Shown here piece by piece: positions 1 to 64,000 of a stretch of 64,000 nt of DNA. The DNA comes from Microlunatus kandeliicorticis. GTDB taxonomy: Bacteria; Actinomycetota; Actinomycetes; Propionibacteriales; Propionibacteriaceae. The notes beneath the pieces were generated by a model. The model was not told the origin of the DNA and did not search any database. It was given only the letters and a program-made list of their open reading frames with translations. How positions within the stretch are numbered: position 1 is the stretch's first letter; every line of letters begins with the position of its first letter. The position numbers and the translations under genes were made by a program. The DNA lies in NCBI RefSeq assembly GCF_014137855.1, contig NZ_JACGWT010000004.1, positions 248,001 through 312,000 on the forward strand, in the 5' to 3' direction.

Positions 1-354
1 CTGCTCTTCATCGCCGCGCTGCGGAACATCCCGCGCTCCTATCTCGAGGCGGCCTCGATCGACGGTGCCACCGGCTGGCAGCGGTTCCGCTGGATCACCT
101 GGCCGCTGCTGGCCCCGACCACCTTCCTGGTGGTGCTGCTCACCACCATCGGCTCGATGAAGGAGTTCGCGATGATCCAGGCGCTCAACGGCGGCGGACC
201 GGGGACCAGCAACATGCTCCTGGTCCAGTACATCTACCGGACCGGCTTCGAGCGGGCCAAGATCGGCTACGCCAGCGCCGCCTCCTTCGTGCTGATGATC
301 ATCCTGCTGGTGATCGCCCTGGTGCAGAAGCGCTTCGACAAGGCCGAGTCGTGA
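1..354 (+). CDS. Carbohydrate ABC transporter permease, first subunit (partial, 5' end outside window)
   Basis: C-terminal 117 residues of an inner-membrane permease (MalF/UgpA type). The cytoplasmic EAA loop that docks the ATPase reads EAASIDGATGWQRF and is followed by two hydrophobic segments. The MQALNGGGPGTSN-like stretch (here IQALNGGGPGTSN) after it is typical of the sugar-permease 1 group. The stop codon overlaps the GTG start of the next permease (GTGA), so the two are translationally coupled. The substrate cannot be read from the sequence. The solute-binding gene presumably lies upstream of the window. Confidence 0.93.
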   Translation: MLFIAALRNIPRSYLEAASIDGATGWQRFRWITWPLLAPTTFLVVLLTTIGSMKEFAMIQALNGGGPGTSNMLLVQYIYRTGFERAKIGYASAASFVLMIILLVIALVQKRFDKAES

Positions 355-1289
355 CCGCGATCGAGACCGGTGCGGCGGCGGTACCGGCCGCCGACGTCGC
401 CACCGCCACGGTCCGGGACGCCACCAGCTCCGCGCGGACACCGCGGCCGCGCCGGCGCCGGCCCGAGGCGTCGCGACTGTCGCGGGTGATCCCCACCAGC
501 GCGCTGCTCTGGCTGCTGGTGGTGGTCTACGCCTTCCCGGTGCTCTGGTTCGTGCTCAGCTCGTTCAAGCCGGGCAGCGAGCTGTTCAGCCTGCCGCTGC
601 ACCTGCTGCCGCAGGAGTGGTCGTTCGCGGGCTACCAGAAGGCGTGGAGCCGGTTCGACTTCTGGCGCTACTTCCTCAACACCGGGCTGGTCGCGGTGAT
701 CACCACCGCGCTGGCCATCCTGGTCAGCGCGGCCACCGGCTACGCCCTGGCCAAGTTCCGCGCCCGCTGGCTCAGCGCGTTCTTCCTCTGCATCCTGGCC
801 ACCACCATGCTGCCCACCGAGGTGATCCTGCCCTCGACGTTCGTGGTCATCCGCGACCTCGGCCTCTACAACCAGCTGGCCGGGGTGATCGTCCCGTCGG
901 TGATCACCGCGACCGGGATCTTCATGTTCCGGCAGTACTTCCGCACCGTCCCCGACGAGCTGCTCGACGCGGCCCGGATCGACGGCGCCGGCGAGTTCAG
1001 CATCTTCTTCCGGATCATGCTCCCGGTGGCCAAGCCGATCGTCTTCACGCTGGCGATCTTCAGCTTCCAGTGGCGCTGGAACGACTACATCTGGCCGCTG
1101 ATCGTGCTCAACGATCAGAAGAACTACACCCTCCAGGTGGCGCTGCGGAGCATCGTGGGCGCCGACAACATCGACTGGTCGGTGCTGCTGTCGGCCTCGG
1201 TGATCTCGCTGATCCCGATGGTGGTGCTGTTCCTGATCTTCCAGCGGTTCATCATGAACGCGGACATCAACTCCGGACTCAAGGACTGA
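351..1289 (+). CDS. Carbohydrate ABC transporter permease, second subunit
   Basis: A 312-residue MalG/UgpE-type inner-membrane permease. The first 45 residues are Ala/Pro/Arg-rich and cytoplasmic. Six hydrophobic segments follow, starting with ALLWLLVVVYAFPVLWFVLS. The EAA loop DAARIDGAGEFSIF lies near residue 204, the place where the ATP-binding subunit docks. The C-terminus (FQRFIMNADINSGLKD) is typical of this family. It pairs with the preceding permease through a GTGA overlap. No ATPase gene follows, so a shared MsiK/UgpC-type ATPase encoded elsewhere is likely (inference). Confidence 0.95.
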   Translation: MTAIETGAAAVPAADVATATVRDATSSARTPRPRRRRPEASRLSRVIPTSALLWLLVVVYAFPVLWFVLSSFKPGSELFSLPLHLLPQEWSFAGYQKAWSRFDFWRYFLNTGLVAVITTALAILVSAATGYALAKFRARWLSAFFLCILATTMLPTEVILPSTFVVIRDLGLYNQLAGVIVPSVITATGIFMFRQYFRTVPDELLDAARIDGAGEFSIFFRIMLPVAKPIVFTLAIFSFQWRWNDYIWPLIVLNDQKNYTLQVALRSIVGADNIDWSVLLSASVISLIPMVVLFLIFQRFIMNADINSGLKD

Positions 1290-1293
1290 TCGC

Positions 1294-3078
1294 GTGGGCG
1301 TCTTCGCCGACCAGCTCGTCCGGCGGGCCGACGACCGGCTCGCTGCGCTGATCGACCGGCTGGCCGACGCCACCGGCGGCCACCGGGTGGTGATGGCCGA
1401 GATCCGCGAGGCGGTCTGCGGCTTCGTCGACCCGCGGTCGCGGTTCCGCGACGATCCCGCGGCCGAGGACGCCGCGGTCCGCCGGCTGCCGGTGCTGGCC
1501 GGACTGCAGGACGACGACGGGCTGTTCACCAGCAGCGGCAACGTGTCCTCGCCGCCGGACTCGGCGTTCAGCCTCAACGACGCCGGGCAGGTGGCGCTGC
1601 TGCTGGTCCGGCGCGGACAGCTGGCCCCGGTGGCCGCGGCGCTCGGCGCGGTGCTCGACCGCGCCACGCCTGCCCTGGTGACCGGTGGTGTCCACACCCC
1701 CAACCACCGCTGGGAGATCTCGGCGGCGCTGGCCCGGATCGACGCGCTCCGCCCCGACCCGGCCGTCCGGGCGCGGATCGAGCAGTGGCTGGCCGAGGGC
1801 GTCGACATCGACGGCGACGGCATCTACTCCGAGCGCAGCGCCAACTACGCCGCGTACGTCAGCAACCCCTCGCTGCTGGTGCTCGCCGACCTGCTGGACC
1901 GGCCGCGACTGGCCGAGCTGGTGCACCGCAACCTGCACGCCCAGGCCGACCTGACCGACCACACCGGGCTGGTGGAGACGGTGTTCTCGCGGCGGCAGGA
2001 CCAGAAGATGCTCGACCACCGCCACGACCACGACGGGTTCGCCGGTGGCCCGTTCCTGCCGCAGTACCACCGGTTCGCGCTCGCCGGCTGCCACGACTGC
2101 GCCCGCTCTGTCGACCGGCTGGTGGGCCACGAGCTGCGGACCGGGGGCAGCACCCTCGACCCCACCACGCTGCTGCTCGACCAGCTCGAGGGCACCCTGC
2201 CGGAGGACCCGACGCAGCGCTCGTCGACCCCGGCGGGGACCACGCTGACCGCCCGGACCTTCGGCGGGACCGGCCTCGCGGTGGCCCGGACCGTCGACAG
2301 CCAGCTCACCGTCAACGCCGGGTCGGACGTCGCCCGGGCGGGGCGGATCGGCTCCGGGCTCGCGGCCAACCCGACCCTGCTGCGCTGGCGGACCGGTGAC
2401 GTCTGCCTCAACTCGGTGCGGATCTCGCGGGACGCCTTCGGGTTCGGGCCGTTCCGCGCCGACCTGCTCGAGGACCTCGGTGACGGCTTCGGCCCCGGGG
2501 ACCCCGACGGGTCCGGCCGGGCCGAGCCGGGAACGAGCGCCGGGGAGCACCGCTGGCGGCTGACCGAGGAGCTGACCGCGGCCTACTACCAACCACTGTC
2601 CGCCGACCGGCGTCGTGACTCGGGTCGCTACGACCTCGGTTTCGACGGCCGGTTCTCGGCGTCGATGTCCTTTGCCGAGCGGGAGACGGACCGGCTGGGC
2701 TTCCGCACCACGCTGACCGTGGGGGCCGCGTCCGCTCGGGTCTGGCTCGGCGCCGTGTTCGACGGTCCCGCGGTCGCGCAGTGCGTCGAGTTCGGCTTCT
2801 CCCCCGGCGGCCGGGTCGACGGGGCCGAGCAGCTCGACGAGGACCGGTGGCGGATCGGCACGGGTCCGGTGACCTACACCCGGGGCGCCACGACGGTCGA
2901 GATCATCGCGGCCGGTCCGGCGGTCCGGTCCGGCCGCGGGACCGAGGGGGTCTTCTACGAGCCCGGCGAGGCCTACGGCTTCCTCGGCGGCACCGACGCG
3001 GTCGGCGGTCCGCGGCTCTACCTGCCGCTGAGCTCGCCCGGGCTGGTCGGGGTGGTGATCACCAGCCGCCCGGCTTGA
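1294..3078 (+). CDS. Putative carbohydrate-active protein of unknown specificity, linked to the sugar transporter
   Basis: A 594-residue protein starting at a GTG four bases after the permease stop. I do not recognise a named family. There is no signal peptide or membrane segment, so it should be cytosolic. The first half looks helical and repetitive, with NYAAYVSNPS, HDHDGF and FLPQYHRFAL, in the style of alpha/alpha-toroid sugar enzymes. The second half, from about residue 330, is rich in beta-forming segments. That two-part plan resembles heparinase II/III-like or other polysaccharide lyase and hydrolase proteins, but no catalytic set can be assigned. Its position behind two sugar permeases suggests that it processes the imported saccharide (inference). 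Confidence 0.7.
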   Translation: MGVFADQLVRRADDRLAALIDRLADATGGHRVVMAEIREAVCGFVDPRSRFRDDPAAEDAAVRRLPVLAGLQDDDGLFTSSGNVSSPPDSAFSLNDAGQVALLLVRRGQLAPVAAALGAVLDRATPALVTGGVHTPNHRWEISAALARIDALRPDPAVRARIEQWLAEGVDIDGDGIYSERSANYAAYVSNPSLLVLADLLDRPRLAELVHRNLHAQADLTDHTGLVETVFSRRQDQKMLDHRHDHDGFAGGPFLPQYHRFALAGCHDCARSVDRLVGHELRTGGSTLDPTTLLLDQLEGTLPEDPTQRSSTPAGTTLTARTFGGTGLAVARTVDSQLTVNAGSDVARAGRIGSGLAANPTLLRWRTGDVCLNSVRISRDAFGFGPFRADLLEDLGDGFGPGDPDGSGRAEPGTSAGEHRWRLTEELTAAYYQPLSADRRRDSGRYDLGFDGRFSASMSFAERETDRLGFRTTLTVGAASARVWLGAVFDGPAVAQCVEFGFSPGGRVDGAEQLDEDRWRIGTGPVTYTRGATTVEIIAAGPAVRSGRGTEGVFYEPGEAYGFLGGTDAVGGPRLYLPLSSPGLVGVVITSRPA

Positions 3079-3089
3079 CCGAGCGGCCT

Positions 3090-3105
3090 GATCCCCCGTG
3101 GGATC
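3090..3105. terminator. Short hairpin between convergent genes
   Basis: GATCCC and GGGATC form a 6-bp stem with a CCGT loop in the 39-bp gap between the convergent carbohydrate gene and rpe. It is short and has no U-tract, so a terminator role is only suggested by its position. Confidence 0.35.
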
Positions 3106-3117
3106 GCCCGGACCGGA

Positions 3118-3780
3118 TCAGCGACGGACCCCGTCGGCGGCGGTGCGCAGCGCGGTGACCATCGCGTCCGGGTCGTCGGCGCTGAACACCGAGGAGCCGG
3201 CGACGAACGAGTCGGCCCCGGCCCCGGCGGCCCGCTCGATGGTCTCGGTGCTGATCCCGCCGTCGACCTGGAGCCAGATGTCGGCCTCGGTCCGGCCGAT
3301 CAGCGCGCGGGTGCGTTCGATCTTGGGCAGCGTCAGGTCGAGGAACTTCTGGCCACCGAAGCCGGGCTCGACGGTCATGATCAACACCATGTCGATCTCG
3401 GGCAGCAGGTCGGCGTAGGGCTCGATCGGGGTGGCCGGCTTGAGGGCCAGCCCGACCCGGGCGTCGCGGGCGCGGAGCTCGCGCGCCAGCCGCACCGGGG
3501 CCTTGGCCGCCTCGGCGTGGAAGGTGACCGACTCGGCCCCGGCCTCGGCGAACCCCGGCGCCCAGACGTCGGGGTCCTCGATCATCAGGTGGATGTCGAG
3601 GAACTTGTCAGTGGCCCGGCGGATCGACTGCACCACCGGCAGCCCGAGGGTCAGGTTGGGCACGAAGTGGTTGTCCATCACGTCGACGTGCACCGCGTCC
3701 GCGCCGGGGATCGCCTCGATGTCGCGCTGCAGGTTGGCGAAGTCGGCGGACAGGATGCTCGGCATGATCCGGTTCGGCAC
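3118..3780 (-). CDS. rpe: Ribulose-phosphate 3-epimerase
   Basis: A 220-residue TIM-barrel enzyme that interconverts D-ribulose 5-phosphate and D-xylulose 5-phosphate in the pentose phosphate pathway. It starts with the family signature [11 protein letters not shown]. The metal and catalytic residues are visible: H31 and D33 in [10 protein letters not shown]64 in DIHLM, and D173 in VDGGIS. The phosphate-binding EPGFGGQKF and the VAGSSVF segment near the end are present. Length is normal. The GTG start is used; the ATG at codon 6 would leave only PSILSADF after the Met. It lies downstream of rsmB on the same strand, a usual actinobacterial order. Confidence 0.97.
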
Positions 3781-3830
3781 GGCGCCAATCTAGTGGGCCG
3801 CGTCCTGCCGCCGGCCGGGACGCTCGGTCG

Positions 3831-5216
3831 TCAGGCCCGGCGGAGCAGGGCGACGAACATCGCGTCGGTGCCGTGCCGGTGCGGCCAGAGCTGGAGCTGG
3901 TCGCCGTCCTCGGCGCGGGTGCCGTCGAGCTCGGGCAGCAGCGGGGCGACCTCGATCGCCGTCAGGTCGGAGTGCCGGGTCAGCCCGGCCGCGACCACCT
4001 CGACGGTCTCGGCGCGGTGCGGCGAACAGGTGACGTAGGCGAGCACCCCGCCCGGGGCGAGCGCCTCGACCGCGGCGTCGAACAGCGCGTGCTGGAGCGG
4101 GACCAGCGTCTCGAGGTCGTCCGGACGACGGCGCCAGCGCGACTCGGGGCGACGTCGCAGCGCCCCCAGCCCGGTGCAGGGGACGTCGGCCAGCACCCGG
4201 GCGAACGACCGGGGCCGCCAGGCCGGGGCGGTGCCGTCGGCGATCAGCACTGCCGGCCGGACCGCCGCCCGTGTGGTGTCGGTGCGGTAGCCCGCCAGGG
4301 CACGGGCCACCAGCGCCGCCCGGTGCGGTGAGATCTCGGCGGCGACCAGCCGCTCGTCGGCCCCGGCGGACAGCCCGGCCAGCAGCGCGCTCTTGCCGCC
4401 CGGGCCCGCGCAGGCGTCGAGCCACGGCCCGGCCGGGGCGTCGACCCGGGCCAGCGCCAGCGCGGCCAGCTGTGACCCCTCGTCCTGGACGCCGGCCCGA
4501 CCCTCGCGGACCGCGGCCAGATCGTCGGGTCGGCCGTCCCAGCCGGCGGCGTACGGCGACCACCGGCCGGGGCTCGCGCCGGCCGCGGTCAGCTCGGCGA
4601 CCTCGGCGAGCCCGGGGCGGACGGCCAGGGCGACCCGGGGCGCGACGTTGTCGGCCGCCAGCAGCGCGTCGAGCTCGTCGGTCCGTCCCTGCCCGGTCAG
4701 CCGGTCACCCAGCGCCTCGACGATCCACCGCGGGTGCGCGGTCCGCAGCGCCCGGGCGTCCGCCGGGTCGAGGCCGGTGGTGACGACGTCCAGCCAGCCG
4801 TCGAGGTCGCGGGCGGCCACCTTGCGCAGCACCGCGTTGACCAGCCCGGTGACCCGCGGCCCGACGGTGCCTGCGGCCAGGTCGACGGTGGCGGCCACCG
4901 CGGCGTGGCTGGGCACCCGCATGGCCAGCAGCTGGTGGGTGCCGAGCCGGAGCAGGTCGAGCACCGCCGGTTGCAGGCTCCCGGTGGGCCGACCGGCGGC
5001 CGCGGTGATCACTGCGTCGTAGGTGCCCTCGGCCCGGCAGGTGCCGGCCAGCAGCTCGGTGGCGAAGGCGGCGTCACGCCCGGTCAGCCGGTGCCGGCCG
5101 AGCTGCTGGGCCAGCGCGAGGTTGGCGTAGGCGTCGTCGGCGTGCACAGCGCGGAGCGTGTCGAACGCCGCGCGCCGGGCCGGGTCCGGACGTCGCCGGC
5201 GGCGGTCCGGGCTCAC
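3831..5216 (-). CDS. rsmB: 16S rRNA (cytosine-967 C5)-methyltransferase RsmB
   Basis: A 461-residue rRNA methyltransferase with an N-terminal NusB-like RNA-binding domain (about residues 10-145) and a C-terminal SAM-dependent Rossmann domain. Motif I is DACAGPGGKS near residue 265. The Pro-Cys motif IV is DVPCTGLGALRRRPE near 344, and the second catalytic cysteine is in VTCSPHRAET near 393. The start is taken as the GTG that overlaps the fmt stop (GTGA). The reading frame is open further upstream, but those codons are antisense-like Arg/Pro-rich sequence inside fmt. Confidence 0.95.
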   Translation of the reverse strand: MSPDRRRRRPDPARRAAFDTLRAVHADDAYANLALAQQLGRHRLTGRDAAFATELLAGTCRAEGTYDAVITAAAGRPTGSLQPAVLDLLRLGTHQLLAMRVPSHAAVAATVDLAAGTVGPRVTGLVNAVLRKVAARDLDGWLDVVTTGLDPADARALRTAHPRWIVEALGDRLTGQGRTDELDALLAADNVAPRVALAVRPGLAEVAELTAAGASPGRWSPYAAGWDGRPDDLAAVREGRAGVQDEGSQLAALALARVDAPAGPWLDACAGPGGKSALLAGLSAGADERLVAAEISPHRAALVARALAGYRTDTTRAAVRPAVLIADGTAPAWRPRSFARVLADVPCTGLGALRRRPESRWRRRPDDLETLVPLQHALFDAAVEALAPGGVLAYVTCSPHRAETVEVVAAGLTRHSDLTAIEVAPLLPELDGTRAEDGDQLQLWPHRHGTDAMFVALLRRA

Positions 5217-6139
5217 GCGCCGAGGACGAGCTGCTCGGTCTGGACGCCGCGGGCCCAGTCGACGGCCGGCATCGCCCGCTTGCCGGGCGGCTGGACGGTG
5301 ACCAGCTCGAGACTGCCGTCGCCGGTGCCGACCCGGACGCTCTTCCGGGTGACCGCCAGCGCCCCGGGGGTCAGCCCGCCGTTCTGGCTGATCGGCCGGG
5401 CCGCGCCGATCTTGAACCGCTGGCCGCGCAGCGTCGTCCACGCCCCGGGCGCGGGGGTGCAGGCCCGGATCTGCCGGTCGAGCTCGGCCGCCGAACGCTG
5501 CCAGTCGAGCCGGCCGTCCTCGGGGATCAGCTTGGGCGCCAGGCTGATCCCCTCGGCGGGCTGCGGACGCGCGGTCAGCGTCCCGTCCTCGATGCCGTCG
5601 AGGGTGGCGACCAGCAGCTCGGCACCGCGGACGGCCAGCCGGTCGAGCAGGGCGCCGGCACTGTCCTCGGGTCCGATCGCCTCGGTCAGCTCCGCATACA
5701 CCGGGCCGGCGTCGAGCTCGGGGACCAGCGCGAACGTCGTCGCGCCGGTCACCGGGTCCCCGGCCCAGACCGCCCGCTGCACCGGGGCGGCGCCGCGCCA
5801 GGCCGGCAACCGGGAGAAGTGCAGGTTGACCCAGCCGTGCCGCGGGACCGCGATCAGCGAGGCCGGGATGAGGGCACCGTAGGCGACGATCGGGACGCAG
5901 TCGGGCGCCAGTGCCGTCAGGCGGTCGGCGAAGTCCGGCTCACGCACCCGGGCCGGGCGTAGCACCTCGAGACCGGCGGCCAGCGCCGCCTCGGCGACCG
6001 GGCTCGGACGCAGGGTGCGGCCCCGTCCGACCGGCGCGTCGGGGCGGGTGACCACGGCGAGCACCCGGTGTCGCGAGGCGAGCAGCGCCTCCAGCGACGG
6101 CAGCGCGGTCTCGGGCGTTCCGGCGAAGACCACGTCCAC
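5213..6139 (-). CDS. fmt: Methionyl-tRNA formyltransferase
   Basis: A 308-residue enzyme that formylates initiator Met-tRNA with 10-formyl-tetrahydrofolate. It begins with the family pattern VVFAGTPETALPSLEALL. The catalytic Asn and His lie in NLHFSRLPAWRGAAPVQ, with Phe in place of the common Pro after His, as is usual in actinobacteria. The Asp is in ELDAGPVY. The GTG just before VVFAGTP is preferred; an in-frame GTG 42 bases upstream would add MTVRRGRAPPRLLA, which is unlike the family. Neither start has a clear ribosome-binding site. It is coupled to rsmB by a 4-bp overlap. Confidence 0.95.
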   Translation of the reverse strand: MDVVFAGTPETALPSLEALLASRHRVLAVVTRPDAPVGRGRTLRPSPVAEAALAAGLEVLRPARVREPDFADRLTALAPDCVPIVAYGALIPASLIAVPRHGWVNLHFSRLPAWRGAAPVQRAVWAGDPVTGATTFALVPELDAGPVYAELTEAIGPEDSAGALLDRLAVRGAELLVATLDGIEDGTLTARPQPAEGISLAPKLIPEDGRLDWQRSAAELDRQIRACTPAPGAWTTLRGQRFKIGAARPISQNGGLTPGALAVTRKSVRVGTGDGSLELVTVQPPGKRAMPAVDWARGVQTEQLVLGA

Positions 6140-6190
6140 GGCGAGGAGTCTAGGAGGAGCCCGCCCCCGTCGAACGGTCACGCCGGCCGG

Positions 6191-8416
6191 TCAGCCGAAG
6201 GCGGCCGGGTCGACCTGGACCCGCAGCGCGCCCTCCGCCTTCTTGGCGCTCCGGGTGGCCGCCACCGCCTTGACCGCGGCGACCAGGCGCGCGCCGTCGC
6301 CCAGCGGGGCGCGGAGGGTGAGCCGGTGGACGCCCTCGGCAGGACCGGGCGCACCGGGGACCGCGGGAACCGGGTCGGAGGGGCCCAGCTCGGTCGGTCC
6401 GAGCAGCTCGGTGGTGGCGGGCAGCCCGCTCGGACCACCGGGGTCGAGGGTCTGGCCGCCGGTGAGGTCGTCGACGACGCTCTGCAGGGCGGCCCGCGCG
6501 CCGTCGACGGCGACCAGCTTGACCGCCGGCGGGAACCGGGCCTCGGCGCGGTCGGCGAGCTCGCGGGCGGCGAACCCGGCCGGGTCGAGCCGGAGCAGGG
6601 CCTGCAGGGCGCGGGCCTCGGGGGCCCCGACGGCGATCACCGTGCCGCCGGCGGCGCCCGGCCGGACTAGCGCGGTGGCGTTGAGCCAGCGGCGGACGGC
6701 CTCCTCGGCGGCGCGTAGGTCGGTCCGCAGCAGCGGCAGCGCGGCGTCGAGCAGGACCGCCGCGGCGTACCCGGTGGTGGCGGCGGGTTCGGCACCCGGG
6801 GTGGCGATGACCAGCGCCGGGCGGTCGTCGACGGCGTCGAGCACGCGTCCGCCGGCCGACTGCCGGACCGGGACCGACGGGAAGGCGCGTCCGAGCTCCT
6901 CGGCGGTCCGGGTCGACCCGACCACCGGGGCGCGCCAGCGCTGGGAGCCGCAGACCTCGCAGGTCCAGTCGGGCAGCAGCCGCCCGCACCACCGGCAGCT
7001 GAGCAGGGCTCCCCCGGCCGGGTCGGCCGACGAGCGGTCCGCGCGCGTCGGGCCGTGGCAGTGCGGGCAGCGGACCGGTGAGCGGCAGTCCTGGCAGGCC
7101 AGCGCGAGCAGGTAGCCGGTGCGCGGCACCTGGACGAGCACCGGCCCGGCCGCCAGCCCGTCCCGGATGACCGTGAAGACGTCGTGGGGCAGCCGGGCGA
7201 CCCGGGCGGCCGGGTCGCGGGCCGGCGCGTGCTCGGCGTCGGCGGCGATCCGCATCCGCGGACCGCCGCGGCGGGCGTCGGCACGGTCGGCCACCAGCGG
7301 ACGGCACCAGCCGGTGGCGACCAGCCGCTCGACCTCGCAACTGCGCGCGTACCCGGCGAAGATCGCCGCGGCGTGCTGCTGGGCGGCCCGCAGCGCGAGC
7401 ACCTCACGGACGTGCGGATAGGGCGCCCGCGGTTCGGCCAGCAGGTCGTCACCGTCGTCCCAGACCGCGACCAGGCCGAGGTCGCGGACCGGCGCGAACG
7501 CGGCCGCCCGGGTGCCGATCACCACCGCGACGTCGCCGCGCAACGCGGCCAGGAACGCCCGGTAGCGCGCGGCGGGACCGAGGTCCGCGGTCAGGGTGAC
7601 GAACCGGTCGGCCCCGAGGACCGCGGTGCAGGCCTCCGCCAGCCGGTGCAGGTCCCGCTGGTCGGGGACGACGAGGACGCTTCCGCGGCCGCCGGCTGCC
7701 GTCGCCGCGGCGGCGGTCGCGAAGCCGAGAGCCCAGTCGCCGGGCTCGCCGGCCGCCGGGACCGGTTGCCAGGCCGCCCGGGGCCGGTCGCCACGGGCCA
7801 GGGCGTCGAGCAGCGCCGCACCGGTCGGGTAGTGCGCGAACGGTCCGGGCGCCGGACGGGACGGCTCGCCCGGAACCGCTGCCGCCGACGCGTCGCGGTC
7901 CGGATCCTCGGCCGCCGGCTCCCCCGGCATCGGTGCGCGGCGGGCCGCCTTCTCGGTGGCGGCGTGCCGCGGCGGGACCGCCAGCCGGACGACGTCGGCG
8001 AAGCACCCGGCGTAGTGGTCGGCGACGCTGCGGACCAGCCGGGCGACCTCCGGCGTGAGCACCGGTTCGGGCGAGACGACCTTGTGCAGCAGCGCCAGCG
8101 AGCGCTCGCCCTCGGGCGCGTCCTTGCGGGCGAGCACGAAGCCGTCGCGGAGCCGGCCGGCGAAGCGGACCCGCACCCGGGCCCCCGGCACCGCCTGGGC
8201 GGCGAGATCGGCGGGCACCAGGTAGTCGAACGGCCGGTCGAGGTGGCTCAGCGAGACGTCGACCGCGACCTCGGCCACCGGGCGTTCGGCGGCCACGGCG
8301 GGGGCCGGCTGCTCGGTCTGCTCCCCGGGCGCGACGCGGCGCGCAGGCTGCTTCGGGCCGGACGCGTCGGCGACCACCCCGGGCAGCGCCTCGGTCGTCG
8401 CACGGGTCCCGGTCAC
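6191..8416 (-). CDS. priA: Primosomal protein N' (PriA), helicase-motif-deficient actinobacterial type
   Basis: A 741-residue replication-restart factor. The N-terminal 3'-DNA-binding domain reads VDVSLSHLDRPFDYLVP and VRVRFAGRLRDGFVL. The zinc-binding region carries eight cysteines in CQDCRSPVRCPHC and CRWCGRLLPDWTCEVC. No Walker A (GxGKT/S) is present where it is expected, and the DExH box is replaced by VWDDGDDLL, so ATP-driven unwinding is unlikely. This degenerate form is known from other actinobacteria. The GTG before TGTRATTEALPG is chosen; up to 15 more codons are open upstream. It shares the fmt-rsmB-rpe direction. Confidence 0.93.
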   Translation of the reverse strand: MTGTRATTEALPGVVADASGPKQPARRVAPGEQTEQPAPAVAAERPVAEVAVDVSLSHLDRPFDYLVPADLAAQAVPGARVRVRFAGRLRDGFVLARKDAPEGERSLALLHKVVSPEPVLTPEVARLVRSVADHYAGCFADVVRLAVPPRHAATEKAARRAPMPGEPAAEDPDRDASAAAVPGEPSRPAPGPFAHYPTGAALLDALARGDRPRAAWQPVPAAGEPGDWALGFATAAAATAAGGRGSVLVVPDQRDLHRLAEACTAVLGADRFVTLTADLGPAARYRAFLAALRGDVAVVIGTRAAAFAPVRDLGLVAVWDDGDDLLAEPRAPYPHVREVLALRAAQQHAAAIFAGYARSCEVERLVATGWCRPLVADRADARRGGPRMRIAADAEHAPARDPAARVARLPHDVFTVIRDGLAAGPVLVQVPRTGYLLALACQDCRSPVRCPHCHGPTRADRSSADPAGGALLSCRWCGRLLPDWTCEVCGSQRWRAPVVGSTRTAEELGRAFPSVPVRQSAGGRVLDAVDDRPALVIATPGAEPAATTGYAAAVLLDAALPLLRTDLRAAEEAVRRWLNATALVRPGAAGGTVIAVGAPEARALQALLRLDPAGFAARELADRAEARFPPAVKLVAVDGARAALQSVVDDLTGGQTLDPGGPSGLPATTELLGPTELGPSDPVPAVPGAPGPAEGVHRLTLRAPLGDGARLVAAVKAVAATRSAKKAEGALRVQVDPAAFG

Positions 8417-8428
8417 TGCTGCATGGTA

Positions 8429-8443
8429 GGGAACGCCACCCAC
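8429..8443 (+). promoter_or_regulatory. GGGAACGCCACCCAC motif in divergent gap
   Basis: This 15-bp word lies in the 84-bp gap between priA and the ThrE-like gene. It recurs exactly at 54978-54992, in another gap before a plus-strand gene. GGAAC followed after 15 nt by CGTC resembles an ECF-sigma promoter reading toward the exporter. This is inference only. Confidence 0.3.
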
Positions 8444-8500
8444 AGCGGCCGTCGCACGCAACCGTCGGGGTGCCGGTGCCGAACCCGGACGAGTGGCAGC

Positions 8501-9829
8501 ATGACGCGGGTGGAGCAGTCACCCCCGGCCACCCGCACCGACGGCGGCGCCGACGAGGACGTCCGGCTGCGGCGGCTGCTGACCTCGCTCGGCGCAGCGA
8601 TGACCGCGGCCGGCCAGCCGACCCACGAGGTGGAGACCGAGGTCGTCGGGCTGGCGGCCGGGCTCGGACGTCCGGACGCGCAGGTGGCGGTGGCGCCGAC
8701 CCTGGTCACGCTGGCCCTGGGCCGCGGCGAGCCGGCCAGCGTGGCGGCCACCGGCGGCCCGCTCCGGCTCGACCAGACCGCCGACCTGGTGGTGGTCCGC
8801 TACCAGGTCTCGGCCGGACTGCTCACCCCGGCGGCGGCGCTCGACCGGATCGCCGAGATCCGGGCCAAGGTGCCACGGTATCCCGGCTGGGTGCTGTTCC
8901 CGGGCTGGCTGCTGGTCTCGGTGGGCATCACCGCGGTCCTCCAGCCCGGCTGGGCCAACATCGGGTTGGCCGCGGTCGCCGGGCTGCTGGTCGCCGCCCT
9001 GGTCCGGGTGGCCGCCGGCCGGCCGCTGCTGACCACCCTGCTGCCCACCCTGGCCGCGCTGGTCGCCGGGCTGGTGATCTTCGGCGCGGCCGAGGCCGGC
9101 TGGGTGATCGGGCCGCTCCGCACGCTGCTCCCGCCGCTGGCCGTGCTGCTCCCCGGGGCTCTGCTGACCACCGGGATCGCCGAGCTGGCCGCGGGGGCGA
9201 TGGTCGCCGGGAGCTCGCGGCTGGCCTTCGGGACCGTCCAGGTGCTGCTGTTCGCGCTCGGGGTGATCGTGGCCGCCCGGATCGTCGGCGTGCCCGCACC
9301 GATGCTCGGCAACATCGCGGTCCGCGACCTGGCGCCGTGGGCCCCGGTCGCCGGCGTGCTGGTGCTCGCGGTCGGCGTCTGCCTGCTCGAGAGCGCCTCC
9401 TTCCGGCTGCTGCCCTGGATCGTCGGTCTGCTGCTGCTCACCTTCGCCGCCCAGTCACTCGGTCAGGACCTCGGCGGGCTCGCGGTCGGCCCGTTCCTCG
9501 GCGCGGTGGTGGCCACCCTGGGCGCTCGTACGGCCGAGCTGATCCGGCCGACGCTGCCCCGGCTGGTGGTGTTCCTGCCGTCGTTCTGGCTGCTGGTGCC
9601 CGGCAGTCTCGGGGTGCTCGGGGTCAGCCAGATCGGCCTCGACCCGACCAACTCGCTGGCCACCGCCTCGCAGGCCGTCGGGGTGATCACCGGCATCGCG
9701 CTCGGACTCGTGGTCGGCGCCGCCCTCGCGCAGGCGCTGGCCCGGCTGGTCGCCCGCCGGGGTCCCGGGCACGCACGCCGGGTGGTGGCCCGGCACGCGG
9801 CCACGACCGAACGGCGGTCCGGCCGGTGA
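8501..9829 (+). CDS. Threonine/serine exporter family protein (ThrE, DUF1212-type)
   Basis: A 442-residue membrane protein. The N-terminal cytosolic domain (about residues 20-130) has RLRRLLTSLGAAMTAAGQPTHEVE, the pattern of the ThrE cytosolic half. About ten hydrophobic helices follow from residue 130, in two groups separated near residue 280, corresponding to the ThrE and ThrE-2 halves in one chain. The family exports threonine and serine by proton motive force. It runs divergently from priA, and its stop overlaps the GTG of the next gene (GTGA). The exact amino acid exported here is not known. Confidence 0.88.
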   Translation: MTRVEQSPPATRTDGGADEDVRLRRLLTSLGAAMTAAGQPTHEVETEVVGLAAGLGRPDAQVAVAPTLVTLALGRGEPASVAATGGPLRLDQTADLVVVRYQVSAGLLTPAAALDRIAEIRAKVPRYPGWVLFPGWLLVSVGITAVLQPGWANIGLAAVAGLLVAALVRVAAGRPLLTTLLPTLAALVAGLVIFGAAEAGWVIGPLRTLLPPLAVLLPGALLTTGIAELAAGAMVAGSSRLAFGTVQVLLFALGVIVAARIVGVPAPMLGNIAVRDLAPWAPVAGVLVLAVGVCLLESASFRLLPWIVGLLLLTFAAQSLGQDLGGLAVGPFLGAVVATLGARTAELIRPTLPRLVVFLPSFWLLVPGSLGVLGVSQIGLDPTNSLATASQAVGVITGIALGLVVGAALAQALARLVARRGPGHARRVVARHAATTERRSGR

Positions 9830-10803
9830 GCCCGGCGTCCCCCGTCACTCCCGCGCTCGACGGCGCCGCGGTGGCGCGACGGTTCGGGCTGGGCCGGGTG
9901 CGGTCCTTCGCCGGGCCGGTCGCCGCCGGCGAGACCGGCGAGGTCTGGCGGCTCGCCGCGGGCGGACGCGACTTCGCGGTCAAGCGCAGCCGGTCCGCCT
10001 GGGCCGTGGGGCTGACCGAGGAGCGGGCCGAGGTGGTCGTGAGGTTCCAGCAGGAGGCGGCCCGGCGCGGCGTCCCGACCCCGTCGGTGCACCGGACCAC
10101 CGACGGGGCGGCGTCGGCACGGTTCGACGGCCTGCCGGTCCGGGTGTACGGCTGGGTCGAACTCGACGCCCCCGATCCCGGCATCGATCCCGGCCGGGTC
10201 GGGCGGTTGGTGGCCTCGGTCCACCGGGCGGTGCTCCCGGCCGACGGTCCGGTCGAGCCGTGGTTCACCGAGCCGCTCGGCGCGGCCCGCTGGGACGAGC
10301 TGGTGTCCGGGCTGGCCCGGGCGGGGGCGCCGGCGGCCGCCGGGTTCGCCGCCTACCGCGACGGGCTGGTCGACCTCGAACGCAGCTACCAGCCCTCGCG
10401 GGCCGTCCAGCTCTGTCACCGGGACCTGTGGGCGGACAACGTGCTGGGGACGGCGGACGGCGACCTCTGCGTGATCGACTGGGACAACGCAGGCCCGGGC
10501 GACCCCGACCAGGAGCTCGCCTTCTGCGTGGCGGAGTTCGCGCGCGGGGACGTGCGTCGCGCGCGACGGCTGGTGGCGGCCTACCGCGAGGCCGGCGGTC
10601 TCGGACGGATCACGGCGCCCGGCGACTTCACCATGCCCGCGGCCGTGCTGGGCCACATCGCCGAGATGTGGGTCGACCGGCGGCTCGCCCCGACCGCGCT
10701 CCACCCGGTCGAGCTCTGCGACGCCCGGCTGACCGAGTTCCTCACCGACCCGCTCACCCCCGGGGTGGTCGCCGCTCTGGTCGAAGCCGTCGCCGACCTC
10801 TGA
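9826..10803 (+). CDS. Aminoglycoside-phosphotransferase-fold kinase
   Basis: A 325-residue protein of the APH/choline-kinase fold. The catalytic loop LCHRDLWADNVL (HxDxxxxN) and the metal-binding DWDNAGPGDPDQE are both present. The N-terminal nucleotide-binding lysine is in FAVKRSRS. The substrate is unknown; members include small-molecule kinases and drug-inactivating enzymes, and nothing here points to resistance. It overlaps the ThrE-like gene by 4 bp, so the two are co-translated. Confidence 0.85.
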   Translation: MSPASPVTPALDGAAVARRFGLGRVRSFAGPVAAGETGEVWRLAAGGRDFAVKRSRSAWAVGLTEERAEVVVRFQQEAARRGVPTPSVHRTTDGAASARFDGLPVRVYGWVELDAPDPGIDPGRVGRLVASVHRAVLPADGPVEPWFTEPLGAARWDELVSGLARAGAPAAAGFAAYRDGLVDLERSYQPSRAVQLCHRDLWADNVLGTADGDLCVIDWDNAGPGDPDQELAFCVAEFARGDVRRARRLVAAYREAGGLGRITAPGDFTMPAAVLGHIAEMWVDRRLAPTALHPVELCDARLTEFLTDPLTPGVVAALVEAVADL

Positions 10804-10808
10804 GGGAC

Positions 10809-10866
10809 GCCCTTCGACAGGCTCAGGGCGCGCGGGGGTGGGAGCGCCCGTCGACAGGCTCAGGGC
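10809..10866. repeat. Two copies of the dispersed REP-like repeat
   Basis: Copies at 10809-10829 and 10846-10866 share the core CCTTCGACAGGCTCAGGG; the second has CCGTCGAC. They fill the convergent gap between the phosphotransferase and the solute-binding gene, with decayed fragments (GCTCAGGGCGCG, GCTCAGCGG) after them. Outer arms GCCCT and AGGGC are inverted, so each copy can form a small hairpin. The same element recurs at about six other places in this window. Confidence 0.85.
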
Positions 10867-10934
10867 GTGGGGGTGGGAGCGCTCAGGGCGCGTCGGGTGT
10901 GGGAGCGCTCAGCGGACCGTGATCATCGAGGCGG

Positions 10935-12368
10935 TCAGCTGACCGAGTCGTTGTAGTTCTCGATCACCCCGGCGATGTCGCGCGTCTCGGTCTGCATCGC
11001 GGTCTGCGGGTCCTGGCCGATCAGCGCCTTCTCCAGGCCGTCCTCACTGGCCTTGCGGATCTGCGGCATCGACCCGGCTACGCAGCCGGTGGTGCTCGGG
11101 CCGAGCTCGGTGGCGTCGAGCGAGCGGATCGCCACCCCGAACAGCGGGTTGGCCTTCAGGTACTGCTTCTCCACCGGCAGGTCGAGGGCCCGGTTGTTGA
11201 CCGGGAAGTAGCCGGTGTGGGTGTGCCAGTAGGCCTGCGACTCCGGCGAGACCAGGAACTTCACGAACTCCCAGGAGGCCTCCTTCTCGGCGTCGGTGTG
11301 CCCGAGCCCGGAGATCCACAGGCTGGCGCCGCCGATCGACGGTCCGCGGCCGTCCGCCAGGCTGCCGCTCACCGTCGGGAACGGCGCCGCGCCGAGCTCG
11401 AAGTGCCCCTGGGCGGCTGCGCTGAACGCCTTGAGCGTGCCGGTGGACTCGAGGGTCATCGCGGTCTGCTGGGCGGTGAAGGCGTTCTGCGCGGCCTTGG
11501 TCTGCCGGCCGGTGTTGACCGCGAGCCCGTCCTTGACCATGGCCTGCCACCAGCCGAGGGTCTGCACCAGCTGCGGCGAGTCGAGCGCGACCCGGGTGAC
11601 CCGCTGCCCGGTGCGCCCGTTGGCCGGGTCGCAGTAGAGCTGGCCGTCGGTGGCCATCAGCTGCTCGAGGAACCAGCCGTACACCGCGGCACCGAAGCCG
11701 TAGGAGACCGGTCCCCCGTTGATCTTGCTCAGCTTCTCGGCGTCGGCGCGGATCTCGGCCAAGTTCTGCGGCGGGTCGTCCGGGTCGAGCCCGGCCTTCC
11801 GGAAGGCGTCCTTGTTGTAGTAGAGCAGCGGCACCGAGCTGTTGAGCGGCATCGACCAGAGCTTGCCGGCCACGGTGTAGTAGCCGGCGATGTTGCGCTG
11901 CAGCGCGCTGAGGTCGTAGCGGTCCCGGTCGACGAAACCCTGGATCGGCACCACCTGGTGCGAATCGATCATGAACTGGGTGCCGATGTCGTAGATCTGC
12001 ATCATCGACGGGGTGCTGTTCGACTGCACCGACGCCTTGTACTTGGTGATCGCGTCGTCGTACTCGCCCTGGTAGACCCCGACGACCTTGATCCGTCCTG
12101 CGTGGGCGGCGTTGAACTGGTCGATCAGCGCCTGCAGGGCGATCCCGTTGGTCGAGTCCATCGAGTGCCAGAAGGTGATCGTGGTCAAACCCGGGGCACG
12201 GGACGCCGCGTCGGCTGCCGGGACGTCGAGACTCCCCTTCGGCCGGTTCCCCGCACACCCGGCGAGCAGCACCGCGAGGACGGCGAGCAGGAAGGCGGTC
12301 AGCGCAGCCAGCAGCCGGCACGATCGGCCGCCGGACCGCGGTGCGGCGAGCCGCACGTCGGTGCTCAC
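10935..12368 (-). CDS. Lipoprotein solute-binding component of a UgpB-like ABC transporter
   Basis: A 477-residue extracytoplasmic binding protein. The signal peptide ends in a lipobox LAGC near residue 39, so it should be a lipid-anchored protein. ITFWHSMDSTNGIALQALID and MPLNSSVPLLYYNKDAFRKA match the UgpB group, which binds glycerol 3-phosphate or related polyol phosphates; the real ligand is not proven. The GTG start overlaps the stop of the upstream permease (GTGA). It is the last gene of a permease-permease-binding-protein operon. Confidence 0.92.
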   Translation of the reverse strand: MSTDVRLAAPRSGGRSCRLLAALTAFLLAVLAVLLAGCAGNRPKGSLDVPAADAASRAPGLTTITFWHSMDSTNGIALQALIDQFNAAHAGRIKVVGVYQGEYDDAITKYKASVQSNSTPSMMQIYDIGTQFMIDSHQVVPIQGFVDRDRYDLSALQRNIAGYYTVAGKLWSMPLNSSVPLLYYNKDAFRKAGLDPDDPPQNLAEIRADAEKLSKINGGPVSYGFGAAVYGWFLEQLMATDGQLYCDPANGRTGQRVTRVALDSPQLVQTLGWWQAMVKDGLAVNTGRQTKAAQNAFTAQQTAMTLESTGTLKAFSAAAQGHFELGAAPFPTVSGSLADGRGPSIGGASLWISGLGHTDAEKEASWEFVKFLVSPESQAYWHTHTGYFPVNNRALDLPVEKQYLKANPLFGVAIRSLDATELGPSTTGCVAGSMPQIRKASEDGLEKALIGQDPQTAMQTETRDIAGVIENYNDSVS

Positions 12369-13249
12369 TTGCCCGACCCCGCCGTCAGACCGCGGACGAT
12401 GAAGCGCTGCCCGAACAGCACCAGCAGCAGCGTCGGTACCAGGGCCAGCACCACCCCGGCGAGCACCATCCCGGGATCGTTGGCGTCGGCGGACTGCAGC
12501 TGGGTGATGCCGATCTGGATCGTCTGGTTCTCCGGCGTCTGGCTGATCAGCAGCGGCCAGAAGTACATGTTCCAGGCCGACAGGAACGACCACACCCCGA
12601 GGGCGGCCAGGGTCGGTCGGGTCAACGGGATCACCACCCGCCAGAGGAAGCCGAAGGTCGAGACGCCGTCGACCCGGGCCGCGTCGCGGAGCTCCATCGG
12701 AAAGGCGAGGAACGCCTGCCGCACCAGGAACACGCCGAACCCGGCGGCCAGATACGGCAGCGCCAGCGCGAAGATCCCGTTGACCAGCCCGAGCTCGGCC
12801 ATCGCCAGGTAGTTCGGGATGATGATCGACTCCCAGGGGATCATCATCGTGCTGAGCAGCAGGAAGAACCAGAACCGTCGGGCCCGGAGCCGCAGGAACA
12901 CCAGGGCATAGGCGGCCAGCACGCTGGTGATCAGCTGGCCGAGCACGACCAGCACCGCCACCGCCGCCGAGTTGAGGTACTGGCGGGCCAGCGGGATCAC
13001 CTGGAGTGCCGTGGCGTAGTTGCCGGCCACGAAGCCGTGCAGCGGCCACAGGTGGGCCGGGAAGGTGTTGATGTCGGCCGGTGACATGAAGCTGCCGACC
13101 AGCACGTAGTAGACCGGGAAGAGCAGCACGACGAACAGGACCCCGAGGCCCACGTAGGTGCCGATGTGTCGGCTGCCGCGGATCCGGGTCGAGCCGGAGG
13201 GTCGGCGCCCGGTCGCGGGGCCCGACCGGGGCAGGGTCGCGGTGGCCAT
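12365..13249 (-). CDS. UgpE-like ABC transporter permease
   Basis: A 294-residue inner-membrane permease with six hydrophobic segments beginning at GTYVGLGVLFVVLLFPVYYV. The EAA loop reads ELRDAARVDGVSTFGF. The ATG shares one base with the TGA of the preceding permease, and its own stop overlaps the binding-protein start, so all three are coupled. The start fits a short basic N-terminus (MATATLPRSGPATGRR). Confidence 0.94.
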   Translation of the reverse strand: MATATLPRSGPATGRRPSGSTRIRGSRHIGTYVGLGVLFVVLLFPVYYVLVGSFMSPADINTFPAHLWPLHGFVAGNYATALQVIPLARQYLNSAAVAVLVVLGQLITSVLAAYALVFLRLRARRFWFFLLLSTMMIPWESIIIPNYLAMAELGLVNGIFALALPYLAAGFGVFLVRQAFLAFPMELRDAARVDGVSTFGFLWRVVIPLTRPTLAALGVWSFLSAWNMYFWPLLISQTPENQTIQIGITQLQSADANDPGMVLAGVVLALVPTLLLVLFGQRFIVRGLTAGSGK

Positions 13250-14190
13250 CAGTTGTAGTAGACCTTCCGCTCGAGCACCCCGAACTGGACGGCGGTGATC
13301 GCCAGCACCACGATCAGCAGCACGATCGCCTGCGCCGACCCGGCTCCGAAGTTGGAGTTGTTGTTGGCGAAGGCGACCTCGTAGATCGAGTAGACCAGCG
13401 TGGTCGTCGACCGGTCCGGTCCCCCGGTGGTGAGGATGTTGATCTGACCGAAGCTCTGCAGGGCCTGGATGGTCCCGGTGACGACGAGGAAGAACAGCTG
13501 CGGGGTGATCAGCGGCAGCATCACCCGGGTCTGCAGCTGGAGGCCGCTTGCTCCGTCGAGCCGGGCCGCCTCGATCACGTCGTCGGGCACCGCACCGAGC
13601 CCGGCCGAGAGCACCAGCATGGTGTAGCCGAGCTGCATCCACACCGAGGTGATCGCCACCGACACCAGCGCCACGCCGGGATCGGTGAGCCAGCCGACCG
13701 CGTCGATGCCGACCAGGGAGAGCAGGCTGTTGATCACCCCGGTGGCCGGGTCCATCATCACCCCGAACAACACCGCGGCGGTGGCCACCGAGAAGGCGAA
13801 CGGCAGGGCGAACGCGGTCCGGAAGAACCGGACCAGCCGGATCCGTCCTGCCAGGAGCAGCGCCAGCACCAGACCGATCAGCAGGCTCGGGATCACCGTC
13901 AGCAGGACGAAGCCGAGGGTGACCAGGAGGGTCCGGCCGAAGTCGGGGTCGGTCAGCAGCTCGACGTAGTGGCGGGCCCCGACGAACCCGTTCGGCCGGC
14001 CGAAGATGTCACTGCGCTGGAAGGACAGGTAGACCGAGCGCCCGAGCGGGACGAAGAAGAAGCAGATGAAGACGACGAGCGCCGGGACCAGGTAGACGAA
14101 GGCCGCCAGCTCCTCGCGTCGCCGGCCGCGGCCTGCGCGCTCGGACGGCCGGGGTGGGGCCGCACCGGCCACCGGGGACGCCGTAGTCAC
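13249..14190 (-). CDS. UgpA-like ABC transporter permease
   Basis: A 313-residue first permease of the operon. A basic cytoplasmic N-terminus is followed by ELAAFVYLVPALVVFICFFF as helix 1. The EAA loop is EAARLDGASGLQLQ. The ITSVWMQLGYTMLVLSAGL and LTTGGPDRSTTTLVYSIYE stretches are typical of the UgpA/MalF group. It uses a GTG start with no clear ribosome-binding site. No ATPase gene is adjacent, so a shared multi-substrate ATPase is expected elsewhere. Confidence 0.94.
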   Translation of the reverse strand: MTTASPVAGAAPPRPSERAGRGRRREELAAFVYLVPALVVFICFFFVPLGRSVYLSFQRSDIFGRPNGFVGARHYVELLTDPDFGRTLLVTLGFVLLTVIPSLLIGLVLALLLAGRIRLVRFFRTAFALPFAFSVATAAVLFGVMMDPATGVINSLLSLVGIDAVGWLTDPGVALVSVAITSVWMQLGYTMLVLSAGLGAVPDDVIEAARLDGASGLQLQTRVMLPLITPQLFFLVVTGTIQALQSFGQINILTTGGPDRSTTTLVYSIYEVAFANNNSNFGAGSAQAIVLLIVVLAITAVQFGVLERKVYYN

Positions 14191-14289
14191 GGAAGGAACA
14201 TACCGAGACCCTGCGTTCGCGGTGAGACAGCCATCTTCGGTCAGCGCGCCGTCGTCCGTTCGACGGACCGTGACCAGCGACCAGCGGGG

Positions 14290-15501
14290 TCAGCCGCCGA
14301 CGGCGTCGGCGAGGGCGTCGGCGCGGTCGGTCCGCTCCCAGCTGAAGCTGTCGAGCTCGCGGCCGAAGTGGCCGTACCGGGCGGTGTCGGCGTAGATCGG
14401 CCGGAGCAGGTCGAGCTGGGCGATGATCGCCGCCGGGCGCAGGTCGAACACCTCGAGGGCCGCCTGCTGGATCTGCCCGACCGGCACCTTCTCGGTGCCG
14501 AAGCACTCGACGTAGAAGCCGACCGGGTGCGCGGCGCCGATCGCGTAGGCGACCTGGACCTCGCAGCGGTCGGCCAGCCCGGCGGCGACGACGTTCTTGG
14601 CCACCCAGCGCATCGCGTAGGCGGCGGAGCGGTCGACCTTCGACGGGTCCTTGCCGGAGAACGCACCCCCGCCGTGCCGGGCCATCCCGCCGTAGGTGTC
14701 GACGATGATCTTGCGTCCGGTCAGCCCGGCGTCGCCCATCGGGCCGCCAACCTCGAACCGGCCGGTCGGGTTGACCAGCAGCCGGTAGTCGCTGGCGTCG
14801 AGCTGGTAGCGCTCGAGCACCGGCTCGACCACGTGCTTGCGGACGTCGGGCACCAGCAGCGCTTCGAGGTCGACGTTGGCCGCGTGCTGGCTGGAGACCA
14901 CCACGGTGTCCAGCCGGACCGGCCGGTCGAGCCCGGACACCGGGTCCGGCGCGTACTCGATGGTCACCTGGACCTTGCCGTCCGGACGCAGGTACGGCAC
15001 CACCTGGTCCTTGCGGGCCACGGCCAGCTCCTCGGCCAGCCGGTGCGCGAGGTCGATCGGCAGCGGCATCAGCGTCGGGGTCTCGGTGCAGGCGTAGCCG
15101 AACATCAGGCCCTGGTCGCCGGCGCCCTGGCTGTCGTACTGCTCGTGGCTCGCGCCCGTCCGCTCCTCCCAGGCCCGGTCGATGCCCTGGGCGATGTCGG
15201 GAGATTGCGCACCGATCGCCACGCTGACGCCGCAGGAGTTGCCGTCGAAGCCCTTGGTCGAGGAGTCGTAGCCGATCTCCACGATCCGGTTGCGGACGAT
15301 TTTGGGGATCTCGACGTAGGCCTCGGTGGTCACCTCGCCAGCCACCACCACCAGTCCGGTGGTGACCAGCGTCTCGACCGCGACGCGGCTGCGGGGATCG
15401 GCCTCGAGCAGCGCATCGAGGATCGAGTCGCTGATCTGGTCGGCGATCTTGTCGGGGTGGCCCTCGGTCACCGACTCGGAGGTGAACAGTCGTCCGGCCA
15501 T
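14290..15501 (-). CDS. metK: S-adenosylmethionine synthetase
   Basis: A 403-residue enzyme making S-adenosylmethionine from methionine and ATP in the cytosol. It carries [16 protein letters not shown] at the N-terminus, [12 protein letters not shown] in the middle, and [19 protein letters not shown] in the C-terminal third. Length and ends match the bacterial family. GGAAGG lies just before the ATG. It sits 42 bp downstream of coaBC on the same strand, a common actinobacterial neighbourhood. No SAM riboswitch fits in the short gap. Confidence 0.98.
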
Positions 15502-15543
15502 GGTGCCTTCCGTCGAGCCGTGCGTGGTGTGCAGCGGCCCAGA

Positions 15544-16800
15544 CTAGCGGCCGGACCGCACCGCCAGGGCGGCATCCCAGATGAGGTGGGCCAGCGCGTC
15601 CTTGGTGCCCGCGTGCGGTCCGTCGGCGGCCGTCTCCCCCTCCGGACCGTCGGGACGGCTCAGCAGCGTGATCTCGCTGTCGGCCTTCCCGAACACCTTG
15701 CCGCGGCCGACCGCGTTGAGCACCAGCAGGTCGCAGCCCTTGCGGGCCAGCTTGGCCACGCCGAGCGCGCGGAGCGCGGCCGGGTCGTCGGCGGTCTCGG
15801 CGGCGAACCCCACCAGCACCTGCCGGGTCACCTCGCGCCGGTCCCGCTCGGCGACCAGTCCGGCCAGCACGTCCGGGTTCTGCACCAGCGACAGCTCGAG
15901 CCCCTGCTGGGGTGACTCCTTCTTGATCTTCGCCGCGGCGTACTCGCGGGGGGCGAAGTCGGCCGGCGCGGCGGCCATCACCACCACGTCGGCGTCGGCG
16001 GCAACGGTGCGCATCGCCTGCTCGAGGTCGCGGGTCGAGGTGACGGTGGTCAGCCGCGCCGTGCCGGGCGCCGGGCGCTCGACGTTGGCGGCGACCAGCT
16101 CGACCTCGGCGCCGCGGAGCAGGGCGGCCCGGGCGAGGGCCCAGCCCATCAGCCCCGACGACGCGTTGCCGAGGAAGCGCACCGGGTCGAGGTGCTCCCG
16201 GGTGCCGCCGGCCGACACCGCGACCCGCAGCCCGGCCAGGTCCCGGGCCGCGGCCCGCTCGGCGAGCCCTGGGCGTTCGAGCAGGGTGGCGGCCACCGCG
16301 GCGATCTCGGCGGGCTCGGGCAGCCGGCCCGGTCCGCTGTCGGCTCCGGTGAGGCGGCCGTCGTCGGGGTCGAGGACGACCGCGCCGCGCGAGCGCAGGG
16401 TGGCGACGTTGGCCACCGTGGCCGGGTGCCGCCACATCTCGGTGTGCATCGCCGGTGCGAAGAGCACCGGGCAGGTCGCGGTGAGCAGGCAGTTGGTGAG
16501 CAGGTCGTCGGCCCGGCCCTGGGCGGCCCGGGCCAGCAGGTCGGCGGTGGCCGGCGCGACCACCACCAGCTCGGCGGCGCGGCCGAGCCGGACGTGCGGC
16601 ACCCGGTCGACGTCGTCGTAGGTCGAGGCGGTCACCGGCTTGCCGCTGAGCGCCTCCCAGGTGGCTGCGCCGACGAACCGCAGGGCGTTCTCGGTGGGCA
16701 CGACGGTGACGTCGTGCCCGGCCTCACTGAGGGCGCGCAGCAGAGTGCACGCCTTGTAGGCGGCGATCCCGCCGCTGACGCCGAGCAGGATCCGGCTCAT
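15544..16800 (-). CDS. coaBC: Bifunctional phosphopantothenoylcysteine decarboxylase / phosphopantothenate-cysteine ligase
   Basis: A 418-residue fusion for two steps of coenzyme A synthesis. Residues 1-180 form the flavin decarboxylase CoaC, with LLGVSGGIAAYKACTLLRAL, VAPATADLLA and APAMHTEMW (His where many bacteria have Asn). From about 190 the ligase CoaB begins with LRVAVSAGGTREHLDPVRF and includes FLGNASSGLMG and AAKIKKE. A strong GGAGGGG stands before the ATG. It is downstream of rpoZ in the gmk-rpoZ-coaBC-metK order. Confidence 0.97.
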   Translation of the reverse strand: MSRILLGVSGGIAAYKACTLLRALSEAGHDVTVVPTENALRFVGAATWEALSGKPVTASTYDDVDRVPHVRLGRAAELVVVAPATADLLARAAQGRADDLLTNCLLTATCPVLFAPAMHTEMWRHPATVANVATLRSRGAVVLDPDDGRLTGADSGPGRLPEPAEIAAVAATLLERPGLAERAAARDLAGLRVAVSAGGTREHLDPVRFLGNASSGLMGWALARAALLRGAEVELVAANVERPAPGTARLTTVTSTRDLEQAMRTVAADADVVVMAAAPADFAPREYAAAKIKKESPQQGLELSLVQNPDVLAGLVAERDRREVTRQVLVGFAAETADDPAALRALGVAKLARKGCDLLVLNAVGRGKVFGKADSEITLLSRPDGPEGETAADGPHAGTKDALAHLIWDAALAVRSGR

Positions 16801-16840
16801 CGGGTGTCCCCTCCGGACCGACGCCGCTGGGAGGGGCGGG

Positions 16841-17173
16841 TCAGGCCGGGGTGTCGGGGTCGGTGAACTCCGGGACCGCGGTGACGGTCGCGGTCGGGGT
16901 CTCCTCCGCCTCGGCCTCCGGGTCGATGTCGGTGCAGGTCAGCACGCCGGCGTTCACCTCGCGGAGCGCGATCGACAGCGGCTTCTCCTGGACGCCGGTC
17001 TCGACCAGCGGGCCGACGTGGTCGAGCAGACCCTCGCCGAGCTGGGAGTAGTAGGCGTTGATCTGCCGGGCCCGCTTGGCCGCGAACAGCACCAGCCGGT
17101 ACTTCGAGTCCGACTTGGTGAGCAGCTCGTCGATCGGCGGGTTGGTGATGCCCTCCGGGGATGCGTTCGTCAC
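16841..17173 (-). CDS. rpoZ: RNA polymerase omega subunit
   Basis: A 110-residue subunit that helps assemble and stabilise RNA polymerase. [20 protein letters not shown] and [14 protein letters not shown] are the conserved actinobacterial core, and [13 protein letters not shown] follows. The tail after residue 85 is acidic and Thr-rich ([16 protein letters not shown]), which varies in the family. The GTG start overlaps the gmk stop by 4 bp, with GAAGG as a ribosome-binding site inside the end of gmk. Confidence 0.96.
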
Positions 17174-17844
17174 AAATTACCTTCGCGCAGTGGTTCGCCC
17201 GGGGCCGGACGGACGTCCGGGATCGGGTCTTCGGTCAGCCCGGCGCCCTCGTCGGGCGTCAAGCCCATCAAGCTTACAAGCCGGGCGACGGCCGAGTCCA
17301 CGTCGTCGTTGACCACCGTCGCGTCGAAGTCGTCGACCTGGGCCAGCTCCTCGCGGGCGGTCTGCAGCCGGCGCTGCTGCTGGGCGTCGGTCTCGGTGCC
17401 ACGACCGGCGAGCCGCCGCACCAGCTCGTCCCAGCTCGGCGGCACCAGGAAGACGAAGAACGCCTCCGGCCAGCTCGACCGGACCTGCCGGGCGCCCTGG
17501 GTCTCGATCTCGAGCACGGCCCGGCGACCTGCGGCCAGCGCGCGGAGCACCGGCTCGCGCGGGGTGCCGTACTTCGCCGCCCCGTGCACGACCGCCCACT
17601 CGAGCAGCTCACCGTTCGCGGCCATCGCGTCGAACTCGGCGTCGCTGACGAAGAGGTAGTGGACGCCGTCCACCTCACCCGGCCGGGGCGGCCGGGTGGT
17701 CGCCGAGACCGAGACCCACACCTCCGGGCGCCGCGCGGCGAGCCGCGCCACCACCGTCCCCTTGCCGACCCCCGCGGGGCCGGAGACCACCGTCAACCGC
17801 CGGTCGCGGCCCTCGGCTGCGCTCAGCCGGTCGGCGTCGGGCAC
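17170..17844 (-). CDS. gmk: Guanylate kinase
   Basis: A 224-residue kinase converting GMP to GDP with ATP. The P-loop is [10 protein letters not shown] near residue 22. The GMP-binding signatures [19 protein letters not shown] and [16 protein letters not shown] follow, and [13 protein letters not shown] closes the core. The C-terminal extension of about 25 residues is Pro/Asp-rich. The GTG start is 22 bp after mihF. Downstream rpoZ overlaps it. Confidence 0.96.
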
Positions 17845-17866
17845 GGGTCCGGCGGCGGGGTCGAGT

Positions 17867-18178
17867 TCATGAGAACTCGGAGATTAGCCCCGCGACCTGG
17901 TGCTTGCCCAATCCGCGCAGCCGCCGGTTCGGGGCGATCTGCAGCTCGGCCATCACCCGGCGGGCGCGGACCTCACCCACCCGTGGCAGCGACTTCAGGG
18001 CGTCGACCACCTTGGTGTGCGCGACGATGTCGTCGCGCTCGGCCAGGTCGAGCGCCTCGGCGAGGCTCAGGCTGCCGTCGCGGAGCCCGTTCTTGATCTC
18101 GGCCCGTCGTCGGCGGGCCTGGGTCGCTGCGGTACGCGCCAGTTCTCGCTGCGCGTCGGTCAGGGCCGGGATGCTCAC
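17867..18178 (-). CDS. mihF: Actinobacterial integration host factor (mIHF)
   Basis: A 103-residue nucleoid-associated protein found in actinobacteria and essential in mycobacteria. It is basic, with [20 protein letters not shown] in the first helix and the DNA-binding S13-like helix-two-turn-helix [16 protein letters not shown]. The GTG is chosen because GAGGAG lies 8 nt upstream and the size then matches the family; an upstream start would add 21 residues. It leads the mihF-gmk-rpoZ-coaBC-metK series. Confidence 0.96.
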
Positions 18179-18425
18179 GCCATGCTCCTCTGAGGCGTTC
18201 AGGGGGTTTCCGCCGGTGTCTTGACGGTGGTTCGACACCACGTCTGCAGGTCCACGACGACGAGCACGGGGTGTCAGGGGAAAAGTACCGTATCCGAATA
18301 AATCCCACAGCTTTGCTTCGGCTCCGGAGACGCGTGTCCCGAGGACGCGGCCGCACGACCCGCCGCACGACCTGCCGCACGACCTGCCGCCGGGCCCGGT
18401 CTCCCGCCGCCGGGACGGGTGGGCG
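18179..18425 (-). promoter_or_regulatory. Intergenic region before mihF with AT-rich promoter-like segment
   Basis: This 247-bp gap separates pyrF and mihF. At 18282-18303 the composition drops to AT-rich sequence unlike its surroundings; on the minus strand it contains GATACGGTACTTTT, with TACGGT or TACTTT as possible -10 hexamers. No good -35 could be fixed. Nearer pyrF, at 18350-18395, there are short GC-rich repeats of the form CCGCACGACCTG. No gene was found here. Confidence 0.45.
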
Positions 18426-19322
18426 TCAGGTCCGCGGCCGGTACTCCGCAGCGGTCCGCTCGACCGCCGCCGCCAGCGTGGCGGGGTCCGGGCCGGTCGC
18501 CATCACCGCCCGGCTCGAGGACGGCAGCACGAACCGCGCGGCCGCGCCGAAGACCCGCGGCAGGTCGTCGGGTCCGGCGCCCTGCGCCCCGATGCCGGGG
18601 GCGAGCACCGGCCCGCTGACCACCCCGAGGTCGAGGGCGGCCACCGTCTCGGCAGGGATGGTCGCGCCGATCACCAACCCGAGCGAACCCCAGGCGCCGG
18701 GCTCCCCCGTCGCCAGCTCCTCGGCGTTGGCGCGGCTGACCGCAGCGACCACCGCCTGGGCCACCGCGACGCCGTCGAGGTGCCGGGCCCGTTGGACGTC
18801 GGCGGCCTCCGGGTTCGAGGTGGCGGCGAGCACGTAGACCCCACGACCCGAGCCGAGGGCGGTGGCGATCGCGCCGTCGAGCGAGCCGATCCCGAGGTAC
18901 GGGCTCAGGGTGACCGCGTCGGCGGCCAGCGCCGAGCCGTCGGTCAGGTAGGCGGCCGCGTAGGCGTCCATGGTCGAGCCGATGTCGCCGCGCTTGACGT
19001 CGAGCAGGCTGAGCAGCCCGGCCTGCCGGCAGTCGGCGAGCACCCGCTCGAGGGCGCGGATCCCGGCCGAGCCGAAGGCCTCGAAGAACGCCGACTGGGG
19101 CTTCACCAGGGCGACCCGGCCGGCCGCCGCCTCGACCATCGCGCGGCCGCAGCGCTCGAGCCCGTCGGCGTCCAGCGACAGCCCCCAGGCGGTCAGCAGC
19201 GAGGGGTGCGGGTCGATCCCCACGCAGAGCGGGCCGTGCTCGGCGACCGCCCGGGCCAGCCGGGCACCGTAGGCGATCGGTCGCTCGACCGCCTCCGCGG
19301 ACGGGTCCGGGGTCTGGGTCAC
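18426..19322 (-). CDS. pyrF: Orotidine 5'-phosphate decarboxylase (type 2)
   Basis: A 298-residue TIM-barrel enzyme making UMP in the last step of pyrimidine synthesis. The catalytic Lys/Asp array is in [31 protein letters not shown] identifies the longer type 2 (mycobacterial) form. The GTG start overlaps the pyrD stop (GTGA). It is the last gene of the carA-carB-pyrD-pyrF operon. Confidence 0.97.
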
Positions 19323-20380
19323 GGTCGCCTCCTGGCGTGCTGGTTGATCGCGCGGACCAGACCCGGTCCGGCGTAGATGAACCCGGTGTAGAGCTGGACC
19401 AGCGCGGCGCCGGCGTCGAACAGCGCGGCCGCGTCCGCCGCGGTGAGCACGCCGCCGACACCCATCACCGGCAGGTCGGTGTGCGCGGTGAGGTACCCGA
19501 CGACCTCCCGGGCCCGGCGGGTCAGCGGGGCGCCGGACAGCCCGCCGGCCTCGCGGGCCAGCGCGAGCTCGGCGTAGCGGACGTGCTCGCGGGCCAGCGT
19601 GGTGTTGGTGGCCACCAGCCCGGCCACCCCGGTGTCGGTGCAGACGGCCAGCACCTCGTCGAGCGCGGCGTCGGTCAGGTCCGGGGCGATCTTGACGAAG
19701 ATCGGCAGCCCGGCCGCCGCGGGGGCGGTGTGCAGCGCGGTGAGCAGGCCGGCGAGCGCCGCGCGGTCCTGCAGCCCGCGCAGTCCGGGGGTGTTCGGGC
19801 TAGAGACGTTGACCGCCAAATAGTCCGCGTAGGGCGCGACCAGGTCGAGCGCGGCCAGGTAGTCGGGCACCGCGTCCTCGACCGGGACGACCTTGGTCTT
19901 GCCGATCGAGATGCCCAGCGGGAGCCCGAGCGCGGCGTTGCCGCGGCGGACGCCGAGCCGGTCGAGCCGGCCGGCCAGCGCGGCCGCGCCGTCGTTGTTG
20001 AAGCCCATCCGGTTGACGATCCCCCGGCTCGCGGGCAGACGGAACAGCCGCGGCCGGTCGTTGCCGGGCTGGGCCTGCGCGGTGACCGTGCCGAGCTCGG
20101 CGAACCCGAACCCGAGCGGGCCCCAGGCCCGGGCCGCCCGCCCGTTCTTGTCCAGCCCCGCGGCCACCCCGACCCGGCCCGGGAAGGCGATCCCGGCCAC
20201 CGTGACCGGACCGGCGGGTGCTCCGCCGACCACCCGCAGCAGCTTGCGTCCGGGCGGGGTGCTCGCGACCAGCTCGAGCAGCCGCAGGGTCTCCTCGTGC
20301 ACCCGCTCGGCGTCGCCGCCGTGCCGGCGGAACAGCACCGGGCGGGCCAGCCGGGTGTACCCGGCCCCGACCAGGCTCAT
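19319..20380 (-). CDS. pyrD: Dihydroorotate dehydrogenase (quinone), class 2
   Basis: A 353-residue FMN enzyme oxidising dihydroorotate to orotate at the membrane with quinone as acceptor. The N-terminal amphipathic segment ([19 protein letters not shown]) is typical of class 2. FMN and substrate motifs are [21 protein letters not shown] and [15 protein letters not shown], the last containing the catalytic Ser. The C-terminal phosphate-binding region [12 protein letters not shown] is intact. It lies 30 bp after carB. Confidence 0.97.
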
Positions 20381-20410
20381 CGCCGCGCCCGCGTCACGCC
20401 GGTGACCGGT

Positions 20411-23814
<3,404 letters not shown>

Positions 23815-23815
<1 letters not shown>

Positions 23816-25035
23816 CAGGCCCTCCCTCCCTCGGTGCGGCCGCGCCGGGACCGCATCAGGTCCACGAACCGGTCGAACAGGTAGCTGGCGTCGTGCGGAC
23901 CGGCCGCGGCCTCGGGGTGGTACTGCACGGTGAAGGCGGCGAGCTCGCCATCGGGGTCGCGGAGCTCGAGGCCCTCGACCACGTCGTCGTTGAGGCCGAC
24001 GTGGCTGACCCGCGCCGAGCCGTACGGCGTCTCGACGTCGACGCCGATCGGGGCGTCGACGGCGAAACCGTGGTTGTGCGCGGTGATCTCGACCTTGCGG
24101 GTGCCGAGGTCCATCACCGGCTGGTTGATGCCGCGGTGACCGTAGGGCAGCTTGTAGGTGCCGAAGCCCAGGGCGCGGCCGAACAGCTGGTTGCCGAAGC
24201 AGATGCCGAAGAACGGCACCCGGGTCTCGAGCACCTGCTGGAGCAGGGCGACCGGCTCGGGCGAGGCGGCCGGGTCGCCGGGACCGTTGGAGAAGAAGAC
24301 GCCGTCGACGTCGAGCGCGGTGATCGTCTCGAGATCGGTGGTGGCGGGCAGCACGTGGACCTCGATGCCCCGCTCGGCCATCCGGTGCGGGGTCATCGAC
24401 TTGATGCCCAGGTCGATCGCGGCCACCCGGAGCGGGCGCTCCGCGCCGTCCACACCGCCCTGGGCCGGGATCCGGTAGCCCTGGTCCACGGTGACCTCGC
24501 GGATCAGGTTGGCCCCGGCCATCGGCGGGGTGTCGAGCACCCGGGCCAGCAGGGCCTCGGGGTCGAGCGTCTCGGTGGAGATGCCCACCCGCATCGCCCC
24601 GCGGTCGCGGAGGTGCCGGGTCAGGGCGCGGGTGTCGACGTCGGCGATGCCGATCACCCCCTGCTCGGCCAGCGCCGCCTCCAGCGGGCGGCGCGAGCGC
24701 CAGTTCGAGGGCACCCGGGCCAGGTCGCGGAGCACGTAGCCGGCCACCCAGATCTGCCGGGACTCGTCGTCCTCGTCGTTCCAGCCGGTGTTGCCGATGT
24801 GCGGGGCGGTGGCCACCACCACCTGCCGGCGGTAGCTCGGGTCGGTCAGGGTCTCCTGGTAGCCCGACATGGCGGTGGCGAAGACCGCCTCGCCGAAGGT
24901 CTCACCGGTGGCGCCGAAGGAGGTGCCGCGGAACGCGCGTCCGTCCTCCAGGACCAGCAACGCCGGTGGTCGATGCCGCCTCCGGTCGGGGATCGGCGAA
25001 CTTCCGGGCGCGCGAACAGGGACCGACGCAGACAT
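23815..25035 (-). CDS. carA: Carbamoyl-phosphate synthase small (glutaminase) subunit
   Basis: A 406-residue subunit that releases ammonia from glutamine for carB. The catalytic Cys is in [15 protein letters not shown] (GNQ rather than GHQ, as in other actinobacteria), and the catalytic His/Glu pair in QYHPEA. The N-terminal domain carries [14 protein letters not shown]. The ATG is preferred to an in-frame TTG just before it, because AAAGGA lies 6 nt upstream. It is the first gene of the operon and is preceded by a PyrR-type hairpin that includes this ribosome-binding site. Confidence 0.97.
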
Positions 25036-25042
25036 CAACCGT

Positions 25043-25074
25043 CCTTTCCTGCCTCACGGGACAGGTCTTAAAGG
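25043..25074 (-). promoter_or_regulatory. PyrR-binding-loop-like leader hairpin that pairs with the carA ribosome-binding site
   Basis: Read on the minus strand, CCUUU (25074-25070) pairs with AAAGG (25047-25043). An AAGA bulge follows on the 5' side. Then CCUGUC pairs with GGCAGG around the hexaloop CCGUGA. The 14-nt top, UGUCCCGUGAGGCA, fits the PyrR-binding consensus ARUCCNGNGAGGYU at 12 positions; the two misfits (first and last) are a compensating U-A for A-U. The lower stem contains the Shine-Dalgarno AAAGGA, so a bound regulator would block translation. A candidate -10 (TAGCCT) is at 25101-25096. Confidence 0.75.
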
Positions 25075-25171
25075 GTGGCGTGTGGATCGCCCGCCAGGCT
25101 AGCAGCCGGCCGCCGGGTCGCCCGCATCGTCCATCGGCGCGGTCCCAGACTGAGCGACTACCCTCTCGCGC

Positions 25172-25606
25172 GTGGCGGGCGTCGAGGAGGTCGAGCGCGA
25201 GCTGACCCGTTTCCTCCGACGCGCGCGTCGGGCCTCGCGCGGTCTGGCCGGGCAGGTCCACCCCGAGCTCGACGCCGCCGGGTACGCCGTGCTGGTGGTG
25301 GTCGAGGAGGAGTCCCGGATCGACCCGGTCCGCTCGGGCGAGGTGGCCACGGTCCTCGGGTTGCACAAGTCGCAGGTCAGCCGGTCGCTCGCCGGGCTCG
25401 AGGCGCTCGGGCTGATCCGGCAGCACCCGGACCCCGACGACGGCCGCGCGCGGCTGGTCGACCTCACGCCCGCCGGCCGCGACGCGCTGACCCGGGCCCG
25501 GACCGGACGCCGCGCCGAGCTGACCTCCAAGCTCGACGGCTGGACCCAGCAGGACCTGGTGGCGTTGGCCCGGCTGCTGGGTCGCCTCAACGACGACCTG
25601 GACTGA
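25172..25606 (+). CDS. MarR family transcriptional regulator (first)
   Basis: A 144-residue winged-helix regulator. The recognition region reads SGEVATVLGLHKSQVSRSLAGLEALGLI, and the wing is RQHPDPDDGRARLVDLTPAG. Flanking helices form the usual dimer interface. It starts at a GTG with a weak ribosome-binding site, and is divergent from carA with a 136-bp gap. It ends 99 bp before the second marR, so it may form its own unit. No inducer or target can be assigned. Confidence 0.9.
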   Translation: MAGVEEVERELTRFLRRARRASRGLAGQVHPELDAAGYAVLVVVEEESRIDPVRSGEVATVLGLHKSQVSRSLAGLEALGLIRQHPDPDDGRARLVDLTPAGRDALTRARTGRRAELTSKLDGWTQQDLVALARLLGRLNDDLD

Positions 25607-25646
25607 CGTCACTCTTTCCCGCGCGAGGCACCCACTTATTCTGATA

Positions 25647-25689
25647 GTTGCGGAATACAACGGTTCTGGTTATCGTTGTGTTCAGCAAC
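25647..25689 (+). promoter_or_regulatory. Promoter with paired MarR-type operators before the second marR
   Basis: Two GTTG-N7-CAAC boxes lie at 25647-25661 and 25675-25689, 28 bp apart. Between them a perfect ACAACG-N11-CGTTGT inverted repeat spans 25657-25679. A -35 (TTGCGG, 25648-25653) and a -10 (TATCGT, 25671-25676) are 17 bp apart and overlap both boxes. The segment is clearly AT-richer than its surroundings. It should serve the marR and the antiporter gene, with autorepression as the simplest model. Confidence 0.65.
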
Positions 25690-25705
25690 CAAAGGAGTGA
25701 CCGAC

Positions 25706-26251
25706 ATGCTGACCGAACCCCGCGCCGCCGAGCTGCTGGGCGCGCTCTCCTCGCTGATCCGCACCGGCCGGGTCGTCTCGCAGCGATCGCACGGCACCAG
25801 CGCCAGCGGGACGCAGTTCGGCGTCCTCAAGCTGGTCTCCGAGCAGGCCATCCGGCTCGGCGACATCGCCACCGCCCTGATGGTGGCCCCGTCGGTCGCC
25901 TCCCGGGCGGTCTCCGCGCTCGAGACGGAGGGTCTGGTCCAGCGGCACCCCGACCCGGCCGACGCCCGGGCCTGCCTGATCGGGCTGACCGACCTCGGCC
26001 GCCAGCGGCTGCGCGAGCGGCACAGCTTCTCGCTGACCCAGCTGCGTGAGGTGCTCGCGGACTGGGACGACGACGAGGCAGCTCTGGCGGTGGCGCTCTT
26101 CCGCCGGCTCGAGGGCGGCGTCGGCGAGTTCGTCAGCCGCCTGGCCGGTCAGCCCGTGGTCGGCCGGCCCGACGACCCCGGCGGCACCGACGCCGCGCTC
26201 ACCCCGACCTCGACCGCCGGACTTCCCCAGATGGAGCACCAACCCGCATGA
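25706..26251 (+). CDS. MarR family transcriptional regulator (second), coupled to antiporter
   Basis: A 181-residue winged-helix protein. The helix-turn-helix is IRLGDIATALMVAPSVASRAVSALETEGLV, followed by the wing QRHPDPADARACLIGLTDLG. The C-terminal 30 residues are Pro/Thr-rich and look disordered. The ATG is fixed by AAAGGAG 8 nt upstream; ten codons further upstream are open but lie in the operator. Its TGA overlaps the ATG of the antiporter gene (ATGA), a typical local repressor arrangement. Confidence 0.92.
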   Translation: MLTEPRAAELLGALSSLIRTGRVVSQRSHGTSASGTQFGVLKLVSEQAIRLGDIATALMVAPSVASRAVSALETEGLVQRHPDPADARACLIGLTDLGRQRLRERHSFSLTQLREVLADWDDDEAALAVALFRRLEGGVGEFVSRLAGQPVVGRPDDPGGTDAALTPTSTAGLPQMEHQPA

Positions 26252-28392
26252 CCACCGCCACCGTGACCCGCACCGAGTCCGCCGCCGCGCCCGCGCCGCA
26301 GCGGCAGCTCAGCCACAAGGAGATCCTCGAGGTGATGACCGGCCTGCTGGCCGGCCTGTTCACCGCGCTGCTCTCCTCCACCATCGTGTCCACCGCGCTG
26401 CCGACGATCATGGCCGACCTGCACGGCACCCAGCGCCAGTACACCTGGGTGATCACCGCCTCGCTGCTGGCCATGACCATCTCCACCCCGATCTGGGGCA
26501 AGCTCTCCGACCTGTTCAACAAGAAGCTGCTGATCCAGATCTCGATCGTGATGTTCGTGGCCGGGTCGGTCGGCGCCGGGCTCTCGCAGTCGGTCCCGCC
26601 GATGATGGCCTTCCGCGCCCTGCAGGGGCTGGCGATGGGCGGCCTGACCGCGCTGACGCAGTCGATCATCGGCTCGATCATCCCGCCGCGTGAGCGCGGT
26701 CGTTACAGCGGCTACATGGGCGCCGTGATGGCGGTCAGCACGGTCTCCGGCCCGCTGCTCGGTGGCGTGATCACCCAGCACATCGACTGGCGCTGGTGTT
26801 TCTTCGTCTGCGTCCCGCTGGCGGTGATCTCGCTGATCGTGCTGCAGAAGACGCTGCGGCTGCCGACCGTCCGCCGCAAGGTGCACTTCGACTACCTCGG
26901 GGCGATCCTGATCGCGATCGCCGCCGCGCTACCGATGCTCTGGGTGACCTTCGCCGGCCAGGACTACGACTGGATCTCCTGGCAGTCCGGGTTGTTCCTG
27001 CTCGGCTTCCTGGCCGCCGCCGGGCTCGCCGTCCTGGTCGAGCTCAAGGCCCGCCACCCGATGGTCCCGATCCGGGTGATGAGCAACAGCACCACCGCGC
27101 TGATGATCGTGGCCAGCCTCGGTGTCGGCGTCACCATGTTCGGCAGCGGCACCTTCCTCACCCAGTACTTCCAGCTGGCCGGCGGCAACTCGCCGACCCG
27201 GGCGGGTCTGATGACGATCCCGCTGATCATCGCGCAGATGCTGTCCTCCACCATCGGCGGGCAGATCGTCAGCCGGACCGGTCGGTGGAAGCCGATCATG
27301 GTCTTCGGCTCCGTGCTGCTGCTCGCCGGCCTGGGCGGGATGGCCACCATCGACCACGGCACGCCGTACTGGCAGGTCGCGATCTTCATGGCGGTGATGG
27401 GCGTCGGCGTCGGCACCCTGGTGCAGAACATCGTGCTCGCGGTGCAGAACACCGTCGACGTCAAGGACATCGGCTCGAGCTCGGCGATCATCAGCTTCTT
27501 CCGGTCGCTGGGCGGGGCGGTCGGCGTGACCGTGCTCGGCGCGGTGCTGGCCGACCGGGTCGAGTCCAAGATCACCGGCGCGCTCGGACCGCAGGCCAGC
27601 GCCGGCGCCGGGGCCGGCACCCTGGACATCAAGGACCTGCCGGCCGCCGTCCAGACGGTGATCCACACCGCCTACGGCGACAGCTTCGGGCTGCTGTTCG
27701 GGATTGCCGGCGCGATCGCGATCCTCACCCTGGTCACCGTGATCGCGGTCCGGGAGGTCCCGCTGCGGACCACCATCGAGCTCAAGCCGTCGGCCGGAAC
27801 CGACGCGCAGCAGCCGGTCTCCGGAGCCACCGAGGCCGCCGGGGCGGTCCCCACGGCGACCCTCCAGCCGAGCCGGGTCGAGACCGCGGACGGGCCCTCC
27901 GCCGAGCTCGAATCCGTCGACGGCTTCGACCGCGACGCGCTCGACGACCCGGCCGAACGACAGGCCGTCGCGGCGATGGACGTGCTGCGGGCGGCGCAGG
28001 AACAGGCCCGTCAGCAGCTGGTCGCGGCCCGCGACAGCCACGCCGACGTGGCCGAGCGGATCGAGCAGGTCGGTCGCGACGCCGACGCGGCTCTGGCCCG
28101 GTTCCACGCCGAGCTCGACCAGATCCAGGCCCGGCTGCGCGCCGAGACGCCCGAGGGCGCCCCGGTGATCCAGGACGGCAGCGGCGGCACCGACCTGCGA
28201 CGCTACGAGTACGGCCTGCTGCTCAGCAGCCAGCAGACGGCCGACCGGCTCAACCGGATCGCCCGGCTCGAGGCGGAGCGGATCCTGGCCGACGCCGAGC
28301 AGCAGCGGGCCGACCTCGAACACCGGATCGAGCTGCTCCGGCGTACCGAGGCCGAGCTGAGCGAGAAGGTCAAGGCCCGGCTCGAGGCCTGA
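26248..28392 (+). CDS. DHA2-type MFS drug/proton antiporter with C-terminal coiled-coil extension
   Basis: A 714-residue inner-membrane exporter. Residues 25-510 hold about 14 helices of the EmrB/QacA group. Motif A is GKLSDLFNKK, and motif C lies in STVSGPLLGGVI. The family exports hydrophobic compounds using proton influx. From about residue 515 there is a 200-residue cytoplasmic tail: a Pro/Thr linker, then heptad-like Ala/Glu/Arg-rich helices at about 568-635 and 675-712 (AAQEQARQQLVAARDSHADV and similar). Such a tail is not usual for DHA2 transporters. There is no sign of a frameshift; codon use is uniform to the stop. Confidence 0.93.
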   Translation: MTTATVTRTESAAAPAPQRQLSHKEILEVMTGLLAGLFTALLSSTIVSTALPTIMADLHGTQRQYTWVITASLLAMTISTPIWGKLSDLFNKKLLIQISIVMFVAGSVGAGLSQSVPPMMAFRALQGLAMGGLTALTQSIIGSIIPPRERGRYSGYMGAVMAVSTVSGPLLGGVITQHIDWRWCFFVCVPLAVISLIVLQKTLRLPTVRRKVHFDYLGAILIAIAAALPMLWVTFAGQDYDWISWQSGLFLLGFLAAAGLAVLVELKARHPMVPIRVMSNSTTALMIVASLGVGVTMFGSGTFLTQYFQLAGGNSPTRAGLMTIPLIIAQMLSSTIGGQIVSRTGRWKPIMVFGSVLLLAGLGGMATIDHGTPYWQVAIFMAVMGVGVGTLVQNIVLAVQNTVDVKDIGSSSAIISFFRSLGGAVGVTVLGAVLADRVESKITGALGPQASAGAGAGTLDIKDLPAAVQTVIHTAYGDSFGLLFGIAGAIAILTLVTVIAVREVPLRTTIELKPSAGTDAQQPVSGATEAAGAVPTATLQPSRVETADGPSAELESVDGFDRDALDDPAERQAVAAMDVLRAAQEQARQQLVAARDSHADVAERIEQVGRDADAALARFHAELDQIQARLRAETPEGAPVIQDGSGGTDLRRYEYGLLLSSQQTADRLNRIARLEAERILADAEQQRADLEHRIELLRRTEAELSEKVKARLEA

Positions 28393-28439
28393 ACCAGGCT
28401 CGGAACGAGTAGCTGGGAAACAGGTGCCGGGAACGACAG

Positions 28440-28477
28440 ACGTCCCGGATCCGACCGAGGGGTCGGGTCCGGGACGT
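28440..28477. terminator. Strong bidirectional hairpin between antiporter gene and nusB
   Basis: Arms 28440-28456 and 28461-28477 pair over 17 bp (ACGTCCCGGATCCGACC with its complement; one T-G wobble) around a GAGG loop. It lies in the convergent gap. There is no U-tract, as is common for actinobacterial terminators. Confidence 0.8.
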
Positions 28478-28500
28478 CGCGCGTTCGGGCCGAGGCTCGC

Positions 28501-28911
28501 CTAGGCGGTCGAGCTCTCCCGGACCACCGCGCCGAGCACGCCGTTGACGAAGGAGGGCGAGTCGTCGGTGGACAGCTCCCCCACCAGCGAGACGGCTTCG
28601 GAGACCGCCACGCCGGGAGCGACGTCGAGGAAGTCGACCTCGCAGACCGCGATCCGCAGGGCAGCACGGTCCACCCGCGGCAGCCGCGCCAGCGTCCAGC
28701 CGCGGGCCAGCGCCGCGGAGATCCGGGCGTCGATCGCGTTCCGGTTCGCCCCGACCGCCTCGACCAGCCGGACGGTGTAGTCCCGCACCGGCGGGTCGGC
28801 GTCGGCGGTCCGGTCCGACAGCGTGGTGAGCGGGTCGACGCCGCGGAGCTCGGACTCGAACAGGATGTCCAGGGCCCGCTTGCGTGCCTTGCCCTGGGTC
28901 GAGCGGTGCAC
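28501..28911 (-). CDS. nusB: Transcription antitermination factor NusB
   Basis: A 136-residue all-helical RNA-binding protein that, with S10, supports antitermination at rRNA operons. The family pattern is ARKRALDILFESELRG at the start, DARISAALARGWTLARLPRVDRAALRIAVCE (read in two parts) in the middle, and FVNGVLGAVVRE at the end. The GTG start puts the core seven residues in, like other actinobacterial NusB. A TTG at 28968, overlapping the efp stop (TTGA), is an alternative that would add 19 residues. Confidence 0.93.
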   Translation of the reverse strand: MHRSTQGKARKRALDILFESELRGVDPLTTLSDRTADADPPVRDYTVRLVEAVGANRNAIDARISAALARGWTLARLPRVDRAALRIAVCEVDFLDVAPGVAVSEAVSLVGELSTDDSPSFVNGVLGAVVRESSTA

Positions 28912-28964
28912 GGGCTCGGGCTGGATGGTCCGCTCGAAGGTGCCGCGCCCGGGATCGGGGGCGC

Positions 28965-29528
28965 TCAACTGCCGATCCGGCCGAGGTACTCGCCGGTGCG
29001 GGTGTCGACCTTGACCTTCTCGCCGGTGGTCAGGAACAGCGGGACCTGGATCTGCAGCCCGGTCTCCACGGTGGCCGGCTTGGTGCCGCCGGTGCTGCGG
29101 TCGCCCTGCAGCCCCGGCTCGGTGTAGGTGATGACCAGCTCGACCGAGGCCGGCAGGTCGATGTAGAGCGGGTTGTCCTCGTGGATGGCCACGGTGGCGG
29201 TCTGCTCCTCGAGCAGGTAGTTCTTCGCGTCGCCTACCACCGCGTCGGGGATGGTCATCTGCTCGTAGTTGCCGGTGTCCATGAACACGAAGCCCGAGCC
29301 GTCGTGGTACAGGTACTGCATCTCGCGCCGGTCGACGCTGGCGGTGTCGACCTTGGTGTCGGAGTTGAAGGTCTTGTCCACGACCTTGCCGCTGAGCACG
29401 TGCTTGAGCTTGGTGCGCACCACCGTGTTGCCCTTGCCCGGCTTGTGGTGCTGGAACCACACCACCGACCAGAGCTGGCCGTCCAGGTCGAGCACCATGC
29501 CGTTCTTCAGGTCGTTCGTCGAGACCAC
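28965..29528 (-). CDS. efp: Elongation factor P
   Basis: A 187-residue tRNA-shaped protein that relieves ribosome stalling at polyproline. The N-terminal loop [16 protein letters not shown] carries the tip lysine. The middle OB domain has [19 protein letters not shown], and the C-terminal signature is [16 protein letters not shown]. The GTG before VSTNDLKNG is chosen, since GAGGT lies 8-9 nt upstream and the length is then standard. It is followed by nusB, the common order. Confidence 0.97.
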
Positions 29529-29624
29529 GCCTACTACCTCACCCAATCATCGGTCGGAAGATGCCCGGGACGGCACGCGGGACCGCGGCCACGTCCGGGC
29601 GACCCCCGAGTCTAGCCTTGCCGG

Positions 29625-30293
29625 GTGATCCGCACCGAACTGCTGGCGGCGGTCCCCACCCTGCGGAGCCCCCGGCTGCTGCTGCGCCCGATGGGACCGC
29701 AGTACTTCCCGCAGGTCTGGCGGGTGCTGGCCGACCCCGAGCTGGCCCGGCTGACCGGGACCCACCACCGGTTCACCGAGCAGCAGGTCCGCGACCACCT
29801 GGCCCGGGTCGGTACCGACCGGACCCGCGCCGACTGGGCGATCGTCCGCAAGGAGGACAACAGCTTCCTCGGCGAGGTGGTGCTCGACGAGCTGGACGAG
29901 CCCAACGGGTCGATGAACTACCGGATCTCGCTGCGCGAGACGAAGATCTGCGGCCAGGGCTACGGCACCGAGGCCGGCCGGGCGGTCGTCAACTTCGGGC
30001 TCGCGGTGCTCGGGCTGCACCGGATCTCGCTCGAGGTGTTCTCGTTCAACGAGCGGGCGATGGCCAGCTATCGCAAGCTCGGCTTCCGGCCCGAGGGCGT
30101 GCTCCGCGAGGCGCTCTGCTGGGAGGGCCGCCGCTACGACGCCCACCTGATGGCGGTGCTCGCCTCCGACCTGGTCGACTCCCCGGCCGACTCCGCGGTC
30201 GACTCGGCGGTCGGCGGCACCGCCACCCCCGCCCCTGACATCGACACCGCCGCCGCGACCACCGAACCCGTCCCCGGAGGAACCCGCTCGTGA
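29625..30293 (+). CDS. GNAT family N-acetyltransferase (RimJ/RimL-like)
   Basis: A 222-residue acetyl-CoA-dependent N-acetyltransferase. The sequence LRSPRLLLRPMGPQ opens the fold; the acetyl-CoA loop is GQGYGTEAGRAVV, and LHRISLEVFSFNERAMASYRKLGF is the usual C-terminal core (read in parts). The last 40 residues are Asp/Ser/Thr/Pro-rich and probably disordered. It starts at GTG, 96 bp divergent from efp. Its stop overlaps the amidohydrolase start (GTGA). The substrate is unknown. Confidence 0.88.
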   Translation: MIRTELLAAVPTLRSPRLLLRPMGPQYFPQVWRVLADPELARLTGTHHRFTEQQVRDHLARVGTDRTRADWAIVRKEDNSFLGEVVLDELDEPNGSMNYRISLRETKICGQGYGTEAGRAVVNFGLAVLGLHRISLEVFSFNERAMASYRKLGFRPEGVLREALCWEGRRYDAHLMAVLASDLVDSPADSAVDSAVGGTATPAPDIDTAAATTEPVPGGTRS

Positions 30294-31477
30294 CCGAACC
30301 GCTCGACCTGGTGATCGACTTCGACCGGCTGCACCCCGGCGACGGCCCGGCCCGCGAGGCCGGGCGGTTGCTGGTCGGTGGCGGACGGGTCGTCGACGTC
30401 GTCGGCCGGGACGCCACCGTCCCCGACGGCGTCCGGGTGGTCGCGGGCCGGACCGTCGTGCCGGGGCTGATCAACGCCCACGTCCACCTGGAGAGCGATG
30501 CCGGACCGGACGCGGTCGCCGCGGTGGCCGGGACCAGCGTGCCGCGACGCGCGGTAGCGGCCGCCGCCCGCGCCGAGGCCTCGCTGCGGGCCGGCGTCAC
30601 CGCGGTCCGCGACCTCGGCTCGAGCGAGCGGATCGCCGTCGAGGTCGGCCGGGCGATCGCCGACGGGGTGGTCAGCGGCCCCACGGTGGTCGCGGCGGGC
30701 CGGGCGATCTGCATGACCGGCGGTCACGGCTGGTTCATCGGGCGGCAGGCGAACGGACCGTGGGACGTCCGGACTGCGGTCCGCGAGCAGCTGGCCGACG
30801 GCGCCGGGTGCATCAAGTTCATCGCCACCGGCGGGGTGCTGACCCCCGGGGCGATCCCCGGCCGGGACCAGCTGACCGCCGAGGAGCTGACCGCGGGGGT
30901 CGACGAGGCGCACCGGCACGGGCTCCGGGCCGCGGCGCACGCCATCGGCACCACCGGGATCCACAACGCCGTCCGGGCAGGGATCGACTCGATCGAACAC
31001 GGCCACCTGATCGACGCCACCGGGATCGGGCTGATGCTCGAGCACGGCACCGCGCTGGTCCCGACGCTGGCCGCGCTGTGGAACATCGTCGAGGCCGGCG
31101 AGGAGGGCGGGATGCCCGCCTCGGTGCTCGGCAAGGCCCGGGCCATCGCCGAGACGGCCCGGGACAACCTGCAGGCCGCCGTCGACGCCGGCGTCCGGGT
31201 GGTCGCCGGGTCCGACGCCGGGACGCCGTACAACCCGCACCACCGGTTCGACCACGAGCTCGACCTGCTGCAGAGCCTGCTCGGGTTCGGTCCCGAGGCG
31301 GCGCTGCGGGCGGCCACCGCCGACGCGGCTGACCTGCTCGGCCTCGAGTCCGGCCGGCTGCGCCCGGGTGCGCCCGCCGACCTGCTGGTGCTCGACCACG
31401 ACCTGGCCGACCCCGGCGCGCTCCGCGACCCCCGGGTGGTCGTCAAGGCCGGCGTGGTCGTCGGGACCAGCCGCTGA
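30290..31477 (+). CDS. Amidohydrolase superfamily enzyme (imidazolonepropionase/prolidase-like)
   Basis: A 395-residue metal-dependent hydrolase. The metal-binding HxH is H64/H66 in INAHVHLES. The bridging Lys is in GCIKFIATGG near 175, further His residues are in AAAHAIG and EHGHLID near 218-238, and the catalytic Asp is in AGSDAGTP near 309. The N- and C-terminal strands form the small beta-sandwich typical of the family (GRTVVPGL; RLRPGAPADLLVLD). Similar enzymes open cyclic imides or cleave Xaa-Pro and acyl dipeptides. The substrate is not known. It is coupled to the acetyltransferase. Confidence 0.9.
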   Translation: MTEPLDLVIDFDRLHPGDGPAREAGRLLVGGGRVVDVVGRDATVPDGVRVVAGRTVVPGLINAHVHLESDAGPDAVAAVAGTSVPRRAVAAAARAEASLRAGVTAVRDLGSSERIAVEVGRAIADGVVSGPTVVAAGRAICMTGGHGWFIGRQANGPWDVRTAVREQLADGAGCIKFIATGGVLTPGAIPGRDQLTAEELTAGVDEAHRHGLRAAAHAIGTTGIHNAVRAGIDSIEHGHLIDATGIGLMLEHGTALVPTLAALWNIVEAGEEGGMPASVLGKARAIAETARDNLQAAVDAGVRVVAGSDAGTPYNPHHRFDHELDLLQSLLGFGPEAALRAATADAADLLGLESGRLRPGAPADLLVLDHDLADPGALRDPRVVVKAGVVVGTSR

Positions 31478-31570
31478 CGACCGACCGCTGACCGCAATCG
31501 CCCCGCCGGACGAGCAGCGCCTCGGCCGTACCTCGCACCGCCCGGGCCGTACCTCGCGCCGCCCGGGCCC

Positions 31571-31640
31571 ACGTCGCACCGCCCGCGCCCACGTCGCACC
31601 GGATATAGGCGGTGCGACGTCGCCGCAGGGGGTGCGACGT
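31571..31640. terminator. Nested hairpin array between convergent genes
   Basis: ACGTCGCACC occurs at 31571-31580 and 31591-31600, and its exact complement GGTGCGACGT at 31611-31620 and 31631-31640. All four are evenly spaced by 20 bp. The inner pair makes a perfect 10-bp stem with a GGATATAGGC loop. Degenerate copies (TACCTCGCACCGCCCGGGC) extend upstream from 31528. The position between the amidohydrolase and the minus-strand small gene fits a terminator. Confidence 0.7.
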
Positions 31641-31662
31641 CGGTGCGGGTCGGACGCCGGCG

Positions 31663-31690
31663 GTCAGGTGGTCAGGTGGTCAGGTGGTCA
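31663..31690. repeat. 8-bp tandem repeat over the end of a gene
   Basis: GTCAGGTG is repeated three and a half times. The stop codon of the minus-strand small gene lies inside the array, so replication slippage here would change that protein's C-terminus. Confidence 0.85.
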
Positions 31691-32039
31691 GCCCGGAGGC
31701 GGCGTCGAGCTGCTGAAGCAGGTCGTAGGCGGCCCGCTCGACCGCCTTGTGCCGCCACTCGGCGGCCCGGTAGACGCAGGCGATCAGCCCGCTGCGGTGG
31801 ACGCGGCGGAAGTCGCCGACCACGAACGCGTAGCGGGCCTTGGTCTGCTCGGCCGCGCCCACGGTCAGCCCGAGGTGCCAGCCAGCGTAGGCGTCCCAGC
31901 CGTGCCGGTCGAGGTAGCGGTTCTGCGCCTCGGCGTCGGGCTGGGTGCGTCCCCAGTCGCTGGTCAGCACGTACTGCCGGGCCTCGATCAGGGCCCCGAT
32001 CCGCTCGACCGCCTCCGGGTTCACCTCGTAGCGCGCCAT
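31680..32039 (-). CDS. Conserved-looking hypothetical protein, 119 residues
   Basis: I do not recognise the family. The protein is soluble and mixed, with RYEVNPEAVERIGALIEARQ at the start, a Trp/Tyr-rich middle (DRHGWDAYAGWHLGL) and EWRHKAVERAAYDLLQQLDA at the end. Coding quality is good, with the third-position G/C bias of its neighbours. The ATG of MARYEV is chosen because GAGG lies just upstream; an earlier in-frame start would add eight residues. It lies 38 bp after the aroB stop on the same strand. Confidence 0.75.
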   Translation of the reverse strand: MARYEVNPEAVERIGALIEARQYVLTSDWGRTQPDAEAQNRYLDRHGWDAYAGWHLGLTVGAAEQTKARYAFVVGDFRRVHRSGLIACVYRAAEWRHKAVERAAYDLLQQLDAASGLTT

Positions 32040-32077
32040 CGCCTCAGGATGACACCCCGCCAAGCCGGACGGCGGTC

Positions 32078-33777
<1,700 letters not shown>

Positions 33778-33787
33778 CGGTGGCCGC

Positions 33788-34984
33788 TCACGACTGGACC
33801 TGGAGCCCGCGCCGGCGCACGTCCTCCAGATAGCCCGCGCAGTTGCGGCGGGTCTCGTCGACCGAGTCGCCGCCGAACTTCTCCAGTGCGGCCTCGGCCA
33901 GCACCAGCGCGACCATCGCCTCGGCGACCACCCCGGCGGCCGGCACCGCACAGACGTCCGAACGCTGGTTGTGCGCGACCGCCTCCTCACCGGTGGCCAC
34001 GTCGACGGTCCGCAGCGCCCGCGGCACGGTGGAGATCGGCTTCATCGCGGCGCGCACCCGGAGCCGACCGCCGACGCTCATCCCGCCCTCGGTGCCGCCG
34101 GAGCGGTGCGAGGCGCGGCCGATCCCGTCGGGTCCGAGGACGATCTCGTCGTGCGCCGCGCTGCCGCGCATCCGGGCCAGCTCGAAGCCGTCGCCGACCT
34201 CGACGCCCTTGATCGCCTGGATGCCCATCAGCGCCCCGGCCAGCCGGGCGTCGAGCCGGCGGTCGCCGCTGACGTGGCTGCCGAGCCCCGGCGGCAGCCC
34301 GTCGGCCACCACCTCGACCACGCCGCCCAGCGTGTCGCCGTCCTTCTGCGCCGCCTTGACCTCCTCGATCATCGCCTCGGCCGCCGCCGGGTCGAAGCAG
34401 CGGACCGGGTTGTCGTCGATCGCATGGAGGTCGTCGATGCCGGGCACCACGCCGTAGGGCGCCCGCACCGTGCCGAGCTCGACCACGTGCGACAGCACGG
34501 TGATGCCGAAGGTCTGGGCCAGGAAGGCGCTGGCCACCCGGCCGATCGCCACCCGCGCCGCGGTCTCGCGGGCGCTGGCCCGCTCGAGCACCGGGCGGGC
34601 CTCGTCGAAGCCGTACTTCTGCATCCCGGCGAGGTCGGCGTGCCCGGGCCGCGGCCGGGTCAGCGGGGCGTTGCGGGCCTGACCGGCGAGCACCTCGGCG
34701 TCCACCGGGTCCGGCGACATCACGGTCTCCCACTTGGGCCACTCGGTGTTGGCGACCTCGATGGCCAGCGGCGACCCGAGGGTGCGGCCGTGCCGGACGC
34801 CGCCGATCAGGGTCACCTGGTCGCCTTCGAACTTCATCCGCGCGCCGCGGCCGAAGCCGAGACGGCGCCGGGCCAGGGCGTCCTGGACGTCGTCGGTGCT
34901 GATCGCCACCCCGGCCGGGATGCCTTCGACCACGGCCACCAGCCCTCGGCCGTGCGACTCCCCTGCCGTCATCCAGCGCAACAC
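33788..34984 (-). CDS. aroC: Chorismate synthase
   Basis: A 398-residue FMN-dependent enzyme forming chorismate, the branch point for aromatic compounds. The signatures are [27 protein letters not shown] and [14 protein letters not shown], with the C-terminal [17 protein letters not shown]. Length is standard. The start is GTG ([12 protein letters not shown]); a TTG one codon later is possible. It is 13 bp after aroE. Confidence 0.98.
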
Positions 34985-34997
34985 GCCGGCCAGTCTG

Positions 34998-35822
34998 TCA
35001 CGCGGGTTCGCGCGCGCTGAGCGCCTTTCGACCCGCAGACATCAGCATCGCGGCCGGCACCGACCGGCCGGTCATCAGCGCCACCTGCTCGACCGCCTGG
35101 TGCACCAGCAGGTCGAGCCCGTTGACCACCGTCCAGCCGGCGTCCGACGCCGCCGAGGCCAGCGGGGTCGGCCACGGGTCGTAGACCGCGTCGAACACCG
35201 TGGCGAACGTCGCCCCGGCCGTCCGCGCCCGGCCGACCCAGTCACCGGCGGCGTCCGGGACGACGGTGCTGACCAGCAGATCGGACCCGGACGGTCGGTC
35301 GCCCCACGGGACCACGCCCAACCGCAGCCCAAGCTGCTCGGCCAGCCCGCCGAGCGCGGCGGCCTGCTCGGGCCGCCGGGCCACCACGGCGACCCGGTCG
35401 GCGCCCAGTGCGGCCACCGAGACCAGCGCAGCCCGGGTGGTGCCGCCCGCGCCGAGCACAGTCACCGCGCCGAGGCGGTCGGTGCCGGCCGCCCGGAGGG
35501 CCGCGGTCAGCCCGCCGATGTCGGTGTTGAACAGCCGCCGGCGCCCCTGCTCGAACAGCAGGGTGTTGGCCGCGCCGGTCAGCCGGACCTGCTCGTCCGG
35601 CTCGCCGAGGCCCAGCGCGACCGCCTTGAGCGGTTTGGTCATGCTCAGTCCGCGCCAGTCCGGGCCCAGCGAGTCGACGAAGCCGGCCAGCCCCGCCTCG
35701 TCGACCCGGTGGCGCTCGTAGACCCAGTCGGTCAGCCCGAGGTGGGCGTAGGCGGCCCGGTGCAGCGCCGGGGAGAGCGAGTGGGCGATCGGGGAACCGA
35801 GCACCGCGCATCGGGTGGTCAC
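34998..35822 (-). CDS. aroE: Shikimate dehydrogenase
   Basis: A 274-residue enzyme reducing 3-dehydroshikimate with NADPH. Substrate binding is by [19 protein letters not shown], with the catalytic Lys in [10 protein letters not shown]. The Asn/Asp pair is in GAANTLLF and NTDIGGL. The nucleotide loop is [17 protein letters not shown]. The C-terminal [15 protein letters not shown] is typical. Start is GTG, 34 bp after mltG. Confidence 0.97.
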
Positions 35823-35856
35823 AGGTGGCTTCCTGCTCCGGGGTCGGCTCGGTCGG

Positions 35857-36990
35857 TCAGCCCGCGGTGGTGCAGCGGCCCTGGTGGCTCTGGCACCACT
35901 GCTGGAACAGCTTCACGTTGGCCTGGTGGCCGGCCTCGTCGTCGGCGAACCGGGTCTCGCCGGTGTCGAAGTTGACGGTGGTGAAGAACAGCCAGTTGCC
36001 CGGGGTCGGGTCGAGCGCGGCCTCGATCGCCGCTTGGCCCGGGGCCGAGATCGGCGTCGGCGGCAGGCCCTTGCGCTTGTAGGTGTTGTAGGGGCTGTTG
36101 CTCTCGCGGTTCTGCGGCGTGGTGGTGTTGGCGTTCAGCTTGAGGCCGTAGATCAGCGTCGAGTCGAGCTGCAGGTCGATGCCCTTGTCCAGCCGGTTGT
36201 AGAGCACCCGGGCCACCTTGGGCCGGTCCTCGGGCCGGCGGACCTCCTTCTCGATGATGCTGGCCACGATGAGCACCTGGTAGGGGCTGCGGCCCAGCCG
36301 CTTCGCGCCGGCGTCGAGCCCGACCTCGTCGGCCACCTGGTCGTAGCGGGCGGTCATCAACCGGAGCACCGAGCCGGCGGTGACGTCCTGCGGCAGCTCG
36401 TAGGTGTCGGGGAACAGGAAGCCCTCGGGGTTGTTGCGGGCGTAGCTCGGCAGCCCGAGCTGTTGCGGCTTCTTCAGTGCAGCCTGGTACTGGGCCGCGC
36501 TGATCTTGGTCTCCTTGGCCAGCACCGCGACCTGGGACGACAGCCGCAGCCCCTCGGGGACGGTGACCTCGTTGCGCACCCGGTACTCGGCCGGGTCGAG
36601 CAGGATGGCCAGCGCCCGGGCCGCCGGGATCTGGGTCCGCATCAGGTAGCTGCCGGCCTGCACCGAGCTGGCCTCGGTGCTGGCCTTGACGGCGCGGTCG
36701 AATGCCTTGGTCGAGCGGACGACGTCCTTGTCCTTGAGGATGGTGCCGATCTCGGTCAGCGTCGACCCGTCAGGGATGGTCACGGTGATGTTCGCGGTGC
36801 CCTTGACGTCGGTGTAGTCGGGCACCTCGCCGAACGACGACAGGTAGCCGCTGGCCTTGTCGTAGACCAGGAAGGCCCCGCCACCCAGTACGAGCAGGGC
36901 GACCAGCACGGCCAGGCAGCCCTTGCCGCGGGCGGCGATCTCCTTGCCCGGGTGGGGCTTGCGCTCCGGATCGAGCAGCTGCTGCGTCAC
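35857..36990 (-). CDS. mltG: Endolytic murein transglycosylase MltG (YceG-like)
   Basis: A 377-residue membrane-anchored enzyme that cuts new glycan strands. A cytoplasmic tail of about 25 residues is followed by one membrane segment, CLAVLVALLVLGGGAFLVY. A LysM-like part (TVTIPDGSTLTEIGTILKD) comes before the YceG domain. The catalytic Glu is in VASIIEKEV near residue 245. FLFPDTYELP, NTYKRKGLPPTPISAPG and FTTVNFDTGETRFADDEAGH are further family marks. Start is GTG. Confidence 0.96.
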   Translation of the reverse strand: MTQQLLDPERKPHPGKEIAARGKGCLAVLVALLVLGGGAFLVYDKASGYLSSFGEVPDYTDVKGTANITVTIPDGSTLTEIGTILKDKDVVRSTKAFDRAVKASTEASSVQAGSYLMRTQIPAARALAILLDPAEYRVRNEVTVPEGLRLSSQVAVLAKETKISAAQYQAALKKPQQLGLPSYARNNPEGFLFPDTYELPQDVTAGSVLRLMTARYDQVADEVGLDAGAKRLGRSPYQVLIVASIIEKEVRRPEDRPKVARVLYNRLDKGIDLQLDSTLIYGLKLNANTTTPQNRESNSPYNTYKRKGLPPTPISAPGQAAIEAALDPTPGNWLFFTTVNFDTGETRFADDEAGHQANVKLFQQWCQSHQGRCTTAG

Positions 36991-37088
36991 GCTCGGTCAG
37001 TCTCCCTCGCAGGTCGGCCGCCCGCGACCGGCCGAGGGTGCCGGGAAGGCACGAAACCCCGTCCGACCAGCACGGACGCTGTTCGGCA

Positions 37089-37109
37089 GCACGTCGAGAC
37101 CCGACGTGC
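37089..37109. terminator. Hairpin between ruvX and mltG
   Basis: GCACGTCG and CGACGTGC form a perfect 8-bp stem around AGACC in the 148-bp gap. It is downstream of ruvX on the minus strand. It may end the alaS-ruvX transcript or act in the mltG leader. Confidence 0.5.
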
Positions 37110-37138
37110 CGTCGCGTTGCACGGCCCCGGCCCGCCGG

Positions 37139-37627
37139 TCAACCCGGGGATACTACTTCCCCGGGCGGGACGCCCTGCGCACGTTCGGCGTCGAGCGCCT
37201 GCTCGAGGATCGCCTGCGCAGCGGCCTGGTCGATCACCCGCCGGAAGTCGCGGGACCGGATGCCCTGCTGGTGGAACTGCTTGACAGCTTGGGCGGTCGA
37301 GAGCCGTTCGTCGACGAGGCGCACCGACGGGACCGGGATTCCCGCGCTGGAAAGCTGCGGGTCCGTCGCCAGGCGGGACGCCAGCGCCTCCGCCCGGCGC
37401 CGGATCTTGGTCGCGGCGATGCCCTCGTCGCCGGCCAGCGTCCGGGGCAGACCGACCACCACCTCGATCGGCTCGTACTCGGCCACCAGCGCGACCAGCG
37501 CATCGAGCTCGCCCGGGCCGGCCGTGACCGTGGTCACCGGGACGGCCAGCGCGCCGCCCGGGTCCGAGGCCGCCACCCCGATCCGGGCGTCGCCGAGGTC
37601 GACGGCCAGCCGTCGTCCCTGCCGCAC
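37139..37627 (-). CDS. ruvX: Putative pre-16S rRNA nuclease (YqgF/RuvX)
   Basis: A 162-residue RNase-H-like nuclease thought to trim the 5' end of 16S rRNA. The first strand LAVDLGDARIGVAASDP carries the catalytic Asp. EPIEVVVGLPRTLAGDEG and VRLVDERLSTAQA hold the other acidic residues. The GTG start has AGGAG 5 nt upstream. It lies between alaS and mltG, the usual actinobacterial order. Confidence 0.95.
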   Translation of the reverse strand: MRQGRRLAVDLGDARIGVAASDPGGALAVPVTTVTAGPGELDALVALVAEYEPIEVVVGLPRTLAGDEGIAATKIRRRAEALASRLATDPQLSSAGIPVPSVRLVDERLSTAQAVKQFHQQGIRSRDFRRVIDQAAAQAILEQALDAERAQGVPPGEVVSPG

Positions 37628-37665
37628 GTCAGCTCCTGCGCCGCCCGCGGTTCAGCACCCGCGGG

Positions 37666-40395
<2,730 letters not shown>

Positions 40396-40450
40396 GATCA
40401 GTGGTTCCTTGCTGTGGGACGCCCGCCGGTGGCGGGCCGAGGTGGTCGAG

Positions 40451-40678
40451 TCATTCGGAGAGGCCGAGCTCGGTGCGGAGTTCCGCCTCGCGCTCGGCCA
40501 TGGCAGCTCGGACCCTCGATCCGAACTCCTGCACCGACCCGGTGATGCCGTTGGCACGGTCGGCGACCCGCTGGCCGATGGCCTCGGGGGTCGCCTGGGC
40601 GAGGTAGCGGCGGACCCTCACCAGCGCGTAGACGCCCACCCCGGCGCCCACCGCGAACCAGACGACGCGGCGGATCAC
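40451..40678 (-). CDS. Small membrane protein (DUF6167-like)
   Basis: A 75-residue protein with one N-terminal membrane segment (VVWFAVGAGVGVYALV), a basic stop-transfer RVRR and a helical, charged tail ending in ELRTELGLSE. The GTG start overlaps the DUF948 gene's stop (GTGA). The position just before alaS in transcription is common in actinobacteria. The function is unknown. Confidence 0.85.
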   Translation of the reverse strand: MIRRVVWFAVGAGVGVYALVRVRRYLAQATPEAIGQRVADRANGITGSVQEFGSRVRAAMAEREAELRTELGLSE

Positions 40679-41076
40679 TTCGACCGCCGCCCGCGGCGGG
40701 TCCGGCGCTCGCCGTCGCCGCGGATCGCCTTGCGGATGCCGTAGGAGAACGCCGCGGTCTTGACCAGCGGCCCGCCCAGGGTGGCCGAGAACAGGGTGGT
40801 CAGCTGGGCCGCGTTCTCACTCACCGTGGTGGCGTTCGCGCTGACCTTGGCGACGTCCTCGGTGACCACGCTCAGCTTCTCGAGCTCGGCGTTGGTGGCC
40901 CGCACGGTGCCCTGCAGCTCGGTGAGGATCGGCACGCTCTCGTGGCCGACGTCGCGGACCGCCAGCCGGAGCTCCTCGAGCACCCGGCCGAGCTTCAGCA
41001 GCGGGATGGCGAACAACACGACCAAGACGGCGAACGCGATGGCTGCGATCAACCCCGCGATGTCTCCCAGGCTCAT
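40675..41076 (-). CDS. DUF948 domain-containing membrane protein
   Basis: A 133-residue protein. It has one membrane segment (IAGLIAAIAFAVLVVLFAIP), then an amphipathic coiled-coil-like helix (VTEDVAKVSANATTVSENAA) of the DUF948/chemotaxis-like type, and a basic end (RRTRRGRRSK). The ATG follows GAGAGGA. It is first of a three-gene run with the small membrane protein and alaS. The role is unknown. Confidence 0.87.
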   Translation of the reverse strand: MSLGDIAGLIAAIAFAVLVVLFAIPLLKLGRVLEELRLAVRDVGHESVPILTELQGTVRATNAELEKLSVVTEDVAKVSANATTVSENAAQLTTLFSATLGGPLVKTAAFSYGIRKAIRGDGERRTRRGRRSK

Positions 41077-41236
41077 GGTGTCCTCTCCTCGACGGCACTC
41101 CGGCGCGGACCCGTCCCGGCCGGCCGCCGGGCTCGATTGTCCGCGGACGACCCTACCGCGAGGGCGCCACCGGCCCGAACCGGAATCCGGCGCCCGCCGG
41201 CCGATGAGTTCGGGCCCCCGCGCCGGTCGGAACGCC

Positions 41237-41617
41237 ATGACGATGACCACGCGGGTGATCAGTGTGTCGGTGCCGGTCGCCGACCAGGACGCGGCGATCG
41301 CGTTCTACGTGCAGACGCTGGGGTGCGAGCTCCGCACCGACGTCGAGATCTGGCCGGGTGCCCGGCTGGTCGAGGTGGTGCCGCCGGGCTCGTCGGTGGC
41401 GCTGGTGCTGCTGCCGCCGGACAGCGAGATCCCGGTGGCGGTCCGGTTGGGCACGACCGACGCCCGGGCCGCCTACGACCGGTTGCGCGAGGCCGACGCG
41501 GTGCTTTACAACGACGACGTGCTGCACCTCGAGGGCGCGCCGCCGATGTTCCACTTCGCCGACCCCGACGGCAACGGCCTGGTCTACCTGCAGGAGCCCG
41601 ACGGTGCCCGCGGCTGA
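41237..41617 (+). CDS. VOC (glyoxalase/bleomycin-resistance fold) family protein
   Basis: A 126-residue protein of the vicinal-oxygen-chelate fold. Paired beta-alpha-beta-beta-beta modules are seen: [20 protein letters not shown] opens the first, and [17 protein letters not shown] closes the second. The last segment holds the usual His/Glu metal-ligand pattern. The substrate is unknown. Two ATG codons, two codons apart, could start it. The next gene overlaps it by 14 bp. Confidence 0.87.
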
Positions 41618-41897
41618 CCGGCGCGGCCCGCTCGACCTGACCTTCACCGCGGTCCTCGGCAAGGTCCGCGAGGGTGACACCTGGACCTGCGTCCAACTGC
41701 CCGGGTCGGCCGAGGTGTTCGGCACCCGCGGTCTGGTCAAGGTGGCCGGGACGGTCGACGGGCAGCCGTTCCGCGGCGCCTTCATGGCCCTCGGCGACGG
41801 CACCCACAAGCTGCCGGTGGCCGCCGCGGTCCGTCGCGCGATCGGCAAGGACGACGGCGACGAGGTCACCGTGCACCTCACCGAACGGCTCAGCTGA
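41604..41897 (+). CDS. DUF1905 domain-containing protein
   Basis: A 97-residue beta-barrel-like protein. [20 protein letters not shown] opens it, and [20 protein letters not shown] and [17 protein letters not shown] match the DUF1905 pattern. The function is unknown. The GTG start lies inside the end of the VOC gene, so the two are coupled. A repeat-derived hairpin follows it. Confidence 0.85.
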
Positions 41898-41916
41898 CTC
41901 CCGCGGCGCCCCGGTC

Positions 41917-41988
41917 GCGCTTCGACGGGCTCAGCGCCCGGAGCGCCCTGAGCTTGCCCACCACCGTCCCCTGAGCCCGTCGAAGGGC
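41917..41988. repeat. Inverted pair of the dispersed repeat, forming a long hairpin
   Basis: A copy at 41917-41937 and an inverted copy at 41968-41988 face each other. TTCGACGGGCTCAG and CTGAGCCCGTCGAA pair perfectly over 14 bp with 36 nt between. It lies between convergent genes (DUF1905 and DUF779), so it can serve as a two-way terminator. Confidence 0.8.
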
Positions 41989-42000
41989 AGGGCGCGGCGA

Positions 42001-42426
42001 TCAGTGCCCGAGGACCTCGGGCTGCGGTCGGGCTCCGACCGCCGCGGCGAGCTCGCCCGGGTCGAGGTCGGCCGACTCGGCCTCGGTGAGCAACCGGGAC
42101 CGGATCAGGAACCGCTGGCCGGTCGGTGACTCGACCGAGAAGCCGGCCCCGCGACCGGGCACGACGTCGATGGTCAGGTGGGTGTGCTTCCAGTAGGCGA
42201 ACTGCTCGGCGCTCATGTAGACCGGGATCGGTTCGGGCGTGCCGGCGTCGAGGTCGCCGAGGTGGACGTCGGCGTCGCTGATCAGGAAGTCGCCGTCGGG
42301 ATAGCACATCGGCGACGAGCCGTCGCAGCACCCGCCGGACTGGTGGAACATCAGCGGGCCGTGCTTCTCCCGCAGCGTGCGCAGCAACGCGGCCGCCTTC
42401 TCGGTCACCGCCACTCGTTCGGTCAT
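42001..42426 (-). CDS. DUF779 domain-containing protein linked to aldehyde dehydrogenase
   Basis: A 141-residue soluble protein. The key part is HQSGGCCDGSSPMCYPDG near residue 30, with three cysteines. ISDADVHLGDLDAG and YWKHTHLTIDVVPGRGAGFS follow. The family is often next to acetaldehyde dehydrogenase genes, but its function is not known. The ATG has GAGGAGG 4 nt upstream. It lies downstream of the dehydrogenase on the same strand. Confidence 0.92.
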   Translation of the reverse strand: MTERVAVTEKAAALLRTLREKHGPLMFHQSGGCCDGSSPMCYPDGDFLISDADVHLGDLDAGTPEPIPVYMSAEQFAYWKHTHLTIDVVPGRGAGFSVESPTGQRFLIRSRLLTEAESADLDPGELAAAVGARPQPEVLGH

Positions 42427-42514
42427 CGGACCTCCTCGTCCCGGATCGTGCCTCCAGTCTGCCCCGGCCGTTCGCCGCCGGGGTCGTCCACGTGGTCCGT
42501 CACCGCACAGAGGA

Positions 42515-42546
42515 CCACCTGTGCCCGTCCAGGCGGGCACAGGTGG
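42515..42546. terminator. Perfect 13-bp hairpin between aldehyde dehydrogenase and DUF779 genes
   Basis: CCACCTGTGCCCG and CGGGCACAGGTGG pair fully around TCCAGG. It lies in a 219-bp gap that otherwise shows no gene. It could end the dehydrogenase transcript or set its ratio to DUF779. Confidence 0.75.
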
Positions 42547-42645
42547 CCGGTGCGGACCCGGAGGACGTCGGGGGAAGCGCACCCCGGGCCGGACCCGGAC
42601 CGGACGGTGCGGCCGCCGTCGCGACCGCACCGGCCGGGAGACCGA

Positions 42646-44169
42646 TCAGAAGAAGCCGAGCTTGTTCTCGTCGTAGGAGACCAGCATGTTCTTGGTCTGC
42701 TGGTAGTGGTCCAGCATCATCGCGTGGTTCTCCCGGCCGATCCCGGAGCTCTTGTAGCCACCGAACGCGGCGTGCGCCGGGTACTGGTGGTAGCAGTTGG
42801 TCCAGACGCGTCCGGCCTGGATCTCCCGCCCGGCCCGGTAGGCCGTGTTGACGTCGCGAGACCACACGCCCGCGCCCAGCCCGTAGAGGGTGTCGTTGGC
42901 GATGCTCATCGCGTCGTCGTAGTCCTCGAACCCGGTGACCGAGACCACCGGACCGAAGATCTCCTCCTGGAAGATCCGCATCTTGTTGGTGCCCTGGAAG
43001 ATCGTCGGGGCCACGTAGTAGCCGCCCGACAGGTCACCACCCAGGTCGACGCGCTCGCCGCCGCAGATGATCCGGGCGCCCTCGGCGGTGCCGATCTCGA
43101 AGTAGCTGAGGATCTTCTCCAGCTGGTCGTTGCTGGCCTGCGCGCCGATCATGGTCTCGGTGTCGAGCGGGTTGCCCTGCTTGATCGCTTTGACCCGGTC
43201 CGTCGCGGCAGGCAGGAACTGTTCGAAGATCGAGTTCTGGATCAGCGCCCGGCTCGGGCAGGTGCAGACCTCGCCCTGGTTGAGCGCGAACATCGCGAAG
43301 CCCTCGAGGGCCTTGTCGTAGAACGCGTCGTCCTTGGCGGCGACGTCCTCGAAGAAGATGTTCGGGCTCTTGCCGCCGAGCTCCAGGGTGACCGGGATCA
43401 GGTTCTGGCTGGCGTACTGCATGATCAGCCGGCCGGTGGTGGTCTCGCCGGTGAAGGCGATCTTGCGGATCCGCTTCGAGCTGGCCAGCGGCTTGCCGGC
43501 CTCGACCCCGAACCCGTTGACCACGTTGACCACCCCGGCGGGCAGCAGGTCGGCGATCAGCTCCATCAGCATCATGATCGAGGCCGGGGTCTGCTCGGCC
43601 GGCTTGATCACCACGGCGTTGCCGGCGGCCAGCGCCGGGGCCAGCTTCCAGGTGGCCATCAGCAGCGGGAAGTTCCACGGGATGATCTGGCCGACCACCC
43701 CGAGCGGCTCGTGGAAGTGGTAGGCGACGGTGTTGTCGTCGATCTGGCTGAGGTGGCCCTCCTGGGCCCGGATCGCGCCGGCGAAGTAGCGGAAGTGGTC
43801 CACGGCCAGCGGCAGGTCGGCGGCCATGGTCTCGCGGACCGGCTTGCCGTTGTCCCAGGTCTCCCCGACCGCCAGCATCTCGAGGTTCTGCTCGATCCGG
43901 TCGGCGATCTTGTTGAGGATGTTGGCGCGCTCGGCCACCGAGGTCTTCCCCCAGGCCGGCGCGGCCGCGTGGGCCGCGTCGAGCGCGACGTCGATGTCCT
44001 CGGCGGTGCTGGCGGCGACCTCGCAGAAGGTCTGCCCGTTCACCGGGGACGGGTTCTCGAAGTAGTTGCCCTGCTTCGGCGCGACCCAGTCGCCGCCGAT
44101 CCAGTTCTCGTAACGCGACTTGTAGCTGACGACGCTGCCGTCCTGGCCCGGTTGGGCGTACACAGCCAT
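42646..44169 (-). CDS. Aldehyde dehydrogenase (ExaC/AldB-like)
   Basis: A 507-residue NAD(P)-dependent enzyme oxidising acetaldehyde or similar aldehydes. The catalytic Cys is in [11 protein letters not shown], and the general base Glu is in [14 protein letters not shown]. The nucleotide-binding [19 protein letters not shown] and VNGFGVEAG are intact. The C-terminus [14 protein letters not shown] is typical of the ExaC/AldB group. The ATG has AAGGAG 7 nt upstream. The regulator lies upstream and DUF779 downstream, a known set. Confidence 0.96.
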
Positions 44170-44317
44170 GCATCCACTCCTTCGTGGGTCACAGAGTCGA
44201 CGGCCCGGCCCGTGCCGGGCATCTCCGGTGAACCTAGAACGGCCCGGGTTGCCCGAACGTTGCATCGCCAACGGACCTCGCGGCGCCCGAGGATCCGCCA
44301 GGTCGCCGTCGACGGGT

Positions 44318-45691
44318 TCAGGCGAGCGCGACCGCCAGGTCGTCGACGTGGCTGGCCACCTGGGCGTAGCGCGGCGACCCGGCGGGCAGCGCGGCCAACG
44401 CCGCCCGCCAGACCTCGAGGTCGTCGCGGCCGTGCTCGGTGTCGGCAAAGCCGAGCAGCGCGTCCGGGTCGCCGGAGGTCAGCAGCGCTCGGCGGAGCTC
44501 GTGGTGCAGCCGGTCGCGGAGGTCGACCACCCCGGGCGCGAGCGACCAGGGCAGCACCGGGCCGGGATAGTGCGCGACCGCGGACCGCAGCCGGCCCGCC
44601 CGCAGCTCGTCGCGGACCTCCTCGAGGTCGGTCCGGACGCTCGACTCGAGCCGGTAGGGCCGGGAGGCGGTCCGCACGCCCGGCAGCACGGAGCGCAGGC
44701 GCGACATCTCGGCCCGGACGGTGACCGCGGACATCTCCTCCTCGGAGAGCCGGACGGCGAGCTCGTCGCCGCTCAGCCCGGCGCCCGCCGCGGCCAGCAA
44801 CACCAGGATCTCGCTGTGCCGCAGCCCGAGCTCGACGGTGGTTGCGTCGTCCGTGCCGGCGGTGCGGACCAGCCCGCGGCGGCGGCCGAGCACGGTCAGC
44901 GTGGCCGGGACGTCGTCGGGCTGCGTGGGTCGACGCCGCCCCGGGCCGCGTACCGCGTGGCCCGACCTCGTGGCCGGCGGGCGCGATCCGGTCGGCGGGT
45001 GCGGCCGGGTCAGCCGGTCGAGCCGGAGCTCGGACTCGACCGCGGCCACGGTCGCGCGGACCAGCGCCAGACCCTGCGGCGCGGCCACGTCGGGTCCGCC
45101 GGTGAGGTCGAGCACCCCGAGCAGCGCGCCGGTGTCCGGGTCATGGACCGGTGCGGCCGAGCAGCTCCACGGCGTCACCGGCCGGGCCAGGTGCTCGGCG
45201 CCGAAGATCTGCACCGGCGCGTCGAGGGCCAGCGCGGTGCCGGGTGCGTTGGTGCCGGCCGCGGTCTCGCTCCAGTTGGCCCCCGGGGCGAACGCGATCC
45301 CCTCGGCCAGGGACCGCAGCCGGTGCGACCCCTCGACCCACAGCAGGCGTCCGGCCGCGTCGCTGACCGCGACCAGCATGCCCGCCTCGGCGGCGCTGTC
45401 GACCAGCAGCCGGCGGACCACGGGCATCGCCGCGAACAACGGGTGCTCGGCCCGGATCCGGGCCAGCTCGGCGTCGTCGAGCTCCCAGGGCGCCTCGGTC
45501 TGCTCGGGGTCGAGCCCGCTGCTCACACACCGGCGCCAGGACTCGAGGACGAGCGGACGGAGCGGCGCTCCCGGGGTCCCGGTGGCCACGAAGGCGTCGT
45601 GGGCACGGTGCAGGTCGCGGGTCAGCAGGTCGAGATCCGACCCGGCCCGGTAGGCCAGGTCGGCCGGGCCTCGCTGCCCCGCGGTCGGCAT
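44318..45691 (-). CDS. GAF-domain transcriptional regulator of the aldehyde dehydrogenase
   Basis: A 457-residue protein. The N-terminus [20 protein letters not shown] is like AcoR-type activators. A GAF sensor domain covers about residues 75-225 ([37 protein letters not shown]). No sigma-54 AAA+ domain follows. Instead, residues 285-457 look like a helical or winged C-terminal DNA-binding part ([20 protein letters not shown]). It is 148 bp upstream of the dehydrogenase on the same strand; regulation of it is inference. Confidence 0.85.
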
Positions 45692-45753
45692 GGCCCGAGC
45701 CTAGGTGCGCGTGGTCCTCGTCACAATCAGATCGCGCAATCCGGCCGGCCTGC

Positions 45754-45774
45754 GCCCTTCGACAGGCTCAGGGC
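45754..45774. repeat. Single copy of the dispersed repeat
   Basis: A full copy (CCTTCGACAGGCTCAGGG core) in the 138-bp gap between the rarA stop and the GAF regulator start on the minus strand. Its neighbour GCGCTCGGGCGCG at about 45800 is a decayed fragment. Confidence 0.85.
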
Positions 45775-45829
45775 ACGTGGTGGTGGGTGGCGCTCGGGCG
45801 CGTAGTGGGTTAGCGCAGGGCGCCCGCGC

Positions 45830-47236
45830 CTAGCTGCGCCGCTCGCGACCCAACAGCTCCTCGATCCGCTGCAGCCGCTCCCCGAGCCGCGCTTCGGCGC
45901 CGTGGTCGGTCGGTTGGTAGTAGCGGGCGTCGGCGAGCTCGTCGGGGAGGTACTGCTGGGCGGCGATCCCGTGCGGTTCGTCGTGGGCGTAGCGGTAGCC
46001 GACGCCGTGGCCGTAGGTCTTGGCGCTGCTGTAGTGGGCGTCCCGCAGGGGCGCGGGGACGAGCCCGATCCGCCCGGCGCGGACGTCGGCCAGCGCGGCG
46101 TCGACGCCCATGATCACCGCGTTGGACTTCGGGGCCAGCGCCAGCGCGATCACCGCCTGGGCCAGGCAGATCCGGCCCTCGGGCATCCCGATGAACGCGA
46201 CCGCGTCGGCGGCGGCGACGGCGGTGGGCAGCGCGGTCGGGTCGGCCAGCCCGATGTCCTCGCTGGCCAGGATGACCAGCCGGCGGGCGATGAACCGGGG
46301 GTCCTCGCCGGCCTCGATCATCCGGGCCAGATAGTGCAGACCGGCCTGGACGTCGGAGCCGCGGATCGACTTGATGAACGCGCTGATCACGTCGTAGTGC
46401 TGGTCACCGTCGCGGTCGTAGCGGACCGCCGCCTTGTCCACGGCGCGCGAGACGACCTCGGGGGTGATCTCGGTCGACCCGACGGCCTGCGCGCCCGCGG
46501 CCGACTCCTCGAGATAGGTCAGTGCCCGCCGGGCGTCGCCGCCGGCCAGCCGGAGCAGGTCGGCGCGGGCGTCGTCGGTGAGGGTGAGCGCCGGCTCGGC
46601 GCCGCCCAGCCCGCGCTGGTCGGTGAGCGCCCGGTCGAGCAGCCCGGAGACGTCGTCGTCGGTCAGCGGGCGCAGGGTCAGCAGCAGCGAACGGGAGAGC
46701 AGCGGGCTGATCACCGAGAAGCTCGGGTTCTCCGTGGTGGCCGCGATCAGCGTGACCAGCCGGTTCTCGACCGCGGGCAGCAGGACGTCCTGCTGGGCCT
46801 TGGAGAACCGGTGCACCTCGTCGACGAAGAGCACCGTCTGGCGTCCGGCGGCGAGGTCGCGGCGGGCCTGGTCGAGCACGGCGCGGACCTCCTTGACCCC
46901 GGCGGTCACCGCCGAGACCTCGACGAACCGGCGGTCGGTCTGCTGCGAGACCACCGCGGCGATCGTCGTCTTGCCCACGCCGGGCGGCCCCCAGAGGAAC
47001 ACCGACATCGGCTCGCCGCCGGCGAGCCGCCGCAGCGGCGACCCGGGCGCCAGCAGGTGCTGCTGCCCGACGATCTCGTCCAGGGTCTGCGGGCGCATCC
47101 GGACGGCCAGCGGCAGCCGGCGGTCGGCCCGGCCGTCCCCGAGGCTGCCGCCGCCGAGGCTCCCGCCGATCGCGCCGCCGGCCACGCCGGGCTCCTGCGC
47201 CGGGGCGGTCACGGTGCCGAACAGGTCCTCGCTCAC
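45830..47236 (-). CDS. rarA: Replication-associated recombination protein A (RarA/MgsA, AAA+ ATPase)
   Basis: A 468-residue clamp-loader-like ATPase acting at stalled replication forks. Walker A is GPPGVGKTT near residue 85, Walker B is LFVDEVHRF, and the sensor is TTENPSFS. The C-terminal tetramerisation domain has [18 protein letters not shown] and [19 protein letters not shown]. The first 40 residues are Gly-rich and flexible. Start is GTG. It often lies near alaS in actinobacteria, as here. Confidence 0.96.
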
Positions 47237-47312
47237 CGGCCCATCCTCCCCGACGGCGCCGACAGCCCGGACGCCACCGACGGCCGCGGACGTCGACGGG
47301 TGCCCACGCGGG

Positions 47313-48464
47313 TCAGGAGAGGGCGAACACCAGGGCCGGCACCGGGATCCCGACCAGTAGCGCTGCGGTGAGGTGCCACCACGGGTGCTCGGCCAGCAGG
47401 GCGACGAACTCGCGGAGCACCGCGCTCGGCCAGTAGTAGCCCGCGGTCGGCGAGCCGACGGCCTGGGCGTCGATGCCGAGCTTGCGGGCCAGGACGGCGG
47501 CGCGCATCGCGTGGTAGTTGCTGGTCACGATCAGCCCCGGTCCGGGGAGCCCGCCGGACCCGGTCGCTGCCGACGGCTCGACCGGCGGCCTGGTGCCCGG
47601 AAGCGGGGTGCCGAGCGGCGCCGGGCGTGCCGGCGCGAGGGTGGCCAGCGGTGCCGGCAGCGGTGCCGGCAGCGGTGTCGAGGCCAGCAGCTCGCGGGTG
47701 AACCGCAGGTTCTCCTCGGTGTCGGTCGAGCGGCCCTCCACCAGGACGCGAGAGGGGTCGGCGCCGTGCTCGACGGCGAGGGCCGCCATCGCCTCACCCT
47801 CGGCGACCACCTCGTCGCTCCCCCGGCCGCCCGACATCACCACCACGCGCACCCGTCGGCGCGCCGCCTCGGCCAGCCCGGTGCGGACCCGCGAGGCCAG
47901 CAGCGGCGGCACCCGTCCATCGGCGCCCAGACCGGAGCCGAGCACGACCAGCCAGTCGGCCGGGGCGCCGCGCACCAGCCGCCGGTAGATCTGGGCGTAG
48001 ACCAGGAAGTTGACCAGCGCGAAGCCCGCGTACGCCGCGACCAGTCCGATCCCGACCGTGACGGCCAGCCCGCGCGCGCCGCCGCCGAGGGCCAGCACCA
48101 CCACCGGCAGGGCTCCGAGACCGAGCAGCCCGATCCCGAGCAGCAACGACAGCAGGTTGCCCAGCGACCGCGACTCGCGCTTGATCATCTGGACGCCGTT
48201 CATGATCAACAGCACCGCGAGGACGACGACCAGCAGCGGGCCCAGCACCACGATCAGCACGGCCAGCGCACTGATCATGCTGGTGCCCGGGGCGCCGAGC
48301 GCGCTGAGGGCCTCCCCCGTGCTCAACGCCGCCAAACCGATCAGCACGCCGTTGGAGAGCCGGCGCGGTTCGGACCTCGTGCGACGGACCGCCAGCAGCA
48401 CCAGGACCACCGCGACCGCCACCAGCGCGACGATCACGGTGATCTTGAGCAGCCCGGGAGTCAC
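47313..48464 (-). CDS. YdcF-like DUF218 membrane protein
   Basis: A 383-residue protein. The N-terminal half has four or five membrane segments ([20 protein letters not shown] first). The DUF218 domain begins near residue 165: [42 protein letters not shown] and [11 protein letters not shown] Pro/Ala-rich linker near residues 265-300 ([18 protein letters not shown]) is an insert within the domain. A C-terminal membrane helix closes it. It may act in cell-envelope metabolism, but the reaction is unknown. Confidence 0.9.
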
Positions 48465-48533
48465 CGCTCGAGAATAGGCGGCGGGCGGCCGCCGGTCGAT
48501 CCAACCGGAGTCGGGTCCGCCGTCCGACGACGG

Positions 48534-49943
48534 TCAGTGGTGGAAGCCCCCGGACCCCGACTGTCGTGGGGCTCCGGTCTCCTGGTCGAGCTCGGCGACC
48601 GCGGCCTCGAGGTCGGACAGGAAGCTCTCGGCCAGCGCGTGCCCGAACCCGTTGCGGACGACGACGCGCAGCACCGACAGGTCGGTGCGGTTCTCCGGGA
48701 AGCTGTAGGCCGGCACCAGCCAGCCGCGTTCACGGAGGGCGCGCGAGACCGCGTAGACGTCGACCCGGTCGTCGGCCGCGGCGAAGGCGAACACCGGCAG
48801 CTCGTCCCCACGCGAGATCAGCCGGAAGCGACCGGTTCCTTCGATCCGCTCGGCCAGGAAGGTCGCCACGTCACGGGCGGCCTGCTGGACGGCGGTGAAG
48901 CCGGCCCGTCCGAGCCGGAAGAACGTGTAGTACTGCGCCACCACCTCGGCCCCGGGCCGGGAGAAGTTGAGGGCGAACGTCGGCATGTGGCCGCCGAGGT
49001 AGTTGACGTCGAAGATCAGCTCGCGGGGCAGCAGGTCGGTGTCGCGCCAGAGCACCCAGCCGACCCCGGGATAGACCAGGCCGTACTTGTGCCCGGAGGT
49101 GTTGATCGAGGCCACCCGCGGCAGCCGGAAGTCCCAGACCAGCTCGCGATCGAGGAAGGGGGCGATCATCGCGCCGGACGCACCGTCGACGTGCACAGGG
49201 ACGTCGGGGCCGCCGTCGGCGGCCAGCCGGTCGAGCGCCGCGCAGATCTCGGCGACCGGCTCGTAACTGCCGTCGAAGGTGGAGCCGAGCACCGCGACCA
49301 CGCCGATGGTGTCCTCGTCGACGAAGGGCAGCATGCTCTCGGCGTCGAGGTGGAACCGGTCACCCTGCATCGGGACCAGCCGCGGTTCGACCTCCCAGTA
49401 GCGGCAGAACTTCTCCCAGCAGACCTGGACGTCGGCGCCCATCACCAGGTTGGGGGTGCGGGTCGGGTCGTCGACTCGCTGTCGCCAGCGCCGCTTGAGC
49501 GCCATCCCGGCCAGCATCGCCGCCTCGCTCGAGCCGGTGGTCGAGCAACCGAGGGTGCGGTCGGGGTCGGGCGCGTTCCAGAGGTCGGCCAGGATGGCCA
49601 CGCAGCGCTGCTCGAGCTCGGCGGTCTGCGGGTACTCGTCCTTGTCGATCATGTTCTTGTCGACGCACTCCGCCATCAGCGTGCGGGCCTCCGGCTCCAT
49701 CCAGGTGGTGACGAAGGTGGCCAGGTTGAGCCGGGCGCTCCCGTCGAGCAACAGCTCGTCGTGGATCAGCTCGTAGGCGACCGCCGCCGGCACCGGCTCC
49801 TCGGCCAACCGGTGTCGCGGTGTCTCCAGCCGGGCGGCGAGACCGGGGTTGGCCTCGGTCATGATCGCGTTCGTGCCGGCCCCGCGCGGGTGCGCGGTGC
49901 GGCGGGGCGGGTGGTCGGGGTGAGCGGCGCTGTGCACGGCCAT
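48534..49943 (-). CDS. gadB: Glutamate decarboxylase
   Basis: A 469-residue PLP enzyme converting glutamate to GABA with uptake of a proton. The PLP lysine is in NTSGHKYGLVYPG near residue 275. The N-terminal YELIHDELLLDGSARLNLATF and WRQRVDDPTRTPNLV, and the DFRLPRVASI segment, match the bacterial family. The tail ends in GGFHH; a C-terminal His is known to close the active site at neutral pH in E. coli GadB. No GABA antiporter lies nearby. ATG of MAVHSAAH gives the standard length. Confidence 0.95.
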   Translation of the reverse strand: MAVHSAAHPDHPPRRTAHPRGAGTNAIMTEANPGLAARLETPRHRLAEEPVPAAVAYELIHDELLLDGSARLNLATFVTTWMEPEARTLMAECVDKNMIDKDEYPQTAELEQRCVAILADLWNAPDPDRTLGCSTTGSSEAAMLAGMALKRRWRQRVDDPTRTPNLVMGADVQVCWEKFCRYWEVEPRLVPMQGDRFHLDAESMLPFVDEDTIGVVAVLGSTFDGSYEPVAEICAALDRLAADGGPDVPVHVDGASGAMIAPFLDRELVWDFRLPRVASINTSGHKYGLVYPGVGWVLWRDTDLLPRELIFDVNYLGGHMPTFALNFSRPGAEVVAQYYTFFRLGRAGFTAVQQAARDVATFLAERIEGTGRFRLISRGDELPVFAFAAADDRVDVYAVSRALRERGWLVPAYSFPENRTDLSVLRVVVRNGFGHALAESFLSDLEAAVAELDQETGAPRQSGSGGFHH

Positions 49944-50044
49944 GGCCGCACTATCGCACCGCCCGACCATGATCACCGGGCCGGCACCGCGAGCCCGCTG
50001 AGGTCGCTCTCAGCTGGCCACCGCCGACCGGCGAGGATGGCGGC

Positions 50045-50896
50045 ATGTGCCGTCTGTTCGGTCTGCACGCCGGGAGCCCCACCACGGCGACGTTCTGGCT
50101 GCTCGACGCGCCGGACAGCCTGGCCGCGCAGAGCCGGCGCAATCCGGACGGCACCGGGATCGGCTGCTTCGACCCGGACGGACGGCCGCTGGTGGCCAAG
50201 GAGCCGATCGCCGCCTGGCACGACACCAGTTTCGCCCGGTCGGCCTGCACCCTGACCGGGCGGACCTTCGTCGCGCACGTCCGGTACGCCAGCACGGGTG
50301 CGCTCACCCGGGAGAACACCCACCCGTTCGCGCTCGACGGACGGCTGTTCGCGCACAACGGGGTGGTCGGCGGGCTGGACCGGCTCGACGCGCGGCTGGC
50401 CGAGCTGGAGGCCGCCGACCTGGTGCGGGGCCAGACCGACAGCGAGCGGGTGTTCGCGCTGGTGACGGCCGAGACCCGCCGCCACGGAGGCGACCTCGGC
50501 GCCGGTCTGCAGGCCGCGGTCGCCTGGGTCGGCGCGGAGCTCCCCGTCTACGCGCTCAACCTGGTGCTGGCCACACCGGACGAGCTGTGGGCGCTGCGGT
50601 ATCCGGACACCCACGAGCTGTGGGTGCTCGAGCGGCCCGTGCCGGCGGCCGACGAACTCCAGGTGCGGAGCGTGCGGATCAGTGCGCACGCGCCGGCGCT
50701 GGCCGGACGGCCGGCGGTGGTGGTGGCCACGGAGCGGATGGACGACGACCCCGGCTGGCGGCTGCTCGGCGACGGCGAGCTCCTCCGGGTCGGGCCCGAC
50801 CTGCGGTGCTCGGTCAGCCGGCCGTTCGCGGCGCCGGTGCACCCGCTGCGTCCGGCGGACCTGGGAGCGCGCGCGGCGGCTTCGCAGCACAGCTGA
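50045..50896 (+). CDS. Class II glutamine amidotransferase (YafJ-like)
   Basis: A 283-residue Ntn-hydrolase. Met is removed to leave the nucleophile Cys2 (MCRLFGLHAG). VAHVRYASTGALTRENTHPF and FAHNGVVGGLDRL are the glutamine-site motifs of the GATase_4 group. There is no synthase domain, so the ammonia acceptor is unknown. GAGGA lies 7 nt before the ATG. It runs divergently from gadB with a 101-bp gap. Confidence 0.92.
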   Translation: MCRLFGLHAGSPTTATFWLLDAPDSLAAQSRRNPDGTGIGCFDPDGRPLVAKEPIAAWHDTSFARSACTLTGRTFVAHVRYASTGALTRENTHPFALDGRLFAHNGVVGGLDRLDARLAELEAADLVRGQTDSERVFALVTAETRRHGGDLGAGLQAAVAWVGAELPVYALNLVLATPDELWALRYPDTHELWVLERPVPAADELQVRSVRISAHAPALAGRPAVVVATERMDDDPGWRLLGDGELLRVGPDLRCSVSRPFAAPVHPLRPADLGARAAASQHS

Positions 50897-50932
50897 GCCC
50901 AGCGGCGGATGATGATCTGCCCGAGACGCAGG

Positions 50933-50977
50933 ACGCCGGTGACTTCGGCCGCGGCAACGCGGCGAAGTCACCGGCGT
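50933..50977. terminator. Long GNRA-capped hairpin between convergent genes
   Basis: ACGCCGGTGACTTCG (50933-50947) pairs with CGAAGTCACCGGCGT (50963-50977). A G bulge, then CCGCG and CGCGG, close on a GCAA tetraloop. It lies between the amidotransferase gene and aspS, so a bidirectional terminator is the simple reading. Confidence 0.85.
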
Positions 50978-50988
50978 GATGCCGACTC

Positions 50989-52803
50989 TCAGGCGGTGGC
51001 TGCGGCCGCCTCGTCCGCGCCGGACTGCTTGGCCGCCTCGGGCTTGGCGTCCACCCCGGCTTCCTTGCGCTGCTGGGCAGTGATGGGTGCCGGGGCGTTG
51101 GTCAGCGGGTCGACGCCGCCACCGGACTTCGGGAAGGCGATCACGTCGCGGATCGACTCGCTGCCGGCCAGCAGCGCGCAGACCCGGTCCCAGCCGAAGG
51201 CGATCCCGCCGTGCGGCGGGGCGCCGAATGCGAAGGCGTCGAGCAGGAATCCGAACTTCTCCTGCGCGGACTCCTTGCTCAGCCCCATCACCGCGAACAC
51301 CCGCTCCTGGACGTCGCGCTGGTGGATACGGATCGACCCGCCGCCGATCTCGTTGCCGTTGCAGACGATGTCGTAGGCGTAGGCCAGCGCCGAGCCGGGA
51401 TCGGTGTCGAAGGTCTCCAGGCTCTCCGGCTTGGGCGAGGTGAACGCGTGGTGCACCGCGGTCCAGGCGCCGGACCCGACCGCCACGTCACCGGCGGCCA
51501 CCGCCTCGCTGGCCGGCTCGAACAGCGGCGCGTCGACCACCCAGACGAAGCTCCAGGCGCTCTCGTCGAGCAGCCCGGCCCGGCGGCCGATCTCCAGCCG
51601 GGTCGCGCCGAGCAGCGACTGCGCGGCCGACCGGGCACCGGCGGCGAAGAAGACGCAGTCTCCCGGCTGCGCGCCGACAGCCTCGACCAGCCCGGCACGC
51701 TCGGTCTCGGACAGGTTCTTGGCCACCGGGCCGCCGAGCTCGCCGTCGGGCTGGACGAGCACGTAGGCCAGTCCGCGGTGCCCGCGCTGCTTGGCGAACT
51801 CCTGCCAGCCGTCGAGGGTGCGGCGCGGCTGGTCGGCCCCGCCGGGCATCACCACGGCGCCGACGTACGGCGCCTGGAAGACCCGGAACGGGGTGTCGGC
51901 GAAGTAGCCGGTCAGCTCGGTGATCTCGAGCCCGAAGCGCAGGTCGGGCTTGTCGCTGCCGTAGCGGTCCATCGCCTCGCGGTAGGTGATCCGCGGGATC
52001 GGGGTGCTCACCTCGACCCCGATCAGCCGCCAGAGGTTGGCGATCAGCTCCTCGCTCAGCGCGATGACGTCGTCCTGGTCGACGAAGCTCATCTCGATGT
52101 CGAGCTGGGTGAACTCGGGCTGCCGGTCGGCGCGGAAGTCCTCGTCGCGGTAGCAGCGCGCGATCTGGTAGTACCGCTCCATCCCGGCGACCATCAGCAG
52201 CTGCTTGAACAGCTGCGGGCTCTGCGGCAGCGCGTACCAGGACCCCGGACGCAGCCGGGCCGGCACCAGGAAGTCGCGCGCACCCTCAGGGGTCGACCGG
52301 GTCATCGTCGGGGTCTCGATCTCGACGAAGTCGTGGCCCGCCAGGGTCTCGCGGGCCACCCGGTTGACCGCGCTGCGAAGCCGGAGCGCCTTGGCCGGCG
52401 CCGGCCGGCGGAGGTCGAGGTAGCGGTACCTGAGCCGGGTCTCCTCACCGACGCCCACCCGCTCGTCGATCTGGAACGGCAGCGGCGCGGCCGCGTTGAG
52501 CACGGTCAGCTCGCGTGCGGCGACCTCGATCTCGCCGGTCGGCAGGTCGGGGTTGGCGTTGCCCTCGGGCCGCACCTCGACCTCACCGGTGACCGCGATG
52601 CAGTACTCGTTGCGCAGCTCGTGCGCACCGGAGGCGGCGAGGATCTCGTCCCGCACCACCACCTGGGCGATGCCCGAGGCGTCCCGCAGATCCAGGAAGG
52701 CCACGCCGCCGTGATCGCGCCGGCGGGCCACCCAGCCCGCCAACGTCACTGTGGTCCCGGCGTGCTCGGCACGCAGGGTTCCGGCCTCGTGGCTGCGAAT
52801 CAC
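50989..52803 (-). CDS. aspS: Aspartate-tRNA ligase
   Basis: A 604-residue class II synthetase. The anticodon OB domain has [21 protein letters not shown] and [12 protein letters not shown] (read in parts). Class II motifs are visible: [20 protein letters not shown], then [18 protein letters not shown], and [16 protein letters not shown] at the end. A bacterial GAD insertion lies in the middle. A 30-residue Ala/Glu-rich tail follows. The GTG has GGAAGGA 5 nt upstream. Confidence 0.98.
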
Positions 52804-52946
52804 AACTGTCCTTCCTCGGGTCGGCACCGGATCGGTCGCCGGTGCGCTCGCGTCGGCCGCGCCAGGGCGGGCCGGTCATCGATCCTACGAGGCCGGGCGT
52901 CGCGGCACCGCACGGTTTCGGGCCACTGCGCGCCCGGTCCGCCGGA

Positions 52947-52990
52947 CGGACGTCCGCCACGGATCCCCAGCACATCTCTACTATTCCGAC
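52947..52990 (+). promoter_or_regulatory. Leaderless-type promoter with palindrome before the sulfotransferase gene
   Basis: TACTAT at 52979-52984 ends 6 nt before the ATG, the spacing of a leaderless actinobacterial transcript. The perfect palindrome CGGACGTCCG at 52947-52956 lies in the -35 region and could be an operator. Confidence 0.5.
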
Positions 52991-53959
52991 ATGAGCACTC
53001 GGGAAAGCGGCCCCGACGCGGTGATCATCGGTGCGCCGAAGGCCGGGACCACCGCGCTGCACGCGGCTCTGGCCCGGCACCCCGGGGTGTGGGCCAGCCC
53101 GGTCAAGGAACCGAAGTTCTACCTCTGCGGCGAGGCACCGCCACCGGCCTACCGCGGACCCGGGGACGCCCACAGCCAGCAGGAATGGGTCTGGCGGCGC
53201 GACGACTACGAGGCGTTGTTCCGCGGGGCTGCGCCCGGCCAGGTCCGGCTCGAGAGCACGCCCTTCTACCTCTACTCCGCCGACGCGCGGCGCCGGATCG
53301 CCGAGGAGCTGCCCGACGCCAGGCTGATCGTGGTGGTCCGCGACCCGGTCGACCGCGCCTACTCGAACTGGATGCACCTGTGGGTGGACGGCCTCGAGCC
53401 CGAGGCGGACGTCGTCCGCGCCTGCCTGGCCGAGGAGAGCCGGATCGCCCGTGGGTGGGCGCCGTTCTGGCACTACCGACGGATGGGTCGGTACGGCGAG
53501 CAGCTGGCCGACCTGTTCGACCGGGTCGACCGGGAGCGGGTGCTGGTGTTCCGGTACCGCGAGCTCGTCTCCGACCCGGCCCGGACGCTGGACCGGGTGG
53601 CCGGCTTCCTGGGCATCGATCAGCGTGCGGTGTCGGCGGTGCCGGCGGACAACGCGCGCGGCTTCGTCGCCGGTGGCCCCTGGGCCCGGGCCACCGGTCG
53701 GGCGCTCCGCCTCGGCGCCGGTCTGGGCCGGTTCGCTCCGCCCCAGGTCTGGCGCCAGGCGTCTCGCCCACTGCTGGCCGCCCGTCGGCTCGGTGGTCCC
53801 GATCACCGCCCCGCGCTCGACCCCGACCAGCGTCGCGAGCTGCTCGCCGGCGTGCTCGACGACATCGACCTCCTCGAGGACCTGCTCGGGGAGGACTTCT
53901 CCGACTGGCGAGCGACCACCGGTCGCGGCTCGTTCCGGCAGCGCAGCGCGGTGCCCTGA
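52991..53959 (+). CDS. PAPS-dependent sulfotransferase family protein
   Basis: A 322-residue sulfotransferase-fold protein. The 5'-phosphosulfate loop is IGAPKAGTTALHAALARHP at residues 12-30. The 3'-phosphate motif is VVRDPVDRAYSNWMHLW near 115. FRYRELVSDPARTLDRVAGF and a Trp-rich middle complete the family plan. It would transfer sulfate to a glycan or small molecule; the acceptor is unknown. It is divergent from aspS and has no neighbour in its pathway. Confidence 0.9.
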   Translation: MSTRESGPDAVIIGAPKAGTTALHAALARHPGVWASPVKEPKFYLCGEAPPPAYRGPGDAHSQQEWVWRRDDYEALFRGAAPGQVRLESTPFYLYSADARRRIAEELPDARLIVVVRDPVDRAYSNWMHLWVDGLEPEADVVRACLAEESRIARGWAPFWHYRRMGRYGEQLADLFDRVDRERVLVFRYRELVSDPARTLDRVAGFLGIDQRAVSAVPADNARGFVAGGPWARATGRALRLGAGLGRFAPPQVWRQASRPLLAARRLGGPDHRPALDPDQRRELLAGVLDDIDLLEDLLGEDFSDWRATTGRGSFRQRSAVP

Positions 53960-54005
53960 TCCCATCCGCGGACCTCAGCCCACCGGAGCCTCACCCTCGA
54001 GCAGT

Positions 54006-54935
54006 TCAGCGGGCGACCAGCGCGGTGTAGAGGTCGTGGGCGCCGTCGGGGCGGGCGGCCTCGAAGTAGAACCGGCGCGAGCCGTCGGGCTCGTTGACCA
54101 GGCAGACGTAGCGGAACGCGCCGTCGCCGTACGGGGACCGCAGGACGTCCTGCTCGCCCACCGGCTGCAGCCGCAGCCCGTCCCACCGGGCCAGACCGGT
54201 GGTCTCGTGCCAGTTCGAGGCGGCGTCGGGGCGACCGTCGTAGAGCACGGTCAGCGGGTTTCGCTCGACGACGGCGGTCACCCGGGCCCCGCGGGCGTCC
54301 CAGCGGCCGGCGGTCCCACTCAGCACCTCGCCGCGGTCGTGCCAGGTCAGCCCGTCGGCGCTCACCAGTCGCCGGGTGGTCATCCGGTCCTCCGCACCCA
54401 CCACGTCGAGCGGGTGGCAGCACAGCCAGAGCTCCCACGGCTCGTCCGGCTCGCCGTCGGCGGCGGCACGACCGGCGTCGCGGACCGTGATCACCGGGTC
54501 CTTGACCGCGACCCGCTCACTGCCGGGCAGCACGACCGTGCGGGTGCCCGCGGGGACCTGCTCGGGGGTCACGGCGTCGAGCGCCTCAATCCACCAGTGC
54601 TTGGAGTCCGGCGTGGCGCAGCTGAGGTACAGCCGCCATCCTCCGTCCGGTCGGCGGAGCAGGACCGGACGCTCGAACGAGGCCGCCCCGAACGCTTCGC
54701 GGCGCACCTCGGCGACGGTCACGAAGTGGACACCGTCGTCGGAACGGGCCACCACGGTGCTGACTCCACGCCCCTCGGTCAGCGGGCGCCGGCTGCGGTA
54801 GGCCAGCCAGTAGGTGCCGTCCTCGAGCACCGCACTGGCTGCCCCGGACCAGTTCCCGGGACCGTCTCCGGGTGCCGGCACCACCACCGTGGCGTCTTCG
54901 AGACGTGGCAGTTCCCGGAGATCGGTCGTGGGCAC
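54006..54935 (-). CDS. Five-bladed beta-propeller (GH43-like) protein
   Basis: A 309-residue protein with repeated Trp/Tyr/Asp motifs of a five-bladed propeller: WSGAASAVLEDGTYWLAYRS, FERPVLLRRPDGGWRLYLSC, VKDPVITV, ARGARVTAVV and DGAFRYVCLVNEPD. The fold is shared by GH43/62/32 glycosidases. The VKDP motif resembles a catalytic Asp strand, but no complete catalytic set is certain. No signal peptide was seen, so it should be cytosolic. GTG (MPTTDLREL) is chosen as start; nothing clear marks a ribosome-binding site. Confidence 0.75.
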   Translation of the reverse strand: MPTTDLRELPRLEDATVVVPAPGDGPGNWSGAASAVLEDGTYWLAYRSRRPLTEGRGVSTVVARSDDGVHFVTVAEVRREAFGAASFERPVLLRRPDGGWRLYLSCATPDSKHWWIEALDAVTPEQVPAGTRTVVLPGSERVAVKDPVITVRDAGRAAADGEPDEPWELWLCCHPLDVVGAEDRMTTRRLVSADGLTWHDRGEVLSGTAGRWDARGARVTAVVERNPLTVLYDGRPDAASNWHETTGLARWDGLRLQPVGEQDVLRSPYGDGAFRYVCLVNEPDGSRRFYFEAARPDGAHDLYTALVAR

Positions 54936-54977
54936 GGGCCCGAGCCTACGAGGCCGCACGGCGATCGACCGGGATGT

Positions 54978-54992
54978 GGGAACGCCACCCAC
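54978..54992 (+). promoter_or_regulatory. GGGAACGCCACCCAC motif, second copy
   Basis: Identical 15-mer to 8429-8443; here GTGGG and CCCAC are inverted arms. It is 13 bp before the first ATGAC-N4-GTCAT operator and could hold the -35 of the dehydrogenase promoter. Confidence 0.3.
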
Positions 54993-55004
54993 GGCGAGGC
55001 GATC

Positions 55005-55051
55005 ATGACGATCGTCATGGAAGGATCGCGCCTGTTCATGACGGACGTCAT
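55005..55051 (+). promoter_or_regulatory. Two TetR-type operators before the dehydrogenase gene
   Basis: ATGACGATCGTCAT (perfect 14-bp palindrome, 55005-55018) and ATGACGGACGTCAT (55038-55051) share ATGACG-N2-CGTCAT. Their centres are 33 bp apart, three helical turns. The second ends 3 bp before the AGGAGG ribosome-binding site. A third match is found over the TetR gene start (56615-56628). Confidence 0.75.
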
Positions 55052-55065
55052 AGCAGGAGGCGGCG

Positions 55066-55929
55066 GTGCTGCTGGGATTCCTCGGGTTGGGCCTGATGGG
55101 CGAGCCGATGGCCACCAACCTCGTCCGTGCCGGCCGGTCAGTGCTGGTGTGGAACCGCAGTGCGGCCGCCGCCGAACGGCTCGCGGCCCTCGGCGCCGAG
55201 ATCGCCGCCGACGCGGCCGAGGTGGTGCAACGCGCGGACGTCACCCTCGTGATGCTGGCCGACGCCTCGGCCTGCGACCAGGTGCTCGGCCATCGCAACG
55301 GACGGGTGACGGTGCCGGTGGCCGGGCGGGTGCTGGTGCAGTGCGGCACGGTCTCCCCGGCGTACTCCGCGGGGCTGGCGGCCGCGGTCGCCCGGTCCGG
55401 CGGGCGCTACGTGGAGGCGCCGGTGTCCGGGTCGCGCGGTCCCGCCGAGCGCGGCGAGCTGGTCGCGATGCTGGCCGGCGAGCCCGAGGCGGTGCGGCTG
55501 GTCCGTCCCCTGCTGGGTCCGATCGCCGCCACGGTGGTCGAGTGCGGCGCGGTCCCGCAGGCGTTGAGCACCAAGCTGGCCGTCAACACGTTCCTGATCA
55601 CCATGGTCACCGGGCTCGCGGAGTCGGTGCGGCTGGCCGAGGCGTCCGGGCTGGACCTGGCCACGGTGGCGGCGGTGCTCGACGCCGGGCCGATGGCCTC
55701 GGTCGTCTCTCGCGGCAAGCTCGCCAAGCTGCTCGCCGACGACCTCGCGCCGCAGGCGGCGGTGGCCGACGTGCACCGGAACGCCGAGTTGATCGTCGCC
55801 GCAGCCGAAGCGGTCGGCGTCCGGCTGCCGCTGGCCGCCGCGAGCCGGGAGCTGTTCGCCGAGGCCGTCGGTCTCGGCCGTGGAGGCGAGGACATGATCG
55901 CCGTGATCGAGGCGCTCCGCGCTCGGTGA
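55066..55929 (+). CDS. Beta-hydroxyacid dehydrogenase (3-hydroxyisobutyrate dehydrogenase family)
   Basis: A 287-residue NAD(P)-dependent dehydrogenase. The nucleotide loop is GFLGLGLMGEPMATNLVRAG, and the NADP-preferring WNRS follows. The substrate signature is EAPVSGSRGPAE near residue 125, and the catalytic Lys is in ALSTKLAVNTFLI near 170. AGGAGG lies 5 nt before the GTG. Substrate is unknown; relatives act on 3-hydroxyisobutyrate, tartronate semialdehyde or imines. Two TetR-type operators lie in its leader. Its last codons are the first unit of a 23-bp tandem array. Confidence 0.92.
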   Translation: MLLGFLGLGLMGEPMATNLVRAGRSVLVWNRSAAAAERLAALGAEIAADAAEVVQRADVTLVMLADASACDQVLGHRNGRVTVPVAGRVLVQCGTVSPAYSAGLAAAVARSGGRYVEAPVSGSRGPAERGELVAMLAGEPEAVRLVRPLLGPIAATVVECGAVPQALSTKLAVNTFLITMVTGLAESVRLAEASGLDLATVAAVLDAGPMASVVSRGKLAKLLADDLAPQAAVADVHRNAELIVAAAEAVGVRLPLAAASRELFAEAVGLGRGGEDMIAVIEALRAR

Positions 55930-56005
55930 GCCACGCACACCGCGCTCGGTGAGCGACGCACACCGCGCTCGGTGAGCGACGCGCTCCGCGCTCGGTGAGC
56001 GACGT
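55918..56005. repeat. 23-bp tandem array duplicating the dehydrogenase stop region
   Basis: Four units (CGCGCTCGGTGAGCGACGCA core) run from the last codons of the dehydrogenase into the TetR stop. Each unit repeats the gene's ending CGC GCT CGG TGA. Units 2-4 differ by a few bases, and the last is cut short. Confidence 0.9.
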
Positions 56006-56586
56006 CAGCCGGCGTCGAGGAGCGGGCCGAGCGCGCCGACGACCGTGGTCAGCGGCCGCGTCGACCGCTGCGCCCGGCTGAGCACGATCGCACCCTCGAG
56101 CGTGCTGAGCATCAGCACGGCCAACCGGCGGGACCGTGCGGCCGTCAGTCCCTGGCTCCGCAGCTCGTCGACGACGGCCTGCTGCCAGCGGTCCAGCCCG
56201 CGACGAGCGGCAGCCGTCACCGCGGGGTCCACCGCGCCGGTCTCGGCGACGGTCGCCACGATCGGGCAGCCCCGTCCGAAGTCCCGGCTCTCGAGGTCGT
56301 GCCGCCAGTAGCCGGCCAGGTGCGCGAAGAGGCCCGCCGGGGTCGGGGACCGGGTGCCGGCGCGATATGCCGTCACCCAGTCGGCGGCGAACCCGGCGGC
56401 CAGGTCGAGCGCCTCGTCGACCAGCTGGGTCTTGCCGCCGGGGAAGTAGTGCTGGAACGAACCCCTCGGGGCCTGCGCACGGTCCACGACGTCACGGACC
56501 CCGGTCGCCGCCACTCCCTGCTCGCGGACCAGCTGGGCGGCGGCGTAGACCATGCGGTCACGGGGCGGGCGGGTCGGGTCGGTCAC
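56005..56586 (-). CDS. TetR/AcrR family regulator (LmrA/YxaF-like)
   Basis: A 193-residue repressor-type protein. The N-terminal helix-turn-helix is RDRMVYAAAQLVREQGVAATG and VRDVVDRAQAPRGSFQHYFPGGK (read in parts). The C-terminal ligand domain carries GCPIVATVAETG as in the LmrA/YxaF group. The GTG before TDPTRPPRDR is chosen; the ATG at 56628 would add 14 residues but falls inside an operator-like palindrome. It is convergent with the dehydrogenase, whose operators it probably binds. Confidence 0.88.
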   Translation of the reverse strand: MTDPTRPPRDRMVYAAAQLVREQGVAATGVRDVVDRAQAPRGSFQHYFPGGKTQLVDEALDLAAGFAADWVTAYRAGTRSPTPAGLFAHLAGYWRHDLESRDFGRGCPIVATVAETGAVDPAVTAAARRGLDRWQQAVVDELRSQGLTAARSRRLAVLMLSTLEGAIVLSRAQRSTRPLTTVVGALGPLLDAG

Positions 56587-56614
56587 CGGACCATCCCAGC
56601 GCGCCGCCGGCGTC

Positions 56615-56628
56615 AAGACAAGTGTCAT
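56615..56628 (-). promoter_or_regulatory. Third TetR-type operator at the regulator's own promoter
   Basis: On the minus strand ATGACACTTGTCTT matches ATGAC-N4-GTCAT at nine of ten positions. A TTGACG (56616-56611) overlaps it as a possible -35. This fits autoregulation. Confidence 0.55.
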
Positions 56629-56664
56629 GACGCGTGATCACCGGGTCGTGGAGGGGATCGATGA

Positions 56665-59600
56665 TCACCGGAAGTCCCGCGAGGCGTGGCGGGCCGGCAG
56701 CATCGAGGCCACCTCGGGATAGACGCCGCTGAGCCTGTCGAGCCGGTCGGCGACCAGGTTGGTGACGCCCTCCTTGTGTTCGATCACCCCGCGGATGATC
56801 ATGCCCGCCGAGTTGCGCGCCACCCGTCGGTAGCGCGACCACAACGCCGCCGAACAGACCACGTTGAGCATCCCGGTCTCGTCCTCGAGGTTGAGGAAGG
56901 TCACCCCACCCGCCGTCCCGGGCCGTTGGCGGTGGGTGACCAGACCGGCGACCCGGACCCGGCAGGTGTCGTGCCGCGGACCGAGCTCCCCCACCCGGAC
57001 GACCTGGTGCCGGTCGAGGACCGTGCGCAGGTGGGCCATCGGGTGCTCGTCGGGCGAGACCGAGGTGGCCCACAGGTCGGCCAGCGTGGTCTCGATGGCC
57101 GTCATCCCGGGCAGCTCCGGCGCCGGGGCGTCGATCGCGGTGCCCTCGAGCTGGTCGGGACTGTCGGTGTAGCCGGCGCTCCACAACGCTTGCCGGCGGC
57201 TGATCCCGAAGCCGTCGAACGCGCCCGCGGTGGCCAGCGCCTCGGTCTGCTTGACGCTGAGCCCGGTACGCCGGACCAGATCGGTGATCGAGGTGAACGG
57301 CGCCCGCTCGCGTTCGGCGACGATCTTCTTCGCCACCTCCAGCCCGATGCCCTGGACCGAGTCCAGACCCATCCGGACCGCGCACGCGCCGTCGCGGCGG
57401 TGGGTCGGCGTCGGGTCGGGGACGTCGCGGTCGAACCGGCCCACCGGCGGTTGGTCGCGCTGCAGGCACGAGTCCAGCCCGGTCGGGGTGAGCGGTGCGG
57501 TGCGGGGGGCCCGGACGACGGGCTCGGTGCTGCTGGTCGGCCCTTCGACAGGCTCAGAGCGCGTCCTTTTCGGCCCTTCGACAGGCTCAGGGCACGTCCT
57601 TCTCGGCCCTTCGACAGGCTCAGGGCACGTCCTCTTCGGCCCTTCGACAGGCTCAGGGCACGTCTCGTCGAGGGGTTCGAGACCGGCGTTGGCCCCGGAC
57701 CGCAGGATGTCCGGACGCCGGATCATCACGCCGTGCCGGCGGGCGTCGGTGACCAGCGACTGCGGGGAGTAGAAGCCCATCGGTTGGGCCCGGAGCAGCC
57801 CGGCCAGATAGGCGGCCGGGTAGTGCAGTTTGAGCCAGGCCGAGGCATAGACCAGCAGCGCGAAGCTGCAGGCGTGGCTCTCGGCGAAGCCGAAGTTCGC
57901 GAAGGCGACGATCTTGTCGTAGATCTCCTCGGCCAGGTCGCCGGTGATCCCGTGCTCGGCCATCCCGGTGAACAGCGTCCGGCGGAGCATCTCGATCTTC
58001 TCCACGCCGCGCTTGGAACCCATCGCCCGGCGGAGCAGGTCCGCCTCGTCGCCGGTGCAGCCCCCGACGGTCATGGCGATCTGCATCAGCTGCTCCTGGA
58101 ACAGCGGGACGCCCTTGGTCCGTTCGAGCACCGGTTCGAGCGCCGGGTGCGGATAGGTCACCGGCTCCTTCCCGGTGCTCCGCCGGATGAAGGGGTGCAC
58201 CGCACCGCCCTGGATCGGGCCGGGCCGGATCAGCGCGACCTCGATCACCAGGTCGTAGAACCGGCGCGGCTGCAGCCGTGGCAGGGTGCCGATCTGGGCC
58301 CGGCTCTCGACCTGGAAGAGCCCGACCGAGTCGGCCCGGCAGACCATGTCGTAGACCGCCGGCTCCTCCTTGGGCAGGGTCTCGAGCTTCCAGGTCTCCC
58401 CCAGCCACTGCCCGACCAGGTCGAACACCTGCTGGATCGCGTTGAGGATCCCCAGACCGAGCATGTCGAACTTGACCAGCCCCATCCAGGCGCAGCTGTC
58501 CTTGTCCCACTGGAGCACGGTGCGGTCGTCCATCCGGCCGCGCTCGATCGGGCACACCTCGCCGACCGGCTGCTCGGTCAGCACCATCCCGCCGGAGTGG
58601 ATGCCCAGGTGCCGGGGCGCCTTGAGCAGCTGGTTGGCCAGCTCGACCACCTCGGCAGGGATGTCGTGGTCGTCGTCGCTGATCCCGGTCCAGCTGTCGA
58701 TCTGCTTGCTCCAGGCGTCCTGCTGACCGGTCGAGTAGCCGAGCGCCTTGGCCATGTCGCGGACCGCCGACTTCGGCCGGTAGGCGATCACGTTGGCCAC
58801 CTGGGCGGCGTTGCGCCGTCCGTACCGCCGGTAGACCTCCTGGATCACCTCCTCGCGCCGCTCGGAGTCGAAGTCGACGTCGATGTCCGGCTCCTCGTCG
58901 CGGGTCGAGGCCAGGAACCGCTCGAACGGCAGGTCGTAGAGGATCGGGTCGACCGCGGTGATCCCGAGGGTGTAGCAGACCACCGAGTTGGCCGCCGATC
59001 CCCGGCCCTGGCAAAGGATCCCCTTCTCCTTGGCGTACCGGACCATCTCGTAGACGATCAGGAAGTAACCCGGGAAGTCCTTGGCCTCGATCACCGCCAG
59101 CTCCTTGTCGAGCCGGACCTGCGCCTTCTCGCGCTGGTGCGGATAGAGCCGGTCGGCGCCCTCCCGGGTCAGCTCGCGCAGCCAGCTGATCGGCGTGTGC
59201 CCCTCGGGGACCTCCTGCTTGGGGAGCCGCGGGCTGGCCGCCTTGAGGTCGAAGGCCAGCTGCTCGGCCAGCGTCACCGAGTAGGCCACCGCGCCCGGAT
59301 AGCGCGCGAACGCGGCGGCCATCTCGGCCCCGGACCGCAGGAACGCGGTGGGCGGCGGCAGCCAGCCGTCCATCTCGGTCAGGCTGCGCCGGGCCCGGAC
59401 CGCGGCCATCGCGCTGGCCAGCCGGTAGTCGTCCGGACGTGGGTAGTGGACGTTGTTGGTGGCCAGCACCGGCAGCCCGCGCTCGGCGGCCAGCGCGGCC
59501 AGCGCGTCGTTGCGGACGGTGTCGGTGGGCAGCCGGTGGTCGGTCAGCTCGACGGTGACGTGGTCGCGACCGAACAGCGCGGTCAGCCGGTCGAGCTCGC

Positions 59601-60351
59601 GGCCGGCGGCGTCCGGGTCGGGACGCCCACCCGACCCGGCGAGCGCCTGCCGGACCGCCCCCTTGCGGCAGCCGGTGAGGATCATCCAGTCGCCGTGGGC
59701 CTGCTCGGCCAGCTCCTCGAGGTGGTAGACCGGCCGGCCCTTCTCGTCGCCGCGGAGCTGGGCCTCGGTGATCGCCCCGGCCAGCCGGTGGTAGCCGGCC
59801 ACCCCGGCGGCCAGCACCAGCAGGTGGCTGCCCTCGGGGTCGGCGACCCCGTTCTGCGGGGTGCGGAGTCCGAGCGACAGCTCGGCCCCGAACACGGTGC
59901 GGATCGGGTACTGCCGGGCCGCCTCGGCGAACCGGGACACCCCGTAGAAGCCGTCGTGGTCGGTCAGCGCCAGCGCGTGCAGGCCCAGCCGGACCGCCTC
60001 CTCGATCAGCGCCTCCGGGTCGCCGGCGCCGTCGAGGAAGCTGAAGTCGGAGTGCGCGTGCAACTCGGCGTAGGGCACCACCGGCCCCTGCGGCGTCCGG
60101 GCGTCGGGGTGCGCCTCGTAGGGCGGGTGCCGTTCCCAGCCGGGTGAGCCGTCGCCGTCGTAGTTCCACGGCTCCCAGGGACGCGGTCGTTCCTTCTGGT
60201 GCCGGGTGGCGTAGCCGTACGGCGTGACCGTCGGCTTGGACGGGGTGCCCGGAGCGGTCTTCTGCTCCGGTTCCTCCTTTCGGGGTCGGGGGCGTCCCGA
60301 GAGCCGGCGCTCCAGCTCCGACCACGGCATCTCCGGGTTCTCCCAGCCCAT
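56665..60351 (-). CDS. dnaE2: Error-prone DNA polymerase III alpha subunit DnaE2
   Basis: A 1228-residue translesion polymerase of the SOS mutasome. The N-terminal mark is [16 protein letters not shown]. The PHP domain starts near residue 93 ([18 protein letters not shown]). The polymerase core includes [17 protein letters not shown] and the catalytic acidic stretch [16 protein letters not shown]. The C-terminal OB domain starts near 1120. It is about 150 residues longer than mycobacterial DnaE2, partly from an insertion at about 893-988 that contains four in-frame 33-bp repeats. It follows imuB on the same strand, 75 bp away. Confidence 0.96.
57540..57659. repeat. 33-bp tandem array of the dispersed repeat inside dnaE2
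   Basis: Copies start at 57540, 57573, 57606 and 57639, exactly 33 bp apart. Read in the gene they encode [15 protein letters not shown] units (one starts RSEPVEG). The spacer between 21-bp cores (ACGTCCTTCTCG type) is also conserved. The phase keeps dnaE2 open. They lie at about residues 897-937 of the protein. Confidence 0.95.
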
Positions 60352-60375
60352 CAGCGACCGCCTCGGATCGGGTGC

Positions 60376-60396
60376 CCTTCGACAGGCTCAGGGCAC
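60376..60396. repeat. Single copy of the dispersed repeat between imuB and dnaE2
   Basis: A full copy sits in the 75-bp gap of the imuB-dnaE2 transcript. It can form a small hairpin and may lower read-through into dnaE2, but nothing shows this. Confidence 0.85.
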
Positions 60397-60426
60397 GGAG
60401 CGGGCGAACCAGGGCACGGGCGGCAC

Positions 60427-62049
60427 TCAGTCATAGCGGGCCTCGGTCCACCACTGACCGCGCTCGACCACCAGCAGCCAGGCGCTGCCGTCCACCCCGA
60501 CCAGCTGGAAACGGGCGATCTTGCGCGCCCGCTGGGCGTCCCACCAGAGCTCGTCGATCGGCCACGGCCCGGCCCAGGCCTCGACGGTGATCAGCTCGGT
60601 CTCCGGGGTCGGCCGGAAGCTGGTCGGGACACCGCTGACCGCGCCGCGCTCGGTGAGCGTGACCGGCAACCCGTTGCCGGTCAGCACCTGGGCCTGCTGC
60701 GGAGTCAGGTAGACCCGGGTGGGCGCCGGGTCGGGCAGGCTGCCCGGCCAGGGCAGGGTCCCGGGGCGGACCCGGGGCTGGTCCTCACCCCATGGGGTCA
60801 GCTGCTGGCGCTCGGCGGGCTGCCGACCGCCCTGCTCGCGCGGGGACAGCACCCCGTCGAAGCCGACGATGCTCTGCACCCGGGCCATACCGCGCTCGAT
60901 CTGCTCGTCGGGCGCGCTGCCCCACAGACCGTCGCCGACCGCGCCGAGGGACTCGACGACCTCGGGCAGGAAGCGGATCACCGCGACCGGGTCGGGTGCC
61001 GGTTCGGCCTGGAGCTGCCAGCGGAGCCGGTCGATCAGGTCGACCGCGGTGAACCAGCGCGGGTGGGACCAGACCCGGTGGCCGTGCCACCCGCTCTCGG
61101 TCGCCACCTCGATCCGCACCGCGCTGCACACCCGTCCGAGCCGGGCCAGGTCACCGACGAACCGCTCGGCGGTCTGCCGGCTGCTGAAGGCGATCGGCTC
61201 GATGGTCTCCAGGCCGGGGGCGAAGTCGATCTGCTGGACCAGCTCGGGCGGCGGTCGGCGTCCGACGGCGGTGCGGCCCTCCTGCCCGGTGGCCGCCCGG
61301 TGCGCCCAGACGCCGAACCGACCGAACCGGGTGGCGATGTCCCCGACCGGCAGCCCGGCGTAGTCGCCCAGCGTCCGGATCCCCATCCGCTTGAGCAGAC
61401 TGACCAGCTGCTGCCCCTCGCGCGGGTCGGGGGCGGCCTCGCCGAGCACCGCGACCGCGAGCCCGGCCAGGTAGCCGGCCGACCCACCGGGGGCGACGAC
61501 GACGCAGTCCTGCGGCTCGGCGGCGCGCGCCGCCTGCTCGGCGGCGAAGAGGCTGTCAGCCACCCCGAACCGGCAGTCCCAGATCTCCTCGGCGACCAGC
61601 CGCTCGGCGATCACCGCGGCCGCCTCGGCCTCGCCGCCGTAGAACCGGCTCGGCACCCGCAGCGCACAGAGCCCGGGGCGCAGCGGCTCGACGCCCGGGC
61701 TCACCTCCTCGACCGCCGCCAGCACCGCCTCGAACGCCCGGGCGTCGGTGTCGGGGTTCCGGTCGATCAGCAGCAGGTCGGGACAGCGCGAGGCAGCGTC
61801 GCGCCGGCGCATCCCGCGGCGGACCCCCTCGTCGCGGGCGGTCGCTGAACAGGCGAACACCTCGCCCTTGTCGAGGACCGCGACGGCGGCGTGCCGCGGC
61901 AGGTTCTCCTCGGCCATCGCGGCCACCACCGGCCAGTCCGGGCACCAGACCGCCAGCACCCGCGATCCGGTCGAGCGGTCGGCGTCCGCCCCCGAGACGC
62001 GCGACGACACGGGCGACGGCACCGGGCGGGTGAGCTGTTCGACGGACAC
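60427..62049 (-). CDS. imuB: ImuB, catalytically inactive Y-family polymerase-like mutasome subunit
   Basis: A 540-residue Y-family relative. It opens with RVLAVWCPDWPVVAAMAEE, and the palm region reads VEEVSPGVEPLRPGLCALRV, without the paired Asp/Glu of active polymerases, as expected for ImuB. The little-finger region ends near 350. The C-terminal part (EAWAGPWPIDELWWDAQRAR) matches the ImuB tail used for contacts with DnaE2 and the clamp. GTG start; the promoter is LexA-box-covered and leaderless. ImuA' is not next to it. Confidence 0.95.
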   Translation of the reverse strand: MSVEQLTRPVPSPVSSRVSGADADRSTGSRVLAVWCPDWPVVAAMAEENLPRHAAVAVLDKGEVFACSATARDEGVRRGMRRRDAASRCPDLLLIDRNPDTDARAFEAVLAAVEEVSPGVEPLRPGLCALRVPSRFYGGEAEAAAVIAERLVAEEIWDCRFGVADSLFAAEQAARAAEPQDCVVVAPGGSAGYLAGLAVAVLGEAAPDPREGQQLVSLLKRMGIRTLGDYAGLPVGDIATRFGRFGVWAHRAATGQEGRTAVGRRPPPELVQQIDFAPGLETIEPIAFSSRQTAERFVGDLARLGRVCSAVRIEVATESGWHGHRVWSHPRWFTAVDLIDRLRWQLQAEPAPDPVAVIRFLPEVVESLGAVGDGLWGSAPDEQIERGMARVQSIVGFDGVLSPREQGGRQPAERQQLTPWGEDQPRVRPGTLPWPGSLPDPAPTRVYLTPQQAQVLTGNGLPVTLTERGAVSGVPTSFRPTPETELITVEAWAGPWPIDELWWDAQRARKIARFQLVGVDGSAWLLVVERGQWWTEARYD

Positions 62050-62080
62050 CTGTTCATAATCGAACAGGTGTTCGTCTCAG
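62043..62080 (-). promoter_or_regulatory. Leaderless imuB promoter with two LexA (SOS) boxes
   Basis: CGAACAGGTGTTCG at 62061-62074 is a perfect CGAAC-N4-GTTCG box. CGGACACCTGTTCA at 62043-62056 matches 8 of 10 positions and covers the GTG start. A 10-bp inverted repeat ACACCTGTTC (62046-62055) with GAACAGGTGT (62062-62071) joins them. Between lies GATTAT (62061-62056, minus strand), a -10 that ends 6 nt before the GTG. A weaker match is at 62094-62107, inside the neighbouring gene. Confidence 0.85.
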
Positions 62081-62611
62081 TCAAGAGCGGATTCGAACAC
62101 CTGTGAGTTTGCGGAAGTAGCGCGCCGACTCCTCGTACCCGAGGGCACGGTAGAAGGCGTCGGCCCGGCGGGTGGCGACGGCCACGTAGGCGACGTCCCG
62201 CGAGCCGGCGAGCGTCTCGAACCGGGCCATCAGCGCCCGCCCGATGCCGCCGCCACGCCGCGCCCCGGTGACACAGACCTCCTCCACCCAGCCGATCGGC
62301 CCGTTCGCGTGGAACGCCGGGTGCAGCATCCCGTGCAGGTAGCCGACCACCCGGGCCGACCCGTCACCGGGTTGAGGCTCCACCTCAGCCTGACCCTCAG
62401 CCTGACCCTCGACCTGACCCTCGACCGGCACTTCATGGTCGGACCCGGCGACCTCGGCGACCAGCAGGAGCTGCTCGGGATCACCGAGCACGGTGCGCCA
62501 GGACCGGTCGAACGCCGTCCGCTCGGGCACCGCGGTGGTGGCGAGCTCGACGGCCAGCGCGAACACCGCGTCGGCGTCCTCCGGTCGGGCGAGTCGGATC
62601 AGCGCAGTCAT
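62081..62611 (-). CDS. GNAT family N-acetyltransferase
   Basis: A 176-residue acetyltransferase. IRLARPEDADAVFALAVELA opens the fold. The acetyl-CoA loop is GARRGGGIGRALMARFE, and YVAVATRRADAFYRALGYEE is the C-terminal core. Between strands 2 and 3 lies a short VEGQVEGQAEGQAE insert made by 12-bp tandem repeats. The ATG overlaps the methyltransferase stop (ATGA). Substrate unknown. Its end carries the weak third LexA-like site of imuB. Confidence 0.88.
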   Translation of the reverse strand: MTALIRLARPEDADAVFALAVELATTAVPERTAFDRSWRTVLGDPEQLLLVAEVAGSDHEVPVEGQVEGQAEGQAEVEPQPGDGSARVVGYLHGMLHPAFHANGPIGWVEEVCVTGARRGGGIGRALMARFETLAGSRDVAYVAVATRRADAFYRALGYEESARYFRKLTGVRIRS

Positions 62612-63426
62612 CCGCGCTCTTCGGCACCATCGGCCCGGTGCGCCGTGGCCACCAGGTGCGGGCTCAATCCGAGCAGCTCCGGTACTCGCTCCACGACCCG
62701 AGCCGAGTCGAGCAACACCTTCCACGCCTCCGGGTCAGCTCGCCGCCGGAGGATGTCCTCAGGCGGTAGCGGAATGCCCTCGACCCCGACGAGATCGTCC
62801 AGCACCAACCCCGCCGCAGCGATCTCCTCGGCGAGGGCCGCGGGCCGATGGACGTAGGCGTTGAAGCCCCGGTCCGTGACCGGGCCGAGGTGTCCGGACC
62901 GCTCCGCTTCCTCGACCACGCCGACGGCCGACGGAACCTGCTCCGCCAGACGCTCGACCAGCAGTCCCGCCAACCGTGGCGCCCACCGAGAGATCGCCGC
63001 GGCGAAGACAATTCCGCCGGGACGGACCACTCGAGCGGCTTCGGCGAGCGCCTGCACCCGGTCGGCCCGATCGGCGAGGTGGTACAGCGGGCCGAGCAGG
63101 AGCACGGCGTCGACCACCCCGTCGCCGAGGTCGAGATCGCGGGCGTCACCAATTGCGGAAGTGACGTGTGCATGACCGCGCTCCCGCACCTGCGCGACGT
63201 GCAACTCCATGAGGTCACGGTGCTCGACCCGGTATCCGAGGCCGGCGAGCCAGAAGGCGTAGCGCCCTGGTCCGCCGCCTATGTCGGCCACGGTCGCGGG
63301 CACGGGCGGAAGGGCCCGAGAAAGGATCTCCTGGGTGCGCGCAAGCTCGAGCGATCCGGTGGCACCGGAGAGCCGGTCACGTTCCAAGCCGCGGTCGTAG
63401 TAGTCGTGCAAGGCCGAATCGGTCAC
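62608..63426 (-). CDS. SAM-dependent class I methyltransferase
   Basis: A 272-residue methyltransferase. Motif I is VADIGGGPGRYAFWLAGLGY near residue 45, with the acidic residue in EHRDLMELHV. GDARDLDLGDGVVDAVLLLG is motif II, and VVRPGGIVFAAA is motif III. The substrate is unknown. GTG is the start (MTDSALHDYYDRG). It is translated ahead of the acetyltransferase through a 4-bp overlap. Its codon use is slightly less GC-biased than that of its neighbours. Confidence 0.9.
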   Translation of the reverse strand: MTDSALHDYYDRGLERDRLSGATGSLELARTQEILSRALPPVPATVADIGGGPGRYAFWLAGLGYRVEHRDLMELHVAQVRERGHAHVTSAIGDARDLDLGDGVVDAVLLLGPLYHLADRADRVQALAEAARVVRPGGIVFAAAISRWAPRLAGLLVERLAEQVPSAVGVVEEAERSGHLGPVTDRGFNAYVHRPAALAEEIAAAGLVLDDLVGVEGIPLPPEDILRRRADPEAWKVLLDSARVVERVPELLGLSPHLVATAHRADGAEERG

Positions 63427-63524
63427 GGCTCGAGCCTGCCGGGTGGGTGGTCCGCCGTCGATCCGGTTTTGGATGACGCGCTTTTCCGGTGGCCGACGCG
63501 CGGACGATTCGCGATGCTGGGGCG

Positions 63525-64000
63525 ATGAGCAGCACCGAGGAGGTCCCCGAGCGCTGGCACCGTGGCACCGTCCACGACGACATGTGGGTCGACCCGGACG
63601 AGGACCCGCGCGAGACCGGGCAGGTCCCGGAGGGCGAGCGCGAGGTCCTGCTGTCCTATCTCGACGCCTACCGGCACACGCTGCGGATGAAGTGCGCCGG
63701 GCTCGACGCCGAGCAGCTGGCGCGCCGGTCGGTGCCGCCGTCGACGATGTCGCTGCTCGGCCTGGTCCGGCACCTGGCCGAGGTGGAGCGCAGCTGGACC
63801 CGCCGCTACGTGCTCGGTCAGGACGTCCCCCCGCTCCACGGCACACCCGAGGACCGCGACGCCGACTTCGACGGCGCGGTCGGCGACCCGGAGGTGGTGG
63901 GTCGCGCCTTCGCCGACTGGGAGGCCGAGATGGCGGTCACCGACACGATGATCGCCTCCACCGCCGACCTCGGCACCCGGGCGGTCCGGGGGCAGCCCGT
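63525..64000 (+). CDS. DinB-like (DUF664) protein, 3' end outside the window
   Basis: The first 158 residues are visible from the ATG. An N-terminal acidic segment (WHRGTVHDDMWVDPDEDPRE) is followed by DinB-type helices: EREVLLSYLDAYRHTLRMKC, then LLGLVRHLAEVERSWTRRYV, where His and Glu sit as in the metal-binding DUF664 helix. Such proteins may be thiol-dependent transferases. It runs divergently from the methyltransferase with a 98-bp gap. It stays open to the window end. Confidence 0.8.
   Translation, partial: MSSTEEVPERWHRGTVHDDMWVDPDEDPRETGQVPEGEREVLLSYLDAYRHTLRMKCAGLDAEQLARRSVPPSTMSLLGLVRHLAEVERSWTRRYVLGQDVPPLHGTPEDRDADFDGAVGDPEVVGRAFADWEAEMAVTDTMIASTADLGTRAVRGQP

Follow-up and report, generated by a model that had tools for sequence, protein, structure and literature searches.

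A PyrR-class RNA hairpin encloses the carA Shine-Dalgarno sequence in Microlunatus kandeliicorticis and is a likely site of translational control

Analysis of a 64,000-nt stretch of the Microlunatus kandeliicorticis genome (the window; contig NZ_JACGWT010000004.1, positions 248,001 to 312,000) confirmed a hairpin in the leader of carA, whose lower stem takes in the carA Shine-Dalgarno (SD) sequence. We consider it likely, with a probability of about 0.85, that this hairpin is the switch by which PyrR in complex with UMP blocks carA translation; PyrR binding, the UMP ligand, the translational block and the effect on downstream genes are all parts that we infer. On the minus strand, positions 25074-25043 read CCUUU-AAGA-CCUGUC-CCGUGA-GGCAGG-AAAGG, followed by an A, six bases and the carA ATG (Table 1). 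The first-pass annotation of this DNA had described a 12 of 14 match to the PyrR-binding consensus ARUCCNGNGAGGYU with the two differences forming a swapped U-A pair (25063 with 25050), a CNGNGA hexaloop, a purine bulge on the 5′ side, and an SD six bases before the ATG in a hairpin directly preceding carA, and all of these are found in the sequence as described. It had also assigned the whole of AAAGGA to the lower stem; AAAGG is indeed in the stem, while the last A is unpaired and lies outside it, so that five of the six SD bases are paired. The overall reading, a PyrR-class hairpin with a hidden SD directly in front of carA, is supported by the present results, with PyrR binding and repression as its predicted function.

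Table 1 Features of the carA leader and operon (positions in the window)
Feature	Position	Strand	Basis or remark
carA, carbamoyl-phosphate synthase small subunit	23815..25035	-	TIGR01368, 428 bits, cut-off 307
carB-like ORF (large subunit)	20411..23815	-	named by reading the translation only
pyrD, quinone-dependent dihydroorotate dehydrogenase	19319..20380	-	NF003652, 409 bits, cut-off 267
pyrF, orotidine-5′-phosphate decarboxylase	18426..19322	-	TIGR02127, 251 bits, cut-off 111
Putative -10 box TAGCCT, extended by TGC (25104-25102)	25096..25101	-	TANNNT counts
5′ arm of lower stem, CCUUU	25070..25074	-	pairs with SD side; 30/30 family carA leaders
Purine bulge AAGA, 5′ side	25066..25069	-	read from sequence
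5′ arm of upper stem, CCUGUC	25060..25065	-	4/6 pairs with two-sided changes in alignment A3
Hexaloop CCGUGA (CNGNGA)	25054..25059	-	read from sequence
3′ arm of upper stem, GGCAGG	25048..25053	-	pairs with 25065-25060
3′ arm of lower stem, AAAGG, part of SD	25043..25047	-	pairs with CCUUU, 25074-25070
carA Shine-Dalgarno AAAGGA	25042..25047	-	six bases before ATG 25035-25033

The assignment of the hairpin rests on homology and covariation. The bare 14-nt consensus was tried as evidence and rejected: with up to two mismatches it occurs 12 times in the window, where shuffled sequences average 17.5, and since it is no commoner than in shuffles, the 12 of 14 match was given no weight as an argument. 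The 101-nt leader shows no excess stability (z of 0.12 for folding energy), and an Rfam search of the whole window returned no family at its gathering score. A covariance search, as proposed in the first-pass annotation, bore out membership in the PyrR loop class. In the 401-nt stretch at the site the PyrR family RF00515 is the best Rfam match (29.7 bits, E = 0.029), below its gathering score of 54; because only model positions 5-36 of 115 are matched, the hairpin is filed with the PyrR loop class by homology and not as the full Rfam attenuator. A covariance model built from 14 pyrR leaders, all from other families (R2), scores 43.3 bits at the carA site (E = 3.4e-10, the E-values of our models being rough), and its next best match in the 64 kb reaches 15.9 bits. 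A second model (R1, with equally rough E-values) contains the window sequence, which makes its 70.4 bits at the site circular. The site combines the CNGNGA hexaloop, the UCC/GAGG closing region and the purine-rich 5′ bulge of a PyrR binding loop with homology to loops upstream of pyrR elsewhere and a pyrR gene in the same genome.

Pairing was counted in an alignment of 33 distinct loops chosen among the matches (A3), for the upper stem alone, since longer bulges put the lower stem out of alignment in the rows that have them. In A3, 97.5% of the upper-stem cells pair, four of the six pairs are changed on both sides, and the covariation score was reached by 0 of 500 shuffles, a control that related sequences lacking structure can also beat. 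Sliding the partner by one to three columns lowered pairing to 35-54%. A previous count, made with 20 distinct loops, gave the same picture of covariation as A3; further pair types were not above shuffles in either set (290 of 500 as high for A3, 442 of 500 for the earlier count). Conservation of the loop and of the paired bases in close relatives, on which the first-pass annotation had staked its reading, is seen together with compensatory changes; within the genus, G001 and G015 are exceptions whose hairpin has decayed. Among the 30 carA leaders of the family, which were found through the loop itself so that 30 is no rate of conservation, the SD lies within the stem in all 30 and the loop fits CNGNGA in 29, the exception being L180 with CGTCGA. 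The flanks of the hairpin differ among these leaders while the hairpin is kept. The bulge reads AAGU, AAGC or AAAC in relatives and AACGA or AACC in other families, and is thus not all purine in those families; row L183 was misparsed in this reading.

The hairpin heads a row of genes on one strand in the order carA, carB-like ORF, pyrD and pyrF, with an in-frame TTG immediately 5′ of the carA ATG. Because a TANNNT box is present in all 30 family carA leaders, the transcript probably starts just 5′ of the hairpin. In the window this box is TAGCCT, which begins 27 nt upstream of the hairpin, and the carA transcription start is expected near 25090-25088. The promoter evidence consists of counts on the 30 leaders set against letter shuffles: TANNNT lies 18-31 nt 5′ of CCTTT in 30/30 (mean 1.97 in shuffles), and TGNTANNNT occurs in 26/30 (0.13 in shuffles). 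Divergent from carA, positions 25172-28392 of the plus strand encode two MarR-like regulators and an efflux-type MFS protein of 714 aa (TIGR00711, 226 bits, just below the cut-off of 230) whose C-terminus is extended by a long stretch; this block stands between carA and ORFs reading as nusB and efp (28501-29546). A GC-rich inverted repeat at 25210-25243 (plus strand) gives a weak match to CRISPR-DR20 (17.3 bits against 42), which is most likely due to chance.

A pyrR gene, on whose presence the first-pass annotation had made its reading depend, is encoded at G000:C6:377596-378123 and scores above two curated cut-offs (219.6 bits against 138, and 255.4 against 230 for NF003547), with pyrB downstream. 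It lies on contig C6 and the window on contig C4; in G019, a relative assembled as one contig, 1.1 Mb separates carA from pyrR. No loop was found near pyrR in the window's own genome, and an unfiltered scan of the 700-1500 nt upstream of pyrR found none at 33 loci (best E 0.31), comprising all 30 genomes with the loop at carA plus G001, G004 and G015.

To place this arrangement, 43 loop loci were tested by tblastn, 34 from the window's family and nine from other families. The loop is followed by carA at 30 of the family loci and by pyrR at the other four (groups g4 and g14); at the loci from other families it is followed by pyrR in seven cases and by carA in two. It was also found 5′ of pyrR in seven more g14 genomes, in one more g4 genome and in G097 (g4). 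A class sample of 148 genomes contains 147 with pyrR and 147 with a loop match, eight of the 14 R2 leaders being from genomes of this sample, which match by construction; the remaining genome, G248, has neither. In 146 of the 147 pyrR genomes the loop stands just 5′ of pyrR: the gap to the pyrR match is 4-192 nt in 143 of them and likewise short in G151, G249 and G258. The sole exception is the window's genome, and the sample holds no other genome of its family. Among the matches listed, at least six class genomes carry a second loop, before carA in 6/6, and further weak second sites may exist; these six all fall within g18 (10 genomes in the sample). We take g14 to be Cutibacterium-like and g18 to be Nocardioides-like. 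In the class the loop usually lies 5′ of pyrR. A further copy at carA occurs in g18, and the part of the family to which the window belongs showed a carA copy alone. The position of the loop before pyrR in 146 of 147 genomes, together with its absence from the pyrR-less G248, ties it to PyrR.

Of 118 genomes in the family sample, 81 encode pyrR, and the 32 loops detected by the filtered scan are all among these (32/81 against 0/37 pyrR-less genomes; Fisher 7.6e-7, uncorrected for relatedness). The count of 32/118 is a lower bound and the negatives are soft, since the filters dropped true sites; an unfiltered scan added eight family genomes with the loop before pyrR. A pyrR gene does not in turn imply a loop: the same scan found none in 25 of 33 pyrR leaders, so that at least 25 family genomes have pyrR without a loop there. 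Of the 41 loop-less pyrR genomes, 26 had their pyrR leaders scanned unfiltered (these 25 and G001), and the carA leaders were covered by the filtered scan, a few of them read or scanned directly; for the 37 pyrR-less genomes, the carA leaders of three (G025, G026 and G031) were scanned unfiltered. One genome, G125, has a weak match (24.5 bits) at a distance from pyrR. In the window's genus, two sister genomes, both fragmented assemblies, keep pyrR with a decayed carA hairpin (L107 in G015 and L218 in G001).

In three genomes from another genus of the family, G022, G069 and G085 (L183, L184 and L217), the loop is followed by a strong intrinsic terminator right before pyrR (-20 to -24 kcal/mol with 5-6 U), resembling Bacillus-type attenuation; the fourth genome of that genus, G097 (L297), has no such U-run. 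The g14 leaders (L181, L182 and L205-L211) are long, and the loop lies some 80 nt or more upstream of pyrR; its stem contains no SD, and a clear U-run is lacking. In some of them the minimum free energy fold has the pyrR SD paired to a segment 5′ of it, perhaps as a two-hairpin translation switch. Four g9 genomes without the PyrR loop carry a different conserved stretch before pyrR (L185-L188), CTCGAAGCCTGGTGGCCTCG followed by GACCGAGGAGCGCTGCGTG.

In the mechanism that we propose for carA, plentiful UMP would give rise to PyrR-UMP, supplied from the distant pyrR-pyrB locus, which would bind the CNGNGA loop, the upper stem and the bulge, lock the weak lower stem and keep ribosomes off carA; at low UMP, opening of the lower stem would allow carA to be translated. 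Blocking the SD at carA would be expected to affect the genes after it as well. In this part of the family, with the loop placed at carA instead of ahead of the pyrR operon, PyrR would act only in trans and would no longer control its own genes by way of the loop. The choice of UMP as ligand follows other PyrR systems (PMC10986495, PMC7430163). The predicted folding energies fit this scheme: the hairpin has -10.2 kcal/mol and the upper stem alone -8.2, which leaves 2.0 for the SD-bearing lower stem, in keeping with a stem open to clamping by a protein. Freeing the SD would cost 4.95 kcal/mol in the window leader and 2.1-7.5 (median 3.8) across 29 of the 30 family leaders, L130 being left out for a pattern mismatch. 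PyrR might instead bind the hairpin and act mainly on transcription, by attenuation, or on mRNA stability, and the terminators and U-runs behind the loop in G022, G069 and G085 suggest that attenuation may be how a PyrR of this family works. At carA, however, the six bases between SD and ATG leave no room for a terminator, which favours a block of ribosome entry by PyrR-UMP, and the SD is in the stem in all 30 family carA leaders; we regard an effect mainly on transcription or stability as unlikely.

The PyrR proteins themselves differ with the loop. We compared 49 loop genomes (30 of the carA type, four family genomes of the pyrR type out of 13 with the loop at pyrR, and 15 of 24 from other families) with 21 loop-less ones, namely the two with a decayed carA hairpin (G001 and G015) and 19 of the 25 loop-less pyrR loci (G098, G089, G149, G096, G067 and G125 were left out). 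Two alignment columns discriminate best: N169 is Asn in 49/49 loop genomes against 0/21 loop-less ones, and R162 is Arg in 49/49 against 3/21. K168 is Lys in 49/49 against 13/21, and the R, K and N of these columns were present at all 25 class loci looked at. Going by where the match with 1a3c begins and ends, N169, R162 and K168 correspond approximately to N153, R146 and K152 of the B. subtilis protein. R146 and K152 are reportedly among the residues whose part in RNA binding Savacool and Switzer tested in 2002. Both decayed-hairpin genomes have Tyr at the N169 column. On a tree built without the stretch containing the three columns, the loop changes four times on the best tree, twice on well-supported branches, and N169 goes along in both supported pairs; because the losses are too few, the association cannot reach significance by independent pairs or a sign test. 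Two other positions speak against a simple account: the equivalent of B. subtilis R27 is Ala in the window's PyrR and Arg in 0/29 carA-group relatives, with Arg in the pyrR-type groups, and that of T18 is Thr in only 16/29 carA-group relatives. A review places RNA binding by PyrR at a basic concave face (PMC7430163). The N169/R162 pattern, with its few independent losses, ties the hairpin to PyrR.

These comparisons also bear on readings that leave PyrR out. A plain start-region hairpin or thermometer could set carA translation at a fixed or temperature-set level, and the hairpin does fold unaided and hide the SD. We nevertheless judge this very improbable: its loop, though dispensable for pairing, matches the PyrR site and is preserved in 29 of the 30 family carA leaders, a homologous loop normally precedes pyrR across the class, and the PyrR columns differ where the hairpin is missing. 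Least probable of all, in our estimate, is a functionless relic of a former operon head left after the operon split. Decay of the kind seen in G001 and G015 is possible, yet the SD-bearing stem in 30/30 and CNGNGA in 29/30 of the sampled carA leaders, the compensatory changes beside differing flanks, and the retention of N169 and R162 in the PyrR of the same genomes all speak against it. Repression of carA translation by PyrR-UMP is the reading that we retain.

The closest known case is the Mycobacterium smegmatis pyr operon, for which Fields and Switzer reportedly described PyrR-dependent translational repression in 2007. That system reportedly shares with the carA leader a PyrR loop over the first ribosome-binding site and a leader free of terminators, and differs in that its loop heads a pyrR-first operon, where here carA has the loop and pyrR lies far off; the arrangement for autoregulation, a loop at the head of the pyrR operon, was seen neither in the window's own genome nor at the 33 pyrR loci scanned. 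The B. subtilis attenuator (RF00515) resembles the carA leader in the loop, the top of the upper stem and the purine bulge, and PMC7430163 gives its loop consensus as ARUCCAGAGAGGYU with the role of the loop parts. It differs in its antiterminator and terminator, neither of which follows the loop at carA. In Lactococcus, PMC10986495 describes several pyr operons, one with carB alone, proposed to be under one PyrR; the pyr genes are likewise split over several operons in the window's genome, but in Lactococcus control is by transcription attenuation and pyrR heads pyrRPBcarA. Among the open-licence papers listed, none dealt with PyrR at carA in actinobacteria. Rfam PyrR sites are reported by a survey whose scope extends to Corynebacteriaceae and Mycobacteriaceae (PMC3766115), and earlier carA predictions may exist. 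The RNA loop and SD hiding were thus already known; as far as the literature was searched, the placement at carA alone, away from pyrR, is new, as is the joint difference of PyrR columns and loop.

Taking loop and protein together, we lean, somewhat better than evenly, towards a joint reading in which PyrR in this part of the family would have abandoned autoregulation through the loop, its control of the pathway being exerted in trans alone, on the first enzyme, at carA. Within the family the loop would serve as a portable module, used for SD hiding and for attenuation alike, and where it is lost PyrR would lose the equivalents of Asn153 and Arg146 and probably be a plain uracil phosphoribosyltransferase. 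If this is true, Asn153 is a new candidate RNA-contact residue. The comparison offers a natural experiment on target change by an RNA-binding regulator, with the loop before pyrR as is usual in the class, the loop at carA in part of one family, or the loop and the PyrR columns lost together. It would make testable both Asn153 and Arg146 as RNA contacts and the control of carbamoyl phosphate supply in place of autoregulation.
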